Shown: positions 1 through 64,000 of the stretch, one piece after another | Numbering within the stretch: position 1 is the stretch's first letter | Layout of the letters: each line of letters opens with the position of its first letter | From: Candidatus Jettenia sp. AMX2 | GTDB lineage: Bacteria; Planctomycetota; Brocadiia; Brocadiales; Brocadiaceae | Assembly: GCA_030583665.1 (NCBI GenBank) | Contig: CP129469.1 | Location: forward strand, 248,001-312,000 | Reading direction: 5' to 3' | DNA length: 64,000 nt | Translations under genes and position numbers: made by a program | The notes under the pieces: model-generated | Databases searched by the model: none | What the model was told of the DNA's origin: nothing | The model's input: only the letters and a program-made list of their open reading frames with translations

Positions 1-2
1 TT

Positions 3-197
3 GGTTTCGAGGCAGATAACCATGGTATTAATACCGTTCCCAAAGAGACACTGGTAAAGATTACGAAGGCTGAGGACGGTGGTATTGGTGCCAAAGGATT
101 ATGGGATCCGGCGAAGACGGGATATACAGCAGGAAACGAAAACGAATTCATGAAGAAATATCTCAAAGGTGAACTTGTTAAGGTTGAAAAGGCCTAG
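3..197 (+). CDS. C-terminal end of an unidentified protein (5' cut by window edge)
   Basis: An open frame enters from the left edge and ends at TAG 195-197, giving about 64 residues ending GELVKVEKA. The visible part is hydrophilic and Gly/Lys rich, with no cysteine, haem motif or membrane segment. I do not recognise a family. A strong hairpin follows 20 bp after the stop, so this is the last gene of its transcript. Confidence 0.6.
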   Translation, partial: GFEADNHGINTVPKETLVKITKAEDGGIGAKGLWDPAKTGYTAGNENEFMKKYLKGELVKVEKA

Positions 198-216
198 ATC
201 TATACTTTTATAAAAG

Positions 217-256
217 ACAAGCTAACAGGTGTTAGTTATCACATCTGTTAGCTTGT
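217..256 (+). terminator. Rho-independent-type hairpin after the first gene
   Basis: A 12-bp perfect stem (ACAAGCTAACAG / CTGTTAGCTTGT) with a 16-nt loop lies 20 bp after the stop at 197 and is followed by a short T-containing stretch. It separates the left-edge gene from the cupredoxin gene. Confidence 0.7.
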
Positions 257-379
257 TTAATTTAAGAGTAGAGGTTTTTATTTTTTTATTCTATTGGTTT
301 GTGCTGTACGGGTAAAACCTTTATTTATCAGTTTCTGGTTTGTATTATAATTATTATACGTGAGGAGGAAATACAATTT

Positions 380-1105
380 ATGAAAAAATTTTTTATCTCA
401 GGCATGCTTGCATTGTCTTTGGCTGCACTCTCATACAATCCGCTTATTTGGGCTCAGGATGAAGAAAAAAAAGGTTTAAGTGCCGAGGAGGCTGCTGAGG
501 CGCAAAGGAAACTAGAAGAGGCACAACAAAAATTAAAGAGGGTAGTTAAAAACGTACCGAAGGTAGATAATGCGGGTTCTATTACAGGGATAGTAACTTG
601 TCAGAAAATGAGGAATAACGCTGATGCTGTCGTATTCATAGAAAAAGTAGATAACAACTTTACTCCTCCAACAGAACATGCAATCGTTGACCAGCTTAAC
701 CTTACCTATGTACCAAGAGTAGTGGCCATACAGAAAGGAACGGTTGTAGATTTTCCTAACAGTGATGCTGTTCGTCATAATGTATTCTCACCTCCTACGG
801 CGGCATTACAGTTTAACCTGGGTACCTACCCGACTGGTGTTATAAAAGAGGTTTCATTTGATGTGGTTGGTGAAACTCCACTACTCTGCAACGTTCATGC
901 AGAAATGGCAGGGTATGTTGTATCTTTTGATAATCCTTATTTTGCGATTACAGATAAGGATGGGAACTATACGATTGAAGGAGTGTCGCCAGGAAAGTAT
1001 GTTGTGAAGACCTGGCATGAAAAGCTGAAAGAGGTTTCACAGGAGGTTACTGTAGAGGCAGGAAAGGCCGCTACCGTAAATTTTGAATTGAAAAGAAGAA
1101 GATAA
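380..1105 (+). CDS. secreted blue-copper (cupredoxin) protein with carboxypeptidase-regulatory-like C-terminus
   Basis: The 241-residue product probably binds one type 1 copper and carries electrons outside the cytoplasm. The start is ATG 380, preceded by GAGGAGG; an open extension back to 299 has no such site. Residues 1-25 form a signal peptide ending near IWA|Q. Residues 33-55 are a charged helical linker. The cupredoxin domain (about 65-185) has the expected ligands H133 (RHNVF), C170, H173 and M176 (CNVHAEM). Residues 188-241 resemble the small beta domain of carboxypeptidase-regulatory-like proteins (DKDGNYTIEGVSPGKY). It stands alone between two terminators. The partner is unknown; small periplasmic copper proteins are common in anammox electron transport, but that role is inferred here. 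Confidence 0.8.
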   Translation: MKKFFISGMLALSLAALSYNPLIWAQDEEKKGLSAEEAAEAQRKLEEAQQKLKRVVKNVPKVDNAGSITGIVTCQKMRNNADAVVFIEKVDNNFTPPTEHAIVDQLNLTYVPRVVAIQKGTVVDFPNSDAVRHNVFSPPTAALQFNLGTYPTGVIKEVSFDVVGETPLLCNVHAEMAGYVVSFDNPYFAITDKDGNYTIEGVSPGKYVVKTWHEKLKEVSQEVTVEAGKAATVNFELKRRR

Positions 1106-1214
1106 AAGCATCATAGTAGCTAACTTAATAAGGAAAGGTAAAAGGGGTTACAAGAGACGTAGGAAAAGCCTTATTAAGCTTTCTCAATAAATGGGATTAT
1201 CGTGCCTTTATAAG

Positions 1215-1252
1215 AATTCCAGTGAGGAATAAACACCGCACTGGAATTTTTT
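1215..1252 (+). terminator. terminator after cupredoxin gene
   Basis: A perfect 10-bp stem (AATTCCAGTG / CACTGGAATT) with a 14-nt loop runs into a run of six T. It is a textbook intrinsic terminator 110 bp after the cupredoxin stop. Confidence 0.85.
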
Positions 1253-1328
1253 ATTGATACAGTGCTAAATTGAAACTTGAAAAATAAACATAGAAGGTTT
1301 GATTGGAGATTGAATAAAAAGTTTCTGT

Positions 1329-1358
1329 TTGACAAAGTCGTTAAAATGCTAATATAAT
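1329..1358 (+). promoter_or_regulatory. near-consensus sigma-70 promoter for ispG-dxr-rseP
   Basis: TTGACA at 1329-1334 and TATAAT at 1353-1358 are both perfect consensus hexamers separated by 18 bp. They lie about 110 bp before the ispG start and after the preceding terminator. The rest of 1106-1467 shows nothing else clear. Confidence 0.7.
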
Positions 1359-1467
1359 TTATTATTTATCAAGCATTTTTGTGTTAAAATTTAAGAAAAG
1401 TAGATATCCGGCAGGAAAAGTATATTAGTCTTTATTAATAAAATGGTTCTTTTTAAATACCTGGATC

Positions 1468-2520
1468 ATGATTCAACGGCGTAAAACAAGGGTAGTTAAT
1501 GTTGGTGGTGTATTGATTGGTGGAGATAATCCAATCTCTGTTCAGACGATGACTAAGACCCCTACCGATGATATCGAAGCTACCGTTCTGCAAATTAAAG
1601 AGCTGGAGGCAGTAGGGTGTCACATTGTGCGTGTTGCAGTACCTACGCTTGCTACTGCTCAATGCCTGGGCGCCATTAAAAAAGAGATACGTATACCCCT
1701 TGTTGCCGACATTCACTTTGGCCATCACCTTGCCCTGGAGGCTATAGCTCAGGGGGTTGACAAGATACGAATTAACCCCGGAAATATGAAAGACAGAAAA
1801 AGGCTGGAAGAGGTTGTAAGGGCGGCTAAGGATAAAGGAATACCTATTCGGATCGGTGTAAATTCAGGATCTGTGCGGGCCAAAGAGGATAAGCATGAAG
1901 AATTGACTACATTAATGGTTAAAACTGTCCTGAGATACTGTGAACATTTTGAATCACTGGGTTTTAAAGACATTGTACTTTCTCTTAAGGCATCAGATGT
2001 GCCTTCAACTCTTTGTGCTTACAGAACAATAGCGACACAATGCGATTATCCATTCCATTTGGGTGTGACAGCTGCCGGCCCACCGGGCCTTGCAGTTGTT
2101 AAATCAGCTATTGGTATTGGTGCCCTCCTTTCAGAAGGTATTGGTGATACCCTGCGGGTTTCCTATACCGGTGCATCGGCATTAGAAGTAAAAGCAGGAT
2201 ATGATATTCTTGAGGCTTTGGGTCTTTATCATAGGGATGGAATCGAACTCATTTCCTGTCCAACCTGTGGAAGATGTGAAATCAATCTTATAAAAATTGT
2301 GGAGGAGGTTAAGCAGCGTTTGCCCGATAATAAAAAACATCTTCAGATTGCAATCATGGGCTGTATCGTGAATGGGCCGGGAGAGGCACAGGAGGTTGAT
2401 ATTGGCATTGCCGGAGGAAGGGGCTTCGGTTTCCTTTTTAAGAAAGGTGAAAAGGTGCGGAAGATTTCAGAAGATCGGATGGTAGATGAGCTTTTGGAAG
2501 AAATTGCTCATATGACATAA
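1468..2520 (+). CDS. ispG: 4-hydroxy-3-methylbut-2-enyl diphosphate synthase
   Basis: IspG reduces 2-C-methyl-D-erythritol 2,4-cyclodiphosphate to HMBPP in the MEP isoprenoid pathway, using a [4Fe-4S] cluster. The 350-residue protein has the N-terminal TIM-barrel core (GGDNPISVQTMTKTPTDD, LVADIHFGHHLALEA) and the C-terminal cluster domain with CPTCGRC and a third cysteine before VNGPGEA. The length is normal for the compact bacterial form. No strong ribosome site precedes ATG 1468. The next MEP-pathway gene, dxr, starts 2 bp after the stop, so the two are co-transcribed. Confidence 0.95.
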   Translation: MIQRRKTRVVNVGGVLIGGDNPISVQTMTKTPTDDIEATVLQIKELEAVGCHIVRVAVPTLATAQCLGAIKKEIRIPLVADIHFGHHLALEAIAQGVDKIRINPGNMKDRKRLEEVVRAAKDKGIPIRIGVNSGSVRAKEDKHEELTTLMVKTVLRYCEHFESLGFKDIVLSLKASDVPSTLCAYRTIATQCDYPFHLGVTAAGPPGLAVVKSAIGIGALLSEGIGDTLRVSYTGASALEVKAGYDILEALGLYHRDGIELISCPTCGRCEINLIKIVEEVKQRLPDNKKHLQIAIMGCIVNGPGEAQEVDIGIAGGRGFGFLFKKGEKVRKISEDRMVDELLEEIAHMT

Positions 2521-2522
2521 AA

Positions 2523-3665
2523 ATGAAAAATATTGTTATTCTCGGTTCTACAGGTTCAATAGGAAAAAGCACCCTTGAAGTAATCCGGAATTTAAAAGAT
2601 TCATTTCGGGTAATCGGCCTTTCATCAAATTCGCAGTGGGAATTGCTTGCTGATCAAGCCGAAGAATTCAAACCGGTATATATTGCCTTAAACAACAGCT
2701 GTCTGGCTGAAAAACTGAAAAACCGCATCCCTTCTGATAAAGTAAAAGTAATGAGCGGAAACAATTGCCTGGAAGAAATTGTTACCAAACACGAAACAGA
2801 TATCGTCGTTTCGGCCGTAGTAGGTGCAGTTGGTCTGCCGGCTGCTATTATGACCCTGGAACAGGGAAAGATTCTTGCGCTTGCCAACAAGGAAGCTCTC
2901 GTAATGGCCGGGCATATTGTTATGTCTCTGGCAAAGAAAAATCAGATTTTACCGGTAGATAGTGAACACAGTGCAATATTCCAATCCCTCCAGTCCGGCA
3001 GGCCAAATGAAGTTAAGCGTGTTATTATAACAGCATCGGGGGGGCCATTTTACGATTATCCCGAAGAGAAGCTCTGTGATGTGAGCCGGGAACAGGCGCT
3101 CAAGCACCCGACATGGCAAATGGGTAAAAAGATAACAATAGACTCTGCTACACTCATGAATAAGGCATTGGAGATTATCGAAGCAAAGTGGTTGTTTGAT
3201 TTGAAACCAGAGCAGATTGAGGTAGTGATCCACCCGCAGTCGGTTATTCATTCTATGGTTGAATTTTGTGATGGATCTGTTATCGCACAGATGGGGATGC
3301 CTGATATGAAGGTTCCGATCCAGTATGCCCTAACCTATCCGGAGAGAAAAACTCTAAAAGTAAAATCATTCGATTTATCATACATTGGACATCTTACTTT
3401 TAAGAAACCTGACATGAAAAAATTTCCGGCATTAAGACTTGGTTATCAGGCTGCCCGTGACGGTGGAACAACAGGTGCAGTTCTCAATGCTGCCAATGAG
3501 ATTGCAGTGCAGGCCTTCCTGAACGGACAGATCAGATTTACCGAGATTGTGTCATATGTAGAAAAGGTGATAAATAATCATCATTTTATTAAAAATCCTT
3601 GCCTGGAGGAAATTTTGGCTGCAGACGCCTGGGCAAGACAGGAGATTGGAAAATGCCTTATTTAA
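2523..3665 (+). CDS. dxr: 1-deoxy-D-xylulose 5-phosphate reductoisomerase
   Basis: Dxr converts DXP to MEP with NADPH and a divalent metal, the first committed MEP step. The 380-residue length is typical. The N-terminus has the nucleotide-binding motif GSTGSIGKSTLEVI. The active-site region has ALANKEALVMAG and the metal/substrate motif LPVDSEHSAIFQ. SGGPF and IDSATLMNKALEIIEA follow, with the C-terminal helical domain at the end. It starts 2 bp after ispG and its last 13 bp overlap the rseP start, so all three appear to form one operon. Confidence 0.96.
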   Translation: MKNIVILGSTGSIGKSTLEVIRNLKDSFRVIGLSSNSQWELLADQAEEFKPVYIALNNSCLAEKLKNRIPSDKVKVMSGNNCLEEIVTKHETDIVVSAVVGAVGLPAAIMTLEQGKILALANKEALVMAGHIVMSLAKKNQILPVDSEHSAIFQSLQSGRPNEVKRVIITASGGPFYDYPEEKLCDVSREQALKHPTWQMGKKITIDSATLMNKALEIIEAKWLFDLKPEQIEVVIHPQSVIHSMVEFCDGSVIAQMGMPDMKVPIQYALTYPERKTLKVKSFDLSYIGHLTFKKPDMKKFPALRLGYQAARDGGTTGAVLNAANEIAVQAFLNGQIRFTEIVSYVEKVINNHHFIKNPCLEEILAADAWARQEIGKCLI

Positions 3666-5464
3666 GTGTATCAACAAATGTAATCCTTGTAATTGTAGGT
3701 ATCGGTTTACTTATCTTTATTCATGAGCTTGGCCACTTTCTCATGGCAAAAAAGATAGGAGTCCGCGTATATGCTTTTTCACTGGGTTTTGGACCTGCTC
3801 TCTTTAAAAAACAATGGGGAGAAACCGAGTACCGGCTATCCTTAATCCCTCTGGGAGGCTATGTTAAACTGGCTGGTGAAACACCAGAGGAAAAAAAGGT
3901 TGGTGAACCATGGGAGTTTTCATCGAAGACTATCGGACAGCGTGCTTCTGTCCTTGTGGCTGGAGTGGCATTAAATGCTGCTTTGGCATTTTTTGCATTT
4001 ATCGTGGCATTCCAGATTGGTGTACCCTTTATTACCTCAGAAGTTGGACAGGTTGTTCCCGGATGGCCAGCCTGGGAGGCCGGAATTAAACGCGGTGATA
4101 AGATCATTGGAATTGATGGGAATAAAGAGCCTGATTTTGAAGATCTTTTTACAATCGTTGCCCTCAGTAATCCGGCAACCGGTGTCCGTCTTAAAGTTGA
4201 GCGTGAAGACAAGATCTTTGATGTGACAGTAAAGCCGAAATATGATGCCGAGAGTGGCATACAACGTATTGGTATTATGCCAGCAACGAGCCTGGAAATC
4301 GATAAAATATTTGCTTTTGAAAATAATATTTCCCCCGCCAGGGATGCCGGCCTTCAAATCGGAGATGTTGTGGTCGCAGTAAATGGGAAGCGAATTTCTA
4401 CAGAAGATGAATTTCGTGAAATAGAGGCAAAAAATCCGGGAAGAGAAATTACCATTACGGTATTACGCGATAAGAAAGAAGCGATATTGAAGATAACTCT
4501 TTACAGAGCTACAAGGTGGATGCTTGGCATTTCCTGTGCTACGAATTTCCTTGATGGTGTTAAAGAAAATAGTATAGCAAGTAAAGCAGGTTTGGTAAGG
4601 GGTGATGAGATTATCAAAGTAAATTCTCATCCTGTGATGGGATTTACGGACATCAGGAATCTGGTTGTCAACTCTGAAAACGAGTCAATTGTTTTTACCG
4701 TTAAAAGAAATGACAAAGAGAATGTTATTCCTGTACTACTGCGTGATATGGCATCACGGGAAGAATTTTTAAACAGCATTACACCTTTTTACGGCCTTAA
4801 GATCGACTCTGTTGTTGAAGGGTTTCCTGCGGAAAAGATCGGATTACAACCCGGCGACAAGATACTCTCTCTCGACGAGGATGAAGTAAAAGACTGGAAT
4901 GCTTTGTTACAAAAGGTGATGGCGGGCGGAGGAAAGCCTATGGTAATCGAGTGGGTGCGTGACAATAAGCGATATGTATCTACCATAGAACCTCAAAAAG
5001 ATGAAATAAATGCAATTGGAAATATTGGAATAAAATTCAAGGAAAAAACAGTAGTAAGGCAATACGGTTTATTAAGTGCATGTGTTGTAGGTACCCAAAA
5101 AGCTATCATTAATGTGCAGAGAATTTATCTTACCCTGAAAGGTTTTTTTTCACAAAGGCTTTCTCCCAAAAATGTTGGTGGGATAATACTCATCGCACAG
5201 GCATCATATGAATCCGCAAAAGTAGGCATCGGGAAACTCGTATATTTTCTTGGTATTTTGAGTCTCCAGCTTGCATTTTTGAATATTTTACCTATTCCCG
5301 TGCTGGATGGCGGTCACCTGATGTTTTTAGCTATTGAACGGATTAAAGGTTCTCCGGTAAGCCAGAGGACACTTGCTATTGCACAATATATGGGTTTTGG
5401 TTTTATTATTGCCTTGGTGATCTATGCCACGCGCAATGATATTATACGGTTGTTGTCACTTTAA
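3653..5464 (+). CDS. rseP: RseP-type intramembrane zinc metalloprotease (site-2 protease, M50) with four PDZ-like modules
   Basis: RseP proteases cut membrane-embedded substrates such as anti-sigma factors. I start at ATG 3653 (603 residues), preceded by AGGAGA and overlapping the end of dxr. Zinc-site HELGH is at residues 24-28 in the first membrane helix, and the second motif LDGGH is at 551-555. Between them I count four PDZ-like units at about 129-195, 215-275, 305-365 and 388-450, each with the AGL/AGI..GD core. E. coli RseP has two and many homologues one, so the protein is roughly 150 residues longer than usual. The gene order ispG-dxr-rseP is a common bacterial arrangement. Its 3' end overlaps the convergent HtrA gene by 4 bp. 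Confidence 0.93.
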   Translation: MPYLSVSTNVILVIVGIGLLIFIHELGHFLMAKKIGVRVYAFSLGFGPALFKKQWGETEYRLSLIPLGGYVKLAGETPEEKKVGEPWEFSSKTIGQRASVLVAGVALNAALAFFAFIVAFQIGVPFITSEVGQVVPGWPAWEAGIKRGDKIIGIDGNKEPDFEDLFTIVALSNPATGVRLKVEREDKIFDVTVKPKYDAESGIQRIGIMPATSLEIDKIFAFENNISPARDAGLQIGDVVVAVNGKRISTEDEFREIEAKNPGREITITVLRDKKEAILKITLYRATRWMLGISCATNFLDGVKENSIASKAGLVRGDEIIKVNSHPVMGFTDIRNLVVNSENESIVFTVKRNDKENVIPVLLRDMASREEFLNSITPFYGLKIDSVVEGFPAEKIGLQPGDKILSLDEDEVKDWNALLQKVMAGGGKPMVIEWVRDNKRYVSTIEPQKDEINAIGNIGIKFKEKTVVRQYGLLSACVVGTQKAIINVQRIYLTLKGFFSQRLSPKNVGGIILIAQASYESAKVGIGKLVYFLGILSLQLAFLNILPIPVLDGGHLMFLAIERIKGSPVSQRTLAIAQYMGFGFIIALVIYATRNDIIRLLSL

Positions 5465-6891
5465 CGAACTTTTATTCTTGCATAACCCTGATGTTCTCCA
5501 TGGCTGTCTGACCAAACAACGCCTATTCCCCAGACATCTCCCTTTTGCATGAGATTGAGCAGATAGCCAAGCTCTTCAATGGTAGTAATCCGGTACTGGC
5601 CAACAGATACAAGTACATGACCTGCTTTTATTCCAATTGTAGCAGCAGGGCTATTTTTTTGGACATCCGTAATTAATACGCCGTTTTTAATCCACCACAA
5701 GTTTAATTGTTTTGCCACTTGCGGGGTTAAATTTTGCACATAAAGCCCTAATTTCTCGAGTGCAAGTTTTTCTATCGGAGGAAGAGGTGCATTTTCAAGA
5801 GTAACGACTGCTTTGCGAAAATGCCCATTACGATTAAGAGTAATATACAGTTTATCTCCGGCGTTTTTTTTGAGGATATACTTTTCAAAGTCAAGAATGT
5901 CGTGTATTTCCTTGGAATCTATTTTTGTAAGGTAATCTCCGGTATTAATCTGTGCTTTGTCAGCAGGACTTTTTGGTTCAACCGATGTGACCATAATACC
6001 TTTTGAGACATCACCCTGCTCTTCAACCTGCACACCAAACCAAATCCTGTTAAGCTCTCTGAAGTTGAAAAGTTTGATGAGGGTTTTTCTTATTTTGTCT
6101 ACCGGGATCGCAAATCCGATACCCTGAGCCTGGTTTACGATTGCAGTATTAATACCAATAAGTTCGCCATCAATGTTAATAAGCGGGCCACCGCTGTTCC
6201 CTGGATTGATGAGCGCATCTGTCTGAATAAGCCCGTCATATTTAATTTCGCCATATTCACTGGTAAAGGTAATAGTGCGGTTTTTTGCACTCAGTACGCC
6301 GGTTGTTACTGAGTTTTCCAGGCCAAAAGGGTTTCCTAACGCTATAACCGTTTCTCCAATCATAAGATCCCTTGATGTTCCCATTTTTACGTATGGGAGG
6401 GGTTCGGGTGAATGAATCTTTAATACTGCAATATCACTAATCGGATCGGAACTAATTATCGTAGCTTCAAAATCCCGTCCGTCTGAGAGTCTTACCTTGA
6501 TCATAGATGCACGACTTACAACATGTTCATTGGTAATGATATAGCCATCTTCATCTATGATTACCCCGGAGCCGAGCGGTCTTTCTACCGTATGTTTTTG
6601 GCTCTGGCCAAAAAATTCATTGAAATATCGTTCAAATAATTCGCTTCTTGAACCGAAAAAAGGGTCCACGTGTCTTTGTGGAATAAGCCGTTCAGTACGA
6701 ATATTTGCTACAGCCGGTCCTATCTTTTCAACTGCAATGACAAGGGGGGTTCTGCGGTTTGAATTTACCTGAGAAAAAGAGGAAGGCCGGAGGCCGGCAT
6801 GATGCGCTTCATGGCTGGGGGAACCTCTGTAGTTTAAAAGAATATAAAAAAAAAGAATTAATAGAGATAAGATGATAAGTATTTTTTTCAC
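5461..6891 (-). CDS. htrA: HtrA/DegP-family periplasmic serine protease with two PDZ domains
   Basis: This is a trypsin-like protease of the envelope protein-quality system. The start is GTG 6891 with AGAGG about 9 bp upstream. Residues 1-20 form an uncleaved anchor or signal peptide. The catalytic triad is H123 (TNEHVV), D153 (SDIAVLK) and S233 (NPGNSGGPL). PDZ1 is at about 280-370 and PDZ2 at about 385-470. The length of 476 is normal. The gene ends head-to-head with rseP, overlapping 4 bp. In E. coli the DegS and RseP proteases act in sequence on RseA; whether this pair cooperates is inference. Confidence 0.93.
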   Translation of the reverse strand: MKKILIILSLLILFFYILLNYRGSPSHEAHHAGLRPSSFSQVNSNRRTPLVIAVEKIGPAVANIRTERLIPQRHVDPFFGSRSELFERYFNEFFGQSQKHTVERPLGSGVIIDEDGYIITNEHVVSRASMIKVRLSDGRDFEATIISSDPISDIAVLKIHSPEPLPYVKMGTSRDLMIGETVIALGNPFGLENSVTTGVLSAKNRTITFTSEYGEIKYDGLIQTDALINPGNSGGPLINIDGELIGINTAIVNQAQGIGFAIPVDKIRKTLIKLFNFRELNRIWFGVQVEEQGDVSKGIMVTSVEPKSPADKAQINTGDYLTKIDSKEIHDILDFEKYILKKNAGDKLYITLNRNGHFRKAVVTLENAPLPPIEKLALEKLGLYVQNLTPQVAKQLNLWWIKNGVLITDVQKNSPAATIGIKAGHVLVSVGQYRITTIEELGYLLNLMQKGDVWGIGVVWSDSHGEHQGYARIKVR

Positions 6892-7212
6892 CTTAAGATA
6901 CCTCTTACAATTTCTCCAAATGAAGTAAGGAATTCTGTTGTTTTGAAACAGTTTCGGCTTTGCCTCTTCCTGGCATTTTCATCCCTTTTATGCACAGAAC
7001 TGTATGGGTGTCTCATGGAAAATACTTAATCCAAAAAAGAATAAGAAGAGTAATGCAGGGCTTTAGTCTTGCCTTATATTTGTGAAGAAAGGCAAACCGA
7101 AAGGTTTTCCTATATGCCATGTAGTTTTAGAAATACTATTTTTGCTGAGGATGTCAAAATAATTTTGGGAGGATACTTACCTGAGTAACTAGAAAAATTA
7201 GCAACAAATATT

Positions 7213-7243
7213 TGCAGTAGCAAGGCAGGTCCTTGCTACTGCA
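7213..7243 (-). terminator. terminator of the ABC/GldG/DUF4340 operon
   Basis: A perfect 13-bp stem (TGCAGTAGCAAGG with its complement) and a 5-nt loop lies just downstream of the DUF4340 stop on the minus strand, followed on that strand by AATATTTGTT. The remaining part of 6892-7253 holds only the HtrA leader and no gene I can support. Confidence 0.75.
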
Positions 7244-7253
7244 GACTGATTCT

Positions 7254-9701
7254 TTAATGAAATCCTCCACCATGAGGAGCTCCGTATGACCTTCCATGCG
7301 GACTTCCATAAGGATTTTTTTCAGGAACCGGTTTAAGTGCCTCTAAAAGTGCTTTATCTGCCATTTCATCAACAATAGTAGTAAAGCCTTCTTCTGTTTT
7401 CATGAGTTTAGTAATTGTTTCGTTATCAATGACATGAATATAATCTGAGTTTTTACTCTTGGCATAGTACCCCTGTCCGTTTTTCTTTTTGCCAATAAGG
7501 AGTACAATATCACCGGTTTCCAAACCGGCTGTAATTGTGAGTTGGGGTTTGTCTAACGAAAATTGCGTTAAATCGGTTGGTTTATACTGTTCGATATAGC
7601 TGCTTTTCAACTCTGAAAGACTGCGAATATAATAATCGACCTCCTTTCCCTGGATATTCTTCTGGTCAGGAGCTTGTGTCTTCCAGTTCCAGACATTGTT
7701 TATCTTTTCTAACTGGATAGACCTATCAGAATAATCAAGGGTAAGGGTTACTACCTCTGACCTTTCAAAATCAAATATTTTGGTTGGTACCAATTCTGCA
7801 TCGAAATCCCTAACTTTGGGCCAGGGAAGCTCAAACACAAAATTGCTATCGTTAAACATAGCATAGAAATTTACCCTGTCACCTTCTTTGACGTTTTTAC
7901 CAATGAGTAAAGTTCTCGTTTCAGTGAGGGGTTCTTGAGGTTGCAGGGCAAGTTCTGACCCTGACGTGTTATCCTTCTTTTTGTTCTGTCCCTCGGGTAC
8001 ATCTGCTGCGTCCTTCTCATAAGTTACTGTCACTTTGATTGCCGGGTTATTTAATCCAAAACTTTCCAGGTCCTGCGGCGCTTCGGTAACGTATTTCTCT
8101 GCTTTTAAGAAGGACAGGTCCCATATAATTTGGTTAACCGTTTCAGCGTCAGCTATCGTTTGAACGGGGTTTGAGAGTTCCCATGCCATTTGTCCCTCAA
8201 TGTCCCTTTTGTTGGTTATCTTGCATACAAATGTGCGGTCAGGTTTTTCTATTACGATCTTTTTGGCTAAATCTTTATCAAAATCACACACAAGCCTGTC
8301 GCGGAAGGAAAGGAGTGTGGCTTCCAGTTTATCATAGAATTCTATCATAGGAACTGTATATACAGGTTCTTCCCCGACGCGTTTCACATAACATTTATTA
8401 CCTTCTGGCAGTTTTTTGCCAACGTAGAACTTGGCAAGTTCTCTGTCTTCTTCTTTTGTGACAGAAATCTCAAATACCGGTTCTTTTAATCCATACATTG
8501 CTAAATCAACTGGTTTATCTGAGATAAAATCCTCAATTTCCAGGGTCTTAATTTTCTCGATAAAATTCTTGACGGTATCCTGATCAGCATAAATATTAAT
8601 TGGCTTTGTGATTATCCAGTCAAGATCCAGGGATTTCTCAATAGTAATTACATCGGAAGCGGTCTTTATCTCCAGTTTATTTATACCATAGGTACCAATA
8701 GAATCAAATCTTACTACTTTTCTATCACGCAAGCCGTTTGGCTTCTTGCTTAAGTCTATGAGTATTGCATCCTTGAGGAGGAAAATGGTAGGCTCATCTG
8801 TTCGCTTTGCGTATACTTTGTTATCCAATGAATATCCAAAAACGACAGATTGGGTAATATCTTTTTCCTTGATTGTTACTGTGTAACGTGGCGTTTCTAA
8901 GCCATATTTAGCAAGGTTTTCCTCTTCTTCTTCCGGAAGAAAATCTGTACGTTCAATTTGAAGGTTTTTGAATTTACCTAACATATCCTTGATTTTTTCC
9001 AAATCCGCGAGGTCTTTAACAGGATCATCAATTCGCCAGAAAATTCCCTTTTTACTGCATACAATATTGAACTCATCTGTTTTAATCTGTAAACCGTCAA
9101 CAGCATCCTTGTCAAATGAAAATACCCATTTGCTTCTTAATTCAAGAATATGCTTATTGATCTTATCTTTAAGTGTTCCGGGTACCACAACAACCTCATC
9201 GTTCGTGTCGAGCTTAATGTATACATTATCACCCGCTGCAAGTTTTTGCCCTACAAATACGGTATATTTGTCTTTTGGCCCGGTTATTTGTATCTTGTCG
9301 CGCTTTGCCGGAATATTGGTATACATGGTGATAGAGACCTTTGGCGCATCCAGCCCATAATCTTCGAGATCAAAGGGCTTGCTTCCTTCCTGCTTAAATG
9401 CTCCTACTTTGTTCATGTATTCAAATTCAGAAAGTATGCTATTAATCTCTGAATTGTCAGCGCGGAGCCTTTTTGGTTCGACAATGTACCAGAAATTATT
9501 TTCGTCTTTTTCTAAAAAAATCCTGCCCCACTCGTTATTGAGTTCTATTTTTGTGACGAGTGATGCTTTAAAATCAGGGATGACCTTTTTTTGCAGCTTT
9601 TCCCATTCCTCATGAGGCATCTGTTCTTTTTCGTATAAAAAGACATACGAGATGCCGATAATTGCTACAAACAAAAGGATAATAGTTGTTTTAAGTTTCA
9701 T
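7254..9701 (-). CDS. DUF4340 repeat protein, membrane-anchored
   Basis: The 815-residue product has one N-terminal membrane helix (about 5-23) and is otherwise extracytoplasmic. It consists of about five DUF4340-type units of 130-160 residues. Each has a strand pattern ending in a motif of the type LEDYGLDAPKVSITM (also LAKYGLETP, LAMYGLKEP, LESFGLNNP, LTQFSLDKP), followed by a GKK...Y(A/V)K hairpin. The C-terminus is Gly/His rich (PHGRSYGAPHGGGFH). The start ATG 9701 has GGGAGG upstream. It is the last gene of an ABC-2/GldG operon, a common setting for this family. Molecular function is unknown; a role in envelope assembly or secretion is inferred from context. Confidence 0.85.
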   Translation of the reverse strand: MKLKTTIILLFVAIIGISYVFLYEKEQMPHEEWEKLQKKVIPDFKASLVTKIELNNEWGRIFLEKDENNFWYIVEPKRLRADNSEINSILSEFEYMNKVGAFKQEGSKPFDLEDYGLDAPKVSITMYTNIPAKRDKIQITGPKDKYTVFVGQKLAAGDNVYIKLDTNDEVVVVPGTLKDKINKHILELRSKWVFSFDKDAVDGLQIKTDEFNIVCSKKGIFWRIDDPVKDLADLEKIKDMLGKFKNLQIERTDFLPEEEEENLAKYGLETPRYTVTIKEKDITQSVVFGYSLDNKVYAKRTDEPTIFLLKDAILIDLSKKPNGLRDRKVVRFDSIGTYGINKLEIKTASDVITIEKSLDLDWIITKPINIYADQDTVKNFIEKIKTLEIEDFISDKPVDLAMYGLKEPVFEISVTKEEDRELAKFYVGKKLPEGNKCYVKRVGEEPVYTVPMIEFYDKLEATLLSFRDRLVCDFDKDLAKKIVIEKPDRTFVCKITNKRDIEGQMAWELSNPVQTIADAETVNQIIWDLSFLKAEKYVTEAPQDLESFGLNNPAIKVTVTYEKDAADVPEGQNKKKDNTSGSELALQPQEPLTETRTLLIGKNVKEGDRVNFYAMFNDSNFVFELPWPKVRDFDAELVPTKIFDFERSEVVTLTLDYSDRSIQLEKINNVWNWKTQAPDQKNIQGKEVDYYIRSLSELKSSYIEQYKPTDLTQFSLDKPQLTITAGLETGDIVLLIGKKKNGQGYYAKSKNSDYIHVIDNETITKLMKTEEGFTTIVDEMADKALLEALKPVPEKNPYGSPHGRSYGAPHGGGFH

Positions 9702-9794
9702 AACTTAATTCTTTCCTCCCACGTAGAGTACCATGAAATTGAAACAATCGAAAAGACACAGCCATTTGAATTCTTCATGAATAAAAAAATATAA

Positions 9795-11489
9795 TTACCG
9801 GCGTCTTCTCCACCAAACAATACTTCCGATAACGATTGGTATAATCGGAATGCCCGCGATTGATATCCAGAATATAACCTTCATCTGAAAGGGGTTAATC
9901 GTTGCTCTGCGGAAATCCGGTGCTTTTGCGGAGATGCCGAGCTGCGTTTCTTTTTTTGCCAGCCAGTTTACTGAATTACGAATTAAATCTGAATTACCCG
10001 GGTTTTCAATATACTCGTTTGTAGCAAAGTTTACATCTCCAAAAATAACTAGCCGGGCCCCCTGGGGTTGAGCTTTCGGATCGTTTGCAAATTCAGGATG
10101 AGATTGGGTAACGGTTTTTGGTAATTCCTTTACCTGAGAAACAACCGCAAGGGAAATAGGCCCTTGTAAATCAACATCACTGTTATTTTCAGGCTTTTTC
10201 GCTCTAATATTTTCAACATCCCTTTCGCCCCATGATTGCTCAGGTGCATGCATAAGTGTAGTAGCCTGATAGGGCATCTGATCGTTAGGAGGTGCTGCGC
10301 CAACACTACATGCGCCAAAAAATATTGTATTATAATTTTTCAGACTTTCGGTAATGATATGGTCTGAATATTCATCCTTACCCACGTAAATCTCTGCAAC
10401 TGTTTGAATACCGAAGAGAGGCATATTAACCTTGCTGTATACAACAACATCATCGTGTGCAACAATGCCATATTCTGCCAAAAGGGTTTTAAATCCTGTA
10501 GGGCTGTTTGGGGGGGCAGCAGGTTCGAGCATGAGGAGAAGTTTACCTCTGTTTTCAAGGTAGTTCTGGATAATATTTAATTCTTCTGTTAAATAGGCTT
10601 TTGTTGGCCCTGCGACTACCAACACATCACAGCTATCCGGAATTTTTCTGGTAGTCAGAATATCAAGAGGGGCTATATGGCAATTATCACGTTTAAGAGC
10701 ATTTGAGATTCCGGATATCCCGCCACGGTCATAATCCTCAAAGCTCCTTTCCCCATGTCCGGTAACAAAATAAATTGCAGTCCGCTTTTCCTGGGTGACA
10801 TTGAGAATTGCCTCTGTAAATGCTTCTTCTCCCTTAAATTTAAAAGGAAATTGCCTTTCTATGACCTCATTCTGTGGTACATGCTTGCTGTATTCCCCAC
10901 ATTCAAATACAACGGTGTTTAACTGAAGATCAGTCATGCCGAGACGTTTTCCCAATTCTTCTACTTTTGTTCTATTCCTTAGGGGATCGATATTTTCTAT
11001 CCTTATGTTATCTGAATGGTAAGCATATTCCTTTAGTATGTCCACGATTTGTTCGTAAAACATTTCCCCTGGATTATAAAGGGTAGTAATAACAACTGGT
11101 TTGTCGAGGTGCCTGAGTATGTTTTTTGTTTTTTCTGAGAGTGAATATTTACCGGTGAGGGTAAGGTCAAAACGTTCGTAGTGCCTGATATTTAAAAACC
11201 CGACGATCGCAAAGATGCATGCAGCAAAGATGGACATCATAGCAACGTTAGTTCCTACAAGCGCTTTTCTCTTGGATGCCTCCGTTGAAAACCATTTGTT
11301 TTGAACAGCAATGATCAACCCAGCACCTATCGCAACGGCTGCACCAATACCCGTAAGAATAAGGGAGGTTAATCCCCAGGCATTAAAGATTCTCGATATG
11401 CCAAAACCTGTTAATATGGCAATAATACCTGCCAATATGATATATCCACTTGATTTATCAAACCAACCATTCTTTTTTAAAATACTCAT
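9795..11489 (-). CDS. GldG-family ABC-associated membrane protein
   Basis: The 564-residue protein has two membrane helices near the N-terminus, a large extracytoplasmic GldG-like domain (about 110-520, with VYFVTGHGE-type motif and LLMLEP) and a C-terminal membrane helix followed by WWRRRR. The start ATG 11489 has AGGAG at 6 bp and overlaps the upstream stop as ATGA; a further ATG two codons upstream has its ribosome site too close. In Bacteroidetes GldG pairs with GldA and GldF for gliding and secretion; elsewhere such ABC-2 systems are uncharacterised. Here it sits between the permease and DUF4340 genes. Confidence 0.85.
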   Translation of the reverse strand: MSILKKNGWFDKSSGYIILAGIIAILTGFGISRIFNAWGLTSLILTGIGAAVAIGAGLIIAVQNKWFSTEASKRKALVGTNVAMMSIFAACIFAIVGFLNIRHYERFDLTLTGKYSLSEKTKNILRHLDKPVVITTLYNPGEMFYEQIVDILKEYAYHSDNIRIENIDPLRNRTKVEELGKRLGMTDLQLNTVVFECGEYSKHVPQNEVIERQFPFKFKGEEAFTEAILNVTQEKRTAIYFVTGHGERSFEDYDRGGISGISNALKRDNCHIAPLDILTTRKIPDSCDVLVVAGPTKAYLTEELNIIQNYLENRGKLLLMLEPAAPPNSPTGFKTLLAEYGIVAHDDVVVYSKVNMPLFGIQTVAEIYVGKDEYSDHIITESLKNYNTIFFGACSVGAAPPNDQMPYQATTLMHAPEQSWGERDVENIRAKKPENNSDVDLQGPISLAVVSQVKELPKTVTQSHPEFANDPKAQPQGARLVIFGDVNFATNEYIENPGNSDLIRNSVNWLAKKETQLGISAKAPDFRRATINPFQMKVIFWISIAGIPIIPIVIGSIVWWRRRR

Positions 11490-12196
11490 CTCCATCTCCT
11501 GCTCTCAACAATACGCACAACAATAAATAAGAGTAAAGCGGTAAAGCTGACATAATAAATAACATCCCTGGTGTCTATTATTCCCTTTGTAAATGTATCC
11601 CAGTGGTCATAAGTACCAATATATCTCATAGTACTATAAAACCACCCCTCACTTCCTGTACTGGCTAAACCAATGACGAGAAGTATGAGGAGCGCTACAA
11701 TTCCAATGACTGCTGCGACAATCTGATTTTTTGTTACAGCCGACACAAGCAGCCCGATAGATATGAATAGTCCACCCATAAGAACCAATCCAATATAACT
11801 AGCGATAATTGCACCATAATCGGGAGAACCTACCCAGGCTAAAAATAAAATATAGAAAGCTGTGGGAGCAATCATAACGTTATAAAGCGCCCACGCTGAT
11901 AAAAATTTACCGAATACTACTTCAAAATCGGTAACCGGCGCTGTCATCAGAGGTTCGATAGTTCCTGTCTTATTTTCTTCTGCCAGGAGTCTCATCGTGA
12001 TAACAGGGGTAAGAACGGAAAGGATAAATTGTGTATAAGAAAGGCTGTATCGTAAAGTGGTTTCTTGTGTTATGCCGAGCATGATGGAAAAAAAGTAGCC
12101 CGAAAAAATTGTAAACACCGCAATTATAACGTATGCAACCGGTGACAGGAAATAGGAGTTGATTTCCTTTTGAAATATAGTACTTATACTGATCAT
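11486..12196 (-). CDS. ABC-2 type transporter permease (GldF-like)
   Basis: The 236-residue protein has six predicted membrane segments and the ABC-2 signature region TGTIEPLMTAPVTDFEVVFGKFLSAW after the second segment. It starts directly behind the ATP-binding gene stop (0 bp gap) and ends in a 4-bp overlap with the GldG gene, so the three subunits are translationally coupled. It would form the membrane channel of the transporter. Substrate unknown. Confidence 0.9.
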   Translation of the reverse strand: MISISTIFQKEINSYFLSPVAYVIIAVFTIFSGYFFSIMLGITQETTLRYSLSYTQFILSVLTPVITMRLLAEENKTGTIEPLMTAPVTDFEVVFGKFLSAWALYNVMIAPTAFYILFLAWVGSPDYGAIIASYIGLVLMGGLFISIGLLVSAVTKNQIVAAVIGIVALLILLVIGLASTGSEGWFYSTMRYIGTYDHWDTFTKGIIDTRDVIYYVSFTALLLFIVVRIVESRRWR

Positions 12197-13141
12197 TTAT
12201 GCTGTTTCCTCCTGTTCTTGCATGGTAATCTGATGGAAAATTTCTTCAAGTGTGACGGGAACTTGCTTCATCTCCCTGATAATCCCGTTATTCCCAACAA
12301 TATTGCTGAAGATGTGTTCCCGCAGGTCAATACCCTTTTCTGTTTCAACGGTAAAATTACCGATTTCGCCCCTGTCATGCCATACAACCTTTTTAACACC
12401 TTGTATATCCGAAAGGCTGTTTTTAATTCTTTCTCCGTCACCGCGTACTTCTAATACAATATTGCTTCCGGCTCTTAACTGAGATGCTAAATTTGACGGT
12501 GTATCCATAGCAACTATTTTACCTTTATTGATAATAATAACGCGGCCACAGATTATCTCAACCTCCGGAAGGATATGGGTAGAGAGTAAAATGGTATGTT
12601 TTTCGCCTAACTCTTTGATGAGCTGACGGACCTGCCGTATTTGGTTAGGATCAAGCCCGATGGTTGGTTCATCGAGAATCAGGATTTTTGGGTCATGAAC
12701 AAGGGTGTCTGCCAGACCCACCCTTTGACGATAACCTTTGGAGAGTGTTCCGATAATCTGATTTTGCACATCAATAATTCTGCATTTTTCAATTGATTCA
12801 TAGATCTTCATTTTCCGGTAACGGTATGGCACCTGTTTAAGTTTTGCACGGAATAAAAGATACTCTCTGACACGCATTTCAGGGTATAAAGGTACATTTT
12901 CCGGCAAATATCCTATTTGCCTCCGAACGTTAATTGAATCACGGAAGACATCATATCCTGCAATAGTTGCTGTTCCTGAGGTTGCAGGCATGTAACAGGT
13001 TAGTATCCGCATAGTGGTAGTCTTTCCAGCTCCGTTAGGGCCCAGGAGTCCCAGGATTTCCCCCTGGTTAACTTCAAACGAGATGTCATCTACTGCATAC
13101 ACGCTCGCATAACGTTTTGCCAAATGCTCAACTTTAATCAT
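12197..13141 (-). CDS. ABC transporter ATP-binding protein (GldA-like)
   Basis: The 314-residue ATPase has Walker A GPNGAGKTT, Q-loop region RRQIGYLPENVPLYPEM, signature SKGYRQRVGLA, Walker B ILILDEPTIGLDP and switch histidine LLSTHIL. A C-terminal extension of about 90 residues after the ATPase core is usual for ABC-2 exporters of the GldA/NatA type. GGGGGAA precedes ATG 13141 by about 9 bp. First gene of the four-gene operon 13141 to 7254. The 13142-13481 gap holds its leader and promoter; I see no gene or clear hairpin there. Confidence 0.93.
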   Translation of the reverse strand: MIKVEHLAKRYASVYAVDDISFEVNQGEILGLLGPNGAGKTTTMRILTCYMPATSGTATIAGYDVFRDSINVRRQIGYLPENVPLYPEMRVREYLLFRAKLKQVPYRYRKMKIYESIEKCRIIDVQNQIIGTLSKGYRQRVGLADTLVHDPKILILDEPTIGLDPNQIRQVRQLIKELGEKHTILLSTHILPEVEIICGRVIIINKGKIVAMDTPSNLASQLRAGSNIVLEVRGDGERIKNSLSDIQGVKKVVWHDRGEIGNFTVETEKGIDLREHIFSNIVGNNGIIREMKQVPVTLEEIFHQITMQEQEETA

Positions 13142-13481
13142 ATTAAGAAATTCCCCCTTATTCTCTTCTCTTGCAAATTTCTGTTCTGTAACAATTTTTC
13201 TCTCCTTTAATAATGAATAAACAGGTATTCTTCTATGGGTTTATTATCTTGGTGAATTACCTATGAAAAAACTACGCGTGCATAGAATGATCTTTGTAAT
13301 AAATCTTATAATTACGGTGTAGTATTCTGGCAGGGAATTAAGATGCAGTGTATTTAAAAAATAGGATTTTCGTCTGTTTTCAATACAATTCAATGGTGCA
13401 ATTTATCCCCTCACATATGGTAGAAGTATACATAATGAATATTATGGGCATTCCATCTGGCCTTATAGAATACTCCGGACT

Positions 13482-13733
13482 TTAAATCATTTCAGCAGTT
13501 TCTGATATTTGTTTCCCTTCCGGAATCAGGGAGGGTTGCTCTCCTTCCCTGCTTAGCCTTATCTTTGCTTGTTGCAGTTCCATAAATGCAATCTGAACCG
13601 GATCGTCGATATTTGTTTCAATTAACACAGGGGCTTTTTTCACAATCTGTCGTGCCCGGTTTATAATCAATGTTGTAAGTAGTAGTGAACCACCAACTTT
13701 TTTTGCCAGCCCATCTATATTTGTATAATTCAA
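13482..13733 (-). CDS. rpoZ: DNA-directed RNA polymerase omega subunit
   Basis: Omega stabilises the beta-prime subunit of RNA polymerase. The 83-residue size fits, and the pattern GGSLLLTTLIINRARQIVK followed by DPVQIAFMELQQAKIRL matches the omega core (the RARQ helix and the conserved 'IAL-E---GKI' helix), although the usual ExR wording is divergent. The start is TTG 13733, with AAAGG 7 bp upstream. It stands alone, divergent from cysK. The divergence leaves some doubt. Confidence 0.75.
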   Translation of the reverse strand: MNYTNIDGLAKKVGGSLLLTTLIINRARQIVKKAPVLIETNIDDPVQIAFMELQQAKIRLSREGEQPSLIPEGKQISETAEMI

Positions 13734-13895
13734 TGTAACACCTTTACAAGTAAATATGTTCCAAAAATATTAATCAACATGCCTGATCTGTACTGTTAAC
13801 AGGATAAACAATGTTACTCCGCGAAATTATATGAAAACAGTATATACTATCTCTAAATAGTTTTTTGTCAAGAGAAAAGCGCTCTTAAAAATTTC

Positions 13896-13924
13896 TTGAG
13901 AAATGACTTTTAACTCTGTATTAT
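13896..13924 (+). promoter_or_regulatory. probable cysK promoter
   Basis: TTGAGA (13896-13901) and TATTAT (13919-13924) are spaced 17 bp apart about 70 bp upstream of cysK in the rpoZ/cysK divergent gap. Both boxes have one mismatch to sigma-70 consensus. Confidence 0.45.
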
Positions 13925-13947
13925 AGACTTTTTGTACTCTTGATAAT

Positions 13948-13968
13948 AAACTACCTACCCGATAGTTT
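13948..13968. promoter_or_regulatory. inverted repeat in the cysK leader, possible operator
   Basis: AAACTA and TAGTTT flank a 9-bp centre (CCTACCCGA), downstream of the proposed promoter and 28 bp before the cysK start. Rrf2-type regulators such as CymR control cysteine genes through dyads of similar size, but no matching regulator is in the window, so the role is a guess. Confidence 0.3.
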
Positions 13969-13995
13969 TTATATAATTTTATTTATGAGGAAGTT

Positions 13996-14925
13996 ATGGG
14001 AAGAATATATGAGGATATTACCAAGACGATTGGTGCCACTCCATTGGTGAAATTAAATAATATTACAAAAGGATTGGAAGCTGTTGTCGTTGCCAAGTTG
14101 GAAAGTTTTAATCCTATGGCAAGCGTTAAGGATCGTATTGGAATTGCCATGATCGAGGCTGCAGAGAAGGCAGGGGTATTAAAGGGGAATACCATCATTA
14201 TTGAACCTACATCCGGTAATACCGGCATTGCCCTGGCATTTGTGGCTGCTTCAAAAGGGTATAAACTCATTTTGACCATGCCGGATACGATGAGTATAGA
14301 GCGCCGGTCACTCTTAAAGGCCTTTGGTGCAGAAATAGTATTGACACCGGGGTCAGAGGGGATGAGAGGCGCAATTAATAAGGCAGAAGAATTAGTAAAG
14401 AATACCCCGAATTCCTTCATGCCCCAGCAATTCAAGAATCCGGCAAATCCGGAGATGCACCGTAAGACCACCGCAGAAGAGGTGTGGAATGATACAGACG
14501 GTAAAGTCGATATCTTTGTAGGAGGGGTTGGGACAGGAGGAACAATTACCGGTGTTGGGGAGGTCATTAAAAAACGAAAGCCTTCGTTGAAAGTTGTTGC
14601 CGTTGAGCCTTCTGATTCCCCGGTACTTTCGGGCGGGAAGCCTGGCCCTCATAAGATTCAGGGTATTGGAGCCGGCTTTATACCGGATATTCTTGATATG
14701 AGTGTGATTGATGAAATAATTACGGTTAAAAATGAGGATGCATTTACCCTTGCCCGTCAATTGGCACTGGAGGAAGGAATTTTAGTAGGTATTTCTTCGG
14801 GTGCTGCTGTTTACGCGGCGTTACAAGTGGCGGCAAGACCGGAAAATAAAGGAAAGCTGATTGTTGTGGTGTTTCCTGACACAGGAGAAAGATATCTTTC
14901 TACTGCTTTGTTTAAGGAATTCTAA
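13996..14925 (+). CDS. cysK: cysteine synthase A (O-acetylserine sulfhydrylase)
   Basis: CysK makes cysteine from O-acetylserine and sulfide with pyridoxal phosphate. The PLP lysine is K45 in [11 protein letters not shown]. The substrate loop [11 protein letters not shown], the phosphate-binding loop [10 protein letters not shown] and the C-terminal [10 protein letters not shown] are all present. The 309-residue length is standard. GAGGAAG precedes the ATG. Its stop overlaps the cysE start (TAATG), which fits the known physical partnership of CysK with CysE. Confidence 0.96.
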
Positions 14926-15662
14926 TGTTTGCACGCATGAAAGAAGATATTAACGCTGCCCTTCAGAACGATCCGGCTGCCAGGAGTAAACTCGAAGTAA
15001 TTTTGTGCTATCCTGGAATACACGCCCTGTGGTTGTACCGGGTATCTCATTATCTCTGGGGGAAGAAATTAATGCTGCTGGCGCGTATTGTTTCTCATAT
15101 TAACAGGTTCTTAACAGGGATTGAGATACATCCTGCTGCTGAGATTGGGAGAGGTGTATTCATCGATCATGGTATGGGTGTCGTCATTGGAGAGACAACG
15201 GTAATAGGAGATGAATGCCTTATTTATAAGGGCGTTGTTCTTGGTGGAACAACTATGGGAAAGACCAAGAGACATCCTGAACTTGGGAAAAGGGTTATCG
15301 TTGGCTCAAATGCTTGTATATTAGGCAATATAACAATAGGGGATCATGTACGCATCGGATCTGGTTCCGTCGTAGTGAAAGATGTTCCACCTCATGCAAC
15401 CGTAGTTGGGGTGCCGGGAAGGGTCATCGAGCAGCAAAAAAAGAAGGGGTACGATGCAGTCCTGAATCATGCACAACTACCCGACCCTATAGCTGAAGCC
15501 CTCAAAATTGTGTTGGTCGAAAATCGCAAACTCAGGGAACGCGTAAAAAGACTGGAGGAGAATCTGAATGTTTCTGCAGGGAAAGACGAATGCTTTTCTG
15601 AGGCAGAATCAAAAATAATGACGATGTTCATGAGAGACTATAAGGATGGGGAAGGAATATAA
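14925..15662 (+). CDS. cysE: serine O-acetyltransferase
   Basis: CysE acetylates serine with acetyl-CoA to give the CysK substrate. The 245-residue protein has the N-terminal helical region and the left-handed beta-helix of hexapeptide repeats (about 65-165), including [30 protein letters not shown] and [20 protein letters not shown]. Conserved catalytic His/Asp are in the [12 protein letters not shown] segment. After the helix there is a roughly 60-residue charged tail ([15 protein letters not shown]) instead of the short Ile-ending tail that CysK binds in enterobacteria. Confidence 0.95.
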
Positions 15663-15691
15663 CTTTTTCAATTCATGTAAAGGGTAAGTTA

Positions 15692-15907
15692 ATGTCAATT
15701 AAGGGATATACCGATTATAAACGAAGGGAGTTTTGTAACGATATAAGATGTTCCGTGCAGATGGATCTTAATGTTCAAAAGGAAGGTTCTGCAGAATATG
15801 AGAAAATCAGAAATGTTTGTAAAGCGAATTGCAAATATACTACCTATCAGTTTCATCATTGGTTAATAGAAAAAGGGTATTTAATTGTCAGACCGGAAGT
15901 GTCATAG
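15692..15907 (+). CDS. small cysteine-containing protein of unknown function
   Basis: A 71-residue protein with four cysteines in two pairs (EFCNDIRC and VCKANC), the second followed by KYTTYQFHHWLIEKGYLIVRPE. The arrangement suggests a metal or Fe-S site. No membrane segment or signal peptide. It lies 29 bp after cysE and 39 bp before the LsrF-like gene on the same strand, so it is likely in that operon. I recognise similar small proteins in other anaerobes by impression only and assign no function. Confidence 0.65.
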   Translation: MSIKGYTDYKRREFCNDIRCSVQMDLNVQKEGSAEYEKIRNVCKANCKYTTYQFHHWLIEKGYLIVRPEVS

Positions 15908-15946
15908 AACAATTATTAATATTTTTTACATAGGAGGAATAAGCAA

Positions 15947-16744
15947 ATGCCTTGGGGAATGAGAAATCGTCTGTCGCAATTGATTAAACCAAACGGTCAT
16001 TGTATGTTCTTGCCAATAGACCATGGATATTTTCAAGGTCCGACAACAAAACTGGAAAGGCCTGGCGAAACCATTGCGCCGATTATTGATTATGCCGATG
16101 CACTCTTTTGTACCCGCGGGGTGCTGCGTTCGTGCATAAACCCTGTAAACAGCAAACCTATTATCCTCAGGGTTTCCGGATGTTCCAGTATGATAGGAAA
16201 GGACTTGGCAAACGAAGCGCTTACCACGTCAATAGAAGAGGTTATTCGTTTAAATGCCTCCGCTGTTGGTATCTCTGTATTTATTGGCAGTGACTATGAA
16301 CATCAAACGCTTACAAATTTATCAAAATTAGTTGATGATGCAGAAAGGTACGGTATACCCGTGATGGCTGTTACAGCGGTCGGCAGGGAATTGGAAAAGA
16401 GGGATGCCAGATATCTTGCATTATGCTGCCGCATTGCAGCAGAACTGGGTGCCCGGGTTGTTAAGACTTACTGGTGTGAGAATTTTGAAAAGGTTACTAA
16501 TGGTTGTCCTGTACCTGTAGTCATGGCAGGTGGCCCAAAAGTAAATTCAGACCTCGAGGTATTGGAGTTTGTCCATGATGGGATGCAGAAAGGCTCGATA
16601 GGTGTTAACCTGGGAAGGAATATTTGGCAAAATGAACATCCGGTAGCTATGATTAAGGCTCTCCGTGCGATTATTCACGAGAATGCAACAGTAAAACAGG
16701 CGAATGAAATATTCAATACTGAGAAGAATAAAAAAGGAAAGTAA
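15947..16744 (+). CDS. lsrF: LsrF-like class I aldolase/thiolase (DeoC/FbaB family)
   Basis: In enterobacteria LsrF degrades phosphorylated autoinducer-2 (3-hydroxy-5-phosphonooxypentane-2,4-dione). The 265-residue protein keeps the family text closely: LPIDHGYFQGPTT, FCTRGVLRS, GSDYEHQ, the Schiff-base lysine K173 in VVKTYW, VMAGGPK and GVNLGRNIWQNEHPVAM. It lacks the roughly 30-residue N-terminal extension of the E. coli protein. AGGAGG precedes ATG. There is no lsrK, lsrG or transporter nearby; the following gene is a zinc dehydrogenase. The substrate may therefore be another sugar phosphate. Confidence 0.82.
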   Translation: MPWGMRNRLSQLIKPNGHCMFLPIDHGYFQGPTTKLERPGETIAPIIDYADALFCTRGVLRSCINPVNSKPIILRVSGCSSMIGKDLANEALTTSIEEVIRLNASAVGISVFIGSDYEHQTLTNLSKLVDDAERYGIPVMAVTAVGRELEKRDARYLALCCRIAAELGARVVKTYWCENFEKVTNGCPVPVVMAGGPKVNSDLEVLEFVHDGMQKGSIGVNLGRNIWQNEHPVAMIKALRAIIHENATVKQANEIFNTEKNKKGK

Positions 16745-16745
16745 T

Positions 16746-17771
16746 ATGCGCGTGGCAATGTATTACAATAACAGTGACGTTAGGGTTGAAGAGATACAAA
16801 ACCCGGAGATCGGGACGGGCGAGCTACTGGTAAAGGTCATCGCCAGTGGTATCTGTGGAAGTGATGTCATGGAGTGGTATCGCATCAAAAAGGCGCCATT
16901 GGTGCTGGGACATGAGATTGCCGGTGAAATAGTGGCTGTTGGGGAAGAGGTTAACTGTTATAAGGTGGGTGAGCGGGTAACGGTAGCCCATCACGTCCCT
17001 TGTAATACCTGTCATTATTGCCTGAATGGTCACTATTCGGTATGCGATACCCTGCGCACGACAAATTTCTATCCGGGTGGTTTTTCAGAATATATCCGTG
17101 TCCCCCGGATTAATGTTGACCGTGGCACCTTTGTTTTGCCAGATGAGGTTTCCTTTGAAGAAGGGACTTTTGTAGAACCTTTGGCATGTACCCTACTTGG
17201 TCAGAGAAAAGCGAATTTACGCCCGGGACAAAGTATCCTTGTTATCGGGAGTGGCATTTCCGGTTTGCTTCATATCAGGTTGGCACGTGCCTTGGGTGCC
17301 GGTCAGATTTTTGCTGTTGATATTACTGAATACCGGCTGAGAATGGCAAAACAATCCGGAGCAGATTGTGTAATTTATGCAAAAGAAGATGTGCCTGCTT
17401 ATCTGGGCAAAATGAATAACGGGCGATTGGCTGACCTTGTTATCGTATGTACGGGAGCTGCTTCAGCGATAACGCAAGCGTTTCGTTCTGTGGAGCGTGG
17501 CGGTACTATTCTTTTTTTTGCTCCAACAGAACCGGATGTAATAATACCGGTGAATTTATGGGATCTTTGGCGCAATTGCAATACCCTTGTCATGTCATAT
17601 GCCGGCCCGCCCGATGATATGGCGACGGCTGTTGAATTAATTCGTACAGGCAGGGTAACGGTCAGCGATCTGATAACTCATAGATTAGGTCTTGCTGACG
17701 CAGCTCTTGGTTTCAGGCTCGTTGCAGAAGCAAAGGAGTCGGTTAAGGTTATCCTGGAACCCCATCGATAA
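16746..17771 (+). CDS. zinc-dependent medium-chain dehydrogenase (alcohol/polyol type)
   Basis: The 341-residue enzyme of the MDR superfamily has catalytic zinc ligands C37 (GICGSD), H56 and E57 (LGHE), and a complete structural zinc lobe C86, C89, C92, C100. The Rossmann motif is VIGSGISGLLH and the cofactor acidic residue lies in AVDIT, suggesting NAD. Start ATG 16746 follows the LsrF-like stop by 1 bp with GGAAAG upstream. The pair probably acts in one pathway (aldol cleavage plus alcohol/ketone oxidation), but the substrate cannot be read from sequence. Confidence 0.88.
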   Translation: MRVAMYYNNSDVRVEEIQNPEIGTGELLVKVIASGICGSDVMEWYRIKKAPLVLGHEIAGEIVAVGEEVNCYKVGERVTVAHHVPCNTCHYCLNGHYSVCDTLRTTNFYPGGFSEYIRVPRINVDRGTFVLPDEVSFEEGTFVEPLACTLLGQRKANLRPGQSILVIGSGISGLLHIRLARALGAGQIFAVDITEYRLRMAKQSGADCVIYAKEDVPAYLGKMNNGRLADLVIVCTGAASAITQAFRSVERGGTILFFAPTEPDVIIPVNLWDLWRNCNTLVMSYAGPPDDMATAVELIRTGRVTVSDLITHRLGLADAALGFRLVAEAKESVKVILEPHR

Positions 17772-17829
17772 TTATTCTTGTTTCCATGAAGGTGGTTTCA
17801 ATCATAAAATAAAAGAGGATAAAGGAATT

Positions 17830-17940
17830 ATGGAATGGATATATTTTATTATAAGTGTAGTATCGCTGATAGTTGTGTGTTTTTTGTTCTATGGAAAATA
17901 TCTCTTTAAACGTAAAAAAGATGGTAAAGATACTGCCTGA
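17830..17940 (+). CDS. 36-residue single-pass membrane peptide
   Basis: ATG 17830 is preceded by GAGGATAAAGGA. The peptide is one hydrophobic helix (about residues 3-22, WIYFIISVVSLIVVCFLFYG) followed by a Lys/Arg tail (KYLFKRKKDGKDTA). This N-out/C-in layout and the ribosome site make it a plausible real microprotein, 58 bp after the dehydrogenase gene. No family recognised. Confidence 0.45.
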   Translation: MEWIYFIISVVSLIVVCFLFYGKYLFKRKKDGKDTA

Positions 17941-17990
17941 TCCGGACAGGTTACCAAAAATAGAACGATAGTTGTTACAGTGCTTTCACC

Positions 17991-18010
17991 GATTTTTTAA
18001 ACAAAAAATC
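17991..18010. terminator. A/T-rich hairpin between convergent genes
   Basis: GATTTTTT and AAAAAATC are separated by 4 nt in the 80-bp gap between the membrane peptide and mnmA, which converge. It could stop transcription from both sides, but it has almost no G:C pairs. Confidence 0.35.
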
Positions 18011-18020
18011 TTCCGGCCCC

Positions 18021-19142
18021 TTACGGGCAGGAATCATATTGTTTTGTTTCTGTATCGTCAGCTTGCAGCAAAGTTTTTCTTTCAATCCATCCTCCGCCCA
18101 CAACCACATCGTTGTCGTAGAAAACAACTGCCTGTCCCGGTGTTATAGCCCTTTGAGGAATCCTGAATACAACACGTACCCTGTCTCTGCCGCAGGGATA
18201 TACTGTTGCGGGTGCCGGAGTGTGGTTATACCGGATCTTTGCCAGCACTTCTAATGGCTTCTCTGGCTTGTCGATGGATATCCAGTTTATCCCTGATGCG
18301 AGAAGTTCACTCTCCATAAGATCTGCATTTGTTCCAATAATAATCGTATGTTCCTTTGGAATTATATCGACCACATATCTGGGGGTACCCAGCGCAATAC
18401 CGAGTCCTTTCCGCTGCCCGATAGTAAAAAATGGTGTTCCGGGATGCCTTCCCAGAATATTTCCCTGCGTATCTTTGATAAATCCATGACTGATAAACTT
18501 CCCGAATCTCTCCTGTAAAAGGGTGTGGTACTTATTGTCAGGAACAAAACAGATATCCTGGCTTTCTGGTTTATCCTTTGTTTTTAAATTCAAGTTTCTG
18601 GCTACCTGACGGATATATTCCTTGGTTACCATACCCAACGGGAAAAGGGTGTTTGAGAGTTGATTCTGGGTTAATGGAAATAGGACATACGACTGGTCTT
18701 TTCTCTCATCTGCTCCCTTTTTAAGAAGATACCGGTCTTTTACTCTTTCTATCTTTGCATAATGTCCGGTAGCAATAAAATCTGCATTCAGCATCCTGGC
18801 AAAGTTGAGCAGTTTCCCAAATTTTAACTCCTGATTGCAGGTAATGCACGGATTTGGCGTTCTGCCGTTAAGGTATTCAGTGCAAAAAGCATCAATAATA
18901 CGGTCAAAGTCATCCCTGAAATTAAGTACATGGAACGGAATTCCCAATTGGCCTGCAACACTGCGGGCGTCGTTTGCATCTTCCAGGCTGCAGCAGACCT
19001 TCGTATTCATAATTGTATCAATCTTGTCGATACCAAGCCGCATGAACAGGCCTGTGACATCGTAGCCTTGTTCTAACAGGAAATATGCGGCAACACTGCT
19101 GTCAACACCGCCACTCATGGCAATAATAACTCTTTTCTTCAT
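18021..19142 (-). CDS. mnmA: tRNA-uridine 2-sulfurtransferase
   Basis: MnmA adds sulfur to position 2 of U34 in Glu, Gln and Lys tRNAs. The 373-residue protein has the PP-loop ATP motif MSGGVDSSVAAYFL, the first catalytic cysteine in PCITCNQELKFG, the second in SQDICFVPD and the family motif GQRKGLGIALG. The length is standard. It follows the M50 protease gene by 9 bp on the minus strand, so they are probably co-transcribed. Confidence 0.96.
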   Translation of the reverse strand: MKKRVIIAMSGGVDSSVAAYFLLEQGYDVTGLFMRLGIDKIDTIMNTKVCCSLEDANDARSVAGQLGIPFHVLNFRDDFDRIIDAFCTEYLNGRTPNPCITCNQELKFGKLLNFARMLNADFIATGHYAKIERVKDRYLLKKGADERKDQSYVLFPLTQNQLSNTLFPLGMVTKEYIRQVARNLNLKTKDKPESQDICFVPDNKYHTLLQERFGKFISHGFIKDTQGNILGRHPGTPFFTIGQRKGLGIALGTPRYVVDIIPKEHTIIIGTNADLMESELLASGINWISIDKPEKPLEVLAKIRYNHTPAPATVYPCGRDRVRVVFRIPQRAITPGQAVVFYDNDVVVGGGWIERKTLLQADDTETKQYDSCP

Positions 19143-19151
19143 AAAGGTAAC

Positions 19152-19967
19152 TTAAAATCTGAGCGGTACAGGGGTGAAGGATACAAAGAATATGATAAAG
19201 AGGATAACGCCAAGTATCTTACGTTTGAGATCAAGTGATGTTGATTCGTTTATCGGAGCCGGGTGCCGGAATCCAAAAATGAGAAGTAACACAGCAAATA
19301 CCATCCATCCCGGATAAAGGAGTATTGCAATGACGCAAAAAATAAAGATGCCTATGCGGTAAACGAACCTGCTTTTCTTACCCAACAGGGCGTAGATAAT
19401 ATGTCCGCCATCAAGTTGTCCTATCGGGAGGAGATTCAGTGCTGTAACAAACAACCCTGCCCAGCCTGCGAAGGCAATAGGATGGAGAAAAATATCCATT
19501 CCGTCGGGCAAAATTCCAAAAATAAGCCTGGCAATAAAGGAGAATAGAATCGGTTCTCCAAGACCGATGTAGAAGGAATCATCGGTTGGTACCGGTTTTA
19601 CGTCAGAAAGAAGAAGTCCGATTACAATAGCAGGTATGGAGAACGCAAGCCCGATAAGGGGGCCGGCAGCGCCAATATCGAACAGGGCCTTTTTGTCGGG
19701 CATCAGCCCTTTCATTTTAATTACAGCCCCGAAGGTTCCAAAGGGTGGAAATGGTAAGGGTAGAAAATAGGGCATTGTGGCATCAACATGATATTTACGG
19801 CACATGAAAAAGTGTCCCGATTCATGGGAAAGAAGGATCATCATAATAGCAACCGAATACCATATCCCATTTACATAATATGTCGTCAGGAACGTTGCAA
19901 CAAATAACAAAAGATGGAGCCGTATCCTGCTAAAAAATTTCAGTGCACTCAATGCTTCTTTTGGCAT
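19152..19967 (-). CDS. site-2 protease-like M50 membrane metalloprotease (FtsH-loop/plant EGY type, short)
   Basis: The 271-residue membrane protein has the zinc motif HESGHFFMCRKY, the nearby PYFLPLPFPPFGTFGAVIKMKG loop typical of the group of S2P proteins lacking PDZ domains, and the second motif LNLLPIGQLDGGH. About six membrane segments are visible. Substrate unknown. It is distinct from the rseP gene at 3653. Confidence 0.88.
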   Translation of the reverse strand: MPKEALSALKFFSRIRLHLLLFVATFLTTYYVNGIWYSVAIMMILLSHESGHFFMCRKYHVDATMPYFLPLPFPPFGTFGAVIKMKGLMPDKKALFDIGAAGPLIGLAFSIPAIVIGLLLSDVKPVPTDDSFYIGLGEPILFSFIARLIFGILPDGMDIFLHPIAFAGWAGLFVTALNLLPIGQLDGGHIIYALLGKKSRFVYRIGIFIFCVIAILLYPGWMVFAVLLLIFGFRHPAPINESTSLDLKRKILGVILFIIFFVSFTPVPLRF

Positions 19968-20218
19968 GGTAAGGATAGTTTAAAACTTCAGTAAAGATTT
20001 ATAAAGGTAAAGACTCAAAAAAGAAATCATGGCGCAGTTGCATTTTACCTTTGCAACAGTCAGGTTGAGTATGGGCCGTGCTTCATTGTAGATAACGGCA
20101 TCTTCACTTTCGGTAATTACCTTTGTGACAAATAAATTGACATTTTAAATAACTCTATAATCTTAACAGAAAATAATTTGAATTCAATTGTAAATGAACC
20201 CTTAAACATGGAAATCAT

Positions 20219-20247
20219 TTGAATATTAATTCCGGTTTTACTATAAT
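20219..20247 (+). promoter_or_regulatory. argG promoter with overlapping ARG-box-like dyad
   Basis: TTGAAT (20219-20224), a 17-bp spacer and TATAAT (20242-20247) lie about 80 bp before argG. The -35 box is embedded in TGAATATTAATTCC (20220-20233), which matches the ArgR half-site pattern TGAATWWWWATTCA at 13 of 14 positions. A second TGAATTCA occurs at 20180-20187. Arginine repression is therefore plausible. The rest of 19968-20328 shows no gene. Confidence 0.5.
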
Positions 20248-20328
20248 TTCATTTTGAAATGGTTCTTTCGTTTTAATTTATATGGTATATTGTGAAAAAC
20301 AGTTTTATTAAGAGGGAGATGTGTATTC

Positions 20329-21630
20329 ATGTCTGAGCAGCGAAGAAAGGTAGTGCTGGCTTATTCCGGTGGTCTGGATACTTCTGTAGCAATTAAATGG
20401 ATTTCAGAAAAGTACAATATGGACGTCATTACGGTGACCATTGATCTTGGTGCGGTAAAGGATCTGGAATCCGTCCGGCAAAAGGCAATAAAAATCGGGG
20501 CTAAAAAGGCGCTTATTATTGATGCGAAAGACACTTTTGTTAAATATTTCATATTTCCCGCACTGCAGGCGGGTGCATTATACGAGGGCATTTATCCACT
20601 TGCCACAGCCTTAAGCAGGCCACTTATCGCAAAATTGCTGGCCGATGTAGCTCTGGAGGAAAGGGCGGATGCCGTTGCCCATGGTTGTACGGGGAAAGGG
20701 AATGATCAGGTACGCCTGGATGTGTCTTTGCAGGTACTGAATCCAAAGCTGGAAATTATTGCCCCTGTGCGGGAATGGAAGATGACACGCGATGAAGAGA
20801 TCAGGTATGCAGAGAAACACAATATTCCTGTGGAAGCAAATAGTAAGAATCCTTATAGTACCGATGAGAATCTCTGGGGAAGGAGTATTGAGTGCGGTGT
20901 ATTGGAAGATCCATGGGTTGAGCCGCCTGAAGATGTTTTTACATGGACAAAAAATACAAATGACGCCCCGGACGACCCTGAATATCTGGAGATTTATTTT
21001 GAGAGGGGAATCCCGGTGGCAGTAAATGATGAGGAGATGGACGGCATTACTCTTATCAACACCTTAAATGAAAGAGGTGGAAAACATGGCATCGGGCGTA
21101 TCGATCATGTGGAAAACCGGCTTGTAGGCATTAAGTCCAGAGAGGTTTACGAAGCTCCTGCTGCGGTTATTTTGCATGCAGCGCACAGATCTCTGGAAGG
21201 TATGATTATGACAAAAGACGCTTTACGGTTTAAGGATATAGTATCTGCCCATTATGCTGATTTAATTTATAATGGTCTTTGGTTTTCCGCCCTTCATCAG
21301 GATTTGGTGGCATATGTGCTGAGCAGCCAACGAATTGTGAAGGGCACCATACGGCTGAAATTGTCAAAAGGAACTTGTACGGTAGTAGGACGCAAATCCC
21401 CCTTTTCTCTTTATAGTGAAACGCTTGCTACCTATCAAAGTGAAGATGCTTTTGATCATAGCGCATCCCTTGGATTTATTAAAATATATGGTTTGCCAGC
21501 CAGGACTCAGTCTCAAAAACAACTCAATATTCTGACAGGGAGGGAGACCTTGTATCTGGATTCAATTATGCCGCCGAAGATTCCCTCTGTTGAAATATCA
21601 GAATTGGAGAAAAAAAAGGTGAAACAATGA
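20329..21630 (+). CDS. argG: argininosuccinate synthase
   Basis: ArgG joins citrulline and aspartate with ATP in arginine synthesis. The 433-residue protein has the PP-loop LAYSGGLDTSVAIKWI, the citrulline/aspartate region YPLATALSRPLIAKLL and GCTGKGNDQVR, and SIECGVLEDPW. It is some 30 residues longer than typical at the C-terminus (LTGRETLYLDSIMPPKIP onward). A GAGGGAGA ribosome site precedes ATG. Its stop overlaps the next start as ATGA. Confidence 0.96.
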   Translation: MSEQRRKVVLAYSGGLDTSVAIKWISEKYNMDVITVTIDLGAVKDLESVRQKAIKIGAKKALIIDAKDTFVKYFIFPALQAGALYEGIYPLATALSRPLIAKLLADVALEERADAVAHGCTGKGNDQVRLDVSLQVLNPKLEIIAPVREWKMTRDEEIRYAEKHNIPVEANSKNPYSTDENLWGRSIECGVLEDPWVEPPEDVFTWTKNTNDAPDDPEYLEIYFERGIPVAVNDEEMDGITLINTLNERGGKHGIGRIDHVENRLVGIKSREVYEAPAAVILHAAHRSLEGMIMTKDALRFKDIVSAHYADLIYNGLWFSALHQDLVAYVLSSQRIVKGTIRLKLSKGTCTVVGRKSPFSLYSETLATYQSEDAFDHSASLGFIKIYGLPARTQSQKQLNILTGRETLYLDSIMPPKIPSVEISELEKKKVKQ

Positions 21631-23408
21631 ATGTATTGCTGTTGTTCCCCCCATCCTGGCATCCTTCTCAGCCTTATTTGAGCTTACCTTCGTTAACAGG
21701 GTTTTTAAGGCAAAACAGTATTGGCACCGTTCTGCAAAAAGACCTGAATATCGAGATACTGGATATGCTCCTTACCAAAAAGACTTGCAATGAATTTTAT
21801 CAGAGAATTATGGATAAATTAAGACATGTGAACGGATACGGGGAGAAGTCCAGGGGGGGGGCATCTTCAAAGTTTCAGAAAGAACGTATTGATGCATGGA
21901 CCCATGCGGTGGAAACCCTTCCTGCAATAATGGATAAATTGGAATTTGCAAAAAGTACTTTAAGGTCTGAGGGTTTTTACAATCTTGAACTGTATATGGA
22001 AAGTGTTTTTACCATCAACGAAGCACTGGGAATTATGTCTGCGCTCTATTATCCCTCATCCCTCAATGCAGTAAGCAATGATTCTAGGCATTCTGTATAT
22101 TCATCCCGGGAAGTTTTCAAGGCGCTTGATGATGAAGAAGAAAATATGTTTCTCAATCTTTATAAAGACCACTTTCTTTCTTCCCTGTTAGAATTTTCTC
22201 CTGATTTACTCGGTATATCCATAACCAGTACTTCTCAAATAATTCCAGGATTAACACTTGCAAAATTGATGAAGGAACGTAATAAAGACATTCATATTAC
22301 GATTGGTGGAAGCGTGTTTACAAAGCTTATCGATAGTATAAAAAAGACCGATAGATTATTTTCAATCGTGGATAGTTTTATCGTATTTGAAGGCGAGCAT
22401 GCCCTTTTAAGCCTTGCAGACCAGCTAGATGGCAAGAGGGATTTAAGGAAGGTGCCTAATTTGGTTTACAGGGAGAATGCCGGTACGAAAATCAATGAGC
22501 CATTTTATACGGAAGATTTGAATAAGTTGCCCGCACCGGATTTTGATGGCCTTCCTCTGGAACGCTACCTTACCCCTGCTATTGTTCTGCCCGTACAGAC
22601 ATCAAGGGGGTGCTATTACAAAAAATGTGCCTTTTGCAACCTGCATTTGGATCACAGGAGTTTTCGTTTTCGCCGGACAGAACTGCTTATGGAAGACATT
22701 CTTACTCTTTCCGGCAAATACCGCACACCATATTTCTTTTTTACTGACGAATCTGTTCCTATGAACAAATTGCGGGAAATTTCACAAGGCTTGCTGGAGA
22801 ACAAATTAAATATTAAGTGGATGGCCGGGGTTCGATTTGAGCATGCCATTGACGATGGTTTGTTAAATAATATGGCTAAATCGGGATGTAAAAAACTGGT
22901 ATTTGGTTTGGAATCATACAATCAGCGGATATTGGATATGATGAGGAAGGGGATAAGGACCGACGCGGTGAAAAGGATATTGGATGCCTGTCTGCTGGCA
23001 GACATCGCATTCCACCTCTATATCATTATTGGATTTCCGACAGAAACGAAAGAAGAAGCACTTGAGACGCTTAATTTTGTTCTTAAGAAAGAGTATCTGG
23101 CCTCACCGGGTTTCTCATGTTTGCCATCACTTTTTGGAATGGAAAAGGATTCTCCGATTACCCATAGCCCGGAGAATTATGGACTAAGGAGCTTGGCTGC
23201 GCCCGGAAATGAAGATATGGGATTAGGTTATTTCTATGAGGTAGAATACGGGATGACACCGGAGGACGCAGAGGAAATGTATCGTTACGTTATAAGCCGT
23301 TTGAGTGAGGAGTTGTGCCCGTTTCCTTATAACTACTCCCTGTCTGATGGCCTGTTATACATCACCCGTCTGAAAAGTGATGGGTGTAAAGAGAACCTGA
23401 TGACATAG
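21627..23408 (+). CDS. B12-binding radical SAM protein of unknown substrate
   Basis: The 593-residue protein has an N-terminal cobalamin-binding-like region (FPPSWHPSQPYLSLPSLTGFL, then DLLGISITSTSQIIPGLTLAKLMKE and ITIGGSVF, up to about 290). The radical SAM domain carries the cluster motif CYYKKCAFC (C-x3-C-x2-C) near residue 330, and further SAM-barrel motifs VFGLESYNQRILDMMRKG and IIGFPTETKEEA. The C-terminal 90 residues are not recognised. The ATGA overlap with argG implies co-translation, though a link to arginine synthesis is not obvious. Confidence 0.85.
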   Translation: MNVLLLFPPSWHPSQPYLSLPSLTGFLRQNSIGTVLQKDLNIEILDMLLTKKTCNEFYQRIMDKLRHVNGYGEKSRGGASSKFQKERIDAWTHAVETLPAIMDKLEFAKSTLRSEGFYNLELYMESVFTINEALGIMSALYYPSSLNAVSNDSRHSVYSSREVFKALDDEEENMFLNLYKDHFLSSLLEFSPDLLGISITSTSQIIPGLTLAKLMKERNKDIHITIGGSVFTKLIDSIKKTDRLFSIVDSFIVFEGEHALLSLADQLDGKRDLRKVPNLVYRENAGTKINEPFYTEDLNKLPAPDFDGLPLERYLTPAIVLPVQTSRGCYYKKCAFCNLHLDHRSFRFRRTELLMEDILTLSGKYRTPYFFFTDESVPMNKLREISQGLLENKLNIKWMAGVRFEHAIDDGLLNNMAKSGCKKLVFGLESYNQRILDMMRKGIRTDAVKRILDACLLADIAFHLYIIIGFPTETKEEALETLNFVLKKEYLASPGFSCLPSLFGMEKDSPITHSPENYGLRSLAAPGNEDMGLGYFYEVEYGMTPEDAEEMYRYVISRLSEELCPFPYNYSLSDGLLYITRLKSDGCKENLMT

Positions 23409-23465
23409 GAATTTTAAATTAGTTGCATTCCCCTTCATTGTGTGTTTATCCGTAGTGGATTAAAA

Positions 23466-26400
23466 ATGTTTCCATTTAAATCGATTCAAAAACGCCTCAT
23501 ACTGATTTTCTTATTATGTTCATTTATGCCATTATTATTATTGCGTTTTATGGCATTTCCCAAGGCACAAAAGAATCTGGAAGAGGCATTAATAAGGAAT
23601 CTGGAGGGAGTAAAGCAAAAACAGGTAGAGATTTTAAAGATGTGGTTTGAAGAACGAAGGCTGGATGCAAAAATTGTCAGTAAAAATATCTCTTCTGTAA
23701 TGTTGAGAGGCAGCAGCGAAGATGCAATAAAAACAATTCAAAATCTGAATGATTATATTGAAATGGTCAAAGCGGAATATGGATATAAAGGGGTATGTGT
23801 TACTTCACAGGATGGAATCGTGATTGCTGCGACAGAAGGTAACTTGTCCGGTTATAAAATGGTAAATTATGATTATTGCAGAGAGGCTTTGAACGGGAAT
23901 GTTTTTCTATCCCGAATCCAATGGATTGCCTGGAGAGGGGGAAAAAGCAAGGCCGATATACCGGTAATGTTTATTTCTGCTCCGCTCAGGGATAACTCTC
24001 ATGCTATTTTGGGGGCGGTTATCTTTTGGGTGGATATCGTTCCTCTTAGTGAAATTATGAAAACTGCCCGATTAGGAAAAACAGGAGAGACTTTTCTTGT
24101 CAACAGAGAGGGCTACATGTTAACGGAGTCAAGGTTTGCCGATGATCTAAGGAAAGCAGGGTTCATTCAGTACGGTACTGCCTTGGAACTGAGAGTAATA
24201 AATCCCAACACGGGAAAACTTACGGAGGGGGTGCAGAATTGTCTGAGCCTGGCTAATGGTTATAATACAAATGGTTATGTCAATTATGATGGCAAGAAGG
24301 TTTTGGGTGCCTGGTACTGGATTCCGGAGTTTGATTGTGGTCTGCTTGCACAAATTGAAATTCATGAGGGTTACGGAGCTGCCTATGGTTTGAAAAAATT
24401 TGTCTTCACAACACTTCTTGTGCTTTCGCTTCCTTTGGCGCTTATTGCATTCTATTTTGGCAAGAGGATATCGGCACCGATCTTGAACATAACAGAGGTA
24501 ACAAAGAAAATTACCGGTGGTGATTTGGGCCAGAGGGTGAAGGTTCATGGCAAAAGAGACGAAATCGGCGAACTTGCACAGGCATTCAACATCATGGCAG
24601 AATCCCTCGAAGAGAAGACAATTAAATTAAAAAACTATACAACTGATCTCGAAATGACAGTAAGAGAGCGTACCTTGGAACTCCAGGAAACAACGAACTT
24701 CCTGAATAGTATCCTGGCTGGTTCTACTGAATATTCAATCATTGCTGAGGATTTGTACGGCAATATTCTTGCTTTTAATAAAGGGGCCAGTCTTATTTAT
24801 GGATATGAACCTGAAGAAGTTATCGGGAAGGCTAACGTAAGAATACTGCACCTGGATGAAGACGTAAAATCAATGAAGGTTGATGATATCCTGGATCTGG
24901 CACGTAAAACAGGCCGTTATGAAGGTGAAATAATGAGGAAACGCAAGAATGGGGATATTTTTCCTGTTCATGTGACGATAACGCTACGAAGGGATGAGAA
25001 TGGGCATCCTGCCGGATTTGTGGTAATATCCAAAGATATTACCAAGGACAGACTGGTGGAACTGGAAAAGGAGGTTCTCAGTAATATTAATAAGACGATT
25101 GCGTCAAGCTTGGATATGAAAGAAGTTTATATGAGTATGTATGCCGAACTGAAACGGATCATTGATATAGCATGGTTCAACGTGATATGTATAATAGATG
25201 GAGCTGAGATTTCCGAGGATTCTAATATTATTGATGGAGTATTTGTTTCACAGAACTGGTTCAGAAATATTTCCTATCCCTTTGACACAACGGCACAAGG
25301 TATTGCGGTTAGAAGCGGTAAGCCTGTATTTATTGCAGATACCGGCGAAGCCAGACATTTTATCGACCGGGAACTTTACAACAAAGGCATACATTCTTAC
25401 CTGTGTTTTCCATTAAAATCAAAGGGGATTACTATCGGTACCATTACACTGGGAAGCAAAAAAAGAGAGACCATTACAGAGGTACAGTTCGGCTTGCTGA
25501 ATCAGATTACTACTCAACTAGCTATCGCTATTGAGAATGCCAGGCTTTTTGTATCAATAAAGGAATCAGAAAAAAAATACAGGGATCTTGTTGAGAATGC
25601 CCCGGAAATGATTCACGAGGCCAGTCCCGAAGGTAAATTTATTAATATTAACAAAACGGAATTAAATAAATTGGGATACTCACTGGAAGAAATGAGGAAA
25701 ATGAACCTCAAGGATATTGTTCCGTACGAATATGGTGAAGAGATAGGAAGGTATATGAAACGTGTTATAGAGACAGGAAGCAGCGAACTGGAGACCGTAT
25801 TTTTGACAAAGTCGGGAAAGGAGATCAATGTAGAGATCAACGGAACAGGTCTTTATAATAAAACCGGTGAATGTATTTGCACAAGAGCCTTTGTACGTGA
25901 TATTACGGAAAGAAAGAATATGGAAGAACAGATGAGCCGCTCGGAAAAACTGGCATCAATGGGTGAACTGGCTGCTGCAATTGCACATGAAATCAGGAAT
26001 CCATTAGGGGCAATCTGTAATTCTGTGGGGATATTAGATGCCCATTTAAAATTAACTGGTCAGGATAAAGATCTGCTGGAAATGATCGTCGGGCAATCAG
26101 AAAGGCTTGATAGGATTATCAGCGACTTCCTGACCTTCGCACATCCCCGGGAACCATCTTTCTCGCTGCAAAATATACGGGAAGTTATTAAAAACACCGT
26201 TTTTTTATTAGAACAGGACAGCCGGTATACAGTTCACATGGAGATAAAGGAGGTTTATGAAAGCGTGTTGCCAAGGGTCTGTATTGACCCGGATCTGATC
26301 CACCAGGCATTATGGAACTTGTTAATAAATTCCTTGGATGCTATGCCCAACGGTGGAGAGATCAGGATAATGGTGAGGAAGACGACACTGTTTTTGAGGG

Positions 26401-26642
26401 ATGCCGTGGAAATTGTACTGTCAGATAACGGGAACGGTATACCATCTCAAAACCTGGATAAAATATTTGAACCTTTTTATACTACAAAATCTGAGGGAAC
26501 AGGATTAGGTCTCTCGGTAGTTCAGCGTATTATTGATGATCACGGTGGGACGGTAGATGTTAAAAGCAAGGAAAATAAAGGCACGACATTTTTTATTAAG
26601 CTGCCCATCGAATCAATCGGGAATGGAAAAGAAGTGGAGTAG
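23466..26642 (+). CDS. large membrane sensor histidine kinase (Cache-HAMP-PAS-GAF-PAS-HisKA)
   Basis: The protein (1058 residues from ATG 23466; a GTG at 23442 would add 8) has two membrane helices (about 8-28 and 310-330) bracketing a Cache-type periplasmic sensor. Then come HAMP (KRISAPILNITEVTKKITGGDLG), PAS (about 405-520), GAF (about 530-690), a second PAS (about 700-815), HisKA with phospho-acceptor H841 (AHEIRNPLG) and an ATPase domain (NLLINSLDAMPNGG, DNGNGIP, GTGLGLSVV). It lies 43 bp upstream of an NtrC-type regulator, clearly its partner. The signal is unknown. Confidence 0.92.
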   Translation: MFPFKSIQKRLILIFLLCSFMPLLLLRFMAFPKAQKNLEEALIRNLEGVKQKQVEILKMWFEERRLDAKIVSKNISSVMLRGSSEDAIKTIQNLNDYIEMVKAEYGYKGVCVTSQDGIVIAATEGNLSGYKMVNYDYCREALNGNVFLSRIQWIAWRGGKSKADIPVMFISAPLRDNSHAILGAVIFWVDIVPLSEIMKTARLGKTGETFLVNREGYMLTESRFADDLRKAGFIQYGTALELRVINPNTGKLTEGVQNCLSLANGYNTNGYVNYDGKKVLGAWYWIPEFDCGLLAQIEIHEGYGAAYGLKKFVFTTLLVLSLPLALIAFYFGKRISAPILNITEVTKKITGGDLGQRVKVHGKRDEIGELAQAFNIMAESLEEKTIKLKNYTTDLEMTVRERTLELQETTNFLNSILAGSTEYSIIAEDLYGNILAFNKGASLIYGYEPEEVIGKANVRILHLDEDVKSMKVDDILDLARKTGRYEGEIMRKRKNGDIFPVHVTITLRRDENGHPAGFVVISKDITKDRLVELEKEVLSNINKTIASSLDMKEVYMSMYAELKRIIDIAWFNVICIIDGAEISEDSNIIDGVFVSQNWFRNISYPFDTTAQGIAVRSGKPVFIADTGEARHFIDRELYNKGIHSYLCFPLKSKGITIGTITLGSKKRETITEVQFGLLNQITTQLAIAIENARLFVSIKESEKKYRDLVENAPEMIHEASPEGKFININKTELNKLGYSLEEMRKMNLKDIVPYEYGEEIGRYMKRVIETGSSELETVFLTKSGKEINVEINGTGLYNKTGECICTRAFVRDITERKNMEEQMSRSEKLASMGELAAAIAHEIRNPLGAICNSVGILDAHLKLTGQDKDLLEMIVGQSERLDRIISDFLTFAHPREPSFSLQNIREVIKNTVFLLEQDSRYTVHMEIKEVYESVLPRVCIDPDLIHQALWNLLINSLDAMPNGGEIRIMVRKTTLFLRDAVEIVLSDNGNGIPSQNLDKIFEPFYTTKSEGTGLGLSVVQRIIDDHGGTVDVKSKENKGTTFFIKLPIESIGNGKEVE

Positions 26643-26685
26643 AAAAAAACCATTTTGTAACTTTTTAACAGAATAGGGAAGAATT

Positions 26686-28098
26686 ATGGAAGAAGGCAAA
26701 ATCCTTGTTGTAGAAGATCAGGATGCCATGAGGGAATCCCTTGCGATTGCATTCAGGGACGAAGGATATCAGGTAGAGGGAGTTTCAAGCGGAGAAGAGG
26801 CGATTCAAAGATTATATGACAACAAAACATATGATCTTGTTATTACCGATTTGAAAATGAAAAAGATCGATGGCCTGGAAGTGCTTAGGGCTGTGAAGGC
26901 TGCCAATCCGTCAACAGAAGTGGTGCTTATTACTGCGTATGGTACTATCAGCACTGCCGTCCAGGCAATAAGGGATGGCGCATACGATTATGTGACAAAA
27001 CCTTTCCGCCATCAGGAAATATTAAGGGTTGTAAAAAAAGCAATCGAGAAGAAAAGCCTGAAAGACAGGGTAAGGTATCTTGAGGGAGAGGTTCGGGAGA
27101 AATATAAATTTGAAGGAATTGTAGGTAATTCAAATGCCATGCTTGAGGTATTAAAAACAACATCTCATGTATGCCGCACGGAAAGTAACGTTCTTATAAC
27201 AGGTGAGAGCGGAACAGGGAAAGAGCTGATTGCAAAGGCAATTCACTATAATAGCCCCCGTAAGGATAGTCAGTTCGTTGTTATTAATTGTGGGGCGTTA
27301 CCAGAGAATTTACAGGAGAGTGAACTATTCGGGCATGTAAAAGGTGCCTTTACCGGAGCTATTCGGGATAAAATTGGATTATTTCAGCAAGCCCAGAGAG
27401 GAACAATCCTGCTTGATGAGATTGGAGAGACCTCGCTTGCCACGCAGGTAAAACTATTGCGGTTTTTGCAAGACGGAGAGATACGCCTTGTTGGTGGAAA
27501 CAAATCAACCCATGTCGATGCACGCATTATCGCGGCTACCAATGAAAATCTGGAAAAAGCTGTTGAATCAGGTAGGTTCAGAAAGGATCTGTTTTACAGA
27601 ATAAATGTAATCCGTATCCATCTTCCTCCTCTCAGGGAACGGAGAGAGGACATCCCGCTTTTGGTAGACTATTTTTTGGAAAAAATCAGGGAGAAACTGA
27701 AAAAAGGGAGAAAGGTGCTATCAAAGGATGCAATGCATGCGCTGACAAATTATGATTGGCCAGGGAATATCAGGGAACTTCAGAATATGCTGGAAAGGGC
27801 TGTTGCTTTATCAAAAAATGAAACGATACAGATGCATGAATTATTACTTCCGGAAGGTGAATTTGGTGCAATTACAAAAAACCCCCTTGAGGATGAAAAA
27901 AGGAAGTCATTTATTGTCACATCGCTTGCAGAACAGGAAAAAAAGGCAATTATTGAAGCTCTGAACAAATATGGTGGTAATCAGACAAAAGTTGCTCAGA
28001 TATTGGGGATATCTACCACGACACTTTGGAGAAAGATAAAAAAATACAGAATTAAATCGCAGCATGAAATATCAGACAATGTCAGCAAACAGGGGTAA
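26686..28098 (+). CDS. sigma-54-dependent NtrC-family response regulator
   Basis: The 470-residue regulator has a receiver domain (about 4-120, phosphorylated D55 in [10 protein letters not shown]106 in VTKPF), a sigma-54 AAA+ domain (Walker A GESGTGKE at 173-180, GAFTGA at 220-225, DEIGE) and a Fis-type DNA-binding helix-turn-helix at the end ([23 protein letters not shown]). It would activate sigma-54 promoters when phosphorylated by the kinase encoded just upstream. Its last 35 bp overlap thiD. Confidence 0.95.
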
Positions 28099-28894
28099 AG
28101 TCCTTACTATTGCAGGCTCTGATTCAGGGGGTGGTGCAGGGATACAGGCAGATATTAAAACGATTACAGCATTAGGCGGATATGCTACAACTGCCATTAC
28201 CGCTCTTACTGCGCAAAATACCCTTGGAGTTCATTTTGTCTTTGAGGTGCCGGCATCTTTTGTACAGCAGCAAATTGATGTTGTTCTGACGGACATTGGT
28301 ACCCATGCCGTTAAGACAGGAATGCTGATGAACAAAGAAATAGTAGAAGTTGTTACCTTAAAGGTTCAGGAATATGGCATTGCATGTGTTATTGTAGATC
28401 CGGTTATGCTGTCCAAGAACGGGAAAAGATTGCTTTCTCCTGACGCGATGAATGACCTCATCAGGAAATTGTTCCCCTTGTCTTTTCTTGTTACGCCAAA
28501 TATCCCTGAGGCAGAGTATATCGCGAATAAAAAAATAAAAAACCCGCGTGATATGAAAGAGGTTGCAAGGTACATCCATGGGCTGGGCCCTTCGCATGTC
28601 CTTATCAAAGGCGGACATGCGGAGAGATTGCATGGTAGCGATAAAGTGATTGATATATTATATAACGGAAGTCGTTTTCTGGAGATTGAAGGTGAGTATA
28701 TACCAACGGATAATACACATGGCACCGGATGTACTTATGCCTCTGCAATAGCAACATATCTGGCGAAAGGTCAAAAGATTACCGATGCAGTTATGCAGGC
28801 AAAAAAATTTGTTACCCTATCAATAAAACGGTCATTTAATCCTGGCAGGGGTTACGGGACCCTTGACCAGTTTGGAGCAGCACAATTCCCTTGA
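28064..28894 (+). CDS. thiD: hydroxymethylpyrimidine/phosphomethylpyrimidine kinase
   Basis: ThiD phosphorylates HMP and HMP-P for thiamine synthesis. The ribokinase-fold features are present: [19 protein letters not shown] near the start, [24 protein letters not shown] and the catalytic [15 protein letters not shown]. The start is either ATG 28064 (276 residues) or ATG 28079; neither has a good ribosome site, and both overlap the response-regulator gene, suggesting coupling. thiL is also in the window, at 39567. Confidence 0.93.
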
Positions 28895-29066
28895 ATTGAT
28901 TCTTCTTGGTTGTTATAATTTTTTTCATATACACTTAGTATGTATTTTGTATTTTTACATCATTAACGGGTTATGAGGTGTTTATTTTCAATGCTTCTAC
29001 GGTAAACTTGATGAAAGAGACTTGAAATATATATTTAATTTACCTTGCATTGAGAATGTGCTGATT

Positions 29067-29702
29067 ATGCAAAACGTTTCTGCACTTGAATCCAGCGTAT
29101 TGGTACTTAATAAATTTTTTATTGCTCTCCATGTGATTTCTGCAAAGAGGGCATTCGCTCTCTTGTGCAAAGAAACAGCAGAGGTTATTTCTCTGGATGA
29201 AGGAAGATTCAATTCCTATAATTTTGAAAGCTGGAAAGATGTTTCCCTCTACAAGGTTAAACTGGCTTTGCCTGATGAGGAACATACCAGCTGGGTTAAA
29301 ACTATTTCCTATGAGATTGAGGTACCCAAGATTATTCGTCTTTTATTTTATGATAAGCTTCCACAATCAAATGTGAAATTCAACAGACGGAATATATTTG
29401 CCCGGGATGAAAACAAATGTCAATATTGCGGTCAACGGTTTCCAACATCAGAACTGAGTTTGGACCACATTGTACCAAAAGCGTATCATGGAAAAACCAA
29501 CTGGACAAATATTGTGTGTGCTTGTACGGAATGTAATAAAAAGAAGGGAGGAAGGACTCCCGAACAGGCTGGAATGAAGCTGATTCGCAAGCCCGTTAAG
29601 CCTAAGCATAGCCCGATATTAAGTCTTAAGTTACGTTCTGATAAATATCGCTCCTGGAAACAATTTTTAGATGAGGCGTATTGGTCTGTCCCACTGGAAT
29701 AA
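29067..29702 (+). CDS. HNH endonuclease family protein
   Basis: The protein (211 residues from ATG 29067; in-frame TTG 29022 is an alternative) has an N-terminal region with VLNKFFIALHVISAKRAFALLCKE, typical of the widespread chromosomal HNH group. The nuclease domain has zinc cysteines CQYCG and CACTEC around the catalytic LDHIVPKAYHGKTNWTNIV. It is not linked to phage or restriction genes. Such proteins are common in many phyla and their function is unsettled. Confidence 0.85.
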   Translation: MQNVSALESSVLVLNKFFIALHVISAKRAFALLCKETAEVISLDEGRFNSYNFESWKDVSLYKVKLALPDEEHTSWVKTISYEIEVPKIIRLLFYDKLPQSNVKFNRRNIFARDENKCQYCGQRFPTSELSLDHIVPKAYHGKTNWTNIVCACTECNKKKGGRTPEQAGMKLIRKPVKPKHSPILSLKLRSDKYRSWKQFLDEAYWSVPLE

Positions 29703-29754
29703 GACTTTTTTATTGTGAGAAAAACCTAAAAAACGGAATTGTTACCATTTATCT

Positions 29755-30852
29755 TTGCGGGAATTGTCTATCTTTACTTTTAGAGAATATTATATAAAAG
29801 TTATTGCAGGGGAGCGTTCTGGCAGTTTTTCGGGAGCAATCAGGAAGGCGCTTTACCTTATTTCAAAACTGTACGAGTTTGTAGTTAAAACTCGTATTTT
29901 TTTTTATAAGAAAGGTATTTTCAAGCGCGTACGTCTCCCTGTACCGGTAATTAGTGTAGGCAATATTACTATTGGAGGAACCGGTAAGACTCCAGTTGTT
30001 GAATATGTCTCGAAGTATTTACGGGGTAAGGGGAAAAGGGTTGCTATCCTAAGCAGGGGTTATGCGTCCCGTATAAAACAAAATAATTCTTCATTCGAAG
30101 ATGCATGCAATGATGAGTATCTCTTATTGAGAGAAAATATTCCTGATGTTCCCAATCTGTTACATAAAGACAGGGTTAAAACAGGATTAAAGGCCATTCA
30201 GTATTTTAACGCTGAATATTTAGTGCTTGATGACGGTTTTCAGCATCTTCGTCTTATACGGGATATTGATATGGTAGTTATTGATGCATTGAACCCATTT
30301 GGATATGAAGAAATAATTCCATGCGGGATGCTGCGGGAACCCTTAAGAGATCTCGGAAGGGCCGGTATGATCATCCTTACCCATGTGGACCAGTGCGGTC
30401 ATGATAAAGTCAGGTTCATCATCGGCCGTTTGAATAAATTAGCAGAAGATGTTCCAGTAATACAAACAGTTCATAAACCTGTTTGTTTGGAATTAGTAGA
30501 TAATGCTTCGTCTCTGGATGTTTGTTATTTATATGGTAAAAGGGTCTTTGCATTCTGTGCTATTGGCAATCCTGTATCGTTTCGGAAAAGTATTGAGGGT
30601 TTGGGATGCGTGTTGCTTGGTTTCCGTATATTCCCTGACCACCATATCTATACTGTTTCTGAATTGAAAGAATTGAACAGTGAGGCTCAACGAAATAAAC
30701 CCGATGCAATTATTATTACCCAAAAGGATAAAGTAAAGATTAAAAATGTTCAAGGTATATGGGATTTCCCGGTATGGGTATTAAAGATGGAGATAGGTAT
30801 CATTAAGGGTAATGAGATTTTTGAAAATAAGCTCAATACCCTGTTAAATTAA
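29755..30852 (+). CDS. lpxK: tetraacyldisaccharide 4'-kinase
   Basis: LpxK phosphorylates the lipid A disaccharide at the inner membrane. The 365-residue protein has an N-terminal amphipathic/membrane region, VPVISVGNITIGGTGKTP (Walker A), ILSRGYASR, the catalytic DDGFQHLRL and DALNPFGYEEIIPCGMLREP. The start is uncertain: TTG 29755 gives the expected N-terminus but has no visible ribosome site. Its presence supports a lipid A-bearing outer membrane. Confidence 0.92.
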   Translation: MRELSIFTFREYYIKVIAGERSGSFSGAIRKALYLISKLYEFVVKTRIFFYKKGIFKRVRLPVPVISVGNITIGGTGKTPVVEYVSKYLRGKGKRVAILSRGYASRIKQNNSSFEDACNDEYLLLRENIPDVPNLLHKDRVKTGLKAIQYFNAEYLVLDDGFQHLRLIRDIDMVVIDALNPFGYEEIIPCGMLREPLRDLGRAGMIILTHVDQCGHDKVRFIIGRLNKLAEDVPVIQTVHKPVCLELVDNASSLDVCYLYGKRVFAFCAIGNPVSFRKSIEGLGCVLLGFRIFPDHHIYTVSELKELNSEAQRNKPDAIIITQKDKVKIKNVQGIWDFPVWVLKMEIGIIKGNEIFENKLNTLLN

Positions 30853-30976
30853 TTGTATAGAGTTTTGAATCGAAGAGAATAGGTCAACTTATTCAAGCAG
30901 TTTTGTAAACGTTGGCAGGCATAAAATGCCTTTTCCCCAGGGAGGACTTCATACAACTAACTTTAAAGGAGAGAAA

Positions 30977-31147
30977 ATGGCTCATAAGATTACTAATGAT
31001 TGTATAAATTGTGGTGTATGTGAAAGTGAATGTTCTGTAAGTGCTATAACGGAATCAGGAGACAGAAGGATTATTAATGCAGGTCTTTGTACCGATTGTG
31101 GCAATTGTATTTCTGTTTGTCCCGTTGAAGCAATCCTTGCCCCCTGA
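30977..31147 (+). CDS. 2[4Fe-4S] ferredoxin, clostridial type
   Basis: The 56-residue protein carries two complete cluster motifs, CINCGVCESEC and CTDCGNCISVCP, each C-x2-C-x2-C-x3-C. AAAGGAGAG precedes ATG 30977; a longer in-frame start at 30926 has no ribosome site. It would act as a low-potential electron carrier. Gap to lpxK is 124 bp. Confidence 0.93.
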   Translation: MAHKITNDCINCGVCESECSVSAITESGDRRIINAGLCTDCGNCISVCPVEAILAP

Positions 31148-31256
31148 TCTTTCGGAGGAGAGGTATATTTACCTTAAAATCTATGACGCAAAGAGCACCG
31201 TTTCCCTTACATGTGTTAAGATAGGCGTCTGTTAACTTTATGGAAGGAACTGGCTG

Positions 31257-32225
31257 GTGGAACAGCATGAACGAAAGAGTGGTTCCGTTAAACCTTTAGA
31301 TCTGAATAACATTAGAACATATTCGATAAAGGAGCGAAAGAACCTCTCAAGTATCAACCTGTTTGCCAGACCTGTCTTACCATCGGATGGAGTGCATGCC
31401 TTTTTTGAATCCCTGCCAGAAATTTTAGCTTCAGCAAATTTACGGAAAGTTATAGATGCAATAGTTCAGGCATACCAAAATAAACGTCCTGTGGTGATGG
31501 CACTGGGAGCGCACGTGATAAAGTGCGGCCTCTCACCGTTGATTATAGACCTTATGAAGCGGAATATCATAACTGCCCTCGCCATGAACGGTGCATCGGC
31601 AATCCATGATTATGAAGTCTCACTTATCGGAGCAACCTCTGAGGATGTAGCGGAAAGTCTTAAGGACGGTAGTTTTGGTATGGCAAAAGAGACGGCCTGT
31701 GCATTTCAGGTTGCTTCAGTCAACGGAACAAAGGGGGATATGGGTCTCGGACGGGCATTAGGGAACAGGATACGGGAAGAAAATAACAGATATAGTGATG
31801 TAAGCCTGCTGTCATGGGGTGCTGTATTGGATATACCAGCCACGGTTCATGTTGCATTAGGAACTGATACAATACACATGCATCCGTCTGTTTCCGGGAG
31901 AGAATTGGGAGAGTCGAGTCATATCGATTTTAAAATCCTTGCCTCTGTCGTTTCAGGGCTGGAAGGGGGTGTTTGGCTAAACGTGGGTTCCGCTGTAATT
32001 ATGCCTGAGGTTTTTCTGAAAGCAATATGCGTGGCGAGAAATCTTGGCTATAGGGTCGAAAATTTTGTAACGGTAAATATGGATATGATCCAGCATTACA
32101 GACCCAGGACAAATGTGCTGAAAAGGCCTACACTACATGGATATGAGCTAACAGGACACCACGAGATTATGTTGCCGTTACTGCGGATGGGTATCCTTGC
32201 GAAACTTGGTGCAGGGGATGGGTAA
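31257..32225 (+). CDS. deoxyhypusine-synthase-like protein of unknown function
   Basis: The 322-residue protein shows a Rossmann-like fold reminiscent of the deoxyhypusine synthase/NAD-binding superfamily: VVMALGAHVIKCGLSPLIIDLMK, ALAMNGASAIHDYEVSLIGATSEDV, ALGTDTIHMHP and GSAVIMPEVFLKA. Bacteria have no canonical eIF5A, so another reaction is likely. The start is GTG 31257 with AAGGAA upstream; no in-frame ATG lies near. It overlaps the next gene by 8 bp and follows the ferredoxin by 109 bp. Family resemblance is from memory of motifs only. Confidence 0.6.
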   Translation: MEQHERKSGSVKPLDLNNIRTYSIKERKNLSSINLFARPVLPSDGVHAFFESLPEILASANLRKVIDAIVQAYQNKRPVVMALGAHVIKCGLSPLIIDLMKRNIITALAMNGASAIHDYEVSLIGATSEDVAESLKDGSFGMAKETACAFQVASVNGTKGDMGLGRALGNRIREENNRYSDVSLLSWGAVLDIPATVHVALGTDTIHMHPSVSGRELGESSHIDFKILASVVSGLEGGVWLNVGSAVIMPEVFLKAICVARNLGYRVENFVTVNMDMIQHYRPRTNVLKRPTLHGYELTGHHEIMLPLLRMGILAKLGAGDG

Positions 32226-32862
32226 GGCCAAAATACTTTTACATATATATGAAAAGATGCTCAATGCGTTAGGGCCTCAAAATTGGTGGCCCGGGGAAAC
32301 CCCTTTTGAGGTTATTATTGGTGCCATACTGACACAAAATACCAATTGGTCTAACGTGGAAAAGGCTATCGGGAACCTTAAGGCAGCGGGAAAGCTTTCT
32401 CCGGGAGCACTATATGAGTCGGATATAATAGAATTATCGCACCTTATCCGTCCATCGGGCTTTTTTAATATTAAGGCCGGGAGGCTTAAAACGTTTATAA
32501 ACTGGTTATTCCTGGAATATGAGGGAGACCTTGCAAGATTGTTTGCACAGGATTTGCAATCTCTTAGGGGTAAACTGCTTTCCGTAAAAGGTATCGGGCC
32601 GGAAACGGCGGATTCTATTTTGCTCTATGCAGGACATCTGCCCACCTTTGTTGTTGATGCGTATACGCACAGGATTTTTTCACGGCACGGACTTATACCC
32701 GATGAGAGTACCTATGGTGAAATTAAATCTTTCTTTGAGGATAATCTTCCGAAGGATGTAAAATTATTTAACGAATATCACGCACTACTGGTAAACATAG
32801 GAAAAACGTTTTGCAAGCCAAAAAAATTTTGTGAACAGTGCCCTTTAAAGGAATTCTTGTAA
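32218..32862 (+). CDS. HhH-GPD DNA glycosylase, endonuclease III/MagIII-like
   Basis: The 214-residue base-excision enzyme has the helix-hairpin-helix LLSVKGIGPETADSILLYAG and the catalytic aspartate in FVVDAYTHR. The position that holds the lyase lysine in endonuclease III (GRKTA) is E here (GPETA), as in the alkylbase glycosylase MagIII, so a monofunctional glycosylase is likely. The C-terminal cluster loop has only three cysteines (C-x5-C-x2-C) and ends in LKEFL, with Leu where the fourth Cys is expected. Start ATG 32218 overlaps the preceding gene. Confidence 0.85.
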   Translation: MGKAKILLHIYEKMLNALGPQNWWPGETPFEVIIGAILTQNTNWSNVEKAIGNLKAAGKLSPGALYESDIIELSHLIRPSGFFNIKAGRLKTFINWLFLEYEGDLARLFAQDLQSLRGKLLSVKGIGPETADSILLYAGHLPTFVVDAYTHRIFSRHGLIPDESTYGEIKSFFEDNLPKDVKLFNEYHALLVNIGKTFCKPKKFCEQCPLKEFL

Positions 32863-32931
32863 AAAGAAACAGGGTTTATTGTGTTTGTTGCGAAAAACGT
32901 AAAAACTATTTTAACCTTTCTGGAGTTAAAA

Positions 32932-34236
32932 ATGATCGGTAACGAGGTGTTGATAAAAGGCGGCCATGTTGTAGATCCTGTAACGGGGATTGACGGTTGT
33001 GCAGATATTCTGATCGAGAATGGCAAGATCAAGGCGGTCTCGTTAAAAGAAGCAAAGTTAAATGATATTGTAGTAAACAGCCATACAAAGGTAATCAATG
33101 CAACCAGTAAACATATTATTCCTGGTCTGATAGACTGTCATACTCACATACGGGAACCTGGCCTGGAGTATAAAGAGGATATTGAGACAGGTTCCCGTGC
33201 CGCTGCAAAGGGTGGGTATACAACATTGATATGTGAACCCAATACCATGCCTCCTATTGATTCGCTGGAAATGGTGGAATTCCTTATGGAGAGGGTTTGC
33301 AAAAAAAGTGTAGTAAATATCTATACAAAGGCATGCATCACCAAAGGGCTGTTGGGAGAAGAATTAACGGACATTCGTTCCTTGGCTACAGATAAACGGG
33401 TACTGGCTTTGTCAGACGACGGTAATCCGGTATTTTATGAGACGTTAATGAAAAAGGCGTGCGAACTTGCTGCTGAGAATAATATGATTATTAGTCCCCA
33501 TTGCGAAGATTCTCAAACCTATTTGGATAAAGCAAGGGAGAATAGCAATATCCCAAACTTTCCGGGCAAGCCGTTTTGTCATGAAACTGATTTTATTTTG
33601 CGTGAAATTGCCTGTACGGAGCAGGCAAAAGGACAACTACACATATCGCACGTCAGCATGCGGAATTCCCTGGATGTTATTCAGCGTGCAAAAGAAAGAG
33701 GGGTTGCAAGAATAACCTGCGAGGTTACACCGCATCATCTGGTATTGGATGAAAATTACAGAAATACAGAAGGGATCATTCCAAAAACGAATCCGCCTTT
33801 GCGTTCTCATGAAGATAGGGAATCAATGCAAAGAGGATTACTGAATGGTATCATTGATGTTATTGCCACAGATCATGCCCCTCACACTTATAAGGACATA
33901 AAAAATGGGGCGTCGGGTTTAATAGGACTTGAAACTGCACTGGCTGTTATTCTTACAAAACTGGTTCATCCCGGCATTCTCTCACTGAAAGATGTTGTCC
34001 GTAAAATGTCTGTTAACCCCGCCCAAATATTTAAAATCAACGGAGGCAGTCTGGCAGTTGGCATGCCCGCGGATGTTACTATTATTGATATGGATAAAGA
34101 ATGGATTGTGGATGTTGAAAAATTTGAGTCCAAAGCCAGAAATTGCCCTTTTCAGGGTTGGAGATTAGTTGGGAAGGTAATAATGACCATTGTGAACGGG
34201 GAAACAGTTTTTGATGATTGTAAAATGCTATGCTAA
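32932..34236 (+). CDS. pyrC: dihydroorotase (class I)
   Basis: PyrC cyclises carbamoyl-aspartate to dihydroorotate in pyrimidine synthesis. The 434-residue amidohydrolase has metal motif DCHTHIREPG, EDIETGSRAAAKGGYT, the histidines in ISPHCEDS and LHISHVSM, TCEVTPHHL and the final metal aspartate in IATDHAPH. Start ATG 32932 follows CTGGAG; an in-frame GTG at 32881 is less likely. Overlaps the next gene by 7 bp. Confidence 0.95.
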   Translation: MIGNEVLIKGGHVVDPVTGIDGCADILIENGKIKAVSLKEAKLNDIVVNSHTKVINATSKHIIPGLIDCHTHIREPGLEYKEDIETGSRAAAKGGYTTLICEPNTMPPIDSLEMVEFLMERVCKKSVVNIYTKACITKGLLGEELTDIRSLATDKRVLALSDDGNPVFYETLMKKACELAAENNMIISPHCEDSQTYLDKARENSNIPNFPGKPFCHETDFILREIACTEQAKGQLHISHVSMRNSLDVIQRAKERGVARITCEVTPHHLVLDENYRNTEGIIPKTNPPLRSHEDRESMQRGLLNGIIDVIATDHAPHTYKDIKNGASGLIGLETALAVILTKLVHPGILSLKDVVRKMSVNPAQIFKINGGSLAVGMPADVTIIDMDKEWIVDVEKFESKARNCPFQGWRLVGKVIMTIVNGETVFDDCKMLC

Positions 34237-34913
34237 TTGTTGTTGATGGTTATAATTTTATGTTTACCGTACCGGAACTGGAAAGGTACGTAGGGGAAAA
34301 CCGGATCGAATCGGTTCGGAGTTATATCATTTCGCTGTTTTCAAAATACAGAGAAAAAAAACATTATGATATAACTGTTGTATTTGATGGGTGTACTGAA
34401 ACTGTTTTGCCCAAAAAGCAAATATATGCCGGCATCTCTATAATTTATTCAAAATCAGGTATTAATGCTGATACTGAAATAAAAATCATAACCGACCAGT
34501 GCCAGAATCCAGGGGATGTTTGTGTTGTAACATATGATAAAGATATCAGGAGGCATGTTAAAAAATGCGGCTGTCAGATTATTGAGCCAAAGGCAATGTA
34601 TAAAGAGATTTCCGGGGTTTTAAATAAGGATAAAAAAAAGAAATCCGATGAGCCTGAATATAAGCAAAAAGGCCCTTCTGAAAATGATGCAAGATATTGG
34701 AAGGACATTTTTAAAGATATCCCTGACGAAGAAATAAAACCAGCCAAATACAATATAAAAAAAACAGATACAGCAAAGGAGAAGAAAAAAACAAGAAAGT
34801 TGCCCCATAACTCCGGAGAACCATTTTGCAAGTATCAGGGAACGTCTTCCGATGAGATACAATACTGGCTTGGCATTTTCAGAGGAGTTGAAAATAATGA
34901 TCGGCAGGATTAG
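34230..34913 (+). CDS. YacP/Rae1-like NYN-domain RNA-binding or nuclease protein
   Basis: The first 130 of 227 residues form an NYN (PIN-like) nuclease domain: VVDGYNFM, ITVVFDG, YSKSGINADTEIK and VVTYDKDIRRHVKKCG, with the acidic residues expected for catalysis. B. subtilis Rae1 of this family cleaves mRNA on ribosomes. The rest is a Lys-rich linker with two copies of a motif of the form ARYWKDIFKDI / IQYWLGIFRGV, perhaps binding segments. Coupled to pyrC by a 7-bp overlap. Confidence 0.85.
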   Translation: MLIVVDGYNFMFTVPELERYVGENRIESVRSYIISLFSKYREKKHYDITVVFDGCTETVLPKKQIYAGISIIYSKSGINADTEIKIITDQCQNPGDVCVVTYDKDIRRHVKKCGCQIIEPKAMYKEISGVLNKDKKKKSDEPEYKQKGPSENDARYWKDIFKDIPDEEIKPAKYNIKKTDTAKEKKKTRKLPHNSGEPFCKYQGTSSDEIQYWLGIFRGVENNDRQD

Positions 34914-35343
34914 AATCCCATTGGTTTTTCGATGCATCGTGACGATAAGCTATGTATTCCTTATCTTTCTTATGTCTTCACTGGACACTTCTTCCTCTTC
35001 TGTTCCTTTGCCAGTACATATGGATAAACTCATTCATTTCTTTATATTTGGAATCCTGTGCCTTCTCATATGCTGGTCTCTTTCTTATATTAAGATTGGA
35101 AAAATGGGAAGCTATAATATCATAATAGCGATCAGCATCACTTCTTTTTATGGTATGGTTGATGAATTTCATCAATATTTCACCCCAAACCGTTCAGTAG
35201 AGGTCTTTGACTGGCTGGCAGATACAGCTGGTGCCGTAGTTGCTGGTTTTCTATGGAAAATATTTACCGATAGAAAGAGCCAAAAACCGCTCCGGTTAGA
35301 GAGAAAGATTAAAAAACCCGCGGAGTTATTAAGACTGGAATAG
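34897..35343 (+). CDS. VanZ-like membrane protein
   Basis: The 148-residue protein has about four membrane helices and the VanZ-family motifs MDKLIHFFIFGILCLLI and YGMVDEFHQYFTPNRSVEVFDWLADTAGA (split over residues 78-116). VanZ itself gives low-level teicoplanin resistance; most homologues are uncharacterised. Starts at ATG 34897 within the end of the NYN gene (17-bp overlap). Confidence 0.85.
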   Translation: MIGRIRIPLVFRCIVTISYVFLIFLMSSLDTSSSSVPLPVHMDKLIHFFIFGILCLLICWSLSYIKIGKMGSYNIIIAISITSFYGMVDEFHQYFTPNRSVEVFDWLADTAGAVVAGFLWKIFTDRKSQKPLRLERKIKKPAELLRLE

Positions 35344-35379
35344 ATGGCTACTGTAATATTATGTGCATAACCTTTGAAT

Positions 35380-38265
35380 ATGTCAGACAATAAATTTTAT
35401 GATTGTGTAAAATCTTCAGAGGATATCAAACGGTGGTATGATGAAAATTATCACTTTCTCTCGGGATGCGGGTTATGGTTAAAAGGTGAAGAGCCGAATA
35501 CTATGGATGCTGCCCTGTTTCCTCAATCAGGGTTGAAATTTCTTATCTGTAGATTGTCAACCTATCGTGATGTGTCCGTCTCCATTTCCCATCCGCTCAT
35601 AGCACAGATTGCGCGGGAGGTTGAGGGTGTTTTTGTGGATTTTGCCTACCTTCCGCCACCCAAAGATATAAAGTTGATGAGCGCCTCAGGGGTACCGCTC
35701 TGGGTAGGAACAACTACAAAAGAACCTCCCTGTGCATTTGATGTGGTGGGTATCAGCAATTCGTTTGTATTAGAGTTGCTTAATTTACCAAAACTCCTGT
35801 ATTTTTCCGGCATCCCCCTCTTTAAAACTGAACGTATGGTACGTTCCGACATCCCCTTTGTTATACTCGGCGGTGCAAATGCTGCTGTTACCTCCGTACT
35901 CCACGGACCGGTAAAAGGACAGCGATCTGAAAATGCATACGGACTTGTAGACGCTGTATTTATTGGCGAGGGAGAGTATGCCGTTAAGCAATTTCTTGAA
36001 ATAGTAAAAAAGGGGAAGTCGGCAGGTTTGGGAAAGACAGAAATTTTAAACGCTTGTCACGGAAAGGTAGACGGTTTTTATGAGCCGGATAAATATGAAC
36101 ACCGGTACAGGAAGATTATAAGAAACCCGATGTCAGAGGCAGGCAATGAACATGCAGAGGAAGTGTTGTATGAAATTCATCCAAAAGAATCGTATGTGTC
36201 ATTTCCGGTAAAGAGTGCGATCGTATATGACCTTGATCAGGTAAGGACCATGGAAATTTGTCCTCTCTGGTATGAGCCGGAAAGTTTGGGTACCGGAAGC
36301 CTGCAAATCAGCAGCGGATGTCCGTGTTTCTGTTCCTTTTGTGCCGAAAGCTGGGAAAGAAAGCCGTATCGTGAAAGATCACTGTCAAAACTCTCTGAAG
36401 GGTTAAGGGTGGCAAAGGCATATCAGGGTCTGGATACGGTTAACCTCTTCAGTTTTAATTTCAATACTCATAAAGAATTATATCCGATGATTTTGTCTTT
36501 TTACGGGGAAATAGCAAATATCAGCCTGAAAAGCCAGCGGTTTGACCTGTTGTCGGCAGACCGGTTCCTTACTGAAGTATTACCGGTAATCGGAAAAACA
36601 ACGATTAGTTGCGGGATGGAGGGGATCAGCGAGAGGTTACGGCGCTATTTACATAAAGATCTTACCGAAGAACAAATTTATAAAGCCTGTGAATTGCTCT
36701 ATGAGAGAGGTATCAGGGAACTGAAGATTTTTTTGATCAGTACAGGATTGGAACAGGATGAAGATTTTGAGGAATTTGAGAGGTTTGTAAAACGTCTGAT
36801 GGATTTGAGAAGCATGTGTGGTAGTAATGCACGCATTATCTTTAGTATAACCCCTTTGTATTATCCACCACATACCCCTTTGGAATTTCATGAATGTATG
36901 ACCGCCCTTGAAGATAAAAAGAAGATACAAAGAGAAATAGAACGTATCTGCACAGTAAACGGCACAGAGTTCCGTGAAAGCGCCTCATATGAAGATTTAT
37001 GGCTTGCGCAGTTACTGGCCATGGGTGACAGGAGATTAACACTGGCCCTTATCCGTTCGTCAATTGCAGATGATTTTGTCTATTATAATACGGTGCCAAA
37101 CCGGGTGATAAAAAACTGGCGTTCCTATTTGCAGGCATCAGGACTATCGGAAGAGATGTACTTTCGCAGGAAAGATAAAGACCAGGCATTTCCCTGGGAT
37201 GATATCAATATGGGTATTTCAAAGGAATTTCTCCGGGAAGAATACGAACGTTCGGTACTTTTTACCGAGCGTGAATATTGCCTGGGGCGCCCTCATGTGG
37301 AAGCGAAGTGCTTCGGCTGCGGCGCCTGTCCGGATGGTACATTGATAAAAAGTATTACGCACCACAAGACCTCCCAACCCTTCCTTTTGGAAGAACTCCA
37401 TAACATTGCAAAGAGGAAACGAAACAGGGCGATATTTGGTGTGGTCACCGATATAGAATATCCCATGCGGCTAGTCCACAAAAGGTTTATAGGGGTTGCA
37501 ATTGCACGCGCCCTTATGCTGGCCATGCCTGATATTGTTCCCTATTATCACTCATTCCAGGGATATTTGAGTGATTTTGGGGATAAAATTTCTGCTGATT
37601 TTACGCATGGTATCAATATCTTTCACCTGGCCTTTATAGCAGAAGACAGACTGAAAGAATTATTAAACACCCACCATCTGTCCCAAATCCTCACCCGGAT
37701 ACAGGAACTGTGCCAGGGATTTAAAATTAAAGGGTTTATTACGGATGCCGGTAAGCTACCGGATGTCAAATATCTCCTGTACAGAATGCGTTTTAACAGT
37801 AATTTTACAAAACCTCTTATAGAAAAAAAACTGGGAGAGTATCTCCATGCTCATTATGTTAAACATACTTTATATAAAAAGGGTGATTGTACTCTCTTTA
37901 TGGTGGATATAAAAAACAGAAAGAACGCCGCTGTTCTTTATGCAAGGGTAGATAAAGCAGAACCAGCAAAAGAGATGCATGGAGGATTCTCTCTTGTAAT
38001 CGTGGCAACAAGACGCTTTGACATGAAAAAGTTTTTAGAAGCCTGCTATGGATTTGACAGGAGACGTGAGATCATGCGTGCCGGGATAGAGGTACTGGGG
38101 TACTACGGAATAAATCCCCTTTTACAGAAAAAGATACGTTGTGTTTCATGTAACAGCCATGTTAATGAAATACTTATTGTAGGACAACCAATGCTGGAAC
38201 ACAACTGTATTGTTTGCAGCGTCGATTATGCAAGAGAAAGTTCCATGAGTGCCCTTCGTGGTTAA
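35380..38265 (+). CDS. very large radical SAM protein with C-terminal zinc-ribbon-like and DUF2344-like regions
   Basis: The 961-residue product has an N-terminal domain (about 1-270) resembling the cobalamin/Rossmann part of B12-type radical SAM enzymes (VILGGANAAVTS, DAVFIGEGEYAVKQ). The radical SAM core has the cluster motif SSGCPCFCSFCAE (C-x3-C-x2-C) near residue 315 and ISCGMEGISERLRRYLHKD. At about 645 lies CFGCGACPDG, then a DUF2344-like stretch (RLVHKRFIGVAIARAL) and a terminal four-cysteine knot (CVSC ... CIVC). Start ATG 35380 is preferred over TTG 35374. The substrate is unknown; DUF2344 is linked to radical SAM partners in other bacteria. Confidence 0.82.
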   Translation: MSDNKFYDCVKSSEDIKRWYDENYHFLSGCGLWLKGEEPNTMDAALFPQSGLKFLICRLSTYRDVSVSISHPLIAQIAREVEGVFVDFAYLPPPKDIKLMSASGVPLWVGTTTKEPPCAFDVVGISNSFVLELLNLPKLLYFSGIPLFKTERMVRSDIPFVILGGANAAVTSVLHGPVKGQRSENAYGLVDAVFIGEGEYAVKQFLEIVKKGKSAGLGKTEILNACHGKVDGFYEPDKYEHRYRKIIRNPMSEAGNEHAEEVLYEIHPKESYVSFPVKSAIVYDLDQVRTMEICPLWYEPESLGTGSLQISSGCPCFCSFCAESWERKPYRERSLSKLSEGLRVAKAYQGLDTVNLFSFNFNTHKELYPMILSFYGEIANISLKSQRFDLLSADRFLTEVLPVIGKTTISCGMEGISERLRRYLHKDLTEEQIYKACELLYERGIRELKIFLISTGLEQDEDFEEFERFVKRLMDLRSMCGSNARIIFSITPLYYPPHTPLEFHECMTALEDKKKIQREIERICTVNGTEFRESASYEDLWLAQLLAMGDRRLTLALIRSSIADDFVYYNTVPNRVIKNWRSYLQASGLSEEMYFRRKDKDQAFPWDDINMGISKEFLREEYERSVLFTEREYCLGRPHVEAKCFGCGACPDGTLIKSITHHKTSQPFLLEELHNIAKRKRNRAIFGVVTDIEYPMRLVHKRFIGVAIARALMLAMPDIVPYYHSFQGYLSDFGDKISADFTHGINIFHLAFIAEDRLKELLNTHHLSQILTRIQELCQGFKIKGFITDAGKLPDVKYLLYRMRFNSNFTKPLIEKKLGEYLHAHYVKHTLYKKGDCTLFMVDIKNRKNAAVLYARVDKAEPAKEMHGGFSLVIVATRRFDMKKFLEACYGFDRRREIMRAGIEVLGYYGINPLLQKKIRCVSCNSHVNEILIVGQPMLEHNCIVCSVDYARESSMSALRG

Positions 38266-38365
38266 CTTTTTTGTTGTTGCTCACCAAACTGTGCAATTAG
38301 TGAAATCTATGATTTCCGGTCTTTTTTTGTGACATTAAATTCATCAATTAACTCAGCAAACTTAA

Positions 38366-38962
38366 CTAACTGCCTGGCGGGAAGAGTTTGAGGATTGTAA
38401 CGGCAACGCCTACCGTACCTACTACAATACCAAAAATTTTCACTAAGAGATCGGTTTGAGATGCCCTCATGCGTAATTCAGAAGCATTAATTTCCTTATG
38501 GAGATCTCTAAATTGGTTGTTTACGTCTTTAAATTGATCATGTATAGTTTTGAACTGTCCGTTGACATCCTTGAATTGATCATGTACTTCTCTGAACTGA
38601 ATATTGACCTCTTTAAACTGTTCATGCACAGTTTTGAATTGGCCGTTGATATCTTTAAACTGCTCATGTACATTTTTAAATTGATCGTTAACACCTTTAA
38701 ATTGGCCGTTGACATCTTTAAATTGTTCATGTACATCCCTAAACTGGACGTTTACATCTTTGAATTGGTCATGAATTTTTTTAAACTCATTACCAAACTC
38801 GATCCGAAGTTTGTCAATTTCATCTCTGATAAAATCCTTCAGGTATTCATGACTGGCTACCTGGGCAAGTTCTAATGTTTCTGCCAGCACCTTCGCCTGC
38901 TCATGGCTGAAACCGGCAGATTCAAACTTCTTGACATTTTCCAGTTCTTCTGTAATAGGCAT
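38366..38962 (-). CDS. heptad-repeat coiled-coil membrane protein (DUF1640/CCDC90-like)
   Basis: The 198-residue protein has an N-terminal helical part (AGFSHEQAKVLAETLELAQ), then 13 near-identical 7-residue repeats of the form QFKDVNx/QFKxVHE (residues 66-156) and a C-terminal membrane helix (about 174-194, LLVKIFGIVVGTVGVAVTILKLF). The plan matches bacterial DUF1640 proteins related to mitochondrial CCDC90/MCUR1. The repeats would form a long parallel coiled coil. Alone between a radical SAM gene and tsaE. Confidence 0.8.
   Translation of the reverse strand: MPITEELENVKKFESAGFSHEQAKVLAETLELAQVASHEYLKDFIRDEIDKLRIEFGNEFKKIHDQFKDVNVQFRDVHEQFKDVNGQFKGVNDQFKNVHEQFKDINGQFKTVHEQFKEVNIQFREVHDQFKDVNGQFKTIHDQFKDVNNQFRDLHKEINASELRMRASQTDLLVKIFGIVVGTVGVAVTILKLFPPGS
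38495..38767. repeat. 13 tandem 21-bp repeats encoding the coiled coil
   Basis: On the minus strand each 21-bp unit encodes QF(K/R)xVxx. Units alternate loosely between Asn and His at the sixth position, giving a rough 42-bp super-period, which suggests growth by two-unit duplication. Confidence 0.85.
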
Positions 38963-39045
38963 AGGTTTATTATACGGTTTATTATTCCAATGTCAAATGA
39001 AACAGGCTGGGAATCACATCTTAAATAAGGCACATTTCCCATTAA

Positions 39046-39546
39046 TTAAAATGAGAATTCCTTAACAATTAAATTATTCCAGTTCTTATACAACATCTCA
39101 CAGTAATAATCTCCGAAGCCGCAGACTTCTATATTCCTTTTATTTTCAGAGATAGCTGTTAAGGTTATTTTTATGTATTCTTTTGGCAGAGAACTATATA
39201 CCTTATCCGCCCATTCTATAAGGGATACACCCTTTCCAAAGATCATTTCGTCGCTTCCGATATCAATCATTTCCTGAATGCTTTCCAGCCGGTATGCATC
39301 GAAATGATAGACCGGAAGCCGTCCCTTATAAATGTTGACCAATGAAAAAGTGGGGCTTTTTACAGCTCGTCTGTTATCTACACCAAGTCCCAGAACAATA
39401 CCCTTTATAAGGGTTGTTTTCCCGGCGCCTAAATCTCCAATAAAGGCAATAACGTCTCCCGGCGCTAACAATCTGCCGAGTCTTTCTCCAAACTTTATTG
39501 TTTCATCCGCATTTTTACTTTTAAAGGTAAATTTTACTTCTTTCAT
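39046..39546 (-). CDS. tsaE: tRNA threonylcarbamoyladenosine biosynthesis ATPase
   Basis: TsaE is the ATPase of the TsaB-TsaD-TsaE complex that makes t6A37 in ANN-reading tRNAs. The 166-residue protein has Walker A IGDLGAGKTTLIKGI, SPTFSLVN, HFDAYRL and the family motif SLIEWADK. Start ATG 39546 has AGGGA upstream; the open frame continues upstream into thiL but without a ribosome site. It follows thiL by 20 bp. Confidence 0.95.
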   Translation of the reverse strand: MKEVKFTFKSKNADETIKFGERLGRLLAPGDVIAFIGDLGAGKTTLIKGIVLGLGVDNRRAVKSPTFSLVNIYKGRLPVYHFDAYRLESIQEMIDIGSDEMIFGKGVSLIEWADKVYSSLPKEYIKITLTAISENKRNIEVCGFGDYYCEMLYKNWNNLIVKEFSF

Positions 39547-39566
39547 AGTTCCCTGATATCTTTGGA

Positions 39567-40493
39567 TTACGATCTTAAGTGTTCGTAGCCATGTGGTTTT
39601 ATGTGTTTGAGCGCACCATTTGGATGTTTCATCTTTATCCCGCTCCCACCAACGATTTCTCCGATACAACTGAAGGTGTTTTCCGGAAACAGATTCGACT
39701 CCGTAACTTTCTTTGCCTGTTTTTTTGACAATACTACCACCAATTCATAATCTTCACCATCGAATAATGCATGGTGAAGGGGTGTATTTCCCGTTTTTTT
39801 TGCCATTTCTTCTGCCGCTTTTGAAACAGGAATCTTTTCCTCATAGAGAATAGCTCCTTTATGACTTTCTTCTAAAATATGGTTCAAATCTGCGGTTAAC
39901 CCATCACTGATATCGATCATGGCATGTATGGTAAAATGCCTGTTCAGAAGTATTCCTTCCTTTACACGGGGATCAAAATGCAGGTGCTTGCCCAGGAGAG
40001 ATCCCCCTAAGGTGCCCGTTACGAGGATCATATCGCCAACCTTTGCACCTGATCGGCAGACCGGTTTTAAGCCTTCATCTTTGCCCAGCAGGGCAACATT
40101 AATGCATAAGGGACCGTGACCGCTGATAATATCACCACCTGCAATCTCAATATTATATTTATCTGCAATATCCCATATACCCTTATATAATTCCCTTGCA
40201 AACTTCTCAGGAGTATGATCAGGAAAGCAAACAGAAACAATGGCAACTGTTGCCTTACAACCCATTGCCGCCACATCGCTAATATTGCATGCAATAGCCT
40301 TTCTCCCAACATCACGTATGGTACACTTTTTAAGGTCAAAATGTGTGCCCTCCACCATCATATCTGTTGTAATAAGACAGAATCTGTCAGAAGAGACGTC
40401 TATTACAGCGCAGTCATCTCCGATGCCTACAATAACATCTTTGTGTCTCTTCTGCCTTTCCCGTATCCATTTTATAAATGAAAATTCACCCAT
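39567..40493 (-). CDS. thiL: thiamine-monophosphate kinase
   Basis: ThiL phosphorylates thiamine monophosphate to the active diphosphate. The 308-residue protein of the AIR-synthase fold has VGIGDDCAVI, TTDMMVEGTHFDL, CNISDVAAMG, GGDIISG, DISDGLTADL and the C-terminal FDGEDYELVVV. Length and motifs are standard. First gene of the thiL-tsaE pair. Confidence 0.95.
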   Translation of the reverse strand: MGEFSFIKWIRERQKRHKDVIVGIGDDCAVIDVSSDRFCLITTDMMVEGTHFDLKKCTIRDVGRKAIACNISDVAAMGCKATVAIVSVCFPDHTPEKFARELYKGIWDIADKYNIEIAGGDIISGHGPLCINVALLGKDEGLKPVCRSGAKVGDMILVTGTLGGSLLGKHLHFDPRVKEGILLNRHFTIHAMIDISDGLTADLNHILEESHKGAILYEEKIPVSKAAEEMAKKTGNTPLHHALFDGEDYELVVVLSKKQAKKVTESNLFPENTFSCIGEIVGGSGIKMKHPNGALKHIKPHGYEHLRS

Positions 40494-40616
40494 GGAGTTA
40501 TCATACCATCTTTAATTTGGCTATCTCAACATTTTAATTTGACTTACCATTCTTTTCCTTATATTATCCTGGTTTAGTGTACACGAATTCCGGTTTTCTT
40601 ATAAAGGACATTGTTC

Positions 40617-41675
40617 ATGGCGAATACTTTCAAAGGTAATTTTTCTGCCACTGCAATTGGCAGCCTTCCGCATACAGAAGTTAAAACTGCCTGTAAACTT
40701 ATGCTTAAGTCACTTCCTGATATCCCCTGCTGGCCTCAATTGCCCAAATACAGCATGCGGGAAGATATGTTGATTCAATACACGGAAGGGTTGCCATGTT
40801 CCAAAATAGATCCGGAGGGGAAGACAATAATGATAGATGTTTCCCTGGACACGTCGGGTGCACTGGAAACCTTTTATGATGCATATCTTCAAAACAATCC
40901 TGACTTGTTCCGGATGAGCCCTGAAAATGCAGTGGGATTTTACGAAATGATTGAACTGCTTAATACAATACCGCAAAGATCTTTTCGTGCCGTAAAAGGA
41001 CAGGTTGCCGGCCCGATTACCCTTGCCGGTTCTTTGAAACTGTCCACCGGTATCACAGCCCTTTATCATGAGGAATTTTTTGATGTGATTATTAAGCTAT
41101 TAGCGATGAAAGCCTATTGGCAGTTTAAAAAACTATCACCGTACGGAGTACCGGTCATTATCTTTGTAGATGAACCGTATCTTACCAGTTTTGGTTCGGC
41201 ATTCATGAATATCAGCCGGGAAAAGGCAATCAATGCACTGAATGAAATATATGAAACCGTTCAAAACCATGGAGGATTGACAGGAACTCATTGCTGCGGT
41301 AATACCGACTGGGCCATGCTTATGGAATCCAGAGTAAACATCGTAAGTTTTGATGCCTATGAATTTATGGACAAATATCTGATGTACTGGCGTGAGATAA
41401 AGACATTTCTTGGCAGAGGAGGCTATTTAGCCTGGGGCATTGTTCCTACTTCTTCTAAGATAACAGACGTAACATTAGACGAGTTGGTAAAAAAACTTAA
41501 AGAAGGTATTCAATTTTTGACAGATAAAGGTCTGCCGGAGGCGTATATTAAGGAACAGTCAATCATAACCCCCAGTTGCGGGACAGGAACATTAACCATT
41601 AATGAAGCAGAGAAGGTGATGACATTAACTTATGAACTATCTGAAGTAATGAAAAAGGACTCATTACCAAAATAG
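40617..41675 (+). CDS. MetE/UROD-fold protein, possible methyltransferase
   Basis: The 352-residue protein has the TIM-barrel pattern shared by cobalamin-independent methionine synthase and uroporphyrinogen decarboxylase: TAIGSLPHTE at the start, VKGQVAGPITLA, FVDEPYL, TGTHCCGNTDW and a late cysteine in ITPSCGTGTL. His-Cys in GTHCCGN plus the late Cys could form the zinc site used for thiol methylation. It lacks the N-terminal half of MetE. Start ATG 40617. The substrate is unknown; corrinoid-linked methyl transfer is one option. Confidence 0.7.
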   Translation: MANTFKGNFSATAIGSLPHTEVKTACKLMLKSLPDIPCWPQLPKYSMREDMLIQYTEGLPCSKIDPEGKTIMIDVSLDTSGALETFYDAYLQNNPDLFRMSPENAVGFYEMIELLNTIPQRSFRAVKGQVAGPITLAGSLKLSTGITALYHEEFFDVIIKLLAMKAYWQFKKLSPYGVPVIIFVDEPYLTSFGSAFMNISREKAINALNEIYETVQNHGGLTGTHCCGNTDWAMLMESRVNIVSFDAYEFMDKYLMYWREIKTFLGRGGYLAWGIVPTSSKITDVTLDELVKKLKEGIQFLTDKGLPEAYIKEQSIITPSCGTGTLTINEAEKVMTLTYELSEVMKKDSLPK

Positions 41676-41700
41676 TTGGTAAACCCTTGCAAGGTAATTT

Positions 41701-41916
41701 ATGTTTGACAGAATTACCTTTGATTTAAAAATTATGGGTGGACGCGCATGTATTAGAGGGATGCGGATCCCTGTATCCGTCATCGCAGGACAAATAGCCC
41801 ATGGCGCCTCTTTTGAAGAGATTCTGGAAGGTTATCCGGATTTGGAAAAGGAAGATATTCAGCAAGCAATAGAATATGCGGCATGGCTGGCCCAGGAAGA
41901 GGTTCATTCAATATAG
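41701..41916 (+). CDS. DUF433 (VapB45-like) antitoxin
   Basis: The 71-residue DUF433 protein has the family layout ITFDLKIMGGRACIRGMRIPVSVI with a winged-helix-like C-terminus (YPDLEKEDIQQAIEYAAWLA). Such proteins usually precede a PIN-like DUF5615 toxin gene. Here no intact toxin follows; a possible scrap lies at 41964-42036. Confidence 0.88.
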   Translation: MFDRITFDLKIMGGRACIRGMRIPVSVIAGQIAHGASFEEILEGYPDLEKEDIQQAIEYAAWLAQEEVHSI

Positions 41917-41963
41917 ATCGTTTGTCAGCATTTCTTGCTGATTCCATGAATGCCCCTGAGAAG

Positions 41964-42036
41964 GTGCAGTCGTTATCATTGAAGAATCACGTCATCGCAC
42001 AGGTATTTTTCCATTCGAAGTTCAGGAAGGTAGCTT
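41964..42036 (+). pseudogene. possible remnant of a DUF5615 PIN-like toxin
   Basis: In the gap where the toxin partner of the DUF433 antitoxin is expected, one frame reads GAVVIIEESRHRTGIFPF, which resembles the C-terminal GAVVxxEexRxRxRxLP of DUF5615 toxins. It is preceded in frame by a stop codon and has no start. The match is short, so it is only suggestive. Confidence 0.35.
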
Positions 42037-42327
42037 ATGACAGTAAATAAATTGCTAAATGAAAAACGTGAAGAAATCCTGCATATAGCAGAGAAGCACG
42101 GCGCATACAATGTCCGCATCTTTGGGTCTGCCACACGGGGAGATTTTACGGAAGAGAGCGATATTGACCTGCTGGTAGAGGTTGGAGAGCAAACCAGCCC
42201 CTGGTTTCCCGCCGGGTTAGTGGATGAACTTCAACGTTTACTTGGCCGTCCGGTAGATGTGGTCACAGAGGACGGCCTCTATTGGTTGTTACGCCGGAAA
42301 ATTCTTAAGGAGGCAAAACCATTATGA
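42037..42327 (+). CDS. mntA: MntA-type minimal nucleotidyltransferase antitoxin
   Basis: MntA neutralises HepT by adding AMP groups to it. The 96-residue protein has the full catalytic motif GS-x10-D-x-D (GSATRGDFTEESDID) followed by LLVEV. GGAAGG precedes ATG. Its stop overlaps the hepT start as ATGA, the usual coupling for this pair. Appears intact. Confidence 0.93.
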   Translation: MTVNKLLNEKREEILHIAEKHGAYNVRIFGSATRGDFTEESDIDLLVEVGEQTSPWFPAGLVDELQRLLGRPVDVVTEDGLYWLLRRKILKEAKPL

Positions 42328-42722
42328 AGAAAGACCCTCGAATTTATCTTGCCCATATTCTGGAGTGCGCTGAGAAGATCGAACGGTATATCAAGGGCGG
42401 CGAAAAGGCATTCTTCACCGATACCATAATTCAGGATGCAGTAATACGGAACTTCGAGGTCATTGGCGAGGCAGTGAAGCGCATTCCGGCAGACCTTCGT
42501 CAACAATATCCGGATGTACCGTGGGATTTAATGGCTGGCTTTCGGGACGTGTTGATCCATAACTACGAGGGGGTTGATCTGAAACGGGTATGGAAGATCG
42601 CTAAACATGACCTGCCTCCGGTAAAAAAAGTTGTTTCTGCCATATTGCCTCCGCTTGCCAGACTTGAGCAAGAATTGGCCGGTGAAGAAAATGCGGGCGG
42701 GAAGGGAGGTGAGTTAATATGA
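42324..42722 (+). CDS. hepT: HepT-type toxin ribonuclease
   Basis: HepT (HEPN/DUF86) is the RNase or tRNA-targeting toxin of the MntA-HepT system. The 132-residue protein has the R-x4-H-x-Y motif (RDVLIHNY), whose tyrosine is the AMPylation target, and the helical HEPN fold. Full length. Its stop overlaps the start of the truncated DUF499 gene (ATGA), so the toxin-antitoxin pair was part of a larger operon. Confidence 0.93.
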   Translation: MKKDPRIYLAHILECAEKIERYIKGGEKAFFTDTIIQDAVIRNFEVIGEAVKRIPADLRQQYPDVPWDLMAGFRDVLIHNYEGVDLKRVWKIAKHDLPPVKKVVSAILPPLARLEQELAGEENAGGKGGELI

Positions 42723-42922
42723 GCGAAATGCTAAAACCATGGTACATAGTCGCAACACCACATGAAGATATAAGAAAGGGACGTCTTGATGAATCGGTAT
42801 TCGCTGTAAACCTCTGGGCAGTCGTCCAAGATACTGCGGCGGATGTATATTTAGACCCGGTCGTCTTTTTCAGCAAGACCTACATAACCACTGGCCTTAA
42901 GACCGTCCTTTCCTGTCTATAA
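42719..42922 (+). pseudogene. truncated N-terminus of a DUF499 (PglY-like) ATPase
   Basis: The 67-residue frame reads MLKPWYIVATPHEDIRKGRLDES and then FAVNLWAVVQDTAADVYLDP and FFSKTYITTGLKTVL before stopping. This is the start of DUF499-type ATPases, which are normally around 1000 residues and belong to PglZ/DUF1156-type phage defence clusters. The Walker A region, expected a few dozen residues later, is gone. Coupled by ATGA to hepT. Confidence 0.7.
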
Positions 42923-42959
42923 TAAACAAAAATATGTTTTTTCTTTAGAGGTATTTTAT

Positions 42960-43832
42960 ATGGTTAAGGTTTTAATAGGCGAAATTTTTGATTCTAAGGC
43001 ACAAACCATTGTAAATACTGTTAACTGCGTTGGCATTATGGGAAAGGGAATTGCCCTTGAATTCAAGAAACGTTTCCCTGAGATGTTTGCTGATTACCAA
43101 AAACGGTGTATCAGGCATGAAGTAAAACTTGGCCAGCCTTATCTTTATAAGACCATGTTGCCACCCTGGATATTGAATTTCCCGACGAAAGACCACTGGC
43201 GTTCAGTTTCCAGACTCGAGGATATTATTAAGGGACTTGAATATCTGATAGCTCATTATAAGGAATGGGGTATTAAATCACTGGCAGTTCCACCGCTTGG
43301 GTGTGGTCATGGTCAACTTGAATGGATAATTGTTGGGCCAACCCTATATCGATACCTGAGTAAACTGGATATTCCTGTTGAACTTTTTGCCCCTTATGGT
43401 ACACCCCATGAAGAACTTCAACTCGATTTTCTCAATGGTAAATCAGATAAGGAAATATCCCCATCGCCTATGCCAGAGCCAAAATGGATTGAACCATCAT
43501 GGGTAGCTCTTGTTGAGATTATAAAGCGGATTGAGGAGCAGCCGTATCATTGGCCCGTAGGAAGAACGATATTTCAAAAGATAGCATTTGTTGCCACCGA
43601 GGAAGGACTCCCAACAGGACTTCATTATCAGAGGGGAAATTATGGCACATTTGCACCAGAATTAAAAAAGGTGACTTCGAGGCTGGTTAATAATGGGCTT
43701 ATTGAAGAAAGTAAGCTTGGAGATATGATTTCTGTAAAGGTAGGTACTACTTTTCATGATGCCAGGAAGGCCTATCTGAAGTATATCGAGCAGTGGAATG
43801 AAATTATTGAAAAGGTCGTAACCTCTTTATGA
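42960..43832 (+). CDS. DarG-like macrodomain protein with C-terminal interaction domain
   Basis: The 290-residue protein begins with a macrodomain (about 1-155) of the DarG/ALC1-like class: IVNTVNCVGIMGKGIALEFKK, YLYKTMLPPWILNFPTKDHWR and LAVPPLGCGHGQLEW. After a linker, residues 180-290 form a second domain (VGRTIFQKIAFVATEEGLPT, YQRGNYGTFAPELKKVTSRL) like the C-terminus of DarG. DarG removes ADP-ribose from DNA and blocks the toxin DarT. No DarT (DUF4433) gene is present here. AGAGG precedes ATG; the stop overlaps the next gene as ATGA. Confidence 0.82.
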   Translation: MVKVLIGEIFDSKAQTIVNTVNCVGIMGKGIALEFKKRFPEMFADYQKRCIRHEVKLGQPYLYKTMLPPWILNFPTKDHWRSVSRLEDIIKGLEYLIAHYKEWGIKSLAVPPLGCGHGQLEWIIVGPTLYRYLSKLDIPVELFAPYGTPHEELQLDFLNGKSDKEISPSPMPEPKWIEPSWVALVEIIKRIEEQPYHWPVGRTIFQKIAFVATEEGLPTGLHYQRGNYGTFAPELKKVTSRLVNNGLIEESKLGDMISVKVGTTFHDARKAYLKYIEQWNEIIEKVVTSL

Positions 43833-44080
43833 GAATGAACACACAGCAGGCTGAGGTTGTTGCAACAGTTCTCTTTAGTGCTGATGAGTTAATAAAAAAA
43901 CAAAAAGGAGAACCTTCAGAAAACGATGTGCTGGCCTCGGTAATGGAATGGAAGAAAAGAAGGCTTCAACCTCTCAAACAAGACGATGTTGCAAAGACAA
44001 TTCGCAATTTGGCAGCTTTAGGATGGTTAAAAGTTAAACCCAGTAATGATCTCCCAGTTCCAGAGGAGGCGTGGATTTGA
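43829..44080 (+). CDS. small protein coupled to the macrodomain gene
   Basis: The 83-residue hydrophilic protein (QQAEVVATVLFSADELIKKQ, DVLASVMEWKKRR, DDVAKTIRNLAALGWLKVKP) looks like a small helical or winged-helix unit. It overlaps the macrodomain stop by ATGA and its own stop overlaps a TTG start of the PglZ-like remnant. It was therefore part of the defence operon; function unknown. Confidence 0.7.
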   Translation: MRMNTQQAEVVATVLFSADELIKKQKGEPSENDVLASVMEWKKRRLQPLKQDDVAKTIRNLAALGWLKVKPSNDLPVPEEAWI

Positions 44081-44463
44081 TAATTGTATCAAACAGCTTT
44101 CACAACTGGCTTCTTCAGGAAATTCTATAGACTCTTGATAAAAAGACATCCCCACCTCCTTTTATAATATGGTGTAACCCGTGGCGTATCTGGAAGGAAC
44201 TCTTACAGGCGGTCGCAAATGATGGTACATTTGAACTATGGGCAGAGGAAACTCATGAACTTATCCCCAGAGAGAAGTTTTATAAATTTCCTCGTTCTCC
44301 TCGTGTTGTCTGGTTGCCGGTCAGCCGCGAATATAATACGTATTTCAAGATATTTGAATCTCAGGCTGAGGAAGTGAAAGAAATTAACCTGCTTTCGGCA
44401 CTGGCTTGTTATGGAGTTGAAATTACCTCTGAGCAGATTCCGGGTTTGGAACCGCTTCTTTAG
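44077..44463 (+). pseudogene. remnant of a PglZ-like gene, N-terminal part only, with in-frame amber codon
   Basis: TTG 44077, with AGAGGAGG 8 bp upstream, opens a frame that hits TAG at 44128-44130 and then continues to TAG 44461. Read through, it gives about 127 residues: NSFHNWLLQEIL, stop, then PPPFIIWCNPWRIWKELLQA, FELWAEETHEL, PRVVWLPVSREYNTYFKIFE, SALACYGVEIT. This resembles the N-terminal section of PglZ proteins from DUF499-type clusters. The alkaline-phosphatase-like domain that defines PglZ is missing. The 3' end lies inside the 40-bp palindrome. Confidence 0.62.
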
Positions 44464-44493
44464 CTTGATATTATAATATCAAGCTAAAGAAGC
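44454..44493. repeat. perfect 40-bp palindrome across two convergent stop codons
   Basis: The sequence from GCTTCTTTAG at 44454 to CTAAAGAAGC at 44493 is its own reverse complement with no mismatch and no spacer. It contains the TAG of the PglZ-like remnant on the plus strand and the TAG of the dehydrogenase on the minus strand, both written CTTCTTTAG. There is no T-run at either side, so a terminator is not the only explanation. Confidence 0.95.
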
Positions 44494-45491
44494 ACCTCTG
44501 GATTTACACAATTTTTCGGCTTTTGTCCGTTTAATACTGCAATGATATCCTCAGCGGCCATGACAGACATCCTGGTGCGTGTTTCAACCGTAGCACTGCC
44601 GAGATGGGGCGCAAGCACAACGTTATCAAGCTCTGCCAGCCCGGGTTTCAGCCGTGGTTCATCCTCGTAGACATCCAACCCTGCCCCGGCAATAAGTTTA
44701 TTCTTCAACGCATGTACCAAAGCCACCTCATCAATTACGGACCCTCTTGCAGTATTAATGAGATAGGCTGTTTTTTTCATTAATAAAAGTTCCTTTGCAC
44801 CAATCAGGTGTTTCGTTTTTTCAGAGAGAGGGGTATGAACAGAAATGAAATCAGACTCCTTTAATAATGTTTCCAGGTCTACTCTTTTAGCACCGAGACT
44901 CTCTTCCAATACGGTATTCCTCCTGCTCTGTGTAGTATAAAGAACCTTCATATTCCATCCCTGTGACCGCACGGCCATTGCTGTTCCAATCCTTCCTGCA
45001 CCGACAATGCCTAAGGTTTTTTCCTTGATGTCACTGCCTAGCAGAAGCATGGGCGCCCAACCGCTAAATTTACCGCTACGGGTAAGTCTATCACCCTCAA
45101 CAATCCTCCGGGTTATCGAAAAAAGCAATACCCAGGCCATATCTGCCGTACTATCCGTCAGAACGCCAGGGGTATTTGTTACCACGATACCATTAGCAGT
45201 AGCAGTACTGATATCGATATTGTCATATCCCACAGCATAATTTGCAATAATTTTCAAGCCTGTTTTCCCTTTACCGCCTTGGGAGGTTTCTGCTGCCTCC
45301 TGTATCAAACGCGCATCTATTCTGTCCGAAAGCATTGTAAGCACTGCATCTCTGCCCTTCACATTTTTAAGAAGTTCATCATAGGTTAGTGATCTATCGT
45401 ATGGATTTATTTCCACTGTTTCACAAAACTTCTTCAGTGTCGTAATTCCTTCCTCAGGGATTTGCCGTGTAATGTAGATATTAAATGGCAT
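44484..45491 (-). CDS. D-2-hydroxyacid dehydrogenase (glyoxylate/hydroxypyruvate reductase type)
   Basis: The 335-residue NAD(P)-dependent enzyme has the Rossmann motif GAGRIGTAMA, then NTARGSVIDEVAL with the catalytic Arg, the catalytic Glu in DVYEDEPR and the His in APHLGSAT. The N-terminus MPFNIYITRQIPEEGI and NYAVGYDNID fit the glyoxylate reductase group. Specificity within the group is uncertain. Its last codons lie in the palindrome at 44454-44493. Confidence 0.92.
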   Translation of the reverse strand: MPFNIYITRQIPEEGITTLKKFCETVEINPYDRSLTYDELLKNVKGRDAVLTMLSDRIDARLIQEAAETSQGGKGKTGLKIIANYAVGYDNIDISTATANGIVVTNTPGVLTDSTADMAWVLLFSITRRIVEGDRLTRSGKFSGWAPMLLLGSDIKEKTLGIVGAGRIGTAMAVRSQGWNMKVLYTTQSRRNTVLEESLGAKRVDLETLLKESDFISVHTPLSEKTKHLIGAKELLLMKKTAYLINTARGSVIDEVALVHALKNKLIAGAGLDVYEDEPRLKPGLAELDNVVLAPHLGSATVETRTRMSVMAAEDIIAVLNGQKPKNCVNPEVLL

Positions 45492-45722
45492 TCACGACTC
45501 CTTTCTCTGTTATTTTGAATACTTTCCTGAACAAATCAAAAACCGGGCGAGATTTTCCCCGGAGAATTCGTTGTAGCCTGTTTTCCGTTTTCCTTAAACC
45601 TTAAAAGTTCAGGGGGTCTTAAACACGGGAAGGACGGAAGAAAAAAATAATGAGTATCTCGCTGACAACATTGACTGTCTCTATAACTGAACACTGGATG
45701 GTTAAGTGTAAAATAAAAATGA

Positions 45723-48427
45723 TTATTTTGCAATAAATTCTGAAAGCAATTCTACTTTTACGGCACATACCTTATATTCAGGGGTAAGTGCCAATATATC
45801 CTCTCCGGGACCAGTTAAAACATTCGTTGGAGTATCCGGAAAATGAAAGGACAGGAATACACTCCCTGGTCTGGATCTTGTTGTAACGAATGTTTTCACT
45901 TCTAACGAACCCCGTCTTGATGTTACCCTTACTTTATCTCCTGTTTTTATACCAAGTCGCTCAGCATCGTCCGGATGTATCTCCACAAATTCTTCAGAAC
46001 TAATCGAATGAAGTTCCGGACTCCGGAGTGACATCGAAGCATTGTTATAATGGTAGAGACGGCGCCCCGTTACCAGATAGAAAGGGTAACTGCTATCTGG
46101 CAGTTCCTCAGAAGGAGTATATAAGAGATCGTTAAACCTCCCCTTTCCTCTTGTAAAGGCATTCTTGTGCAAAATCGGGGTACCGGGTGTTTATTATCCC
46201 ATACCGGCCATACGAGCCCATCTCCTTCAAGCCGTTTGTAATCAATCCCTGCAAACTCCGGGGTAAGGTTGGCAATTTCCTTCATAATTTCACCTGGGTG
46301 ATTATAATGCAAAGGATACCCCATAGCATTAGCAATTAAACAAATAATTTCCCAATCATGCCGGGCTCCTTCTGGTAACGGAATGGCCTGGTGTAATTTC
46401 CGGACCCTCCTTTCCGCATTGGTAAAGGTGCCATCCTTTTCAAAGAAACAGCCGGCAGGAAGGACAACATGGGCTAATTCGGCCGTCTTTGTCATAAAAA
46501 TTTCCTGGACAATAAGAAATTCAAGTTTTTTTATAGCCTCTGCAACATAACTGATATTAGCCTGTGTTGTTGCAGGATCATACCCGATTATATACATTGC
46601 TTTTAAATTCCCTGCCAGGGCTTCTCTGTACATTTGAGGTTCTTTTAGCCCAGGCTTAACAGGAAGCTGGCAATTCCATGCCTCTGAAAATTTTTTATGA
46701 ACATCCGGATCATCTACTTTTTGATAACAGGTATAAACATCCGGTAATGCACCCATGTCGCAAGAACCCTGAACATTATTTTGTCCACGGAGAGGATTAA
46801 TACCTGTATTAGGCCGGCCAATGTTCCCGGTAACTAAAGCCAAATTTGCAAGAGACATAACACCATGCGAGCCAGCCTTATGCTCAGTCATTCCCAGTCC
46901 ATAAACAATCATTCCTTTCTTTGTACCGGCATAAATTCTGGCAGCCTTAATAATATCTTCCCCTGGAACTCCAGTAATCTCTTCTACTCTTTCAGGTGTA
47001 TACTCATCTACTACTTGCCGCAGCATATCTATATTTTCTGTACGCTGTTGAATAAATTCCTTATTTTCCAGTCCCTCTTTTAAGATAACATGGAGCAAAC
47101 CATTTATAAGGGCAACATTAGTACCAGGTTTTAACCGTAGCCATACTGATGAATGCTGGACGAGTTCTATTTCACGCGGGTCGATTACAATGAGTTTAGC
47201 TTTATTATACCGTACCGCCTTCTTAATCTTCAAGGCTGCAACAGGATGTGCCTCAGTAGTATTAGAACCACTAACGATAAGTACTTCTGCACCTTCAATA
47301 TCAGCAAGGGAATTTGTAGCTGCTCCGCTCCCCAATGCAGCTCTAAGGCCGGTAACAGAAGGAGCGTGGCATACACGGGCACAGTTATCCATATTATTGG
47401 TTCCCATTACTGCACGGGTAAACTTTTGGGCTAAATAGTTTTCTTCGTTTGTACCCCTGGAAGAGCTGAGACATCCAAAAGCATCCACACCGTATTTCTG
47501 CTTGATTTCCATCAATTTCCCGGCCACTATACTTACCGCTTCCTCCCAGCTTACCTCCCTGAACGGCTGATCAATCCGATCGCGAACCAAAGGCGATTTT
47601 AACCGGTCAGGACTTCTGTAAAACTTAAATCCATAGCGCCCTTTTGCACACAAGCTGCCATAATTCGGGGGTGAATATGTATCTGCCGTTACCTTCAGAA
47701 TTTCGTTTTGTTTAACATGAAACACTATGCTGCATCCCACACCACAGTAGCAACAAACCGAACGTATCTTTTTGGTCTCCCATGGACGTCCTTTTTTTAT
47801 GGCAGGTTTATCCATAAGGGCGCCAACAGGACAAACGGAAACACAGTGCCCGCAAAATACGCATCCGGAATCTTTTAATGATTTTCCAAAGGCAGTTGTA
47901 ACTGAGGTCTGCATCCCGCGGTTTGAAAATGTCCAAATATGCTGGTCCTGAACCTCATCACAAATCCTGACACACTTTCCACAGAGAATACATTTATTCA
48001 TATCCCGATAGATCGCAGGGTCTGAATCATCAGGTTTTGACGGTGGATTACCATCTCCAAATCTTGAGGTATTTACCCTGTATTCATACATAAGATTTTG
48101 CAGCTTACATTCTCCTGTCTTATCACAGGTCAAACAATCATTAGGATGATTAGACCAAATAAGTTCCAGATTAACTTTTCGCGCATGTATTACTGATTCA
48201 CTCCGGGTTGAAACCTGCATGCCTTCCGATACAGGAGTTGTACAGGAGGCTGCAAGAGATCGCAAACCATTTACCTCCACTACACACATACGACAAGCAC
48301 CAGAAGGATCTAAACGCGGATCATGACACAAAGTAGGAATATGGATTCCGGCTTTTTGGGACGCTTGCAGAATTGTTGTGGAAGACTCTACGTTGACCTT
48401 TTTTCCATCGATTACTAAAGAAACCAT
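45723..48427 (-). CDS. fdhA: NAD-type formate dehydrogenase alpha subunit, interrupted by one frameshift
   Basis: Mo-bisPGD formate dehydrogenase. The N-terminal NuoG-like part carries a [2Fe-2S] site (CHDPRLDPSGACRMC) and ferredoxin clusters (CILCGKCVRIC, CVFCGHCVSVCPVG). Then come CCYCGVGCS with its [4Fe-4S] cluster and the catalytic Cys in NCARVCHAPS (not Sec). The frame breaks near 46181-46187, where the plus strand reads GGGGTACCGGG; one added base restores HPGTPILHKNAF and joins 46170-45723 (YLVTGRRLYHYN, the cofactor-cap domain). The span 48427-45723 is 2705 bp, one short of a whole number of codons. ATG 48427 has GGAGA upstream. No beta/gamma or accessory fdhD gene is adjacent. Confidence 0.9.
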
Positions 48428-48483
48428 GATTACATTCTCCATCTAAGAATATATTTATTGAAAAAAAATAAATTTCATTAATT

Positions 48484-48495
48484 CTTAACGTTAAG
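48484..48495. promoter_or_regulatory. 12-bp palindrome upstream of fdhA
   Basis: CTTAACGTTAAG is a perfect dyad about 60 bp before the fdhA start, a position suited to an operator. The rest of the 48428-48790 gap shows no gene. Confidence 0.25.
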
Positions 48496-48790
48496 ACAAA
48501 ATTATCCAATCAACTATTGGAAGTGTGGCGGTATCTTTCTCTTATGAATGGTATTGGAATGGATAAGGCCGGATAGTGAATGCACAGGGTAAAAGAACCC
48601 TTATGATTTTAAGGATTGCACTAAAGAAAGGCTGTAAAAGAGTCCGTACCTTCTCCATTTAATCAGGGAATGGCACCGCCACCTCAGTAAGTGCACTCAC
48701 CCATACGTGAGTAATAGGTTGTTTTCCCGGATCATGGGTTGGACTCCAAAAATAAATGCAGGATAGGTTGCCCGCGGCAACAACTAAAAT

Positions 48791-49834
48791 TTATGCATGA
48801 TTATGGTTGTGATTATTGCGCTCATTGTTGACCTTGCACTCGCAGCCAAATTGAATAACTGTATGGCCAATTTTGAACTTCTCATTTAAAACATGGTTAA
48901 TCTCTTTCGAAAGCCTTGTAGTCTCGCTGATCATCATATCTTTTGTATCAATATGAGCACTCATAGAATACATACCCGATGTTATCGTCCAGACGTGCAT
49001 ATCATGTACGCTGTCAATACCGGGGATCTGTTTAAGACTTGCAACCACCTTGTCTATATCAATATCTTTCGGAGTTGCCTCCAGCAGTATATCGACAGAT
49101 TCCATAATTAATTTATAGGCCCAGACAAGAATAAGTATACATAAGAGAACACTGATGAGAGGGTCGACAATATACCAGTCGGTATAATGGATAATAACGG
49201 CCCCTGCTATCACACCTACAGAAGAAATAGTATCTCCAAGTAAATGCATAATTACCGACTTAATGTTCAAACTATGTCCATGTTCACTGCCCCCACTCAT
49301 GAGAATATATGCACACACAATATTAGCAGTTAAACCAACAGCTGCTACAATAAACATCATACCGCTATCAATGACCTCTGGGTGCTTAAAGCGGTGATAG
49401 GCCTCATAGAATATCCAGAGGGTAATTGCAAAAAGGGCTATACCATTAAATAATGCCGCCAGTATCTCTAAACGGTAAAAGCCATATGTTTTTTTAAGGG
49501 TTGGCGGCATGCCTGCGAATACTAAGGCAAACAGACTCACTAACAGGGCAAATATATGGGTAAGCATATGTGCTGCATCACTTAGCAGGGCAAGACTGTT
49601 TGTAACAATACCGCCAATGACCTCAACAATAAAGATACCGCCTGTTATAACACTTACCAGGATCAATTTCTTCCGCTCATGGGCCCTGTACACGTGTTTA
49701 TGCCCATGTTCATCCTGGATTTTATAATAGTCTATACTATGAATATGTTCGATGGTTCCTCTCCTGCTTGAAACGTATGAAATTGCAAACTTACTATATC
49801 TTATTATCCTAAAATTATAAAGAAAAGAAAACAA
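48791..49834 (-). CDS. cation diffusion facilitator (CzcD/ZitB-type zinc exporter)
   Basis: The protein has six membrane helices with the zinc-site residues in LLSDAAHMLTH (helix 2) and HLLGDTISS (helix 5), plus a cytoplasmic C-terminal domain (IPGIDSVHDMHVWTITSGM). His-rich ends (EHGHKH near the N-terminus, HNHNHNHA at the end) are typical. The start is unclear: ATG 49834 gives 347 residues with an unusual 40-residue lead, whereas AGGAGAGG near 49758 is followed by no ATG or GTG. Single gene, divergent from parA. Confidence 0.9.
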   Translation of the reverse strand: MFSFLYNFRIIRYSKFAISYVSSRRGTIEHIHSIDYYKIQDEHGHKHVYRAHERKKLILVSVITGGIFIVEVIGGIVTNSLALLSDAAHMLTHIFALLVSLFALVFAGMPPTLKKTYGFYRLEILAALFNGIALFAITLWIFYEAYHRFKHPEVIDSGMMFIVAAVGLTANIVCAYILMSGGSEHGHSLNIKSVIMHLLGDTISSVGVIAGAVIIHYTDWYIVDPLISVLLCILILVWAYKLIMESVDILLEATPKDIDIDKVVASLKQIPGIDSVHDMHVWTITSGMYSMSAHIDTKDMMISETTRLSKEINHVLNEKFKIGHTVIQFGCECKVNNERNNHNHNHA

Positions 49835-49978
49835 ATTCTTTTTCTAAAAAACAATGGATTCCGGTCAGGACCTGAATGAAAGATTACCATGAACTTATGT
49901 TGTTGCGGACAGAGATTGATTTTCGCTTGACCCGGCCTCAATTCCATTGTAATATTCGGCATAAAAAAGGAACCTGAT

Positions 49979-50986
49979 ATGGGGAAAATTATTTCTTTTA
50001 TTAACTATAAAGGCGGGGTTGGCAAAACAACCAGTACGTATCATATTGGGTGCGCCTTAGCCCTCTACCATAATAAAAAAGTATTGCTGATCGATACAGA
50101 CCCCCAAGCGAACTTAACCTTTCTCTGTGCAATACCGGAACAATGGGAAGTATTTAAAAGGGTGCACGGAACTATCGCAAAGCTTTTTGAATTCTATTTA
50201 AAAGACAACTTAGATCATTTTACTGCCGGGGAAATCATATGGAAATCACCTGTCAGACAGGCTGCAAAAGAAGCAGTGTCAAATCTTGACCTGATTCCGT
50301 CTGATATTGAATTGCTGGGCATTGACATTGATCTTGCTGCAAAAACAAAAATGAAAAACGAGACAGGTTTTTATCAGGAGCAGTTTCACATTTTCCGTAA
50401 AATGGTCAGGAAGATTAGATATGAATTTGGTATGAACACACCACGCGATATAAGAGACGCTTATTTTTATATTCAGCAGCGCCATGTCCTCAAGGGAATA
50501 ATTGACATAATAAAAGAGGCCTACGATTACATACTTATTGATTGTCCTCCAAATCTGTATCTTGTAACCCAGAATTCATTATTTGCGAGTGATTATTACC
50601 TGATAACGACTATTCCGGATCACCTGTCAACAATTGGAATAAGTATCCTTGTTAATAAAATTAACGACCTGAATAATGCTATGGTACAACAACAGCGTGC
50701 TGTAAATACTGCCAGAAGATCTGTTGTTCTCAAGGGGTTGTTATTTACAATGGTTCGTAAAGCAGGTCCAAGTGTTATTGGTAGCTATAACGAAAGAATG
50801 TATTCGCTCCAACAAGAGTATGATGATTTGTGCTTCAAAAATTATATCTCATTGGGGGCTGGTTACAATGAAGCTGCTGCACGGGCACTGCCGGTTTTTC
50901 TTCTGAAAGACAGCAATTCTGTCCGGGTAGCAGAAGAATATAAAGAGGTAACAGAAGAATTTTTACAAAAAATGAACGGTGATTGA
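49979..50986 (+). CDS. parA: ParA/Soj-type partition ATPase
   Basis: The 335-residue protein has the deviant Walker A YKGGVGKTTSTYHIG (residues 10-24), LIDTDPQANLTFL and the Walker B-like YILIDCPPNLYLVTQNSL. An insert of about 100 residues between the first two motifs, including GMNTPRDIRDAYFYIQQRH, makes it longer than chromosomal Soj. AAGGAACC precedes ATG. Paired with a small downstream gene but no ParB; it may be a plasmid-type or stand-alone positioning ATPase. Confidence 0.87.
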   Translation: MGKIISFINYKGGVGKTTSTYHIGCALALYHNKKVLLIDTDPQANLTFLCAIPEQWEVFKRVHGTIAKLFEFYLKDNLDHFTAGEIIWKSPVRQAAKEAVSNLDLIPSDIELLGIDIDLAAKTKMKNETGFYQEQFHIFRKMVRKIRYEFGMNTPRDIRDAYFYIQQRHVLKGIIDIIKEAYDYILIDCPPNLYLVTQNSLFASDYYLITTIPDHLSTIGISILVNKINDLNNAMVQQQRAVNTARRSVVLKGLLFTMVRKAGPSVIGSYNERMYSLQQEYDDLCFKNYISLGAGYNEAAARALPVFLLKDSNSVRVAEEYKEVTEEFLQKMNGD

Positions 50987-50988
50987 TT

Positions 50989-51498
50989 ATGGCAAAGAAG
51001 AGATATAATCTGACCGAAATCCTTGCTAAAATAAAAGAATCACTTTCTCTGCTGCCCGGAGAGGAAGAAAAAGAAGAGATGACACAAAGTATTCAGGGTA
51101 TAATACAAGAACTTAAATTACTGCAGGAACGCATTGCCCGTTTCCCTCTTGAATCAGATAAAGAACGAATATCCGGCGCAACCCATGTTTTAGTATCATT
51201 TTTTGATTCCTTAAAAGACAATCCCATTCTTGCAGGGATTCTCCTCCCGCAAAAAACAAAATCCAGAAAACAAAAGAGTGAAGCTGTTGATGTGAATGCT
51301 TTACAACAGCAGATAGAGATGTTGCCAACGGAAAAGATACTTGAAGAACTTGCAAAACACAAAAAAGACACCCTTATTGCATTATCTGCAAAAATGAATA
51401 TAACAGCAAATAAAAAACTCACAAAAGAGGCCCTGGCAGACAGGATTTTCAAATTAGGATACGCAAACAAGAGAGGATACGATCTGTTGAAAGGATAA
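50989..51498 (+). CDS. small protein paired with ParA, unknown function
   Basis: The 169-residue protein is Lys/Glu rich. It has a helical N-terminus (LTEILAKIKESLSLLPGEEE), a middle linker (PQKTKSRKQKSEA) and a C-terminal part (LAKHKKDTLIALSAKMNITA, LTKEALADRIFKLGYANKRG) reminiscent of SAP/Rho-N type nucleic-acid-binding motifs. It starts 2 bp after parA. It could be the cargo adaptor or DNA-binding partner of ParA, but it shows no ParB motifs. Confidence 0.7.
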   Translation: MAKKRYNLTEILAKIKESLSLLPGEEEKEEMTQSIQGIIQELKLLQERIARFPLESDKERISGATHVLVSFFDSLKDNPILAGILLPQKTKSRKQKSEAVDVNALQQQIEMLPTEKILEELAKHKKDTLIALSAKMNITANKKLTKEALADRIFKLGYANKRGYDLLKG

Positions 51499-51789
51499 GG
51501 CTATTTTACCGCATTTCTCTAAATGTAACACTTTGGCATTTTTGAAAATATAGCCAAAAGCTTCTGTCTTTCTAAAAATACCGGATAAATTTCTGGTGTT
51601 TATTGGATTAAGTACCGAAAACCTGGCTTGTTTTACGATAACACCGCAGGGGTAAAATATAAATGATTAAAACTTATGATAAGAAAGATGAAATTATTTT
51701 ATCTCATGGGAAATTATTGTATAATAAATTTAATTGTTCATAATTAATGAAGCTCTGACAATAATTAGCAAAGGGTGGAATATTCAAGG

Positions 51790-53013
51790 ATGAAATTATT
51801 AATCCCATCAGCTGATACGCCGGTTTCTTTTTCTGATGTTTTCAATGGTTTTTTATTTTCTTTTAGTCCATCACTTGAAGCCTTTGGGTCAGTTGTAAAG
51901 TCTTATACAAATAAAAAGTATTGTTTTTTTACCAACTCAGGTACCACTGCTTTTTATGTTATCCTGAGAGCGTTAAGAAGACTTTCGGGAAAAACAGAAG
52001 TAATCATTCCTGCGTATACTGCCCCTTCTTTAATCCCACCGATAAAAAGGGCTGGATTAAAACCTGTTTTATGTGATATTTCTCTCAAGACCTTTACGAT
52101 AGATATTCCATCCATTGCTAAATACATAAACGAAAACACCCTGTGTATTATGCCGGTACATCAGTTTGGATTACCTGTGAATATGGAAGCTGTTATGAAT
52201 ATTGCACAACAAAGGGCGTTATACGTGGTTGAGAATGCAGCCCCTTCATTCGGCACAACAATGAATAAACGTCCCGCAGGCACTTTTGGTGATATAGGTT
52301 TTTACAGCTTTAACAGAGGTAAAAACCTTTCTACATTTTCGGGTGGATGTATCATTACTGATGCAGAGGAGATTGCCAGAGCAATCGAAACAGAATGCTC
52401 CTGGCTGCCGGATCCGGGGTTTACCGTAAGGGTAAAAAACGTATTCAAATCACTTGTGTTAACCCTTGCGACACGTCCGTTCTTCTATACCTTATTTTAT
52501 TACCCAATTTCTCAATGGAAACATGGCAATCTGCATACAAACTTTGACAGTTTCAGGTATACAGAATTCCAGGCAGGCATTGGGAACGCATTATTTAAAC
52601 ATGCCCCTAGAAATTTTAACAAGCGATATGATCATGGTCTGTTTTTATTAGAGATGCTTAGTGGGGTAAAAGGAGTCAGGTTACCGGAATTAATTCCGGA
52701 TGCTGTACCTGTATTCAATCAATTTCCTGTCTTATTCGATACAATACGCATGAGAGAAAATTTTTTAAGGAAAATTAATACATCGGGTATTGAAAGTACG
52801 GTTCTTTATTCTGACCCGGTTCATAAAATCTATGACTTGGGATACGATACCAGCAAAGATCCTTTCCCGAATGCTACTTATTTTTCCCGAAGATTGTTAT
52901 TGATTCCCACTCACCCCATGATGGATATCGAAAAATTATCTACTGTTGTTACTATTATAAAAACAGGCTTGGAAGAACTTACGAATGGGCTGATTTTTCC
53001 GTCTCAGTTATAA
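51790..53013 (+). CDS. DegT/DnrJ/EryC1-family PLP aminotransferase
   Basis: The 407-residue protein (ATG 51790; GTG 51775 also possible) has the sugar-aminotransferase pattern YCFFTNSGTTAFYVILRAL, VIIPAYTAPSLIPPIKRAGL, VVENAAPSFGT and the PLP lysine in FYSFNRGKNLSTFSGG. Members transfer amino groups to nucleotide-sugar ketones for glycans. No other sugar genes surround it. A possible -10 TATAAT is at 51720-51725 in the otherwise featureless 51499-51789 gap. Confidence 0.85.
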   Translation: MKLLIPSADTPVSFSDVFNGFLFSFSPSLEAFGSVVKSYTNKKYCFFTNSGTTAFYVILRALRRLSGKTEVIIPAYTAPSLIPPIKRAGLKPVLCDISLKTFTIDIPSIAKYINENTLCIMPVHQFGLPVNMEAVMNIAQQRALYVVENAAPSFGTTMNKRPAGTFGDIGFYSFNRGKNLSTFSGGCIITDAEEIARAIETECSWLPDPGFTVRVKNVFKSLVLTLATRPFFYTLFYYPISQWKHGNLHTNFDSFRYTEFQAGIGNALFKHAPRNFNKRYDHGLFLLEMLSGVKGVRLPELIPDAVPVFNQFPVLFDTIRMRENFLRKINTSGIESTVLYSDPVHKIYDLGYDTSKDPFPNATYFSRRLLLIPTHPMMDIEKLSTVVTIIKTGLEELTNGLIFPSQL

Positions 53014-53221
53014 GGTGACATCGTAAAGACAATTACTTCTTACATATTCGTGTATTTGAAAGAGAAAATATTCATGGTATAATAATTTTAAGATGCTTCC
53101 GGTAATGTGCCTGAAAAAATAGCAAATCTATTCATTCCTTAAAGACATATTCCCGCAATATAAATTATGCAGAAAGTTACTTTGGAAAATACGGGGTTAT
53201 GTTCCTTTTGAGATAGTACCG

Positions 53222-53443
53222 GTGAGTGAAAAACCAAAACCTTCGATCCGATTAGTAATTGCCCGTTTCTTTTTTCTTATAGCAGTTTTACTGAATATAC
53301 TTTTACCGCTTTACTGGCAAGACACACCGGAGATCATTAAACATCTGCTGCTTGTCTTTAGCGCTATAATGTGCGTTCACATTATTGAATATGCATATCT
53401 TTGGTGGGAAATTCTTTTGAGATCCCCGAAGACCATTTCATGA
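53222..53443 (+). CDS. small two-helix membrane protein, unknown
   Basis: The 73-residue product starts at GTG 53222 and has two hydrophobic helices (about 10-30 and 40-62) with short charged ends. No strong ribosome site is seen and no family is recognised. The amino-acid composition is coherent for a membrane protein, so I keep it at moderate confidence. Confidence 0.45.
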   Translation: MSEKPKPSIRLVIARFFFLIAVLLNILLPLYWQDTPEIIKHLLLVFSAIMCVHIIEYAYLWWEILLRSPKTIS

Positions 53444-53560
53444 AACTATGGCTTACCTCAGACCTGGATTTATTCCATTTTTCATTTCCTATCGGCAGAA
53501 ATAATTCATATAATTATCAGCCTAGTGTATCGTTCTACAAATATGTTTACATATGTTATT

Positions 53561-53671
53561 GTCATTGCGAGCGACAGCGAAGCAATCTTAAGGCTTTATG
53601 AAATAAGAGATTGCGGAGCTTGTTCCGAGCCTGCTTAGAGATTGCTTCGTCGCTTCGCTCCTCGTAATGAC
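53561..53671. repeat. MITE/REP-like inverted repeat element
   Basis: The left end GTCATTGCGAGCGACAGCG and right end (reverse complement GTCATTACGAGGAGCGAAGC) form long imperfect terminal inverted repeats around a 50-bp centre. The GTCATTGCGAG...GAAGCAATC wording is a well-known interspersed intergenic repeat in many bacterial genomes. It lies in the 53444-53780 gap upstream of the Amt-kinase gene, which has no gene of its own. Confidence 0.75.
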
Positions 53672-53691
53672 GGACGAAAAATTTCAGCGAC

Positions 53692-53733
53692 CTTACAATG
53701 ACAGGCGAGGAATCTCCACTCCTTGCAATGACA
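53692..53733. repeat. degenerate partial copy of the same repeat
   Basis: TTACAATGACAGGCGAGGAA followed by CTCCACTCCTTGCAATGACA forms a second, shorter inverted pair directly after the first element and shares its CAATGAC ends. Confidence 0.55.
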
Positions 53734-53780
53734 TTCGTTTTTGTATAGGTTTTATGAAACGTTGTACTAGGTATCTATAG

Positions 53781-55814
53781 ATGGAAAACTTACAAATAAA
53801 TATCAATCATGTTTGGATTATGATGGCTGCATGCATGGTATTCTTCATGCAGTTTGGATTTATGTCTTTTGAAACAGGTTTTTCGCAATCCAAAAATGCC
53901 ATCAGCATTTCGATCAGAAACATAATAATAACTCTTGTATCAGCCCTTATCTATTATGTTTATGGATTCGGATTCATGTTTGGCAAGACTTATCTGGGCT
54001 GGATTGGGACAAGCCATTTTTATACGCACGGGGTGCATCCAACCGAACTTGATTACTCCTTTTTCTTTTTCCATTTAGTTTTTGCTGCAACGGCTGCCAC
54101 CATAATGACCGGCGCCCTGGCGGAACGTTCACGCACTTTTACAAACATTGCTGGCTGTCTCCTTATAACCTCAGTCATTTATCCCGTTTTCGGTCATTGG
54201 ACCTGGGGGCATCTCTTTCATCCGGAACAATCCGGCTGGCTGGGCAGGTTGGGATTTATTGATTTTGCAGGTTCCACTGTTGTTCACTCTGTTGGCGGGT
54301 GGTTTGCCCTGGCCGGGGCTTTGATGGTAGGACCAAGGGACGGGAAATATAATCCTGATGGTTCTTCAAATCCCATAGGGTTGCATAACATTCCCCTGGC
54401 AACATTGGGTACTTTTTTTTTGTGGTTCGGATGGTTCGGATTTAATGGTGGAAGTCTTTTATGGGTAAGTGCAGAGATTAGTCTCGTCATTAAAAACACC
54501 CACCTTGCCGCGGCATCGGCAGGCGTGTGTGCACTCGTAGTGAGTTATATCAGAGAAAACAAGATAAATGTGAGGAAACTTTTTACTGCAATCCTGGCCG
54601 GATTGGTCGCGATAACTGCTGGTTCAAACCTGGTACATCCCAACAGCGCTATTTATATAGGCATTATTGCCTCTCTAGCATCAATTTTCTCACAGGACCT
54701 TATTGAGAAAGTGTTAAAGATCGATGATCCCGTTGCCGCAGTTTCAGTTCATGGCGTTGGTGGCGCTGTAGGTACCCTCTGCGTTGCTCCGTTCGCCATG
54801 AAATCGGGTATGGAAGGAGTTGGCAGACTCTACCAACTCCTCGTTCAGGCATTGGGCGTAGGTATTGCTTTTATATGGGCATTTGGATTGGGAATACTCT
54901 TTTTCTGGTCTCTTAAAAAGACCACAGCTATTCGGGTAAGTCCGGAGGAAGAAAAAAGAGGCCTCAATGTTGCTGAGTACGAAGATGTCGCATCCTGGCT
55001 TGATTTCATACGAATAACAAGGCTTCAGGATTTGAATGTTTTATTGGAAAAGAGGATAGAGGAAAGGACAGAAGAACTCAGGAGGGCAAATATCGCTCTT
55101 GAAAAGGCCAACAGACTTAAATCTGAATTTCTGGCAACCATGTCGCATGAGCTTAGAACCCCGCTCAATGCTATTATTGGTTTTGCCGAGGTCTTAAAAG
55201 ATGAAGTGGTAGGCATGCTGAACAAAGAACAAAAAGAATACCTTGGTGACATTCATAGCAGCGGCCAGCACCTGCTCAATATGATAAACAGCATCCTGGA
55301 TCTCTCAAAGATTGAGGCGGGTAAGCTGGAACTCAAATATGAGACTTTCCACGTAAGAGAAACTATCAGTGAAGTGGTAAACACAATTGCGCCCTTTTCG
55401 CACAAGAAGGGTATAAGTATGAGAACCGCTATTCCCAAAGACCTTCCTCCTATAACTGCAGACAAGGTAAAATTTAAACAAATTCTGTTTAACCTGCTTT
55501 CTAATTCTGTTAAATTTACCCCGGATAATGGCAGGATTACCATAGCAGCAGCTCCTGAAAAACAGCATATCCGGTTTGATATATGTGATACAGGTATTGG
55601 CATTAAGCCCGGGGAAATAACCAAACTCTTCGAGCCTTTTCAACAATTAGATGCTTCTAGTGCCCGTCAATATGAAGGAACAGGTCTTGGACTGGCACTT
55701 ACAAAACGTCTGGTTGAATTACACGGTGGGAAAATATGGGTAAAGAGTGAATATGGTAAAGGAAGTACATTCTCCTTTTTGCTACCTATAAAACCAACTA
55801 AGGATCATCTCTAA
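53781..55814 (+). CDS. ammonium-sensor histidine kinase: Amt transporter domain fused to kinase (Ks-Amt5 type)
   Basis: The 677-residue fusion has an 11-helix Amt/Rh channel (about 1-390) joined by a short coiled coil ([20 protein letters not shown]) to HisKA with phospho-acceptor H456 ([12 protein letters not shown]) and an ATPase domain ([27 protein letters not shown]). In the Amt part both pore histidines are kept (STVVHSVGG and SVHGVGG), with ALAER and [11 protein letters not shown]. The same architecture was characterised as an ammonium sensor in Kuenenia stuttgartiensis. No receiver domain and no adjacent regulator gene; no glnK next to it. Confidence 0.94.
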
Positions 55815-55841
55815 AATAGCAAACAGGACAAGTATTATGTG

Positions 55842-55933
55842 ATAAATTCCAAATTACAATAACAAATAAATCCAAAATTATAAAAATACTAAACACCGGA
55901 TATTTATCTTATAGTTGGAATTTGGAATTTTGG
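55842..55933. repeat. A/T-rich imperfect inverted repeat
   Basis: Left arm AAATTCCAAATTACAATAAC and right arm TTGGAATTTGGAATTTTGG pair imperfectly in the 280-bp gap between the Amt-kinase and nitroreductase stops. AATTCCAAAT-type repeats recur in intergenic regions of many genomes. It could also act as a bidirectional terminator for these convergent genes. Nothing else is seen in 55815-56094. Confidence 0.5.
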
Positions 55934-56094
55934 GTTTTTAAAATTCCAGATAACTGACACTTATCAACAATTCACTGGAGAACATTTTAAGAAACATCCG
56001 TATTCTTATCGTTGTGGCAAAGCAACCTTAAATCTTTTGAAAAACAAGGGATTGCGTTAGGAAAAAGACCATCGCAACAACAAGTGAGAATTCA

Positions 56095-56721
56095 TCAGGC
56101 CTTCCCCCACTTTTCATGATAAACAATTTCATCAAGAGGGAATCTGGGCCGCGGTGGAGGATCTTCCGCAGGGTAACCGACGGGAAGGATCGCAATGGCC
56201 TCTATGTTTTCAGGAATACCAAGAGCCTCTTTTATTTTGTTATCATCAAACCACCTTACCCAGCATGTTCCTAATCCTAATTCTACAGCCTGGAGAACCA
56301 TATGTTCAATGGCAATATCTGTATTGCCCGTAGCAGTAATGAGGAGATGCCATTTAATATCAGCGTTCATTTCTCCTCTTTTCAGTGAAGGGACAAAGAC
56401 CTCACGTGTTTTTGCAGGCAGGGCGCCAACAGCAATAAGTTCATCTATCCGTTCAGGGAATTCACTAAATGCCTTAATGTCAGCACAACAGACGATGACC
56501 ACCGGAGCTTGCCCGACATGACGCTGATTATATGAAGCTGATTGCAATTTCAGCCTTGTTTCTGCATCTTTTACCACAATAAACCTCCATGGTTGCGTAT
56601 TAGAACCCGATGGGGCAAGCCGTGCACTCTCCAGGAGCTGTACAAGTAACTCATCTGACACCGGATCAGGCTTAAATTTTCTGATACTACGCCGTTTACG
56701 AATTGCCTCTCTTACATCCAT
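56095..56721 (-). CDS. nitroreductase-family flavoprotein
   Basis: The 208-residue FMN-dependent enzyme has the family start VREAIRKRRSIRKFKPDPV, then LESARLAPSGSNTQPWRFIVV, a middle cap segment and GTCWVRWFDDNKIKEALGIP, and ends with AILPVGYPAEDPPPRPR. The substrate class (nitroaromatics, quinones or dehalogenation) cannot be told. Single gene; the 56722-57080 gap has only a repeat. Confidence 0.88.
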   Translation of the reverse strand: MDVREAIRKRRSIRKFKPDPVSDELLVQLLESARLAPSGSNTQPWRFIVVKDAETRLKLQSASYNQRHVGQAPVVIVCCADIKAFSEFPERIDELIAVGALPAKTREVFVPSLKRGEMNADIKWHLLITATGNTDIAIEHMVLQAVELGLGTCWVRWFDDNKIKEALGIPENIEAIAILPVGYPAEDPPPRPRFPLDEIVYHEKWGKA

Positions 56722-57016
56722 ATCTTATAATCCTCATTATTAAAAAGATTCCCTAAAGAAATCTAAAATTCACCCTATTATAAAGAATGGCAACAATAAG
56801 TAAATATATCACTTTCATTAACAAAGATAAAAAGATATAGAAACTGTATAAGTGGAAGTGTTAAAATAATGCTAACAGATTGAATTTTTGAAGTCATCGG
56901 TAAAGTAACAATTTAGCTTTTTGTAAATCCATGCTACGAATGCCATGTCTGTTTAAATTTTCTCTAAGTGTTTACATTCAAGCCGGGGGAACTGACAAAT
57001 GAATTTGGCAGTCTCT

Positions 57017-57042
57017 CCGGTAGGGTGGGCACTGTCCACCGG
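57017..57042. repeat. short GC-rich hairpin repeat upstream of the macrodomain gene
   Basis: CCGGTAGGGTGGGCACTGTC followed by CACCGG folds into a bulged hairpin. The GTAGGGTGGGCACTGTCCACC wording is familiar from interspersed repeats in other bacteria. It is the only feature seen in 56722-57080. Confidence 0.45.
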
Positions 57043-57080
57043 AAAATAAGTCTTTTACTATAATTTATGAAATCCTTACT

Positions 57081-57617
57081 ATGTTAAACATCACAGTCAA
57101 TAAATCAATCTTAGAACTTGTCGTGGGCGATATTACAAAACAGGATACGGATGCCGTTGTAAATGCTGCAAATATAAGCCTGCTGGGTGGGGGCGGTGTA
57201 GACGGTGCAATCCATAAGGCAGGCGGGCCAAAAATACTTGATGAATGCAAGAAACTGGGTGGCTGCCCAACTGGAGAGGCTCGTATTACCACAGGAGGAG
57301 ATCTGAAGGCGCGGTATGTAATCCATACAGTAGGACCTGTTTATCATGATGGTAAAAGGCAGGAAGCAGAACTCCTGGCAAATGCTTATAAGAACAGCCT
57401 CAGGCTCGCCTCTCAATACAAACTCAGAAGTGTGGCCTTTCCGTCTATAAGCACAGGTGCTTATGGATATCCGGTTCATGAGGCTGCCAGGATTGCCTTA
57501 AAAACAGTAATAGATTATTTAAATGACCATACCGATGTCGAACTGGTGCGTTTTGTCCTTTTTAGCCAGAAACCATATCAGGAATACGAGAAAGCCCTGC
57601 GGGAACTCACAAAATAA
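57081..57617 (+). CDS. macrodomain ADP-ribose/O-acetyl-ADP-ribose hydrolase (YmdB/MacroD type)
   Basis: The 178-residue protein has all MacroD motifs: VGDITKQDTDAVVNAANISL, LLGGGGVDGAIHKAGG, GEARITTGGDL, YVIHTVGP and AFPSISTGAYGYP. It would remove ADP-ribose from proteins or deacetylate O-acetyl-ADP-ribose. It is unrelated in sequence class to the DarG-like macrodomain at 42960. The kinase gene follows after 81 bp. Confidence 0.92.
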   Translation: MLNITVNKSILELVVGDITKQDTDAVVNAANISLLGGGGVDGAIHKAGGPKILDECKKLGGCPTGEARITTGGDLKARYVIHTVGPVYHDGKRQEAELLANAYKNSLRLASQYKLRSVAFPSISTGAYGYPVHEAARIALKTVIDYLNDHTDVELVRFVLFSQKPYQEYEKALRELTK

Positions 57618-57698
57618 AACGAATTCAGGTGTTTTTATGATGGCCGTTGTTGGGCATTGTAAAAAATTATTCCTTGTTTGGAAAAACTACTGGAAAAT

Positions 57699-59264
57699 AT
57701 GTTTTTTAATAAAAAAGAAATAATCCTCAATATCAATAAAATTATCTTTTCAAGTCTGGACATCCGTGATGTCTACCAGACCATGAGCAGGGAACTTTTA
57801 AAGGTAATTGACTTTGACAGGCTCAGCGTTACCCATATCACCGAAGATAATAATTTATACGAAACCTTTGTGTTATCAAAAGATTACGAATATACCGACC
57901 TGAAAGAAGGTGTCTTTTACCCTATGGAAGGAAGCCTCATGAAAAGAGTGGTTCAGTTCCGTGAGCCGGTCATTGTCGAAGATACATCAAAAGGCCGATT
58001 CCTCACCGATGCCATACTCTATAAAGAAGGTATTTGTTCAAGGTTGGGGTTTCCGCTTAAGTATAAAGAACAGGTAATAGGTAGTGTAAATTTTGGAAGT
58101 AAACGGAAAAACTATTATTCAAAAAAACATATTGATTTTCTCTTAAAAATAGCCCCTCAGCTTGCTATGGCAATTGAAAATACAAGGCTTTTTAACAAGA
58201 TTAAGGAAGCAGAAAAAAAGTACAGAACGGTTATCGAGAATTCCCCAGACATCATCTTTGAATGTTCAAAAAAGGGAGAATTCTCCTTAATGAGTCCTTC
58301 GGTAGAAAAGATTACCGGCTATCCGTTAAATCGGTTTTATAACAATCGCGGATATGGACTCTCACTCTGTCATCCTGATGATAAGGAAAGAGTACTGTCT
58401 GAAATACAAGGGGTATTGAGTGGAACAACCGGTAGTTTACTCAATCTGGAGTTTCGTATCATTCACAAACAAGGGCAGGTTGCGTGGCTTTCTCTTGAGG
58501 TGCTTCCTATCATTCAGGAAAATACCATCGTTGGTATTGAAGGTTTTTGCCGTGATATCACGGAAAGAAAAAGATTAGACGAATTGAAAGACAACCTTAT
58601 TCGTGATGTTACTCATGAATTAAAAACCCCGGTCGCCAAAATAGAAATGGCCCTGGATATGTTTCGCCGTTCCCTTTTGTCAGGAAACAAAAGCATTCCG
58701 GGGAGGGAATGCCAGATTGATGATATCCTGAAAAACAACATTAACCGTTTAAAAAATGCAATTAAAAATATATTAGACATATCCAAGCTGGAGGCCGGAA
58801 TGGAACCACTACGCCTCTCTGATATTTCTCTTGCAGAATTATCAAAAATAATCGTCAATGAGTTAGGGAAAGAGGCGGAGAAAAAAGGGAATATCTTTAC
58901 CTGCGAGATACCTTCTGATATTCCTGCAATAAGAGCAGACCGTGAGAAGATACATCATCTGATGTTTCACCTTGCTGATAATGCCATAAAGTTCACAGAA
59001 AAAGGAAAGATTCGTATATCGGCAAGGCAAATTCCCCATGGGGTAGAGCTAACGGTTGAAGACACAGGCAAGGGCCTGGAAGGGGGAATACGGGAACGTA
59101 TATTCGATAAGTTTTATAAAGAAGCCCCTTCCATGTATGGATCAGGTATAGGTCTTGCCATTTGCAAAAATATTGTACAGATTCACAAAGGAAAGATCTG
59201 GGCCGAATCGGAAGGAAAAGGCAAAGGTACCCGGTTTAAGGTTGTTCTCCCAATTAATGGATAA
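57699..59264 (+). CDS. cytoplasmic GAF-PAS sensor histidine kinase
   Basis: The 521-residue kinase (ATG 57699 with GGAAA upstream; TTG 57678 also possible) has no membrane helix. GAF is at about 10-165, PAS at about 170-295, HisKA with H306 (VTHELKTPVAK), and the ATPase at about 400-520 (FHLADNAIKF, DTGKGLEGG, GSGIGLAICKN). Its GAF resembles that of the kinase at 23466 (INKxIxSSLDxxxVYxxM and QLAxAIENxRLF), pointing to a paralogous origin. No regulator is adjacent. Confidence 0.92.
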   Translation: MFFNKKEIILNINKIIFSSLDIRDVYQTMSRELLKVIDFDRLSVTHITEDNNLYETFVLSKDYEYTDLKEGVFYPMEGSLMKRVVQFREPVIVEDTSKGRFLTDAILYKEGICSRLGFPLKYKEQVIGSVNFGSKRKNYYSKKHIDFLLKIAPQLAMAIENTRLFNKIKEAEKKYRTVIENSPDIIFECSKKGEFSLMSPSVEKITGYPLNRFYNNRGYGLSLCHPDDKERVLSEIQGVLSGTTGSLLNLEFRIIHKQGQVAWLSLEVLPIIQENTIVGIEGFCRDITERKRLDELKDNLIRDVTHELKTPVAKIEMALDMFRRSLLSGNKSIPGRECQIDDILKNNINRLKNAIKNILDISKLEAGMEPLRLSDISLAELSKIIVNELGKEAEKKGNIFTCEIPSDIPAIRADREKIHHLMFHLADNAIKFTEKGKIRISARQIPHGVELTVEDTGKGLEGGIRERIFDKFYKEAPSMYGSGIGLAICKNIVQIHKGKIWAESEGKGKGTRFKVVLPING

Positions 59265-59312
59265 AGTACATTGTTGTCTCAGGATGCCGGAACTATTCAA
59301 AAGGAAAAAGCT

Positions 59313-59723
59313 ATGATATTTATGGAGATATTGGTAACCCTTTTTGTAATTGGGATCAATGTAATAATTGCAATTTATCTCTACGGTATATTGAAAAGGA
59401 TTCCGGGGCAGTATCGAACCGTAGAACCGTATTTTGTGTTGCTGGCGTTAATACCATTTATAGGGCTTGTGTTTTCTTGGATTGTAGTACCGTTTAAGCT
59501 TCCTTCCTCACTCCGGAATTATTTTGTGCATGAGAAAAGCGGAGAATTGAATATGTCTTCCGATTTTGGGAAAAGGCATGGGCTTGGACTGGTAATGGCA
59601 AATACGCTGGGTTTTATTCCCGGGATTAACCTTGTCGCCTGGATTCTTGGTTTTGTATTCCTTGTACTCTACCTGATACAAATGAGAAAGCTCAGCCGCA
59701 TGCTTCCGAAAGAAATTATTTGA
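59313..59723 (+). CDS. membrane protein with about four helices, unknown
   Basis: The 136-residue product (ATG 59313, AAAGGAAA 6 bp upstream) has helices near 3-24, 38-62, 88-105 and 106-125, and conserved-looking loops PSSLRNYFVHEKSG and SSDFGKRHGLGLVMANTLGF. No named family recognised. It lies 48 bp after the kinase gene and reaches the next gene region, so it may be part of that transcript. Confidence 0.7.
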   Translation: MIFMEILVTLFVIGINVIIAIYLYGILKRIPGQYRTVEPYFVLLALIPFIGLVFSWIVVPFKLPSSLRNYFVHEKSGELNMSSDFGKRHGLGLVMANTLGFIPGINLVAWILGFVFLVLYLIQMRKLSRMLPKEII

Positions 59724-59755
59724 TAATTTTCCATGTTCCTGTTACAGTATTTTCC

Positions 59756-60808
59756 ATGAGGAATTTTTCAGTATCACTTCAGCAAAGGCCCTATCTGCTT
59801 AAATACCGGTTTTTCCCTTTTAGCGAATATATAAAAGAGCAGTTTCCCTATAAGATACACAAAATACCACTCCATGCCGGCTTTACTTGTCCTAACCGAG
59901 ACGGACGTGCCGGCATGGGGGGATGTACTTTCTGTGTGAATGAAAGCTTTAGCCCGAATGTTAGAAACCGGCATCTTTCGATCAAAGAGCAGATTGAGGC
60001 CGGCAAGGTATTCAGTAAAAGGAAATACGGCGCTGAAAAGTTTATTGCCTATTTTCAGTCGTTTACCAATACCTATTCAGCGGTTGATACACTCCGCGCC
60101 TGTTATGAAGAGGCATTAGCAGATAAAGATGTGATAGGGATTTCCATAGGTACAAGGCCGGATTGTGTATCCGATGAAATCCTGGCCCTTATCGACAGCT
60201 ATACAGAAAAATATCATGTATGGATAGAATACGGACTTCAGTCTATACATGATGCTACCCTGAAACGCATAAACAGGGGTCATAATTATCAGATATTTTC
60301 AGATGCGATACATCGTACAAAAAGAACTTGCATCCGCATATGTGTTCATGTTATTCTAGGTTTACCCGGTGAAACCAAAAACGACATAATGGAAACGGCC
60401 GATGCTATCGCAGGATTAGGAATACAGGGCATCAAGCTTCACCACTTGTATGTGGCAAAAAATACCGTACTGGCTCAGGAATATTTTGAGGGCAGGGTAC
60501 AAACGATGGATATGAACTCCTACATTCATCTTGCTGCTGATTTTTTGGAACGCATTCCATCGGATGTTACCGTGCAAAGACTTGTGGGGGATACGCATGG
60601 CGATTTTCTTATTTCGCCCGTGTGGAATGCCAGCAAGGCGGAGCTGATATCCGCTATAACCCGTGAATTTGAACGCAGGGGCACTTATCAGGGCTACCTG
60701 TGCAGCGGGTCAGTATCTGTTCAAAACGATCATACAATCTTATCCTCTGTTCAGGACAGACAGAGGTTGGGTTTGGAAAATTCAAAACTACACACCATAA
60801 ACACCTGA
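59756..60808 (+). CDS. YhcC-type radical SAM protein (TIGR01212 family)
   Basis: The 350-residue protein (ATG 59756; TTG 59720 would overlap the previous stop) has FSEYIKEQFPYKIHKIPLHA, the characteristic GFTCPNRDGRAGMGGCTFC cluster motif with the long first spacing, then YFQSFTNTYS, GTRPDCVSDEIL, YGLQSIHDATLKRINRGH and VILGLPGETK. Family function is unsettled. tRNA-Gly begins 2 bp after the stop. Confidence 0.92.
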   Translation: MRNFSVSLQQRPYLLKYRFFPFSEYIKEQFPYKIHKIPLHAGFTCPNRDGRAGMGGCTFCVNESFSPNVRNRHLSIKEQIEAGKVFSKRKYGAEKFIAYFQSFTNTYSAVDTLRACYEEALADKDVIGISIGTRPDCVSDEILALIDSYTEKYHVWIEYGLQSIHDATLKRINRGHNYQIFSDAIHRTKRTCIRICVHVILGLPGETKNDIMETADAIAGLGIQGIKLHHLYVAKNTVLAQEYFEGRVQTMDMNSYIHLAADFLERIPSDVTVQRLVGDTHGDFLISPVWNASKAELISAITREFERRGTYQGYLCSGSVSVQNDHTILSSVQDRQRLGLENSKLHTINT

Positions 60809-60809
60809 T

Positions 60810-60883
60810 GCGGGCGTAATTCAGTGGCAGAATACTAGCTTCCCAAGCTAGGTATGGGGGTTCGATTCCCCTCGCCCGCTCCA
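60810..60883 (+). tRNA. tRNA-Gly (anticodon CCC)
   Basis: A full cloverleaf: 7-bp acceptor GCGGGCG/CGCCCGC, D arm ATTC...GAAT, anticodon stem CTAGC/GCTAG with loop TTCCCAA, T arm around TTCGATT, and an encoded CCA at 60881-60883. It reads GGG codons. Confidence 0.96.
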
Positions 60884-60971
60884 TTCTCAAGCAGGGAAGT
60901 TTTCCGGAGTTTTTCGTGTTTTGAGAATGGTATTGGTGTCAGGATCATTCTCGTGTAGGAAAGTAAAAATC

Positions 60972-62434
60972 ATGGATTTTAACACTCCAAAAGAAAACCC
61001 GGTACACTATCCCCCTCAGCGCAATTTCTCTATTTGGACTTATCGCCCTGTAGTGAAGATTTTACTGATATTAATGCTGTTGCCACTGGTTCTGGCCTGG
61101 GGTCAATATTTGACAGATTGTCCGAGAATGCAAATTCGTGAAATTCCAAGTATTGATTTACAAGGACTTATGACTTGGGAAGTCGCGAAAAAGTGAATTC
61201 TCGGACAGTCTGTTAGTATTCGGATTGCCGCAGCTTTCAATGGCCCGGACCCAGTCTGTGTCCTGGGAGATACCTCAGGGTTTCCCTGTCTGGCTCCGGA
61301 TTACCCACTACGTCAATTTTGTTTTTCTCGCCTTGCTTGTGCGCAGTGGCCTGTCCATTCTTATGGACCATCCCAGATTATATTGGAATGACCACTGTAC
61401 TCCCGGAACAGAATGGATACGATTCACCTCCACTAATGTCCCGCTGGATCCGGTATGGACTGCCAAGGACGATGCCCGGTATATTTCACCATGGTTTGCC
61501 TTGCCGGGTTACCGTCATACTGTTGGTACGGCAGGCATTGGCATTTTTTTTCTGTCTCGCTTTGGCTTATGAACGGACTGGTTTTTGCAGTTTGTCTTTT
61601 TTATACTAGTCAATGGAAACGTCTTGTTCCCGATTCTTTGGGGGTCATACCTGAGGCGTGGACAATTTTGATGCATTACGTTACCTTTCATCACCCGCCA
61701 GAGATAGACCCGTTTTATCATTATAACGCTCTCCAGTGTTATGTTGCGCATTGTATCTCCTGGAGATATCCCCGTGCATTACAGTACCTTACAAAGTATA
61801 TTCTTCAGATTATACATTACCTGCTCTTTGCCCTCCTGGAACCACGCGTCCGGTCTCCGAAAGAGGGTGTATCCCCGTTCCTCTGGCTTAATGGCAAGAT
61901 ACCTGCTTCGGAGGAATGAAAGTCGCTGGCCTCCGGCAATTTTGTGGATTTCAGGCTCAAGGTGTACGGATTTGTTGAAAACCCTGCAGAGCTTTCCCTG
62001 AAAGAGATAAAGGCCATGGGGAAACAAGAGCAGATTACAATGCACCATTGCATTCAAGGCTGGACTGTGATTGCCCAGTGGGCAGGCCTGCCGGTGGCCA
62101 GGCTGGCTGAACTGGTAAGACCTCTGCCTGAGGCAAAAATCTGTGTTTTCCACTCTTTCGGTGAAGGTTTGTATGGTGGGGGGGGTATTACGAGACACAA
62201 ACGATAAAAAACGTCTTGAAAAGCCAGTGTATTTTGGCATACGAAAAGAATAATAAACCACCTGACCTATTGTATGGAGCGCCATTACGGCTGCGTGTTG
62301 AAAATCAACTAGGCTATAAAATGATCAAGTGGATCAAATCTATTGAGTTTGTTGTGAGTGAGAAATGTATTGGCAAAGGACATGGCGGCAAGAATGAGGA
62401 TGATGAGTATTTCGACAGAGAACCTCATATCTGA
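60972..62434 (+). pseudogene. decayed cytochrome b / molybdopterin (sulfite-oxidase-type) fusion gene
   Basis: Pieces of one protein appear in different frames. 61225-61530 gives PQLSMARTQSVSWEIPQGFP, WLRITHYVNFVFLALLVRSG and WNDHCTPGTEWIRF (cytochrome b561-like). A frameshift near 61527-61533 leads to RHWHFFSVSLWLMNGLVF and FYHYNALQCYV. A deletion then removes most of the remaining helices. 61860-62200 gives the molybdopterin-binding part (VYGFVENPAELSLKEIKAMG, MHHCIQGW), interrupted by TGA at 61917 where Trp is expected, and a frameshift in an 8-G run at 62178-62185. It ends with YGAPLRLRVENQLGYKMIKW. 60972-61196 (one membrane helix, then stop) may be a broken leading part. Confidence 0.85.
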
Positions 62435-62580
62435 ATCTTGGTTTGAGGTTAAACGTTTACCATTATGAATGCCCCTGACCCAGCCACGCCGGAAAAGATT
62501 TTGTTTTACAGAATTGGTAGAAATAATATACAATAGTTCTGTTTTTCTTCCGACTCGTTCTGGTCAGAAATCTTAAACAG

Positions 62581-62647
62581 AGATTCTTCGGTCGCTTAGC
62601 TCCAGCAGTATGCCAAGCATAGTCATTCTGCGTGAAGCGAAGAATCT
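62581..62647. repeat. second type of REP-like inverted repeat
   Basis: AGATTCTTCGGTCGCT at the left and AGCGAAGAATCT at the right are inverted around GTCATTCTGCGTGA. The GTCATTCTG...GCGAAGAATCT wording is another common interspersed intergenic repeat. It sits in the 62435-62668 gap just before the aldehyde dehydrogenase. Confidence 0.65.
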
Positions 62648-62668
62648 AATTTATAAGGAGGGTAAAAC

Positions 62669-64000
62669 ATGGGGATTATAGAAGGAAAGAATTATATTGG
62701 AGGGATGTTTGTTGACGGCGCTTCCGGTGAGAGGTTTGAGAGCCGGAATCCCGCTAATTTTGAGGAGGTATTGGGAACGTTTCCCCTTTCTTCCGGGGAA
62801 GATGTAAATAATGCCGTCAGTTCTGCCAAAGTAGCTTATGACTGCTGGAGGCGCTTATCACGTATCAGACGCGGTGAATACCTTGACGAGTTTATCCGGT
62901 TAGTCAAGAAAGACCATGAAGAAATAGCCCGTTTGATGGCGAAGGAATGCGGGAAAGGGATTATAGAGTGTCGTGCAGATGTAACAGAAGGTATCCATAT
63001 GGCACAATATGTATTTGGTACGGTACGTATGCCTTTTGGTGATATAGTTGCTTCTGAAATTCCCGAGAAGGATTCCTTTATGCGCAGAAAACCCAAAGGG
63101 GTTGTAGCGGCAATCCCTGCATGGAATTTCCCTTTTGCCGTCCCCCTCTGGTTAATCTGCCCGTCGGTGGTGGAAGGAAATACCGTTGTTCTTAAACCCT
63201 CCAGAGAAACTGCCTGCATGGGTAATATGATTGCAGAATATGCTCAGAAAGCCGGTTTTCCCAAAGGCGTTATTAATGTAGTGCAGGGAGCATGCGGGGA
63301 TGCATTGGTAAGGCATACAGATACCCATGTGGTACTGTTCGTCGGCTCTAATGCCGTTGGATCGGAAATAAAGAAGATTGTTGCCGGTTTTGACAATAAA
63401 ATGGCGGCTTGCGAGATGGGAGGAAAAAACGCCCTTATCGTTCTTGATGATGCCAATCTGGAACTTGCTGTTAATGCCGCTGTTATCAGCGCCTTTAAAA
63501 CATCGGGACAGCGATGTACCTCTGCAAGCCGTTTGATTGTGCATGAGAAAGTTTTCAACGAATTTGAAAAAATGTTCGTTGAAATAACAAAGAGAATAAA
63601 GATCGGCGATCCTCTGGATGAATCGGTATTTATGGGCCCTGTAATCAATCAGGCAGCAACAGAGAAGATTGCAGGTTATAATGATCTTGCCAAGAAAGAA
63701 GGCGCAGAGGTATTGCTGGATGGCGGGAGGCTTTCTGATAGTACTTATAAAAAAGGTTATTTTATGTCTCCCTTTGTATACCGTATGAAGCACAGCCGGG
63801 AAAGCCGTGTACTACAGGAGGAGGTTTTCGGGCCGCACGTTGCCATTATTCCCGTGAAAGATAGTGATGAGGCCGTAGAGGTTTATAACGATACAGAATA
63901 TGGCCTTGCATGTGCCGTGATTACTGAGGATTACCGGAAGGCAAGAAAGATACGGGAAGAGTGTGAGTATGGTCTTGGCTATGTAAATTTGCCTACCATT
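62669..64000 (+). CDS. aldehyde dehydrogenase family protein (3' end beyond window)
   Basis: An open frame of 444 residues from ATG 62669 (AAGGAGGG upstream) runs off the right edge. It has AIPAWNFPFAVPLW, the NAD-binding KPSRETA and FVGSNAVGSEI, the general-base Glu in CEMGGKNALIV, the nucleophile Cys in TSGQRCTSASR and EEVFGPHVAI. The NAD loop reads VGSNAVG where many members have GSTxVG. It resembles the group oxidising amino-aldehydes or semialdehydes, but the substrate is uncertain. The last 40-60 residues should lie outside the window. Confidence 0.93.
   Translation, partial: MGIIEGKNYIGGMFVDGASGERFESRNPANFEEVLGTFPLSSGEDVNNAVSSAKVAYDCWRRLSRIRRGEYLDEFIRLVKKDHEEIARLMAKECGKGIIECRADVTEGIHMAQYVFGTVRMPFGDIVASEIPEKDSFMRRKPKGVVAAIPAWNFPFAVPLWLICPSVVEGNTVVLKPSRETACMGNMIAEYAQKAGFPKGVINVVQGACGDALVRHTDTHVVLFVGSNAVGSEIKKIVAGFDNKMAACEMGGKNALIVLDDANLELAVNAAVISAFKTSGQRCTSASRLIVHEKVFNEFEKMFVEITKRIKIGDPLDESVFMGPVINQAATEKIAGYNDLAKKEGAEVLLDGGRLSDSTYKKGYFMSPFVYRMKHSRESRVLQEEVFGPHVAIIPVKDSDEAVEVYNDTEYGLACAVITEDYRKARKIREECEYGLGYVNLPTI

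What the first reader, a model, noticed from the sequence alone, without database searches (positions are those of the whole stretch)
38366..38962. Coiled-coil protein built from 13 near-identical 21-bp units
The units are nearly alike in DNA as well as protein and alternate Asn and His, so the coil seems to have grown recently by tandem duplication, often two units at once. Copy number probably differs between strains and sets the length of a membrane-tethered rod. The family is related to mitochondrial calcium-uniporter regulators.
Basis: partly seen in the sequence, partly recalled or inferred. Interest (0 to 1): 0.5.

Follow-up and report, generated by a model that had tools for sequence, protein, structure and literature searches.

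The report
Anammox membrane rod with adjustable stalk
This gene appears to make a small membrane-anchored rod protein whose shaft is built from repeated seven-residue units; relatives in anammox bacteria keep the same two ends but differ widely in shaft length, and in this copy the repeats look old rather than newly made.

Summary
The ORF and its repeats are real: 198 aa on the minus strand, with 14 heptads (13 good) of the form F-K-D-V-N/H-x-Q. They are not near-identical in DNA: units 1-13 average 68%, third codon positions 45%. Synonymous codons agree no more than codon usage predicts (180/325 against 175.6 expected, p=0.37). This array is old and kept by selection on the protein; recent growth is not supported here, though the same measure does flag arrays in relatives.

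The protein has a conserved head, a coil stalk and a C-terminal membrane anchor. 25 of 62 Brocadiales genomes encode relatives; 35 of 40 measurable copies are 85-120 aa. Head-to-anchor distance spans 21-135 residues, mostly in coil-compatible steps. Two relatives with heads 92% identical in DNA differ by 99 residues (nine 11-mers).

The head is homologous to CCDC90/DUF1640 heads, but this protein scores below the Pfam cut-off and the family's neck motif is missing, so I call it a divergent variant that works like that family. A consensus sigma-70-type promoter ends at the ATG (predicted leaderless mRNA). Patchy occurrence and an unsupported tree suggest horizontal transfer. Strain variation could not be tested.

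The parts
38366..38962 (-). whole ORF, 198 aa head-stalk-anchor protein
   Evidence: the start is supported by the family's shared N-terminus and by the promoter position
38855..38962 (-). head, residues 1-36, predicted helical hairpin around G17-F18
   Evidence: conserved in 21 aligned family members; helices 5-15 and 20-36 in a low-confidence model; homologous to CCDC90/DUF1640-type heads; coordinates
38843..38860 (-). VASHEY, the place where a neck would lie; strict beta-layer motif absent
   Evidence: 0 of 57 family segments carry the motif; the model breaks between helices at residues 37-38; that this is a diverged neck is inference
38492..38785 (-). stalk, 14 heptads, residues 60-157
38384..38449 (-). 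C-terminal membrane anchor, residues 172-193
   Evidence: highest 19-residue hydropathy 2.34 at residues 172-190; conserved
38991..38996 (-). -35 box TTGACA
38969..38974 (-). -10 box TATAAT, 6 bases before the ATG (16-base spacer)

Best explanation
A tail-anchored head-stalk-anchor protein. A conserved N-terminal helical head is held off a membrane by a continuous alpha-helical coil of about 125 residues (about 18-19 nm if fully helical), of which the 14 heptads contribute about 15 nm; the C-terminal helix anchors it. The stalk acts as a spacer whose length changes in evolution by duplication of coil-compatible units (7 residues here, 11 in several relatives), while head and anchor stay fixed. 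In this gene the duplications are old: synonymous sites are saturated, and the heptad and the 14-residue Asn/His pattern are held by selection on the protein. Shown: ORF, repeat, saturation, shared ends with variable stalk, head homology, promoter. Inferred: oligomer state (trimer, by analogy with CCDC90B), topology (head on the cytoplasmic or matrix-like side), which membrane, and that length itself matters.
For: Relatives in 25 of 62 Brocadiales genomes share both ends. Head-to-anchor distance in 40 of 57 segments takes the values 21, 25, 32, 36, 38, 39, 43, 45, 46, 50, 54, 72, 93, 130 (this one), 135; the 11 distinct values under 60 cluster in helical phase, p=0.0045. L076 and the long L082 gene have heads 92% identical in DNA and distances 36 and 135. 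L073 and L082 arrays share codons far above expectation (48/60 = 0.80 against 0.36; adjacent L082 units 59/71 = 0.83 against 0.43), while the window array does not. Model: helices 5-15, 20-36, 39-163, 169-193. Head-only profile comparison: probability 97.4, E=1.2e-11, score 48.2; 0 of 60 column shuffles exceed 17.5.
Against: Two distances (38 and 45, genes L077 and L084) do not fit sums of 7 and 11, and the phase test ignores relatedness. Lys and Asn/His codons are shared more than expected (45/56 against 30.2 and 30/36 against 20.2), Phe codons less (38/78 against 53.7), so some memory of duplication may remain. The model has few sequences and low confidence (mean pLDDT 72, pTM 0.30). No function is shown.
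Confidence: 0.7

Rival explanations
1. Recent, hypervariable repeat: the array is still growing and shrinking by slippage, and length differs between strains.
For: Tandem arrays are clear; units 4 and 7 share all 6 codons at their 6 identical residues, p=0.039; relatives show recent growth.
Against: No overall excess of shared codons (p=0.37); third-position identity only 45%.
Confidence: 0.12
2. No duplication at all: coil constraints drove unrelated heptads to look alike.
For: Synonymous sites carry no overall signal of common descent between units.
Against: Phe, Gln and Lys are kept far beyond what a coil needs, and the Asn/His alternation is ordered (p=0.004); relatives demonstrably duplicate units.
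Confidence: 0.1
3. Accessory gene of integrative elements: its main role is with mobile DNA rather than the host membrane.
For: 10 of 51 loci have a tyrosine-integrase-type neighbour, 8 a Dam-type methylase, 7 an HTH protein, 6 all three (one representative of each named by Pfam). Patchy occurrence, 9 rows with in-frame stops.
Against: The other loci, the window among them, showed no such integrase cluster within the few kb fetched; no relative in viral contigs or phages.
Confidence: 0.15

Closest known systems
CCDC90-like / DUF1640 family (PF07798; MCUR1, CCDC90B, yeast Put6/Put7)
   Same: N-terminal head, coil stalk, C-terminal membrane helix in the same order; head homologous by profile to short DUF1640-type proteins of the same order, whose profile in turn finds the CCDC90B crystal construct 6h9m at E=1.3e-4.
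   Different: Window protein 19.3 bits against a cut-off of 33.5; beta-layer neck motif absent in 0 of 57 segments against present in 8 of 10 short DUF1640-type proteins. The direct PDB searches did not list CCDC90B.
Hendecad and heptad stalks of other anammox head-stalk-anchor proteins (for example L062, L065, L131, L132)
   Same: Repeated 7-, 11- or longer units between a head and a C-terminal hydrophobic helix (read by eye).
   Different: Other head sequences; several carry the ATK-type neck.
Designed coiled coils sc-apCC-4 (8a3k)
   Same: Best PDB sequence match of the repeat, E=2.2e-5, through the Q-hydrophobic-x-x-hydrophobic pattern.
   Different: Designed protein; the match is coil composition, not ancestry.

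Membership tests
CCDC90-like / DUF1640 (PF07798) | Pfam curated score of 33.5 bits | tested here: not met
   Window 19.3 bits over residues 10-193. Ten relatives scanned: 8 match below the cut-off (16.5-32.2), 2 do not match at E<=0.01. One relative, G061:C35 (L073), passes at 36.8 when its pieces are summed. Six short DUF1640-type proteins scanned also fall below it (25.8-32.4), so the cut-off separates poorly in this order.
CCDC90-like / DUF1640 (PF07798) | head sequence | tested here: met
   Head-only hhalign to ten short DUF1640-type proteins: probability 97.4, E=1.2e-11 for a single comparison; 0 of 60 shuffles reach the score. Those proteins' profile finds CCDC90B 6h9m at E=1.3e-4; the link to CCDC90B itself is indirect.
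CCDC90-like / DUF1640 (PF07798) | beta-layer neck motif [aliphatic]-A-T-K-[polar]-[DE] (passage of PMC4786415) | tested here: not met
   0 of 57 family segments, fragments included; 8 of 10 short DUF1640-type proteins have it.
CCDC90-like / DUF1640 (PF07798) | coiled-coil stalk followed by a C-terminal membrane helix | tested here: met
   Heptads, model helix 39-163, hydropathy 2.34 at 172-190.
CCDC90-like / DUF1640 (PF07798) | trimer | not testable with these tools
   Structure tool folds single chains; the PDB entry 6h9m lists 3 chains.
MCU regulator in the functional sense | a calcium uniporter (PF04678) in the same genome | tested here: inconclusive
   0 of 62 genomes, but the search rang in none of the 14 control genomes either.
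recently grown tandem repeat | unit copies share synonymous codons above chance | tested here: not met
   180/325 against 175.6 expected, p=0.37.

The most novel reading that the evidence does not exclude
Anammox bacteria carry a family of portable molecular rulers: single genes transcribed from a strong promoter straight into a leaderless ORF, spread between lineages partly on integrative elements, in which a constant head is set at a chosen distance from a membrane (possibly the anammoxosome) by adding 7- or 11-residue coil units. In this member the alternating Asn and His rings could give the rod a second, chemical role such as metal or pH response.
Probability: 0.15. Interest if true: 0.65.

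Novelty: new variant of a known kind. Interest (0 to 1): 0.35.

Why it matters
Head-stalk-anchor proteins are conserved from prokaryotes to mitochondria, but why their stalks differ in length is unclear. Here nearly identical ends with stalks of 36 and 135 residues give natural pairs in which only length differs, so the idea that length sets function becomes testable. The case also shows that an eye-catching repeat can be old: synonymous sites, not the look of the repeat, tell its age.

Tried and rejected
Direct PDB sequence searches with the window protein (31 listed at E<=1) and with the short-form profile (7 listed at E<=10) did not list CCDC90B. Pfam, NCBIfam and PADLOC matches of the repeat are generic coil matches and were not used. 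The fold search with the 97-aa model gave no match at E<=0.001, as expected from its low confidence (mean pLDDT 60). Synteny around the radical SAM gene: among 30 loci from 33 Brocadiaceae genomes only the window's own has the gene and tsaE beside it, but most loci show only about 1.5 kb of flank or less; L106's radical SAM neighbour is only 26% identical and not the same site. No relatives in viral contigs (29 pattern matches, none confirmed) or phages. Literature: 'head-neck-stalk-anchor' found no paper; DUF1640 found 10; anammox with leaderless found 4, none on the subject by title; three further searches listed nothing on this family in anammox bacteria. The founding paper of the family (Adlakha 2019, Structure) is not held; I saw only its entry in a reference list, and what I say of trimers and architecture beyond that is recalled.

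Antisense ORFs: 38498-38875 (+) and the neighbour cluster c1 look like mirrors of the family gene (read by eye), and they displaced some family ORFs from the display.

Full report
What is there. The window lies in a closed 3.46 Mb genome. The nearest named relative of the gene is from Candidatus Anammoxibacter, order Candidatus Brocadiales. That contig has the same length as contig C5 of G036, a genome of the same order as the window. The ORF at 38366-38962 (-) encodes 198 aa. It has a head (1-36), 14 heptads (60-157) and a C-terminal hydrophobic helix (172-193).

How alike the units are. Units 1-13 average 68% DNA identity (48-95%), and by codon position 76/82/45%. Where two units share an amino acid they share the codon in 180 of 325 cases; random draws from the codon usage of six neighbouring ORFs give 175.6 (p=0.37). 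By column the picture is mixed: Lys and Asn/His codons are shared more than expected, Phe codons less. Scans for the best matching block gave p=0.039 for single units (units 4 and 7) and 0.46, 0.885, 0.545, 0.789 for blocks of 2, 3, 4 and 5. In relatives the same measure gives 48/60 = 0.80 against 0.36 (L073), 209/320 = 0.65 against 0.42 (L082), 32/49 = 0.65 against 0.42 (L071) and 8/10 against 0.55 (L108). Those expectations use the window's codon usage and no p-value was computed for them. So the window array is old at the DNA level while the protein pattern, with 12 of 13 Asn/His switches (p=0.004), is kept.

The family. A profile of 21 members finds matches in 25 of 62 Brocadiales genomes, up to 7 per genome; the other genome of the same genus has none. 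In a sample of 392 genomes of the phylum 20 match, of which 18 are in this order and 2 are weak (E 1.6e-5 and 4.4e-4). Nine rows contain in-frame stops. Of 57 segments 40 have both a recognisable head end and an anchor; 17 were dropped, mostly fragments. 35 of the 40 are 85-120 aa. The head-to-anchor distance takes 15 distinct values from 21 to 135. The 11 values under 60 cluster in helical phase (p=0.0045 against random integers, not corrected for relatedness). The values 38 and 45 fall outside sums of 7 and 11; they come from two related genes that differ from each other by 7. The clearest pair is L076 and the long L082 gene: heads 92% identical in DNA over 48 codons, distances 36 and 135, a difference of nine 11-mers. 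L099 and L106 differ by one 11-mer. The window's 130 exceeds the 32 of its Anammoxibacter relative by 98, which is 14 heptads net.

Relation to known proteins. PF07798 (CCDC90-like) matches residues 10-193 at 19.3 bits, cut-off 33.5. Of ten relatives scanned, 8 match below the cut-off and 2 not at all; one other relative passes when its pieces are summed (36.8). Short DUF1640-type proteins from the same order (A6) align with the family profile at probability 97.6. The head alone gives 97.4, and none of 60 shuffled controls reaches its score. The A6 profile finds human CCDC90B (6h9m) at E=1.3e-4. The family itself did not find CCDC90B in the PDB. The neck motif described for DUF1640 (passages of PMC4786415) is in 8 of 10 A6 proteins and in 0 of 57 family segments. 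The window has VASHEY at a comparable place, where the model breaks between helices; a diverged neck is possible but not shown. No MCU gene was found in 62 genomes, but that search had no positive control. I therefore say that it works like a head-stalk-anchor protein and do not file it as a member of PF07798.

Promoter. Upstream of the ATG stand TTGACA, 16 bases, TATAAT and 6 bases. Of 42 family starts with 60 upstream bases, 12 have such a promoter ending at the start (up to 3 mismatches), 6 of them perfect, including the window; none of the 12 has a Shine-Dalgarno-like motif, against 17 of the other 30. Of 136 background ORFs 6 pass, none with fewer than 2 mismatches; background start codons were not curated. 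In the whole window, 6 sites match with at most one mismatch, 2 perfectly, and only this one leads into a long ORF. A leaderless mRNA is predicted, not shown. None of the ten A6 genes has this arrangement.

Mobility. In one search, 10 of 51 loci have an integrase-type neighbour, 8 a methylase, 7 an HTH protein, 6 all three; Pfam on one representative of each gives Phage_integrase, MethyltransfD12 and HTH_17. Two copies in G012 differ by one residue and have the same kinds of neighbours. In a tree of 37 head-plus-anchor sequences the window gene groups with L112 from Anammoxibacteraceae, apart from most Brocadiaceae copies. The alignment is short and no support values were printed, so this is a hint of transfer only. 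The window copy has no such neighbours: its flanks are a radical SAM protein, TsaE, and a protein with AIR-synthase domains (probably ThiL).

Verdict. The repeat is real, the dating is wrong for this copy, and the general idea (stalk length changed by tandem units) is right for the family. Interest is moderate.

Noticed in passing
38969-38996 (-): Consensus sigma-70-type promoter ending at the ATG, predicted leaderless mRNA, shared by part of the family.
   Followed up: partly
L093 and L094 (also L077, L078, L084, L096): Family gene beside a tyrosine integrase, a Dam-type methylase and an HTH protein: an apparent integrative element recurring in several Brocadiaceae genera.
   Followed up: partly
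L062, L065, L131, L132: Other head-stalk-anchor proteins of the order with strongly repeated 11- or 18-residue stalk units.
   Followed up: no
41701-42722 (+): DUF433 gene followed by ORFs that look like a nucleotidyltransferase/HEPN pair (by eye, not tested): possible toxin-antitoxin genes.
   Followed up: no
38498-38875 (+): Antisense ORF of 125 aa, a mirror of the heptad repeat and probably not a gene.
   Followed up: partly

What the first reader, a model, noticed from the sequence alone, without database searches (positions are those of the whole stretch)
53781..55814. Ammonium channel fused to a histidine kinase, with pore histidines retained
This is the Ks-Amt5 type of ammonium sensor, reported from an anammox organism that feeds on ammonium. 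Both pore histidines appear present, and the kinase joins the channel through a short coiled coil with no PAS, HAMP or receiver domain. No response regulator lies next to it, so the output path is open. The gene is preceded by two interspersed repeats and has no glnK neighbour.
Basis: partly seen in the sequence, partly recalled or inferred. Interest (0 to 1): 0.7.

Follow-up and report, generated by a model that had tools for sequence, protein, structure and literature searches.

The report
Ammonium sensor kinase, with likely partner
This anammox bacterium carries the known type of ammonium sensor in which an ammonium channel is fused to a signalling kinase, and comparison of genomes points to the long-missing protein it passes its signal to, one apparently shared with a kinase that looks like a nitric-oxide sensor.

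Summary
ORF 53781-55814 (677 aa) is an orthologue of Ks-Amt5: 66% identity over the solved Amt domain, the same architecture, both pore histidines (H169, H324), the Phe gate and the filter. Orthologues lie in 29 of 33 family genomes, so the gene itself is a new member of a known kind.

(1) The two-ammonium site that defines Ks-Amt5 is only partly kept. Its second acid, D50, is I50 here and V/L/E in most anammox orthologues. Q24, E31, N47 and T109 never vary, and most of this motif also occurs in unfused Amts.

(2) The output path, unidentified in the Ks-Amt5 paper, gains a candidate. In two Ca. Anammoxibacter genomes the Amt-kinase gene is followed within 15 bp by a single-domain response regulator. 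Its reciprocal best hit in this genome (G000:C1:3112567-3112947) lies beside a hybrid kinase, the only one of 23 comparable kinases to share the window kinase's partner-specificity residues (AGVDS, 5/5; others at most 1/5). That kinase carries a c-haem sCache (Tll0287) sensor of the type recently reported to bind NO. So ammonium and NO, the two hydrazine-synthase substrates, may converge on one regulator. This is inferred from sequence; no phosphotransfer was tested.

The parts
53781..55814 (+). amt-HK gene, 677 aa, orthologue of Ks-Amt5 (kust_3690 / KSMBR1_3866)
   Evidence: start codon supported by the conserved N-terminus M-E-N-[IL]-Q
53811..54992 (+). Amt sensor domain (residues 11-404)
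   Evidence: Pfam PF00909; Foldseek top hit 6EU6
53871..53873 (+). E31, acidic ligand of the intramembrane cation site; invariant in all Amt-HKs checked that cover it
53928..53930 (+). I50, where Ks-Amt5 has D50, the second acidic ligand of its two-ammonium site
   Evidence: site defined in PMC5764959
54285..54287 (+). H169, first pore histidine (Ks H171)
54750..54752 (+). H324, second pore histidine (Ks H326)
54993..55118 (+). linker (residues 405-446), part of a predicted continuous helix 406-475; distance from GLN394 to the phospho-His exactly 62 residues in all 15 orthologues measured
   Evidence: this region has pLDDT 40-56
55119..55322 (+). DHp domain (447-514) with phospho-acceptor H456 (55146-55148) and specificity residues A464, G467, V471, D490, S493
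55461..55793 (+). catalytic ATP-binding domain (561-671), N-box [12 protein letters not shown]1 DTGIGI, G2 GTGLGL
53522..53770 (.). MITE-like interspersed repeat of 249 bp ending 10 bp before the start codon; long copies at G000:C1:2634055, 2553525, 871987, 2008043
53192..53550 (+). degraded remnant (start and a later piece, internal deletion) of the 460-524 aa gene without Pfam match that directly precedes amt-HK in several anammox genomes
56095..56721 (-). nitroreductase-family gene, first gene of the conserved downstream block
   Evidence: below curated cut-offs for named equivalogs
57081..57617 (+). macro-domain (ADP-ribose) gene of the conserved downstream block
57678..59264 (+). GAF-PAS histidine kinase of the conserved block; in five relatives followed by a 122-aa receiver that is missing here and found at G000:C1:2845062-2845430; its specificity residues (KMMIN) share none with Amt-HK

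Best explanation
The gene encodes a trimeric, membrane-bound ammonium sensor kinase of the Ks-Amt5 type. NH4+ enters the vestibule of the Amt domain through the W142/S225 filter, is held in an intramembrane site built round Q24, E31, N47 and T107 (probably one cation rather than the two seen in Ks-Amt5, because D50 is I50), and the conformational change passes through a helix of fixed length (62 residues from GLN394 to H456) to the kinase, changing phosphorylation of H456. The phosphate then goes to the receiver(s) of a separate operon at G000:C1:3.112 Mb, most likely the 126-aa single-domain regulator (3112567-3112947), possibly also the neighbouring receiver-PAS protein (3111694-3112410). 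The same operon encodes a c-haem sCache hybrid kinase with the same specificity residues, so two sensors feed one output. Shown here: gene, architecture, residue states, distribution, gene order, reciprocal best hits, specificity-residue match. Shown for Ks-Amt5 by others: NH4+-modulated autophosphorylation, lack of transport, trimer. Inferred: ligand number in this protein, phosphotransfer partner, integration of two signals.
For: Orthology. Pore and site residues. Fixed linker length. Partner: in both Ca. Anammoxibacter genomes the Amt-HK stop is 3-15 bp before a 126-129 aa receiver. Reciprocal best hits: own regulator to G002 150 bits against 102 for the next, to G001 119 against about 90; profile of the two Anammoxibacter regulators to the own genome 163 bits against 106 for the next. 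The own regulator directly follows the hybrid kinase whose kinase core is the closest own paralogue (59%; next 45%; DHp 77% against 53%). At the five positions rewired in HK853 (A268, A271, T275, V294, D297; titles, gapless mapping) window = AGVDS, hybrid kinase = AGVDS, every other own kinase at most 1 of 5; Anammoxibacter Amt-HKs AGVDG. Regulator side: own KNLI, Anammoxibacter KNLV/RNLI. The hybrid-kinase/regulator/receiver-PAS operon is conserved in all 7 other genera-spanning loci inspected except that Kuenenia's regulator was located. 31 of 32 family genomes have the regulator and 29 of 33 have Amt-HK.
Against: No phosphotransfer data. The AGVDS set belongs to a common kinase class, so sharing it may reflect recent paralogy rather than shared partner; other AGVDS kinases exist in Brocadia and Kuenenia next to other receivers. 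G025, G034, G043 and G055 have the regulator but no full-length Amt-HK, as expected if the hybrid kinase is its main input. One acidic ligand is lost, so affinity may differ or sensing may be weakened; the Amt domain has the longest end branch of the Amt-HK clade (0.34). The full-length model is of low confidence in the N-terminal half and linker.
Confidence: 0.62

Rival explanations
1. The partner is the 122-aa receiver that in relatives lies four genes downstream, after the GAF-PAS kinase, and here sits alone at G000:C1:2845062-2845430.
For: Present in the conserved block with Amt-HK in L100, L103, L104, L106 and L108; an 86% identical copy without a kinase beside it here.
Against: It directly follows the GAF-PAS kinase, whose specificity residues (KMMIN) are unlike AGVDS; its own specificity residues (EMFM) are unlike those of the regulators next to Amt-HK in Anammoxibacter, identity to them 18%.
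Confidence: 0.12
2. The protein is a degenerate or altered sensor: with D50 lost, a repeat element 10 bp before the start codon and the upstream partner gene broken, it no longer senses ammonium as Ks-Amt5 does.
For: I50, F30, long end branch, repeat and remnant. One relative (G014) has the gene broken by stop codons.
Against: The reading frame and all kinase boxes are intact. Hydrophobic residues at position 50 are the rule in Brocadia, Jettenia and Loosdrechtia, whose genes are conserved, so loss of D50 does not by itself mean loss of function. Aromatic character at position 30 is kept.
Confidence: 0.15
3. The Amt domain is a real ammonium channel that also signals (a transceptor).
For: All transport motifs, including the His pair, are kept.
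Against: Ks-Amt5 has the same motifs and binds but does not efficiently translocate NH4+; its bulky F27/Y30/F34 plug the pore (PMC5764959). The window has F27, F30, F34.
Confidence: 0.1

Closest known systems
Ks-Amt5 (kust_3690 / KSMBR1_3866, PDB 6EU6), Ca. Kuenenia stuttgartiensis
   Same: Full-length homology, same domain order and length, same pore, gate and filter residues, long loop 5, no PAS/HAMP, no glnK neighbour.
   Different: Y30 is F30 and D50 is I50 (one of the two acids of the two-ammonium site); different gene neighbourhood; repeat element directly upstream.
Sd-Amt1 (PDB 8QJ3, 8QJ4, 8QPF), Shewanella denitrificans Amt receptor
   Same: Amt domain used as a receptor; 40-42% identity over the Amt domain; keeps E31, N47 and D50 (alignment).
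   Different: Different output part: its match to the window protein ends at residue 413, before the kinase.
Kinase-less Amt with coiled-coil tail (KSMBR1_3722 type, L096, L156, L159, L160)
   Same: 49-54% identity over Amt and the start of the linker.
   Different: No kinase by Pfam; encoded next to a c-haem sCache PAS-GAF kinase and a sigma-54 type regulator.
HK853/RR468 and DivK-like single-domain receivers
   Same: Kinase core aligns to HK853 without a gap in the DHp region; candidate regulator is a lone receiver.
   Different: No functional link; HK853 is used here only as a yardstick for specificity positions.

Membership tests
Ks-Amt5-type ammonium sensor kinase | Amt domain directly followed by HisKA + HATPase_c, no PAS/HAMP | tested here: met
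Ks-Amt5-type ammonium sensor kinase | His pair, Phe gate and W/S filter retained | tested here: met
   H169, H324, F101, F221, W142, S225
Ks-Amt5-type ammonium sensor kinase | bulky plug residues F27, Y30, F34 | tested here: met
   F27, F30, F34: aromatic at all three, Y30 to F30
Ks-Amt5-type ammonium sensor kinase | two-ammonium intramembrane site Q24, E31, N47, D50, T51, T109, T112 | tested here: inconclusive
   six of seven kept, D50 is I50; most orthologues also lack D50 while Q24, E31, N47, T109 are invariant, so D50 is not a defining residue of the orthologous group
Ks-Amt5-type ammonium sensor kinase | elongated loop 5 | tested here: met
   gapless alignment with 6EU6 across Ks residues 186-205
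Ks-Amt5-type ammonium sensor kinase | autophosphorylation changed by NH4+, no efficient transport, trimer | not testable with these tools
   shown for Ks-Amt5 only (PMC5764959)
Cognate regulator of Amt-HK = 126-aa receiver at G000:C1:3112567-3112947 | orthologous to a regulator gene adjacent to Amt-HK in relatives | tested here: met
   two Anammoxibacter genomes, reciprocal best hits
Cognate regulator of Amt-HK = 126-aa receiver at G000:C1:3112567-3112947 | its kinase neighbour shares specificity residues with Amt-HK | tested here: met
   AGVDS/AGVDS, others at most 1 of 5
Cognate regulator of Amt-HK = 126-aa receiver at G000:C1:3112567-3112947 | direct and preferred phosphotransfer | not testable with these tools
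   needs protein
NO-type sCache_haem sensor (hybrid kinase beside the candidate regulator) | Tll0287 domain with CXXCH, fused to HAMP/kinase, no axial Cys | tested here: met
   PF11845 E 5e-32, HAMP; CLLCH and no other Cys in the sensor part; class described in PMC12889525
NO-type sCache_haem sensor (hybrid kinase beside the candidate regulator) | tight NO binding | not testable with these tools
   measured only for a Pseudomonas azotoformans domain (preprint PMC12889525)

The most novel reading that the evidence does not exclude
In anammox bacteria the ammonium sensor kinase and a c-haem, probably NO-sensing, hybrid kinase phosphorylate the same single-domain response regulator, so the cell reads both substrates of hydrazine synthase (NH4+ and NO) through one node. 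A second, separate operon type pairs a kinase-less Amt with another c-haem sCache kinase, the same two inputs again.
Probability: 0.33. Interest if true: 0.8.

Novelty: new member of a known kind. Interest (0 to 1): 0.52.

Why it matters
The Ks-Amt5 paper left the response regulator unidentified (PMC5764959), and a 2026 paper still calls it unidentified (PMC12918730); in the open-access library searched here no later identification was found. A named candidate, present in nearly all Brocadiaceae genomes, makes that question a one-day phosphotransfer experiment. If the shared-node reading holds, it would show how anammox cells weigh ammonium against nitric oxide, the two substrates of the reaction that defines them. 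The residue survey also says that the two-ammonium site seen in the crystal is peculiar to Kuenenia-like and Anammoxibacter proteins at D50, and that the conserved core is Q24/E31/N47/T109, which changes which mutants should be tested.

Tried and rejected
Amt-PAS-PAS-HK(-REC-REC) hybrids of another Brocadiales family (L151, L154, L167) followed by a single-domain receiver looked at first like the same circuit; rejected because their DHp code is TSGYL and their receivers are closer to other own regulators. AlphaFold without alignment gave pLDDT 38 (unusable); with 18 orthologues 61, kinase core good, Amt N-terminal half and linker poor, so used only for fold search and not for the binding site. 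Promoter scan of the upstream region gave no more sites than shuffles. E31/N47/D50 as a marker of sensors was rejected: unfused 405-416 aa Amts carry the same motif. Literature search for a later regulator assignment found none in the open-access library.

Full report
WHAT IS THERE. The window is part of a complete 3.46-Mb genome of an anammox bacterium: it has two hydrazine-synthase alpha genes, and its nearest genome, in the same genus, matches the contig of Ca. Loosdrechtia aerotolerans. ORF 53781-55814 encodes 677 residues: Ammonium_transp 11-404, HisKA 447-514, HATPase_c 561-671, nothing else. The closest solved protein is Ks-Amt5 (6EU6; also first in a fold search with the AlphaFold model). 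The genome has four other Amt genes, three in one cluster with both P-II genes; the window gene has neither P-II nor a regulator beside it.

RESIDUES. Against the numbering of the Ks-Amt5 paper (PMC5764959) the His pair, Phe gate and filter are all kept, as they are in the other Amts examined, transporters included; so they are not a test of sensing. The proposed sensing site is the intramembrane pocket Q24, E31, N47, D50, T51, T109, T112. In the window protein all are kept except D50, which is I50. Across about 30 orthologues Q24, E31, N47 and T109 are invariant wherever the sequence covers them; D50 is kept in Kuenenia-like proteins and in Ca. Anammoxibacter, replaced by E in one well-supported clade (one origin, 98/92), and by V, I or L in Brocadia, Jettenia and Loosdrechtia. 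The exchange removes one of the two acids that balance two cations, so a one-cation site is the simplest expectation for this protein (inference). E31/N47/D50 also occur in unfused Amts of about 405-416 aa, so the motif as such does not mark a sensor. What does set the Amt-HK group apart is an aromatic residue at position 30 (Y, here F), where these unfused relatives have V or L.

LINKER. From GLN394 to the phospho-acceptor H456 there are exactly 62 residues in the window and in all 14 further orthologues measured, while the protein ends vary. The helix predicted from 406 to 475 is continuous (low confidence in its first half). A fixed register is what a rigid signalling helix would require; this is inference.

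DISTRIBUTION. A full-length or near full-length Amt-HK is found in 29 of 33 genomes of the family, one of them interrupted by stop codons and one cut by a contig end, in two Ca. Anammoxibacter genomes and in one Scalindua-labelled genome. In 392 genomes drawn from the phylum nothing outside the order passed E 1e-120.

THE MISSING PARTNER. The Ks-Amt5 paper speaks of a 'yet to be identified' response regulator, and a 2026 paper still does. Four lines of evidence point to one candidate. First, in both Ca. Anammoxibacter genomes the Amt-HK gene is followed within 3-15 bp by a 126-129 aa single receiver. Second, that receiver and the own protein at G000:C1:3112567-3112947 are reciprocal best hits. 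Third, the own receiver directly follows a hybrid kinase (3112972-3115383) whose kinase core is the nearest own paralogue of Amt-HK, 59% against 45% for the next. Fourth, at the five positions by which HK853 was rewired (PDB titles 4jas/4jau; gapless mapping shown) the window kinase and the hybrid kinase are identical (AGVDS), the Anammoxibacter Amt-HKs differ at one (AGVDG), and the other own kinases share at most one letter. Among 276 own kinase pairs only six share four or five letters, all of them close paralogues by sequence or neighbouring genes. That last point is also the main caveat: close paralogues may share letters by descent, and paralogy alone does not prove a shared partner. The operon GH15 - hybrid kinase - receiver - receiver-PAS recurs in Loosdrechtia, Brocadia, Jettenia, Kuenenia and other genomes, with some gaps in the GH15 member.

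THE SECOND INPUT. The hybrid kinase begins with a Tll0287-like domain (E 5e-32) and HAMP, with a CLLCH haem motif and no other cysteine in the sensor part in all eight orthologues examined. A 2026 preprint (PMC12889525) renames the domain sCache_haem and reports that a kinase-type member lacking the axial cysteine binds NO like an NO sensor and does not form a stable oxygen complex. NO and ammonium are the substrates of hydrazine synthase (established knowledge; PMC5764959 describes the pathway). Hence the most interesting reading: both substrates report to one regulator. Independently, a kinase-less Amt paralogue is encoded directly before a different Tll0287-containing or CxxCH-bearing kinase of about 1060 aa in all six loci where the next gene is held, with a sigma-54-type regulator further on in those that extend far enough (the domain itself was confirmed by Pfam only in L096).

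NEIGHBOURHOOD. In five relatives Amt-HK heads a block: nitroreductase, macro domain, GAF-PAS kinase, 122-aa receiver. The window keeps the first four and lacks the receiver, whose 86% identical copy stands at 2.845 Mb without a kinase beside it. Its specificity letters and those of the GAF-PAS kinase are unlike those of Amt-HK, so it is a weaker candidate. Upstream, a gene without Pfam match that lies directly before amt-HK in several genomes is reduced here to a remnant, and a 249-bp repeat with many copies ends 10 bp before the start codon. Whether this alters expression is unknown.

VERDICT. The protein is a new member of a known kind. The value lies in the revised binding-site core and in a concrete, testable output path. 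No step of the signalling was measured here.

Noticed in passing
L096:6807-8426 (G032:C1, KSMBR1_3722 type); also L153, L156, L157, L159, L160: An Amt paralogue listed in the literature as a second Amt-HK of K. stuttgartiensis has no kinase domain by Pfam: Amt plus coiled-coil tail, followed directly by a c-haem (CxxCH) kinase of about 1060 aa (Tll0287-HAMP-PAS-GAF-HK in L096) and, where held, a sigma-54 type regulator.
   Followed up: partly
G000:C1 ends (8099-10517 and 3454823-3457241): The same kinase and regulator genes appear at both contig ends with a constant offset of 3446724 bases, so the assembly seems to have overlapping, untrimmed ends of about 13 kb.
   Followed up: no
G000:C1:383159 and 1143185: Two copies of the hydrazine synthase alpha gene with identical scores.
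   Followed up: no
L151, L154, L167 (another Brocadiales family): Amt-PAS-PAS-HK fusions, one with two receivers, followed by a single receiver and a receiver fused to what looks like a RecA/KaiC-type ATPase; a different kinase class (TSGYL).
   Followed up: partly
L099:6161-7783 (G017) and similar genes in G015, G016, G018, G020: A soluble 540-547 aa kinase whose kinase core is 65-69% identical to that of Amt-HK, with an N-terminal part that Pfam does not recognise.
   Followed up: no
window 53522-53770: MITE-like 249-bp repeat with CTAG at both ends and imperfect terminal inverted repeats; full and internally deleted copies across the genome.
   Followed up: partly
L097:9562-13086 and L220:9083-12001: In Kuenenia a further kinase and receivers (150 aa and larger) lie beside the hybrid-kinase operon.
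   Followed up: no
G014:C20:25088-27113: Amt-HK gene of one Brocadia-group genome is interrupted by stop codons in both halves, either a pseudogene or an assembly error.
   Followed up: no
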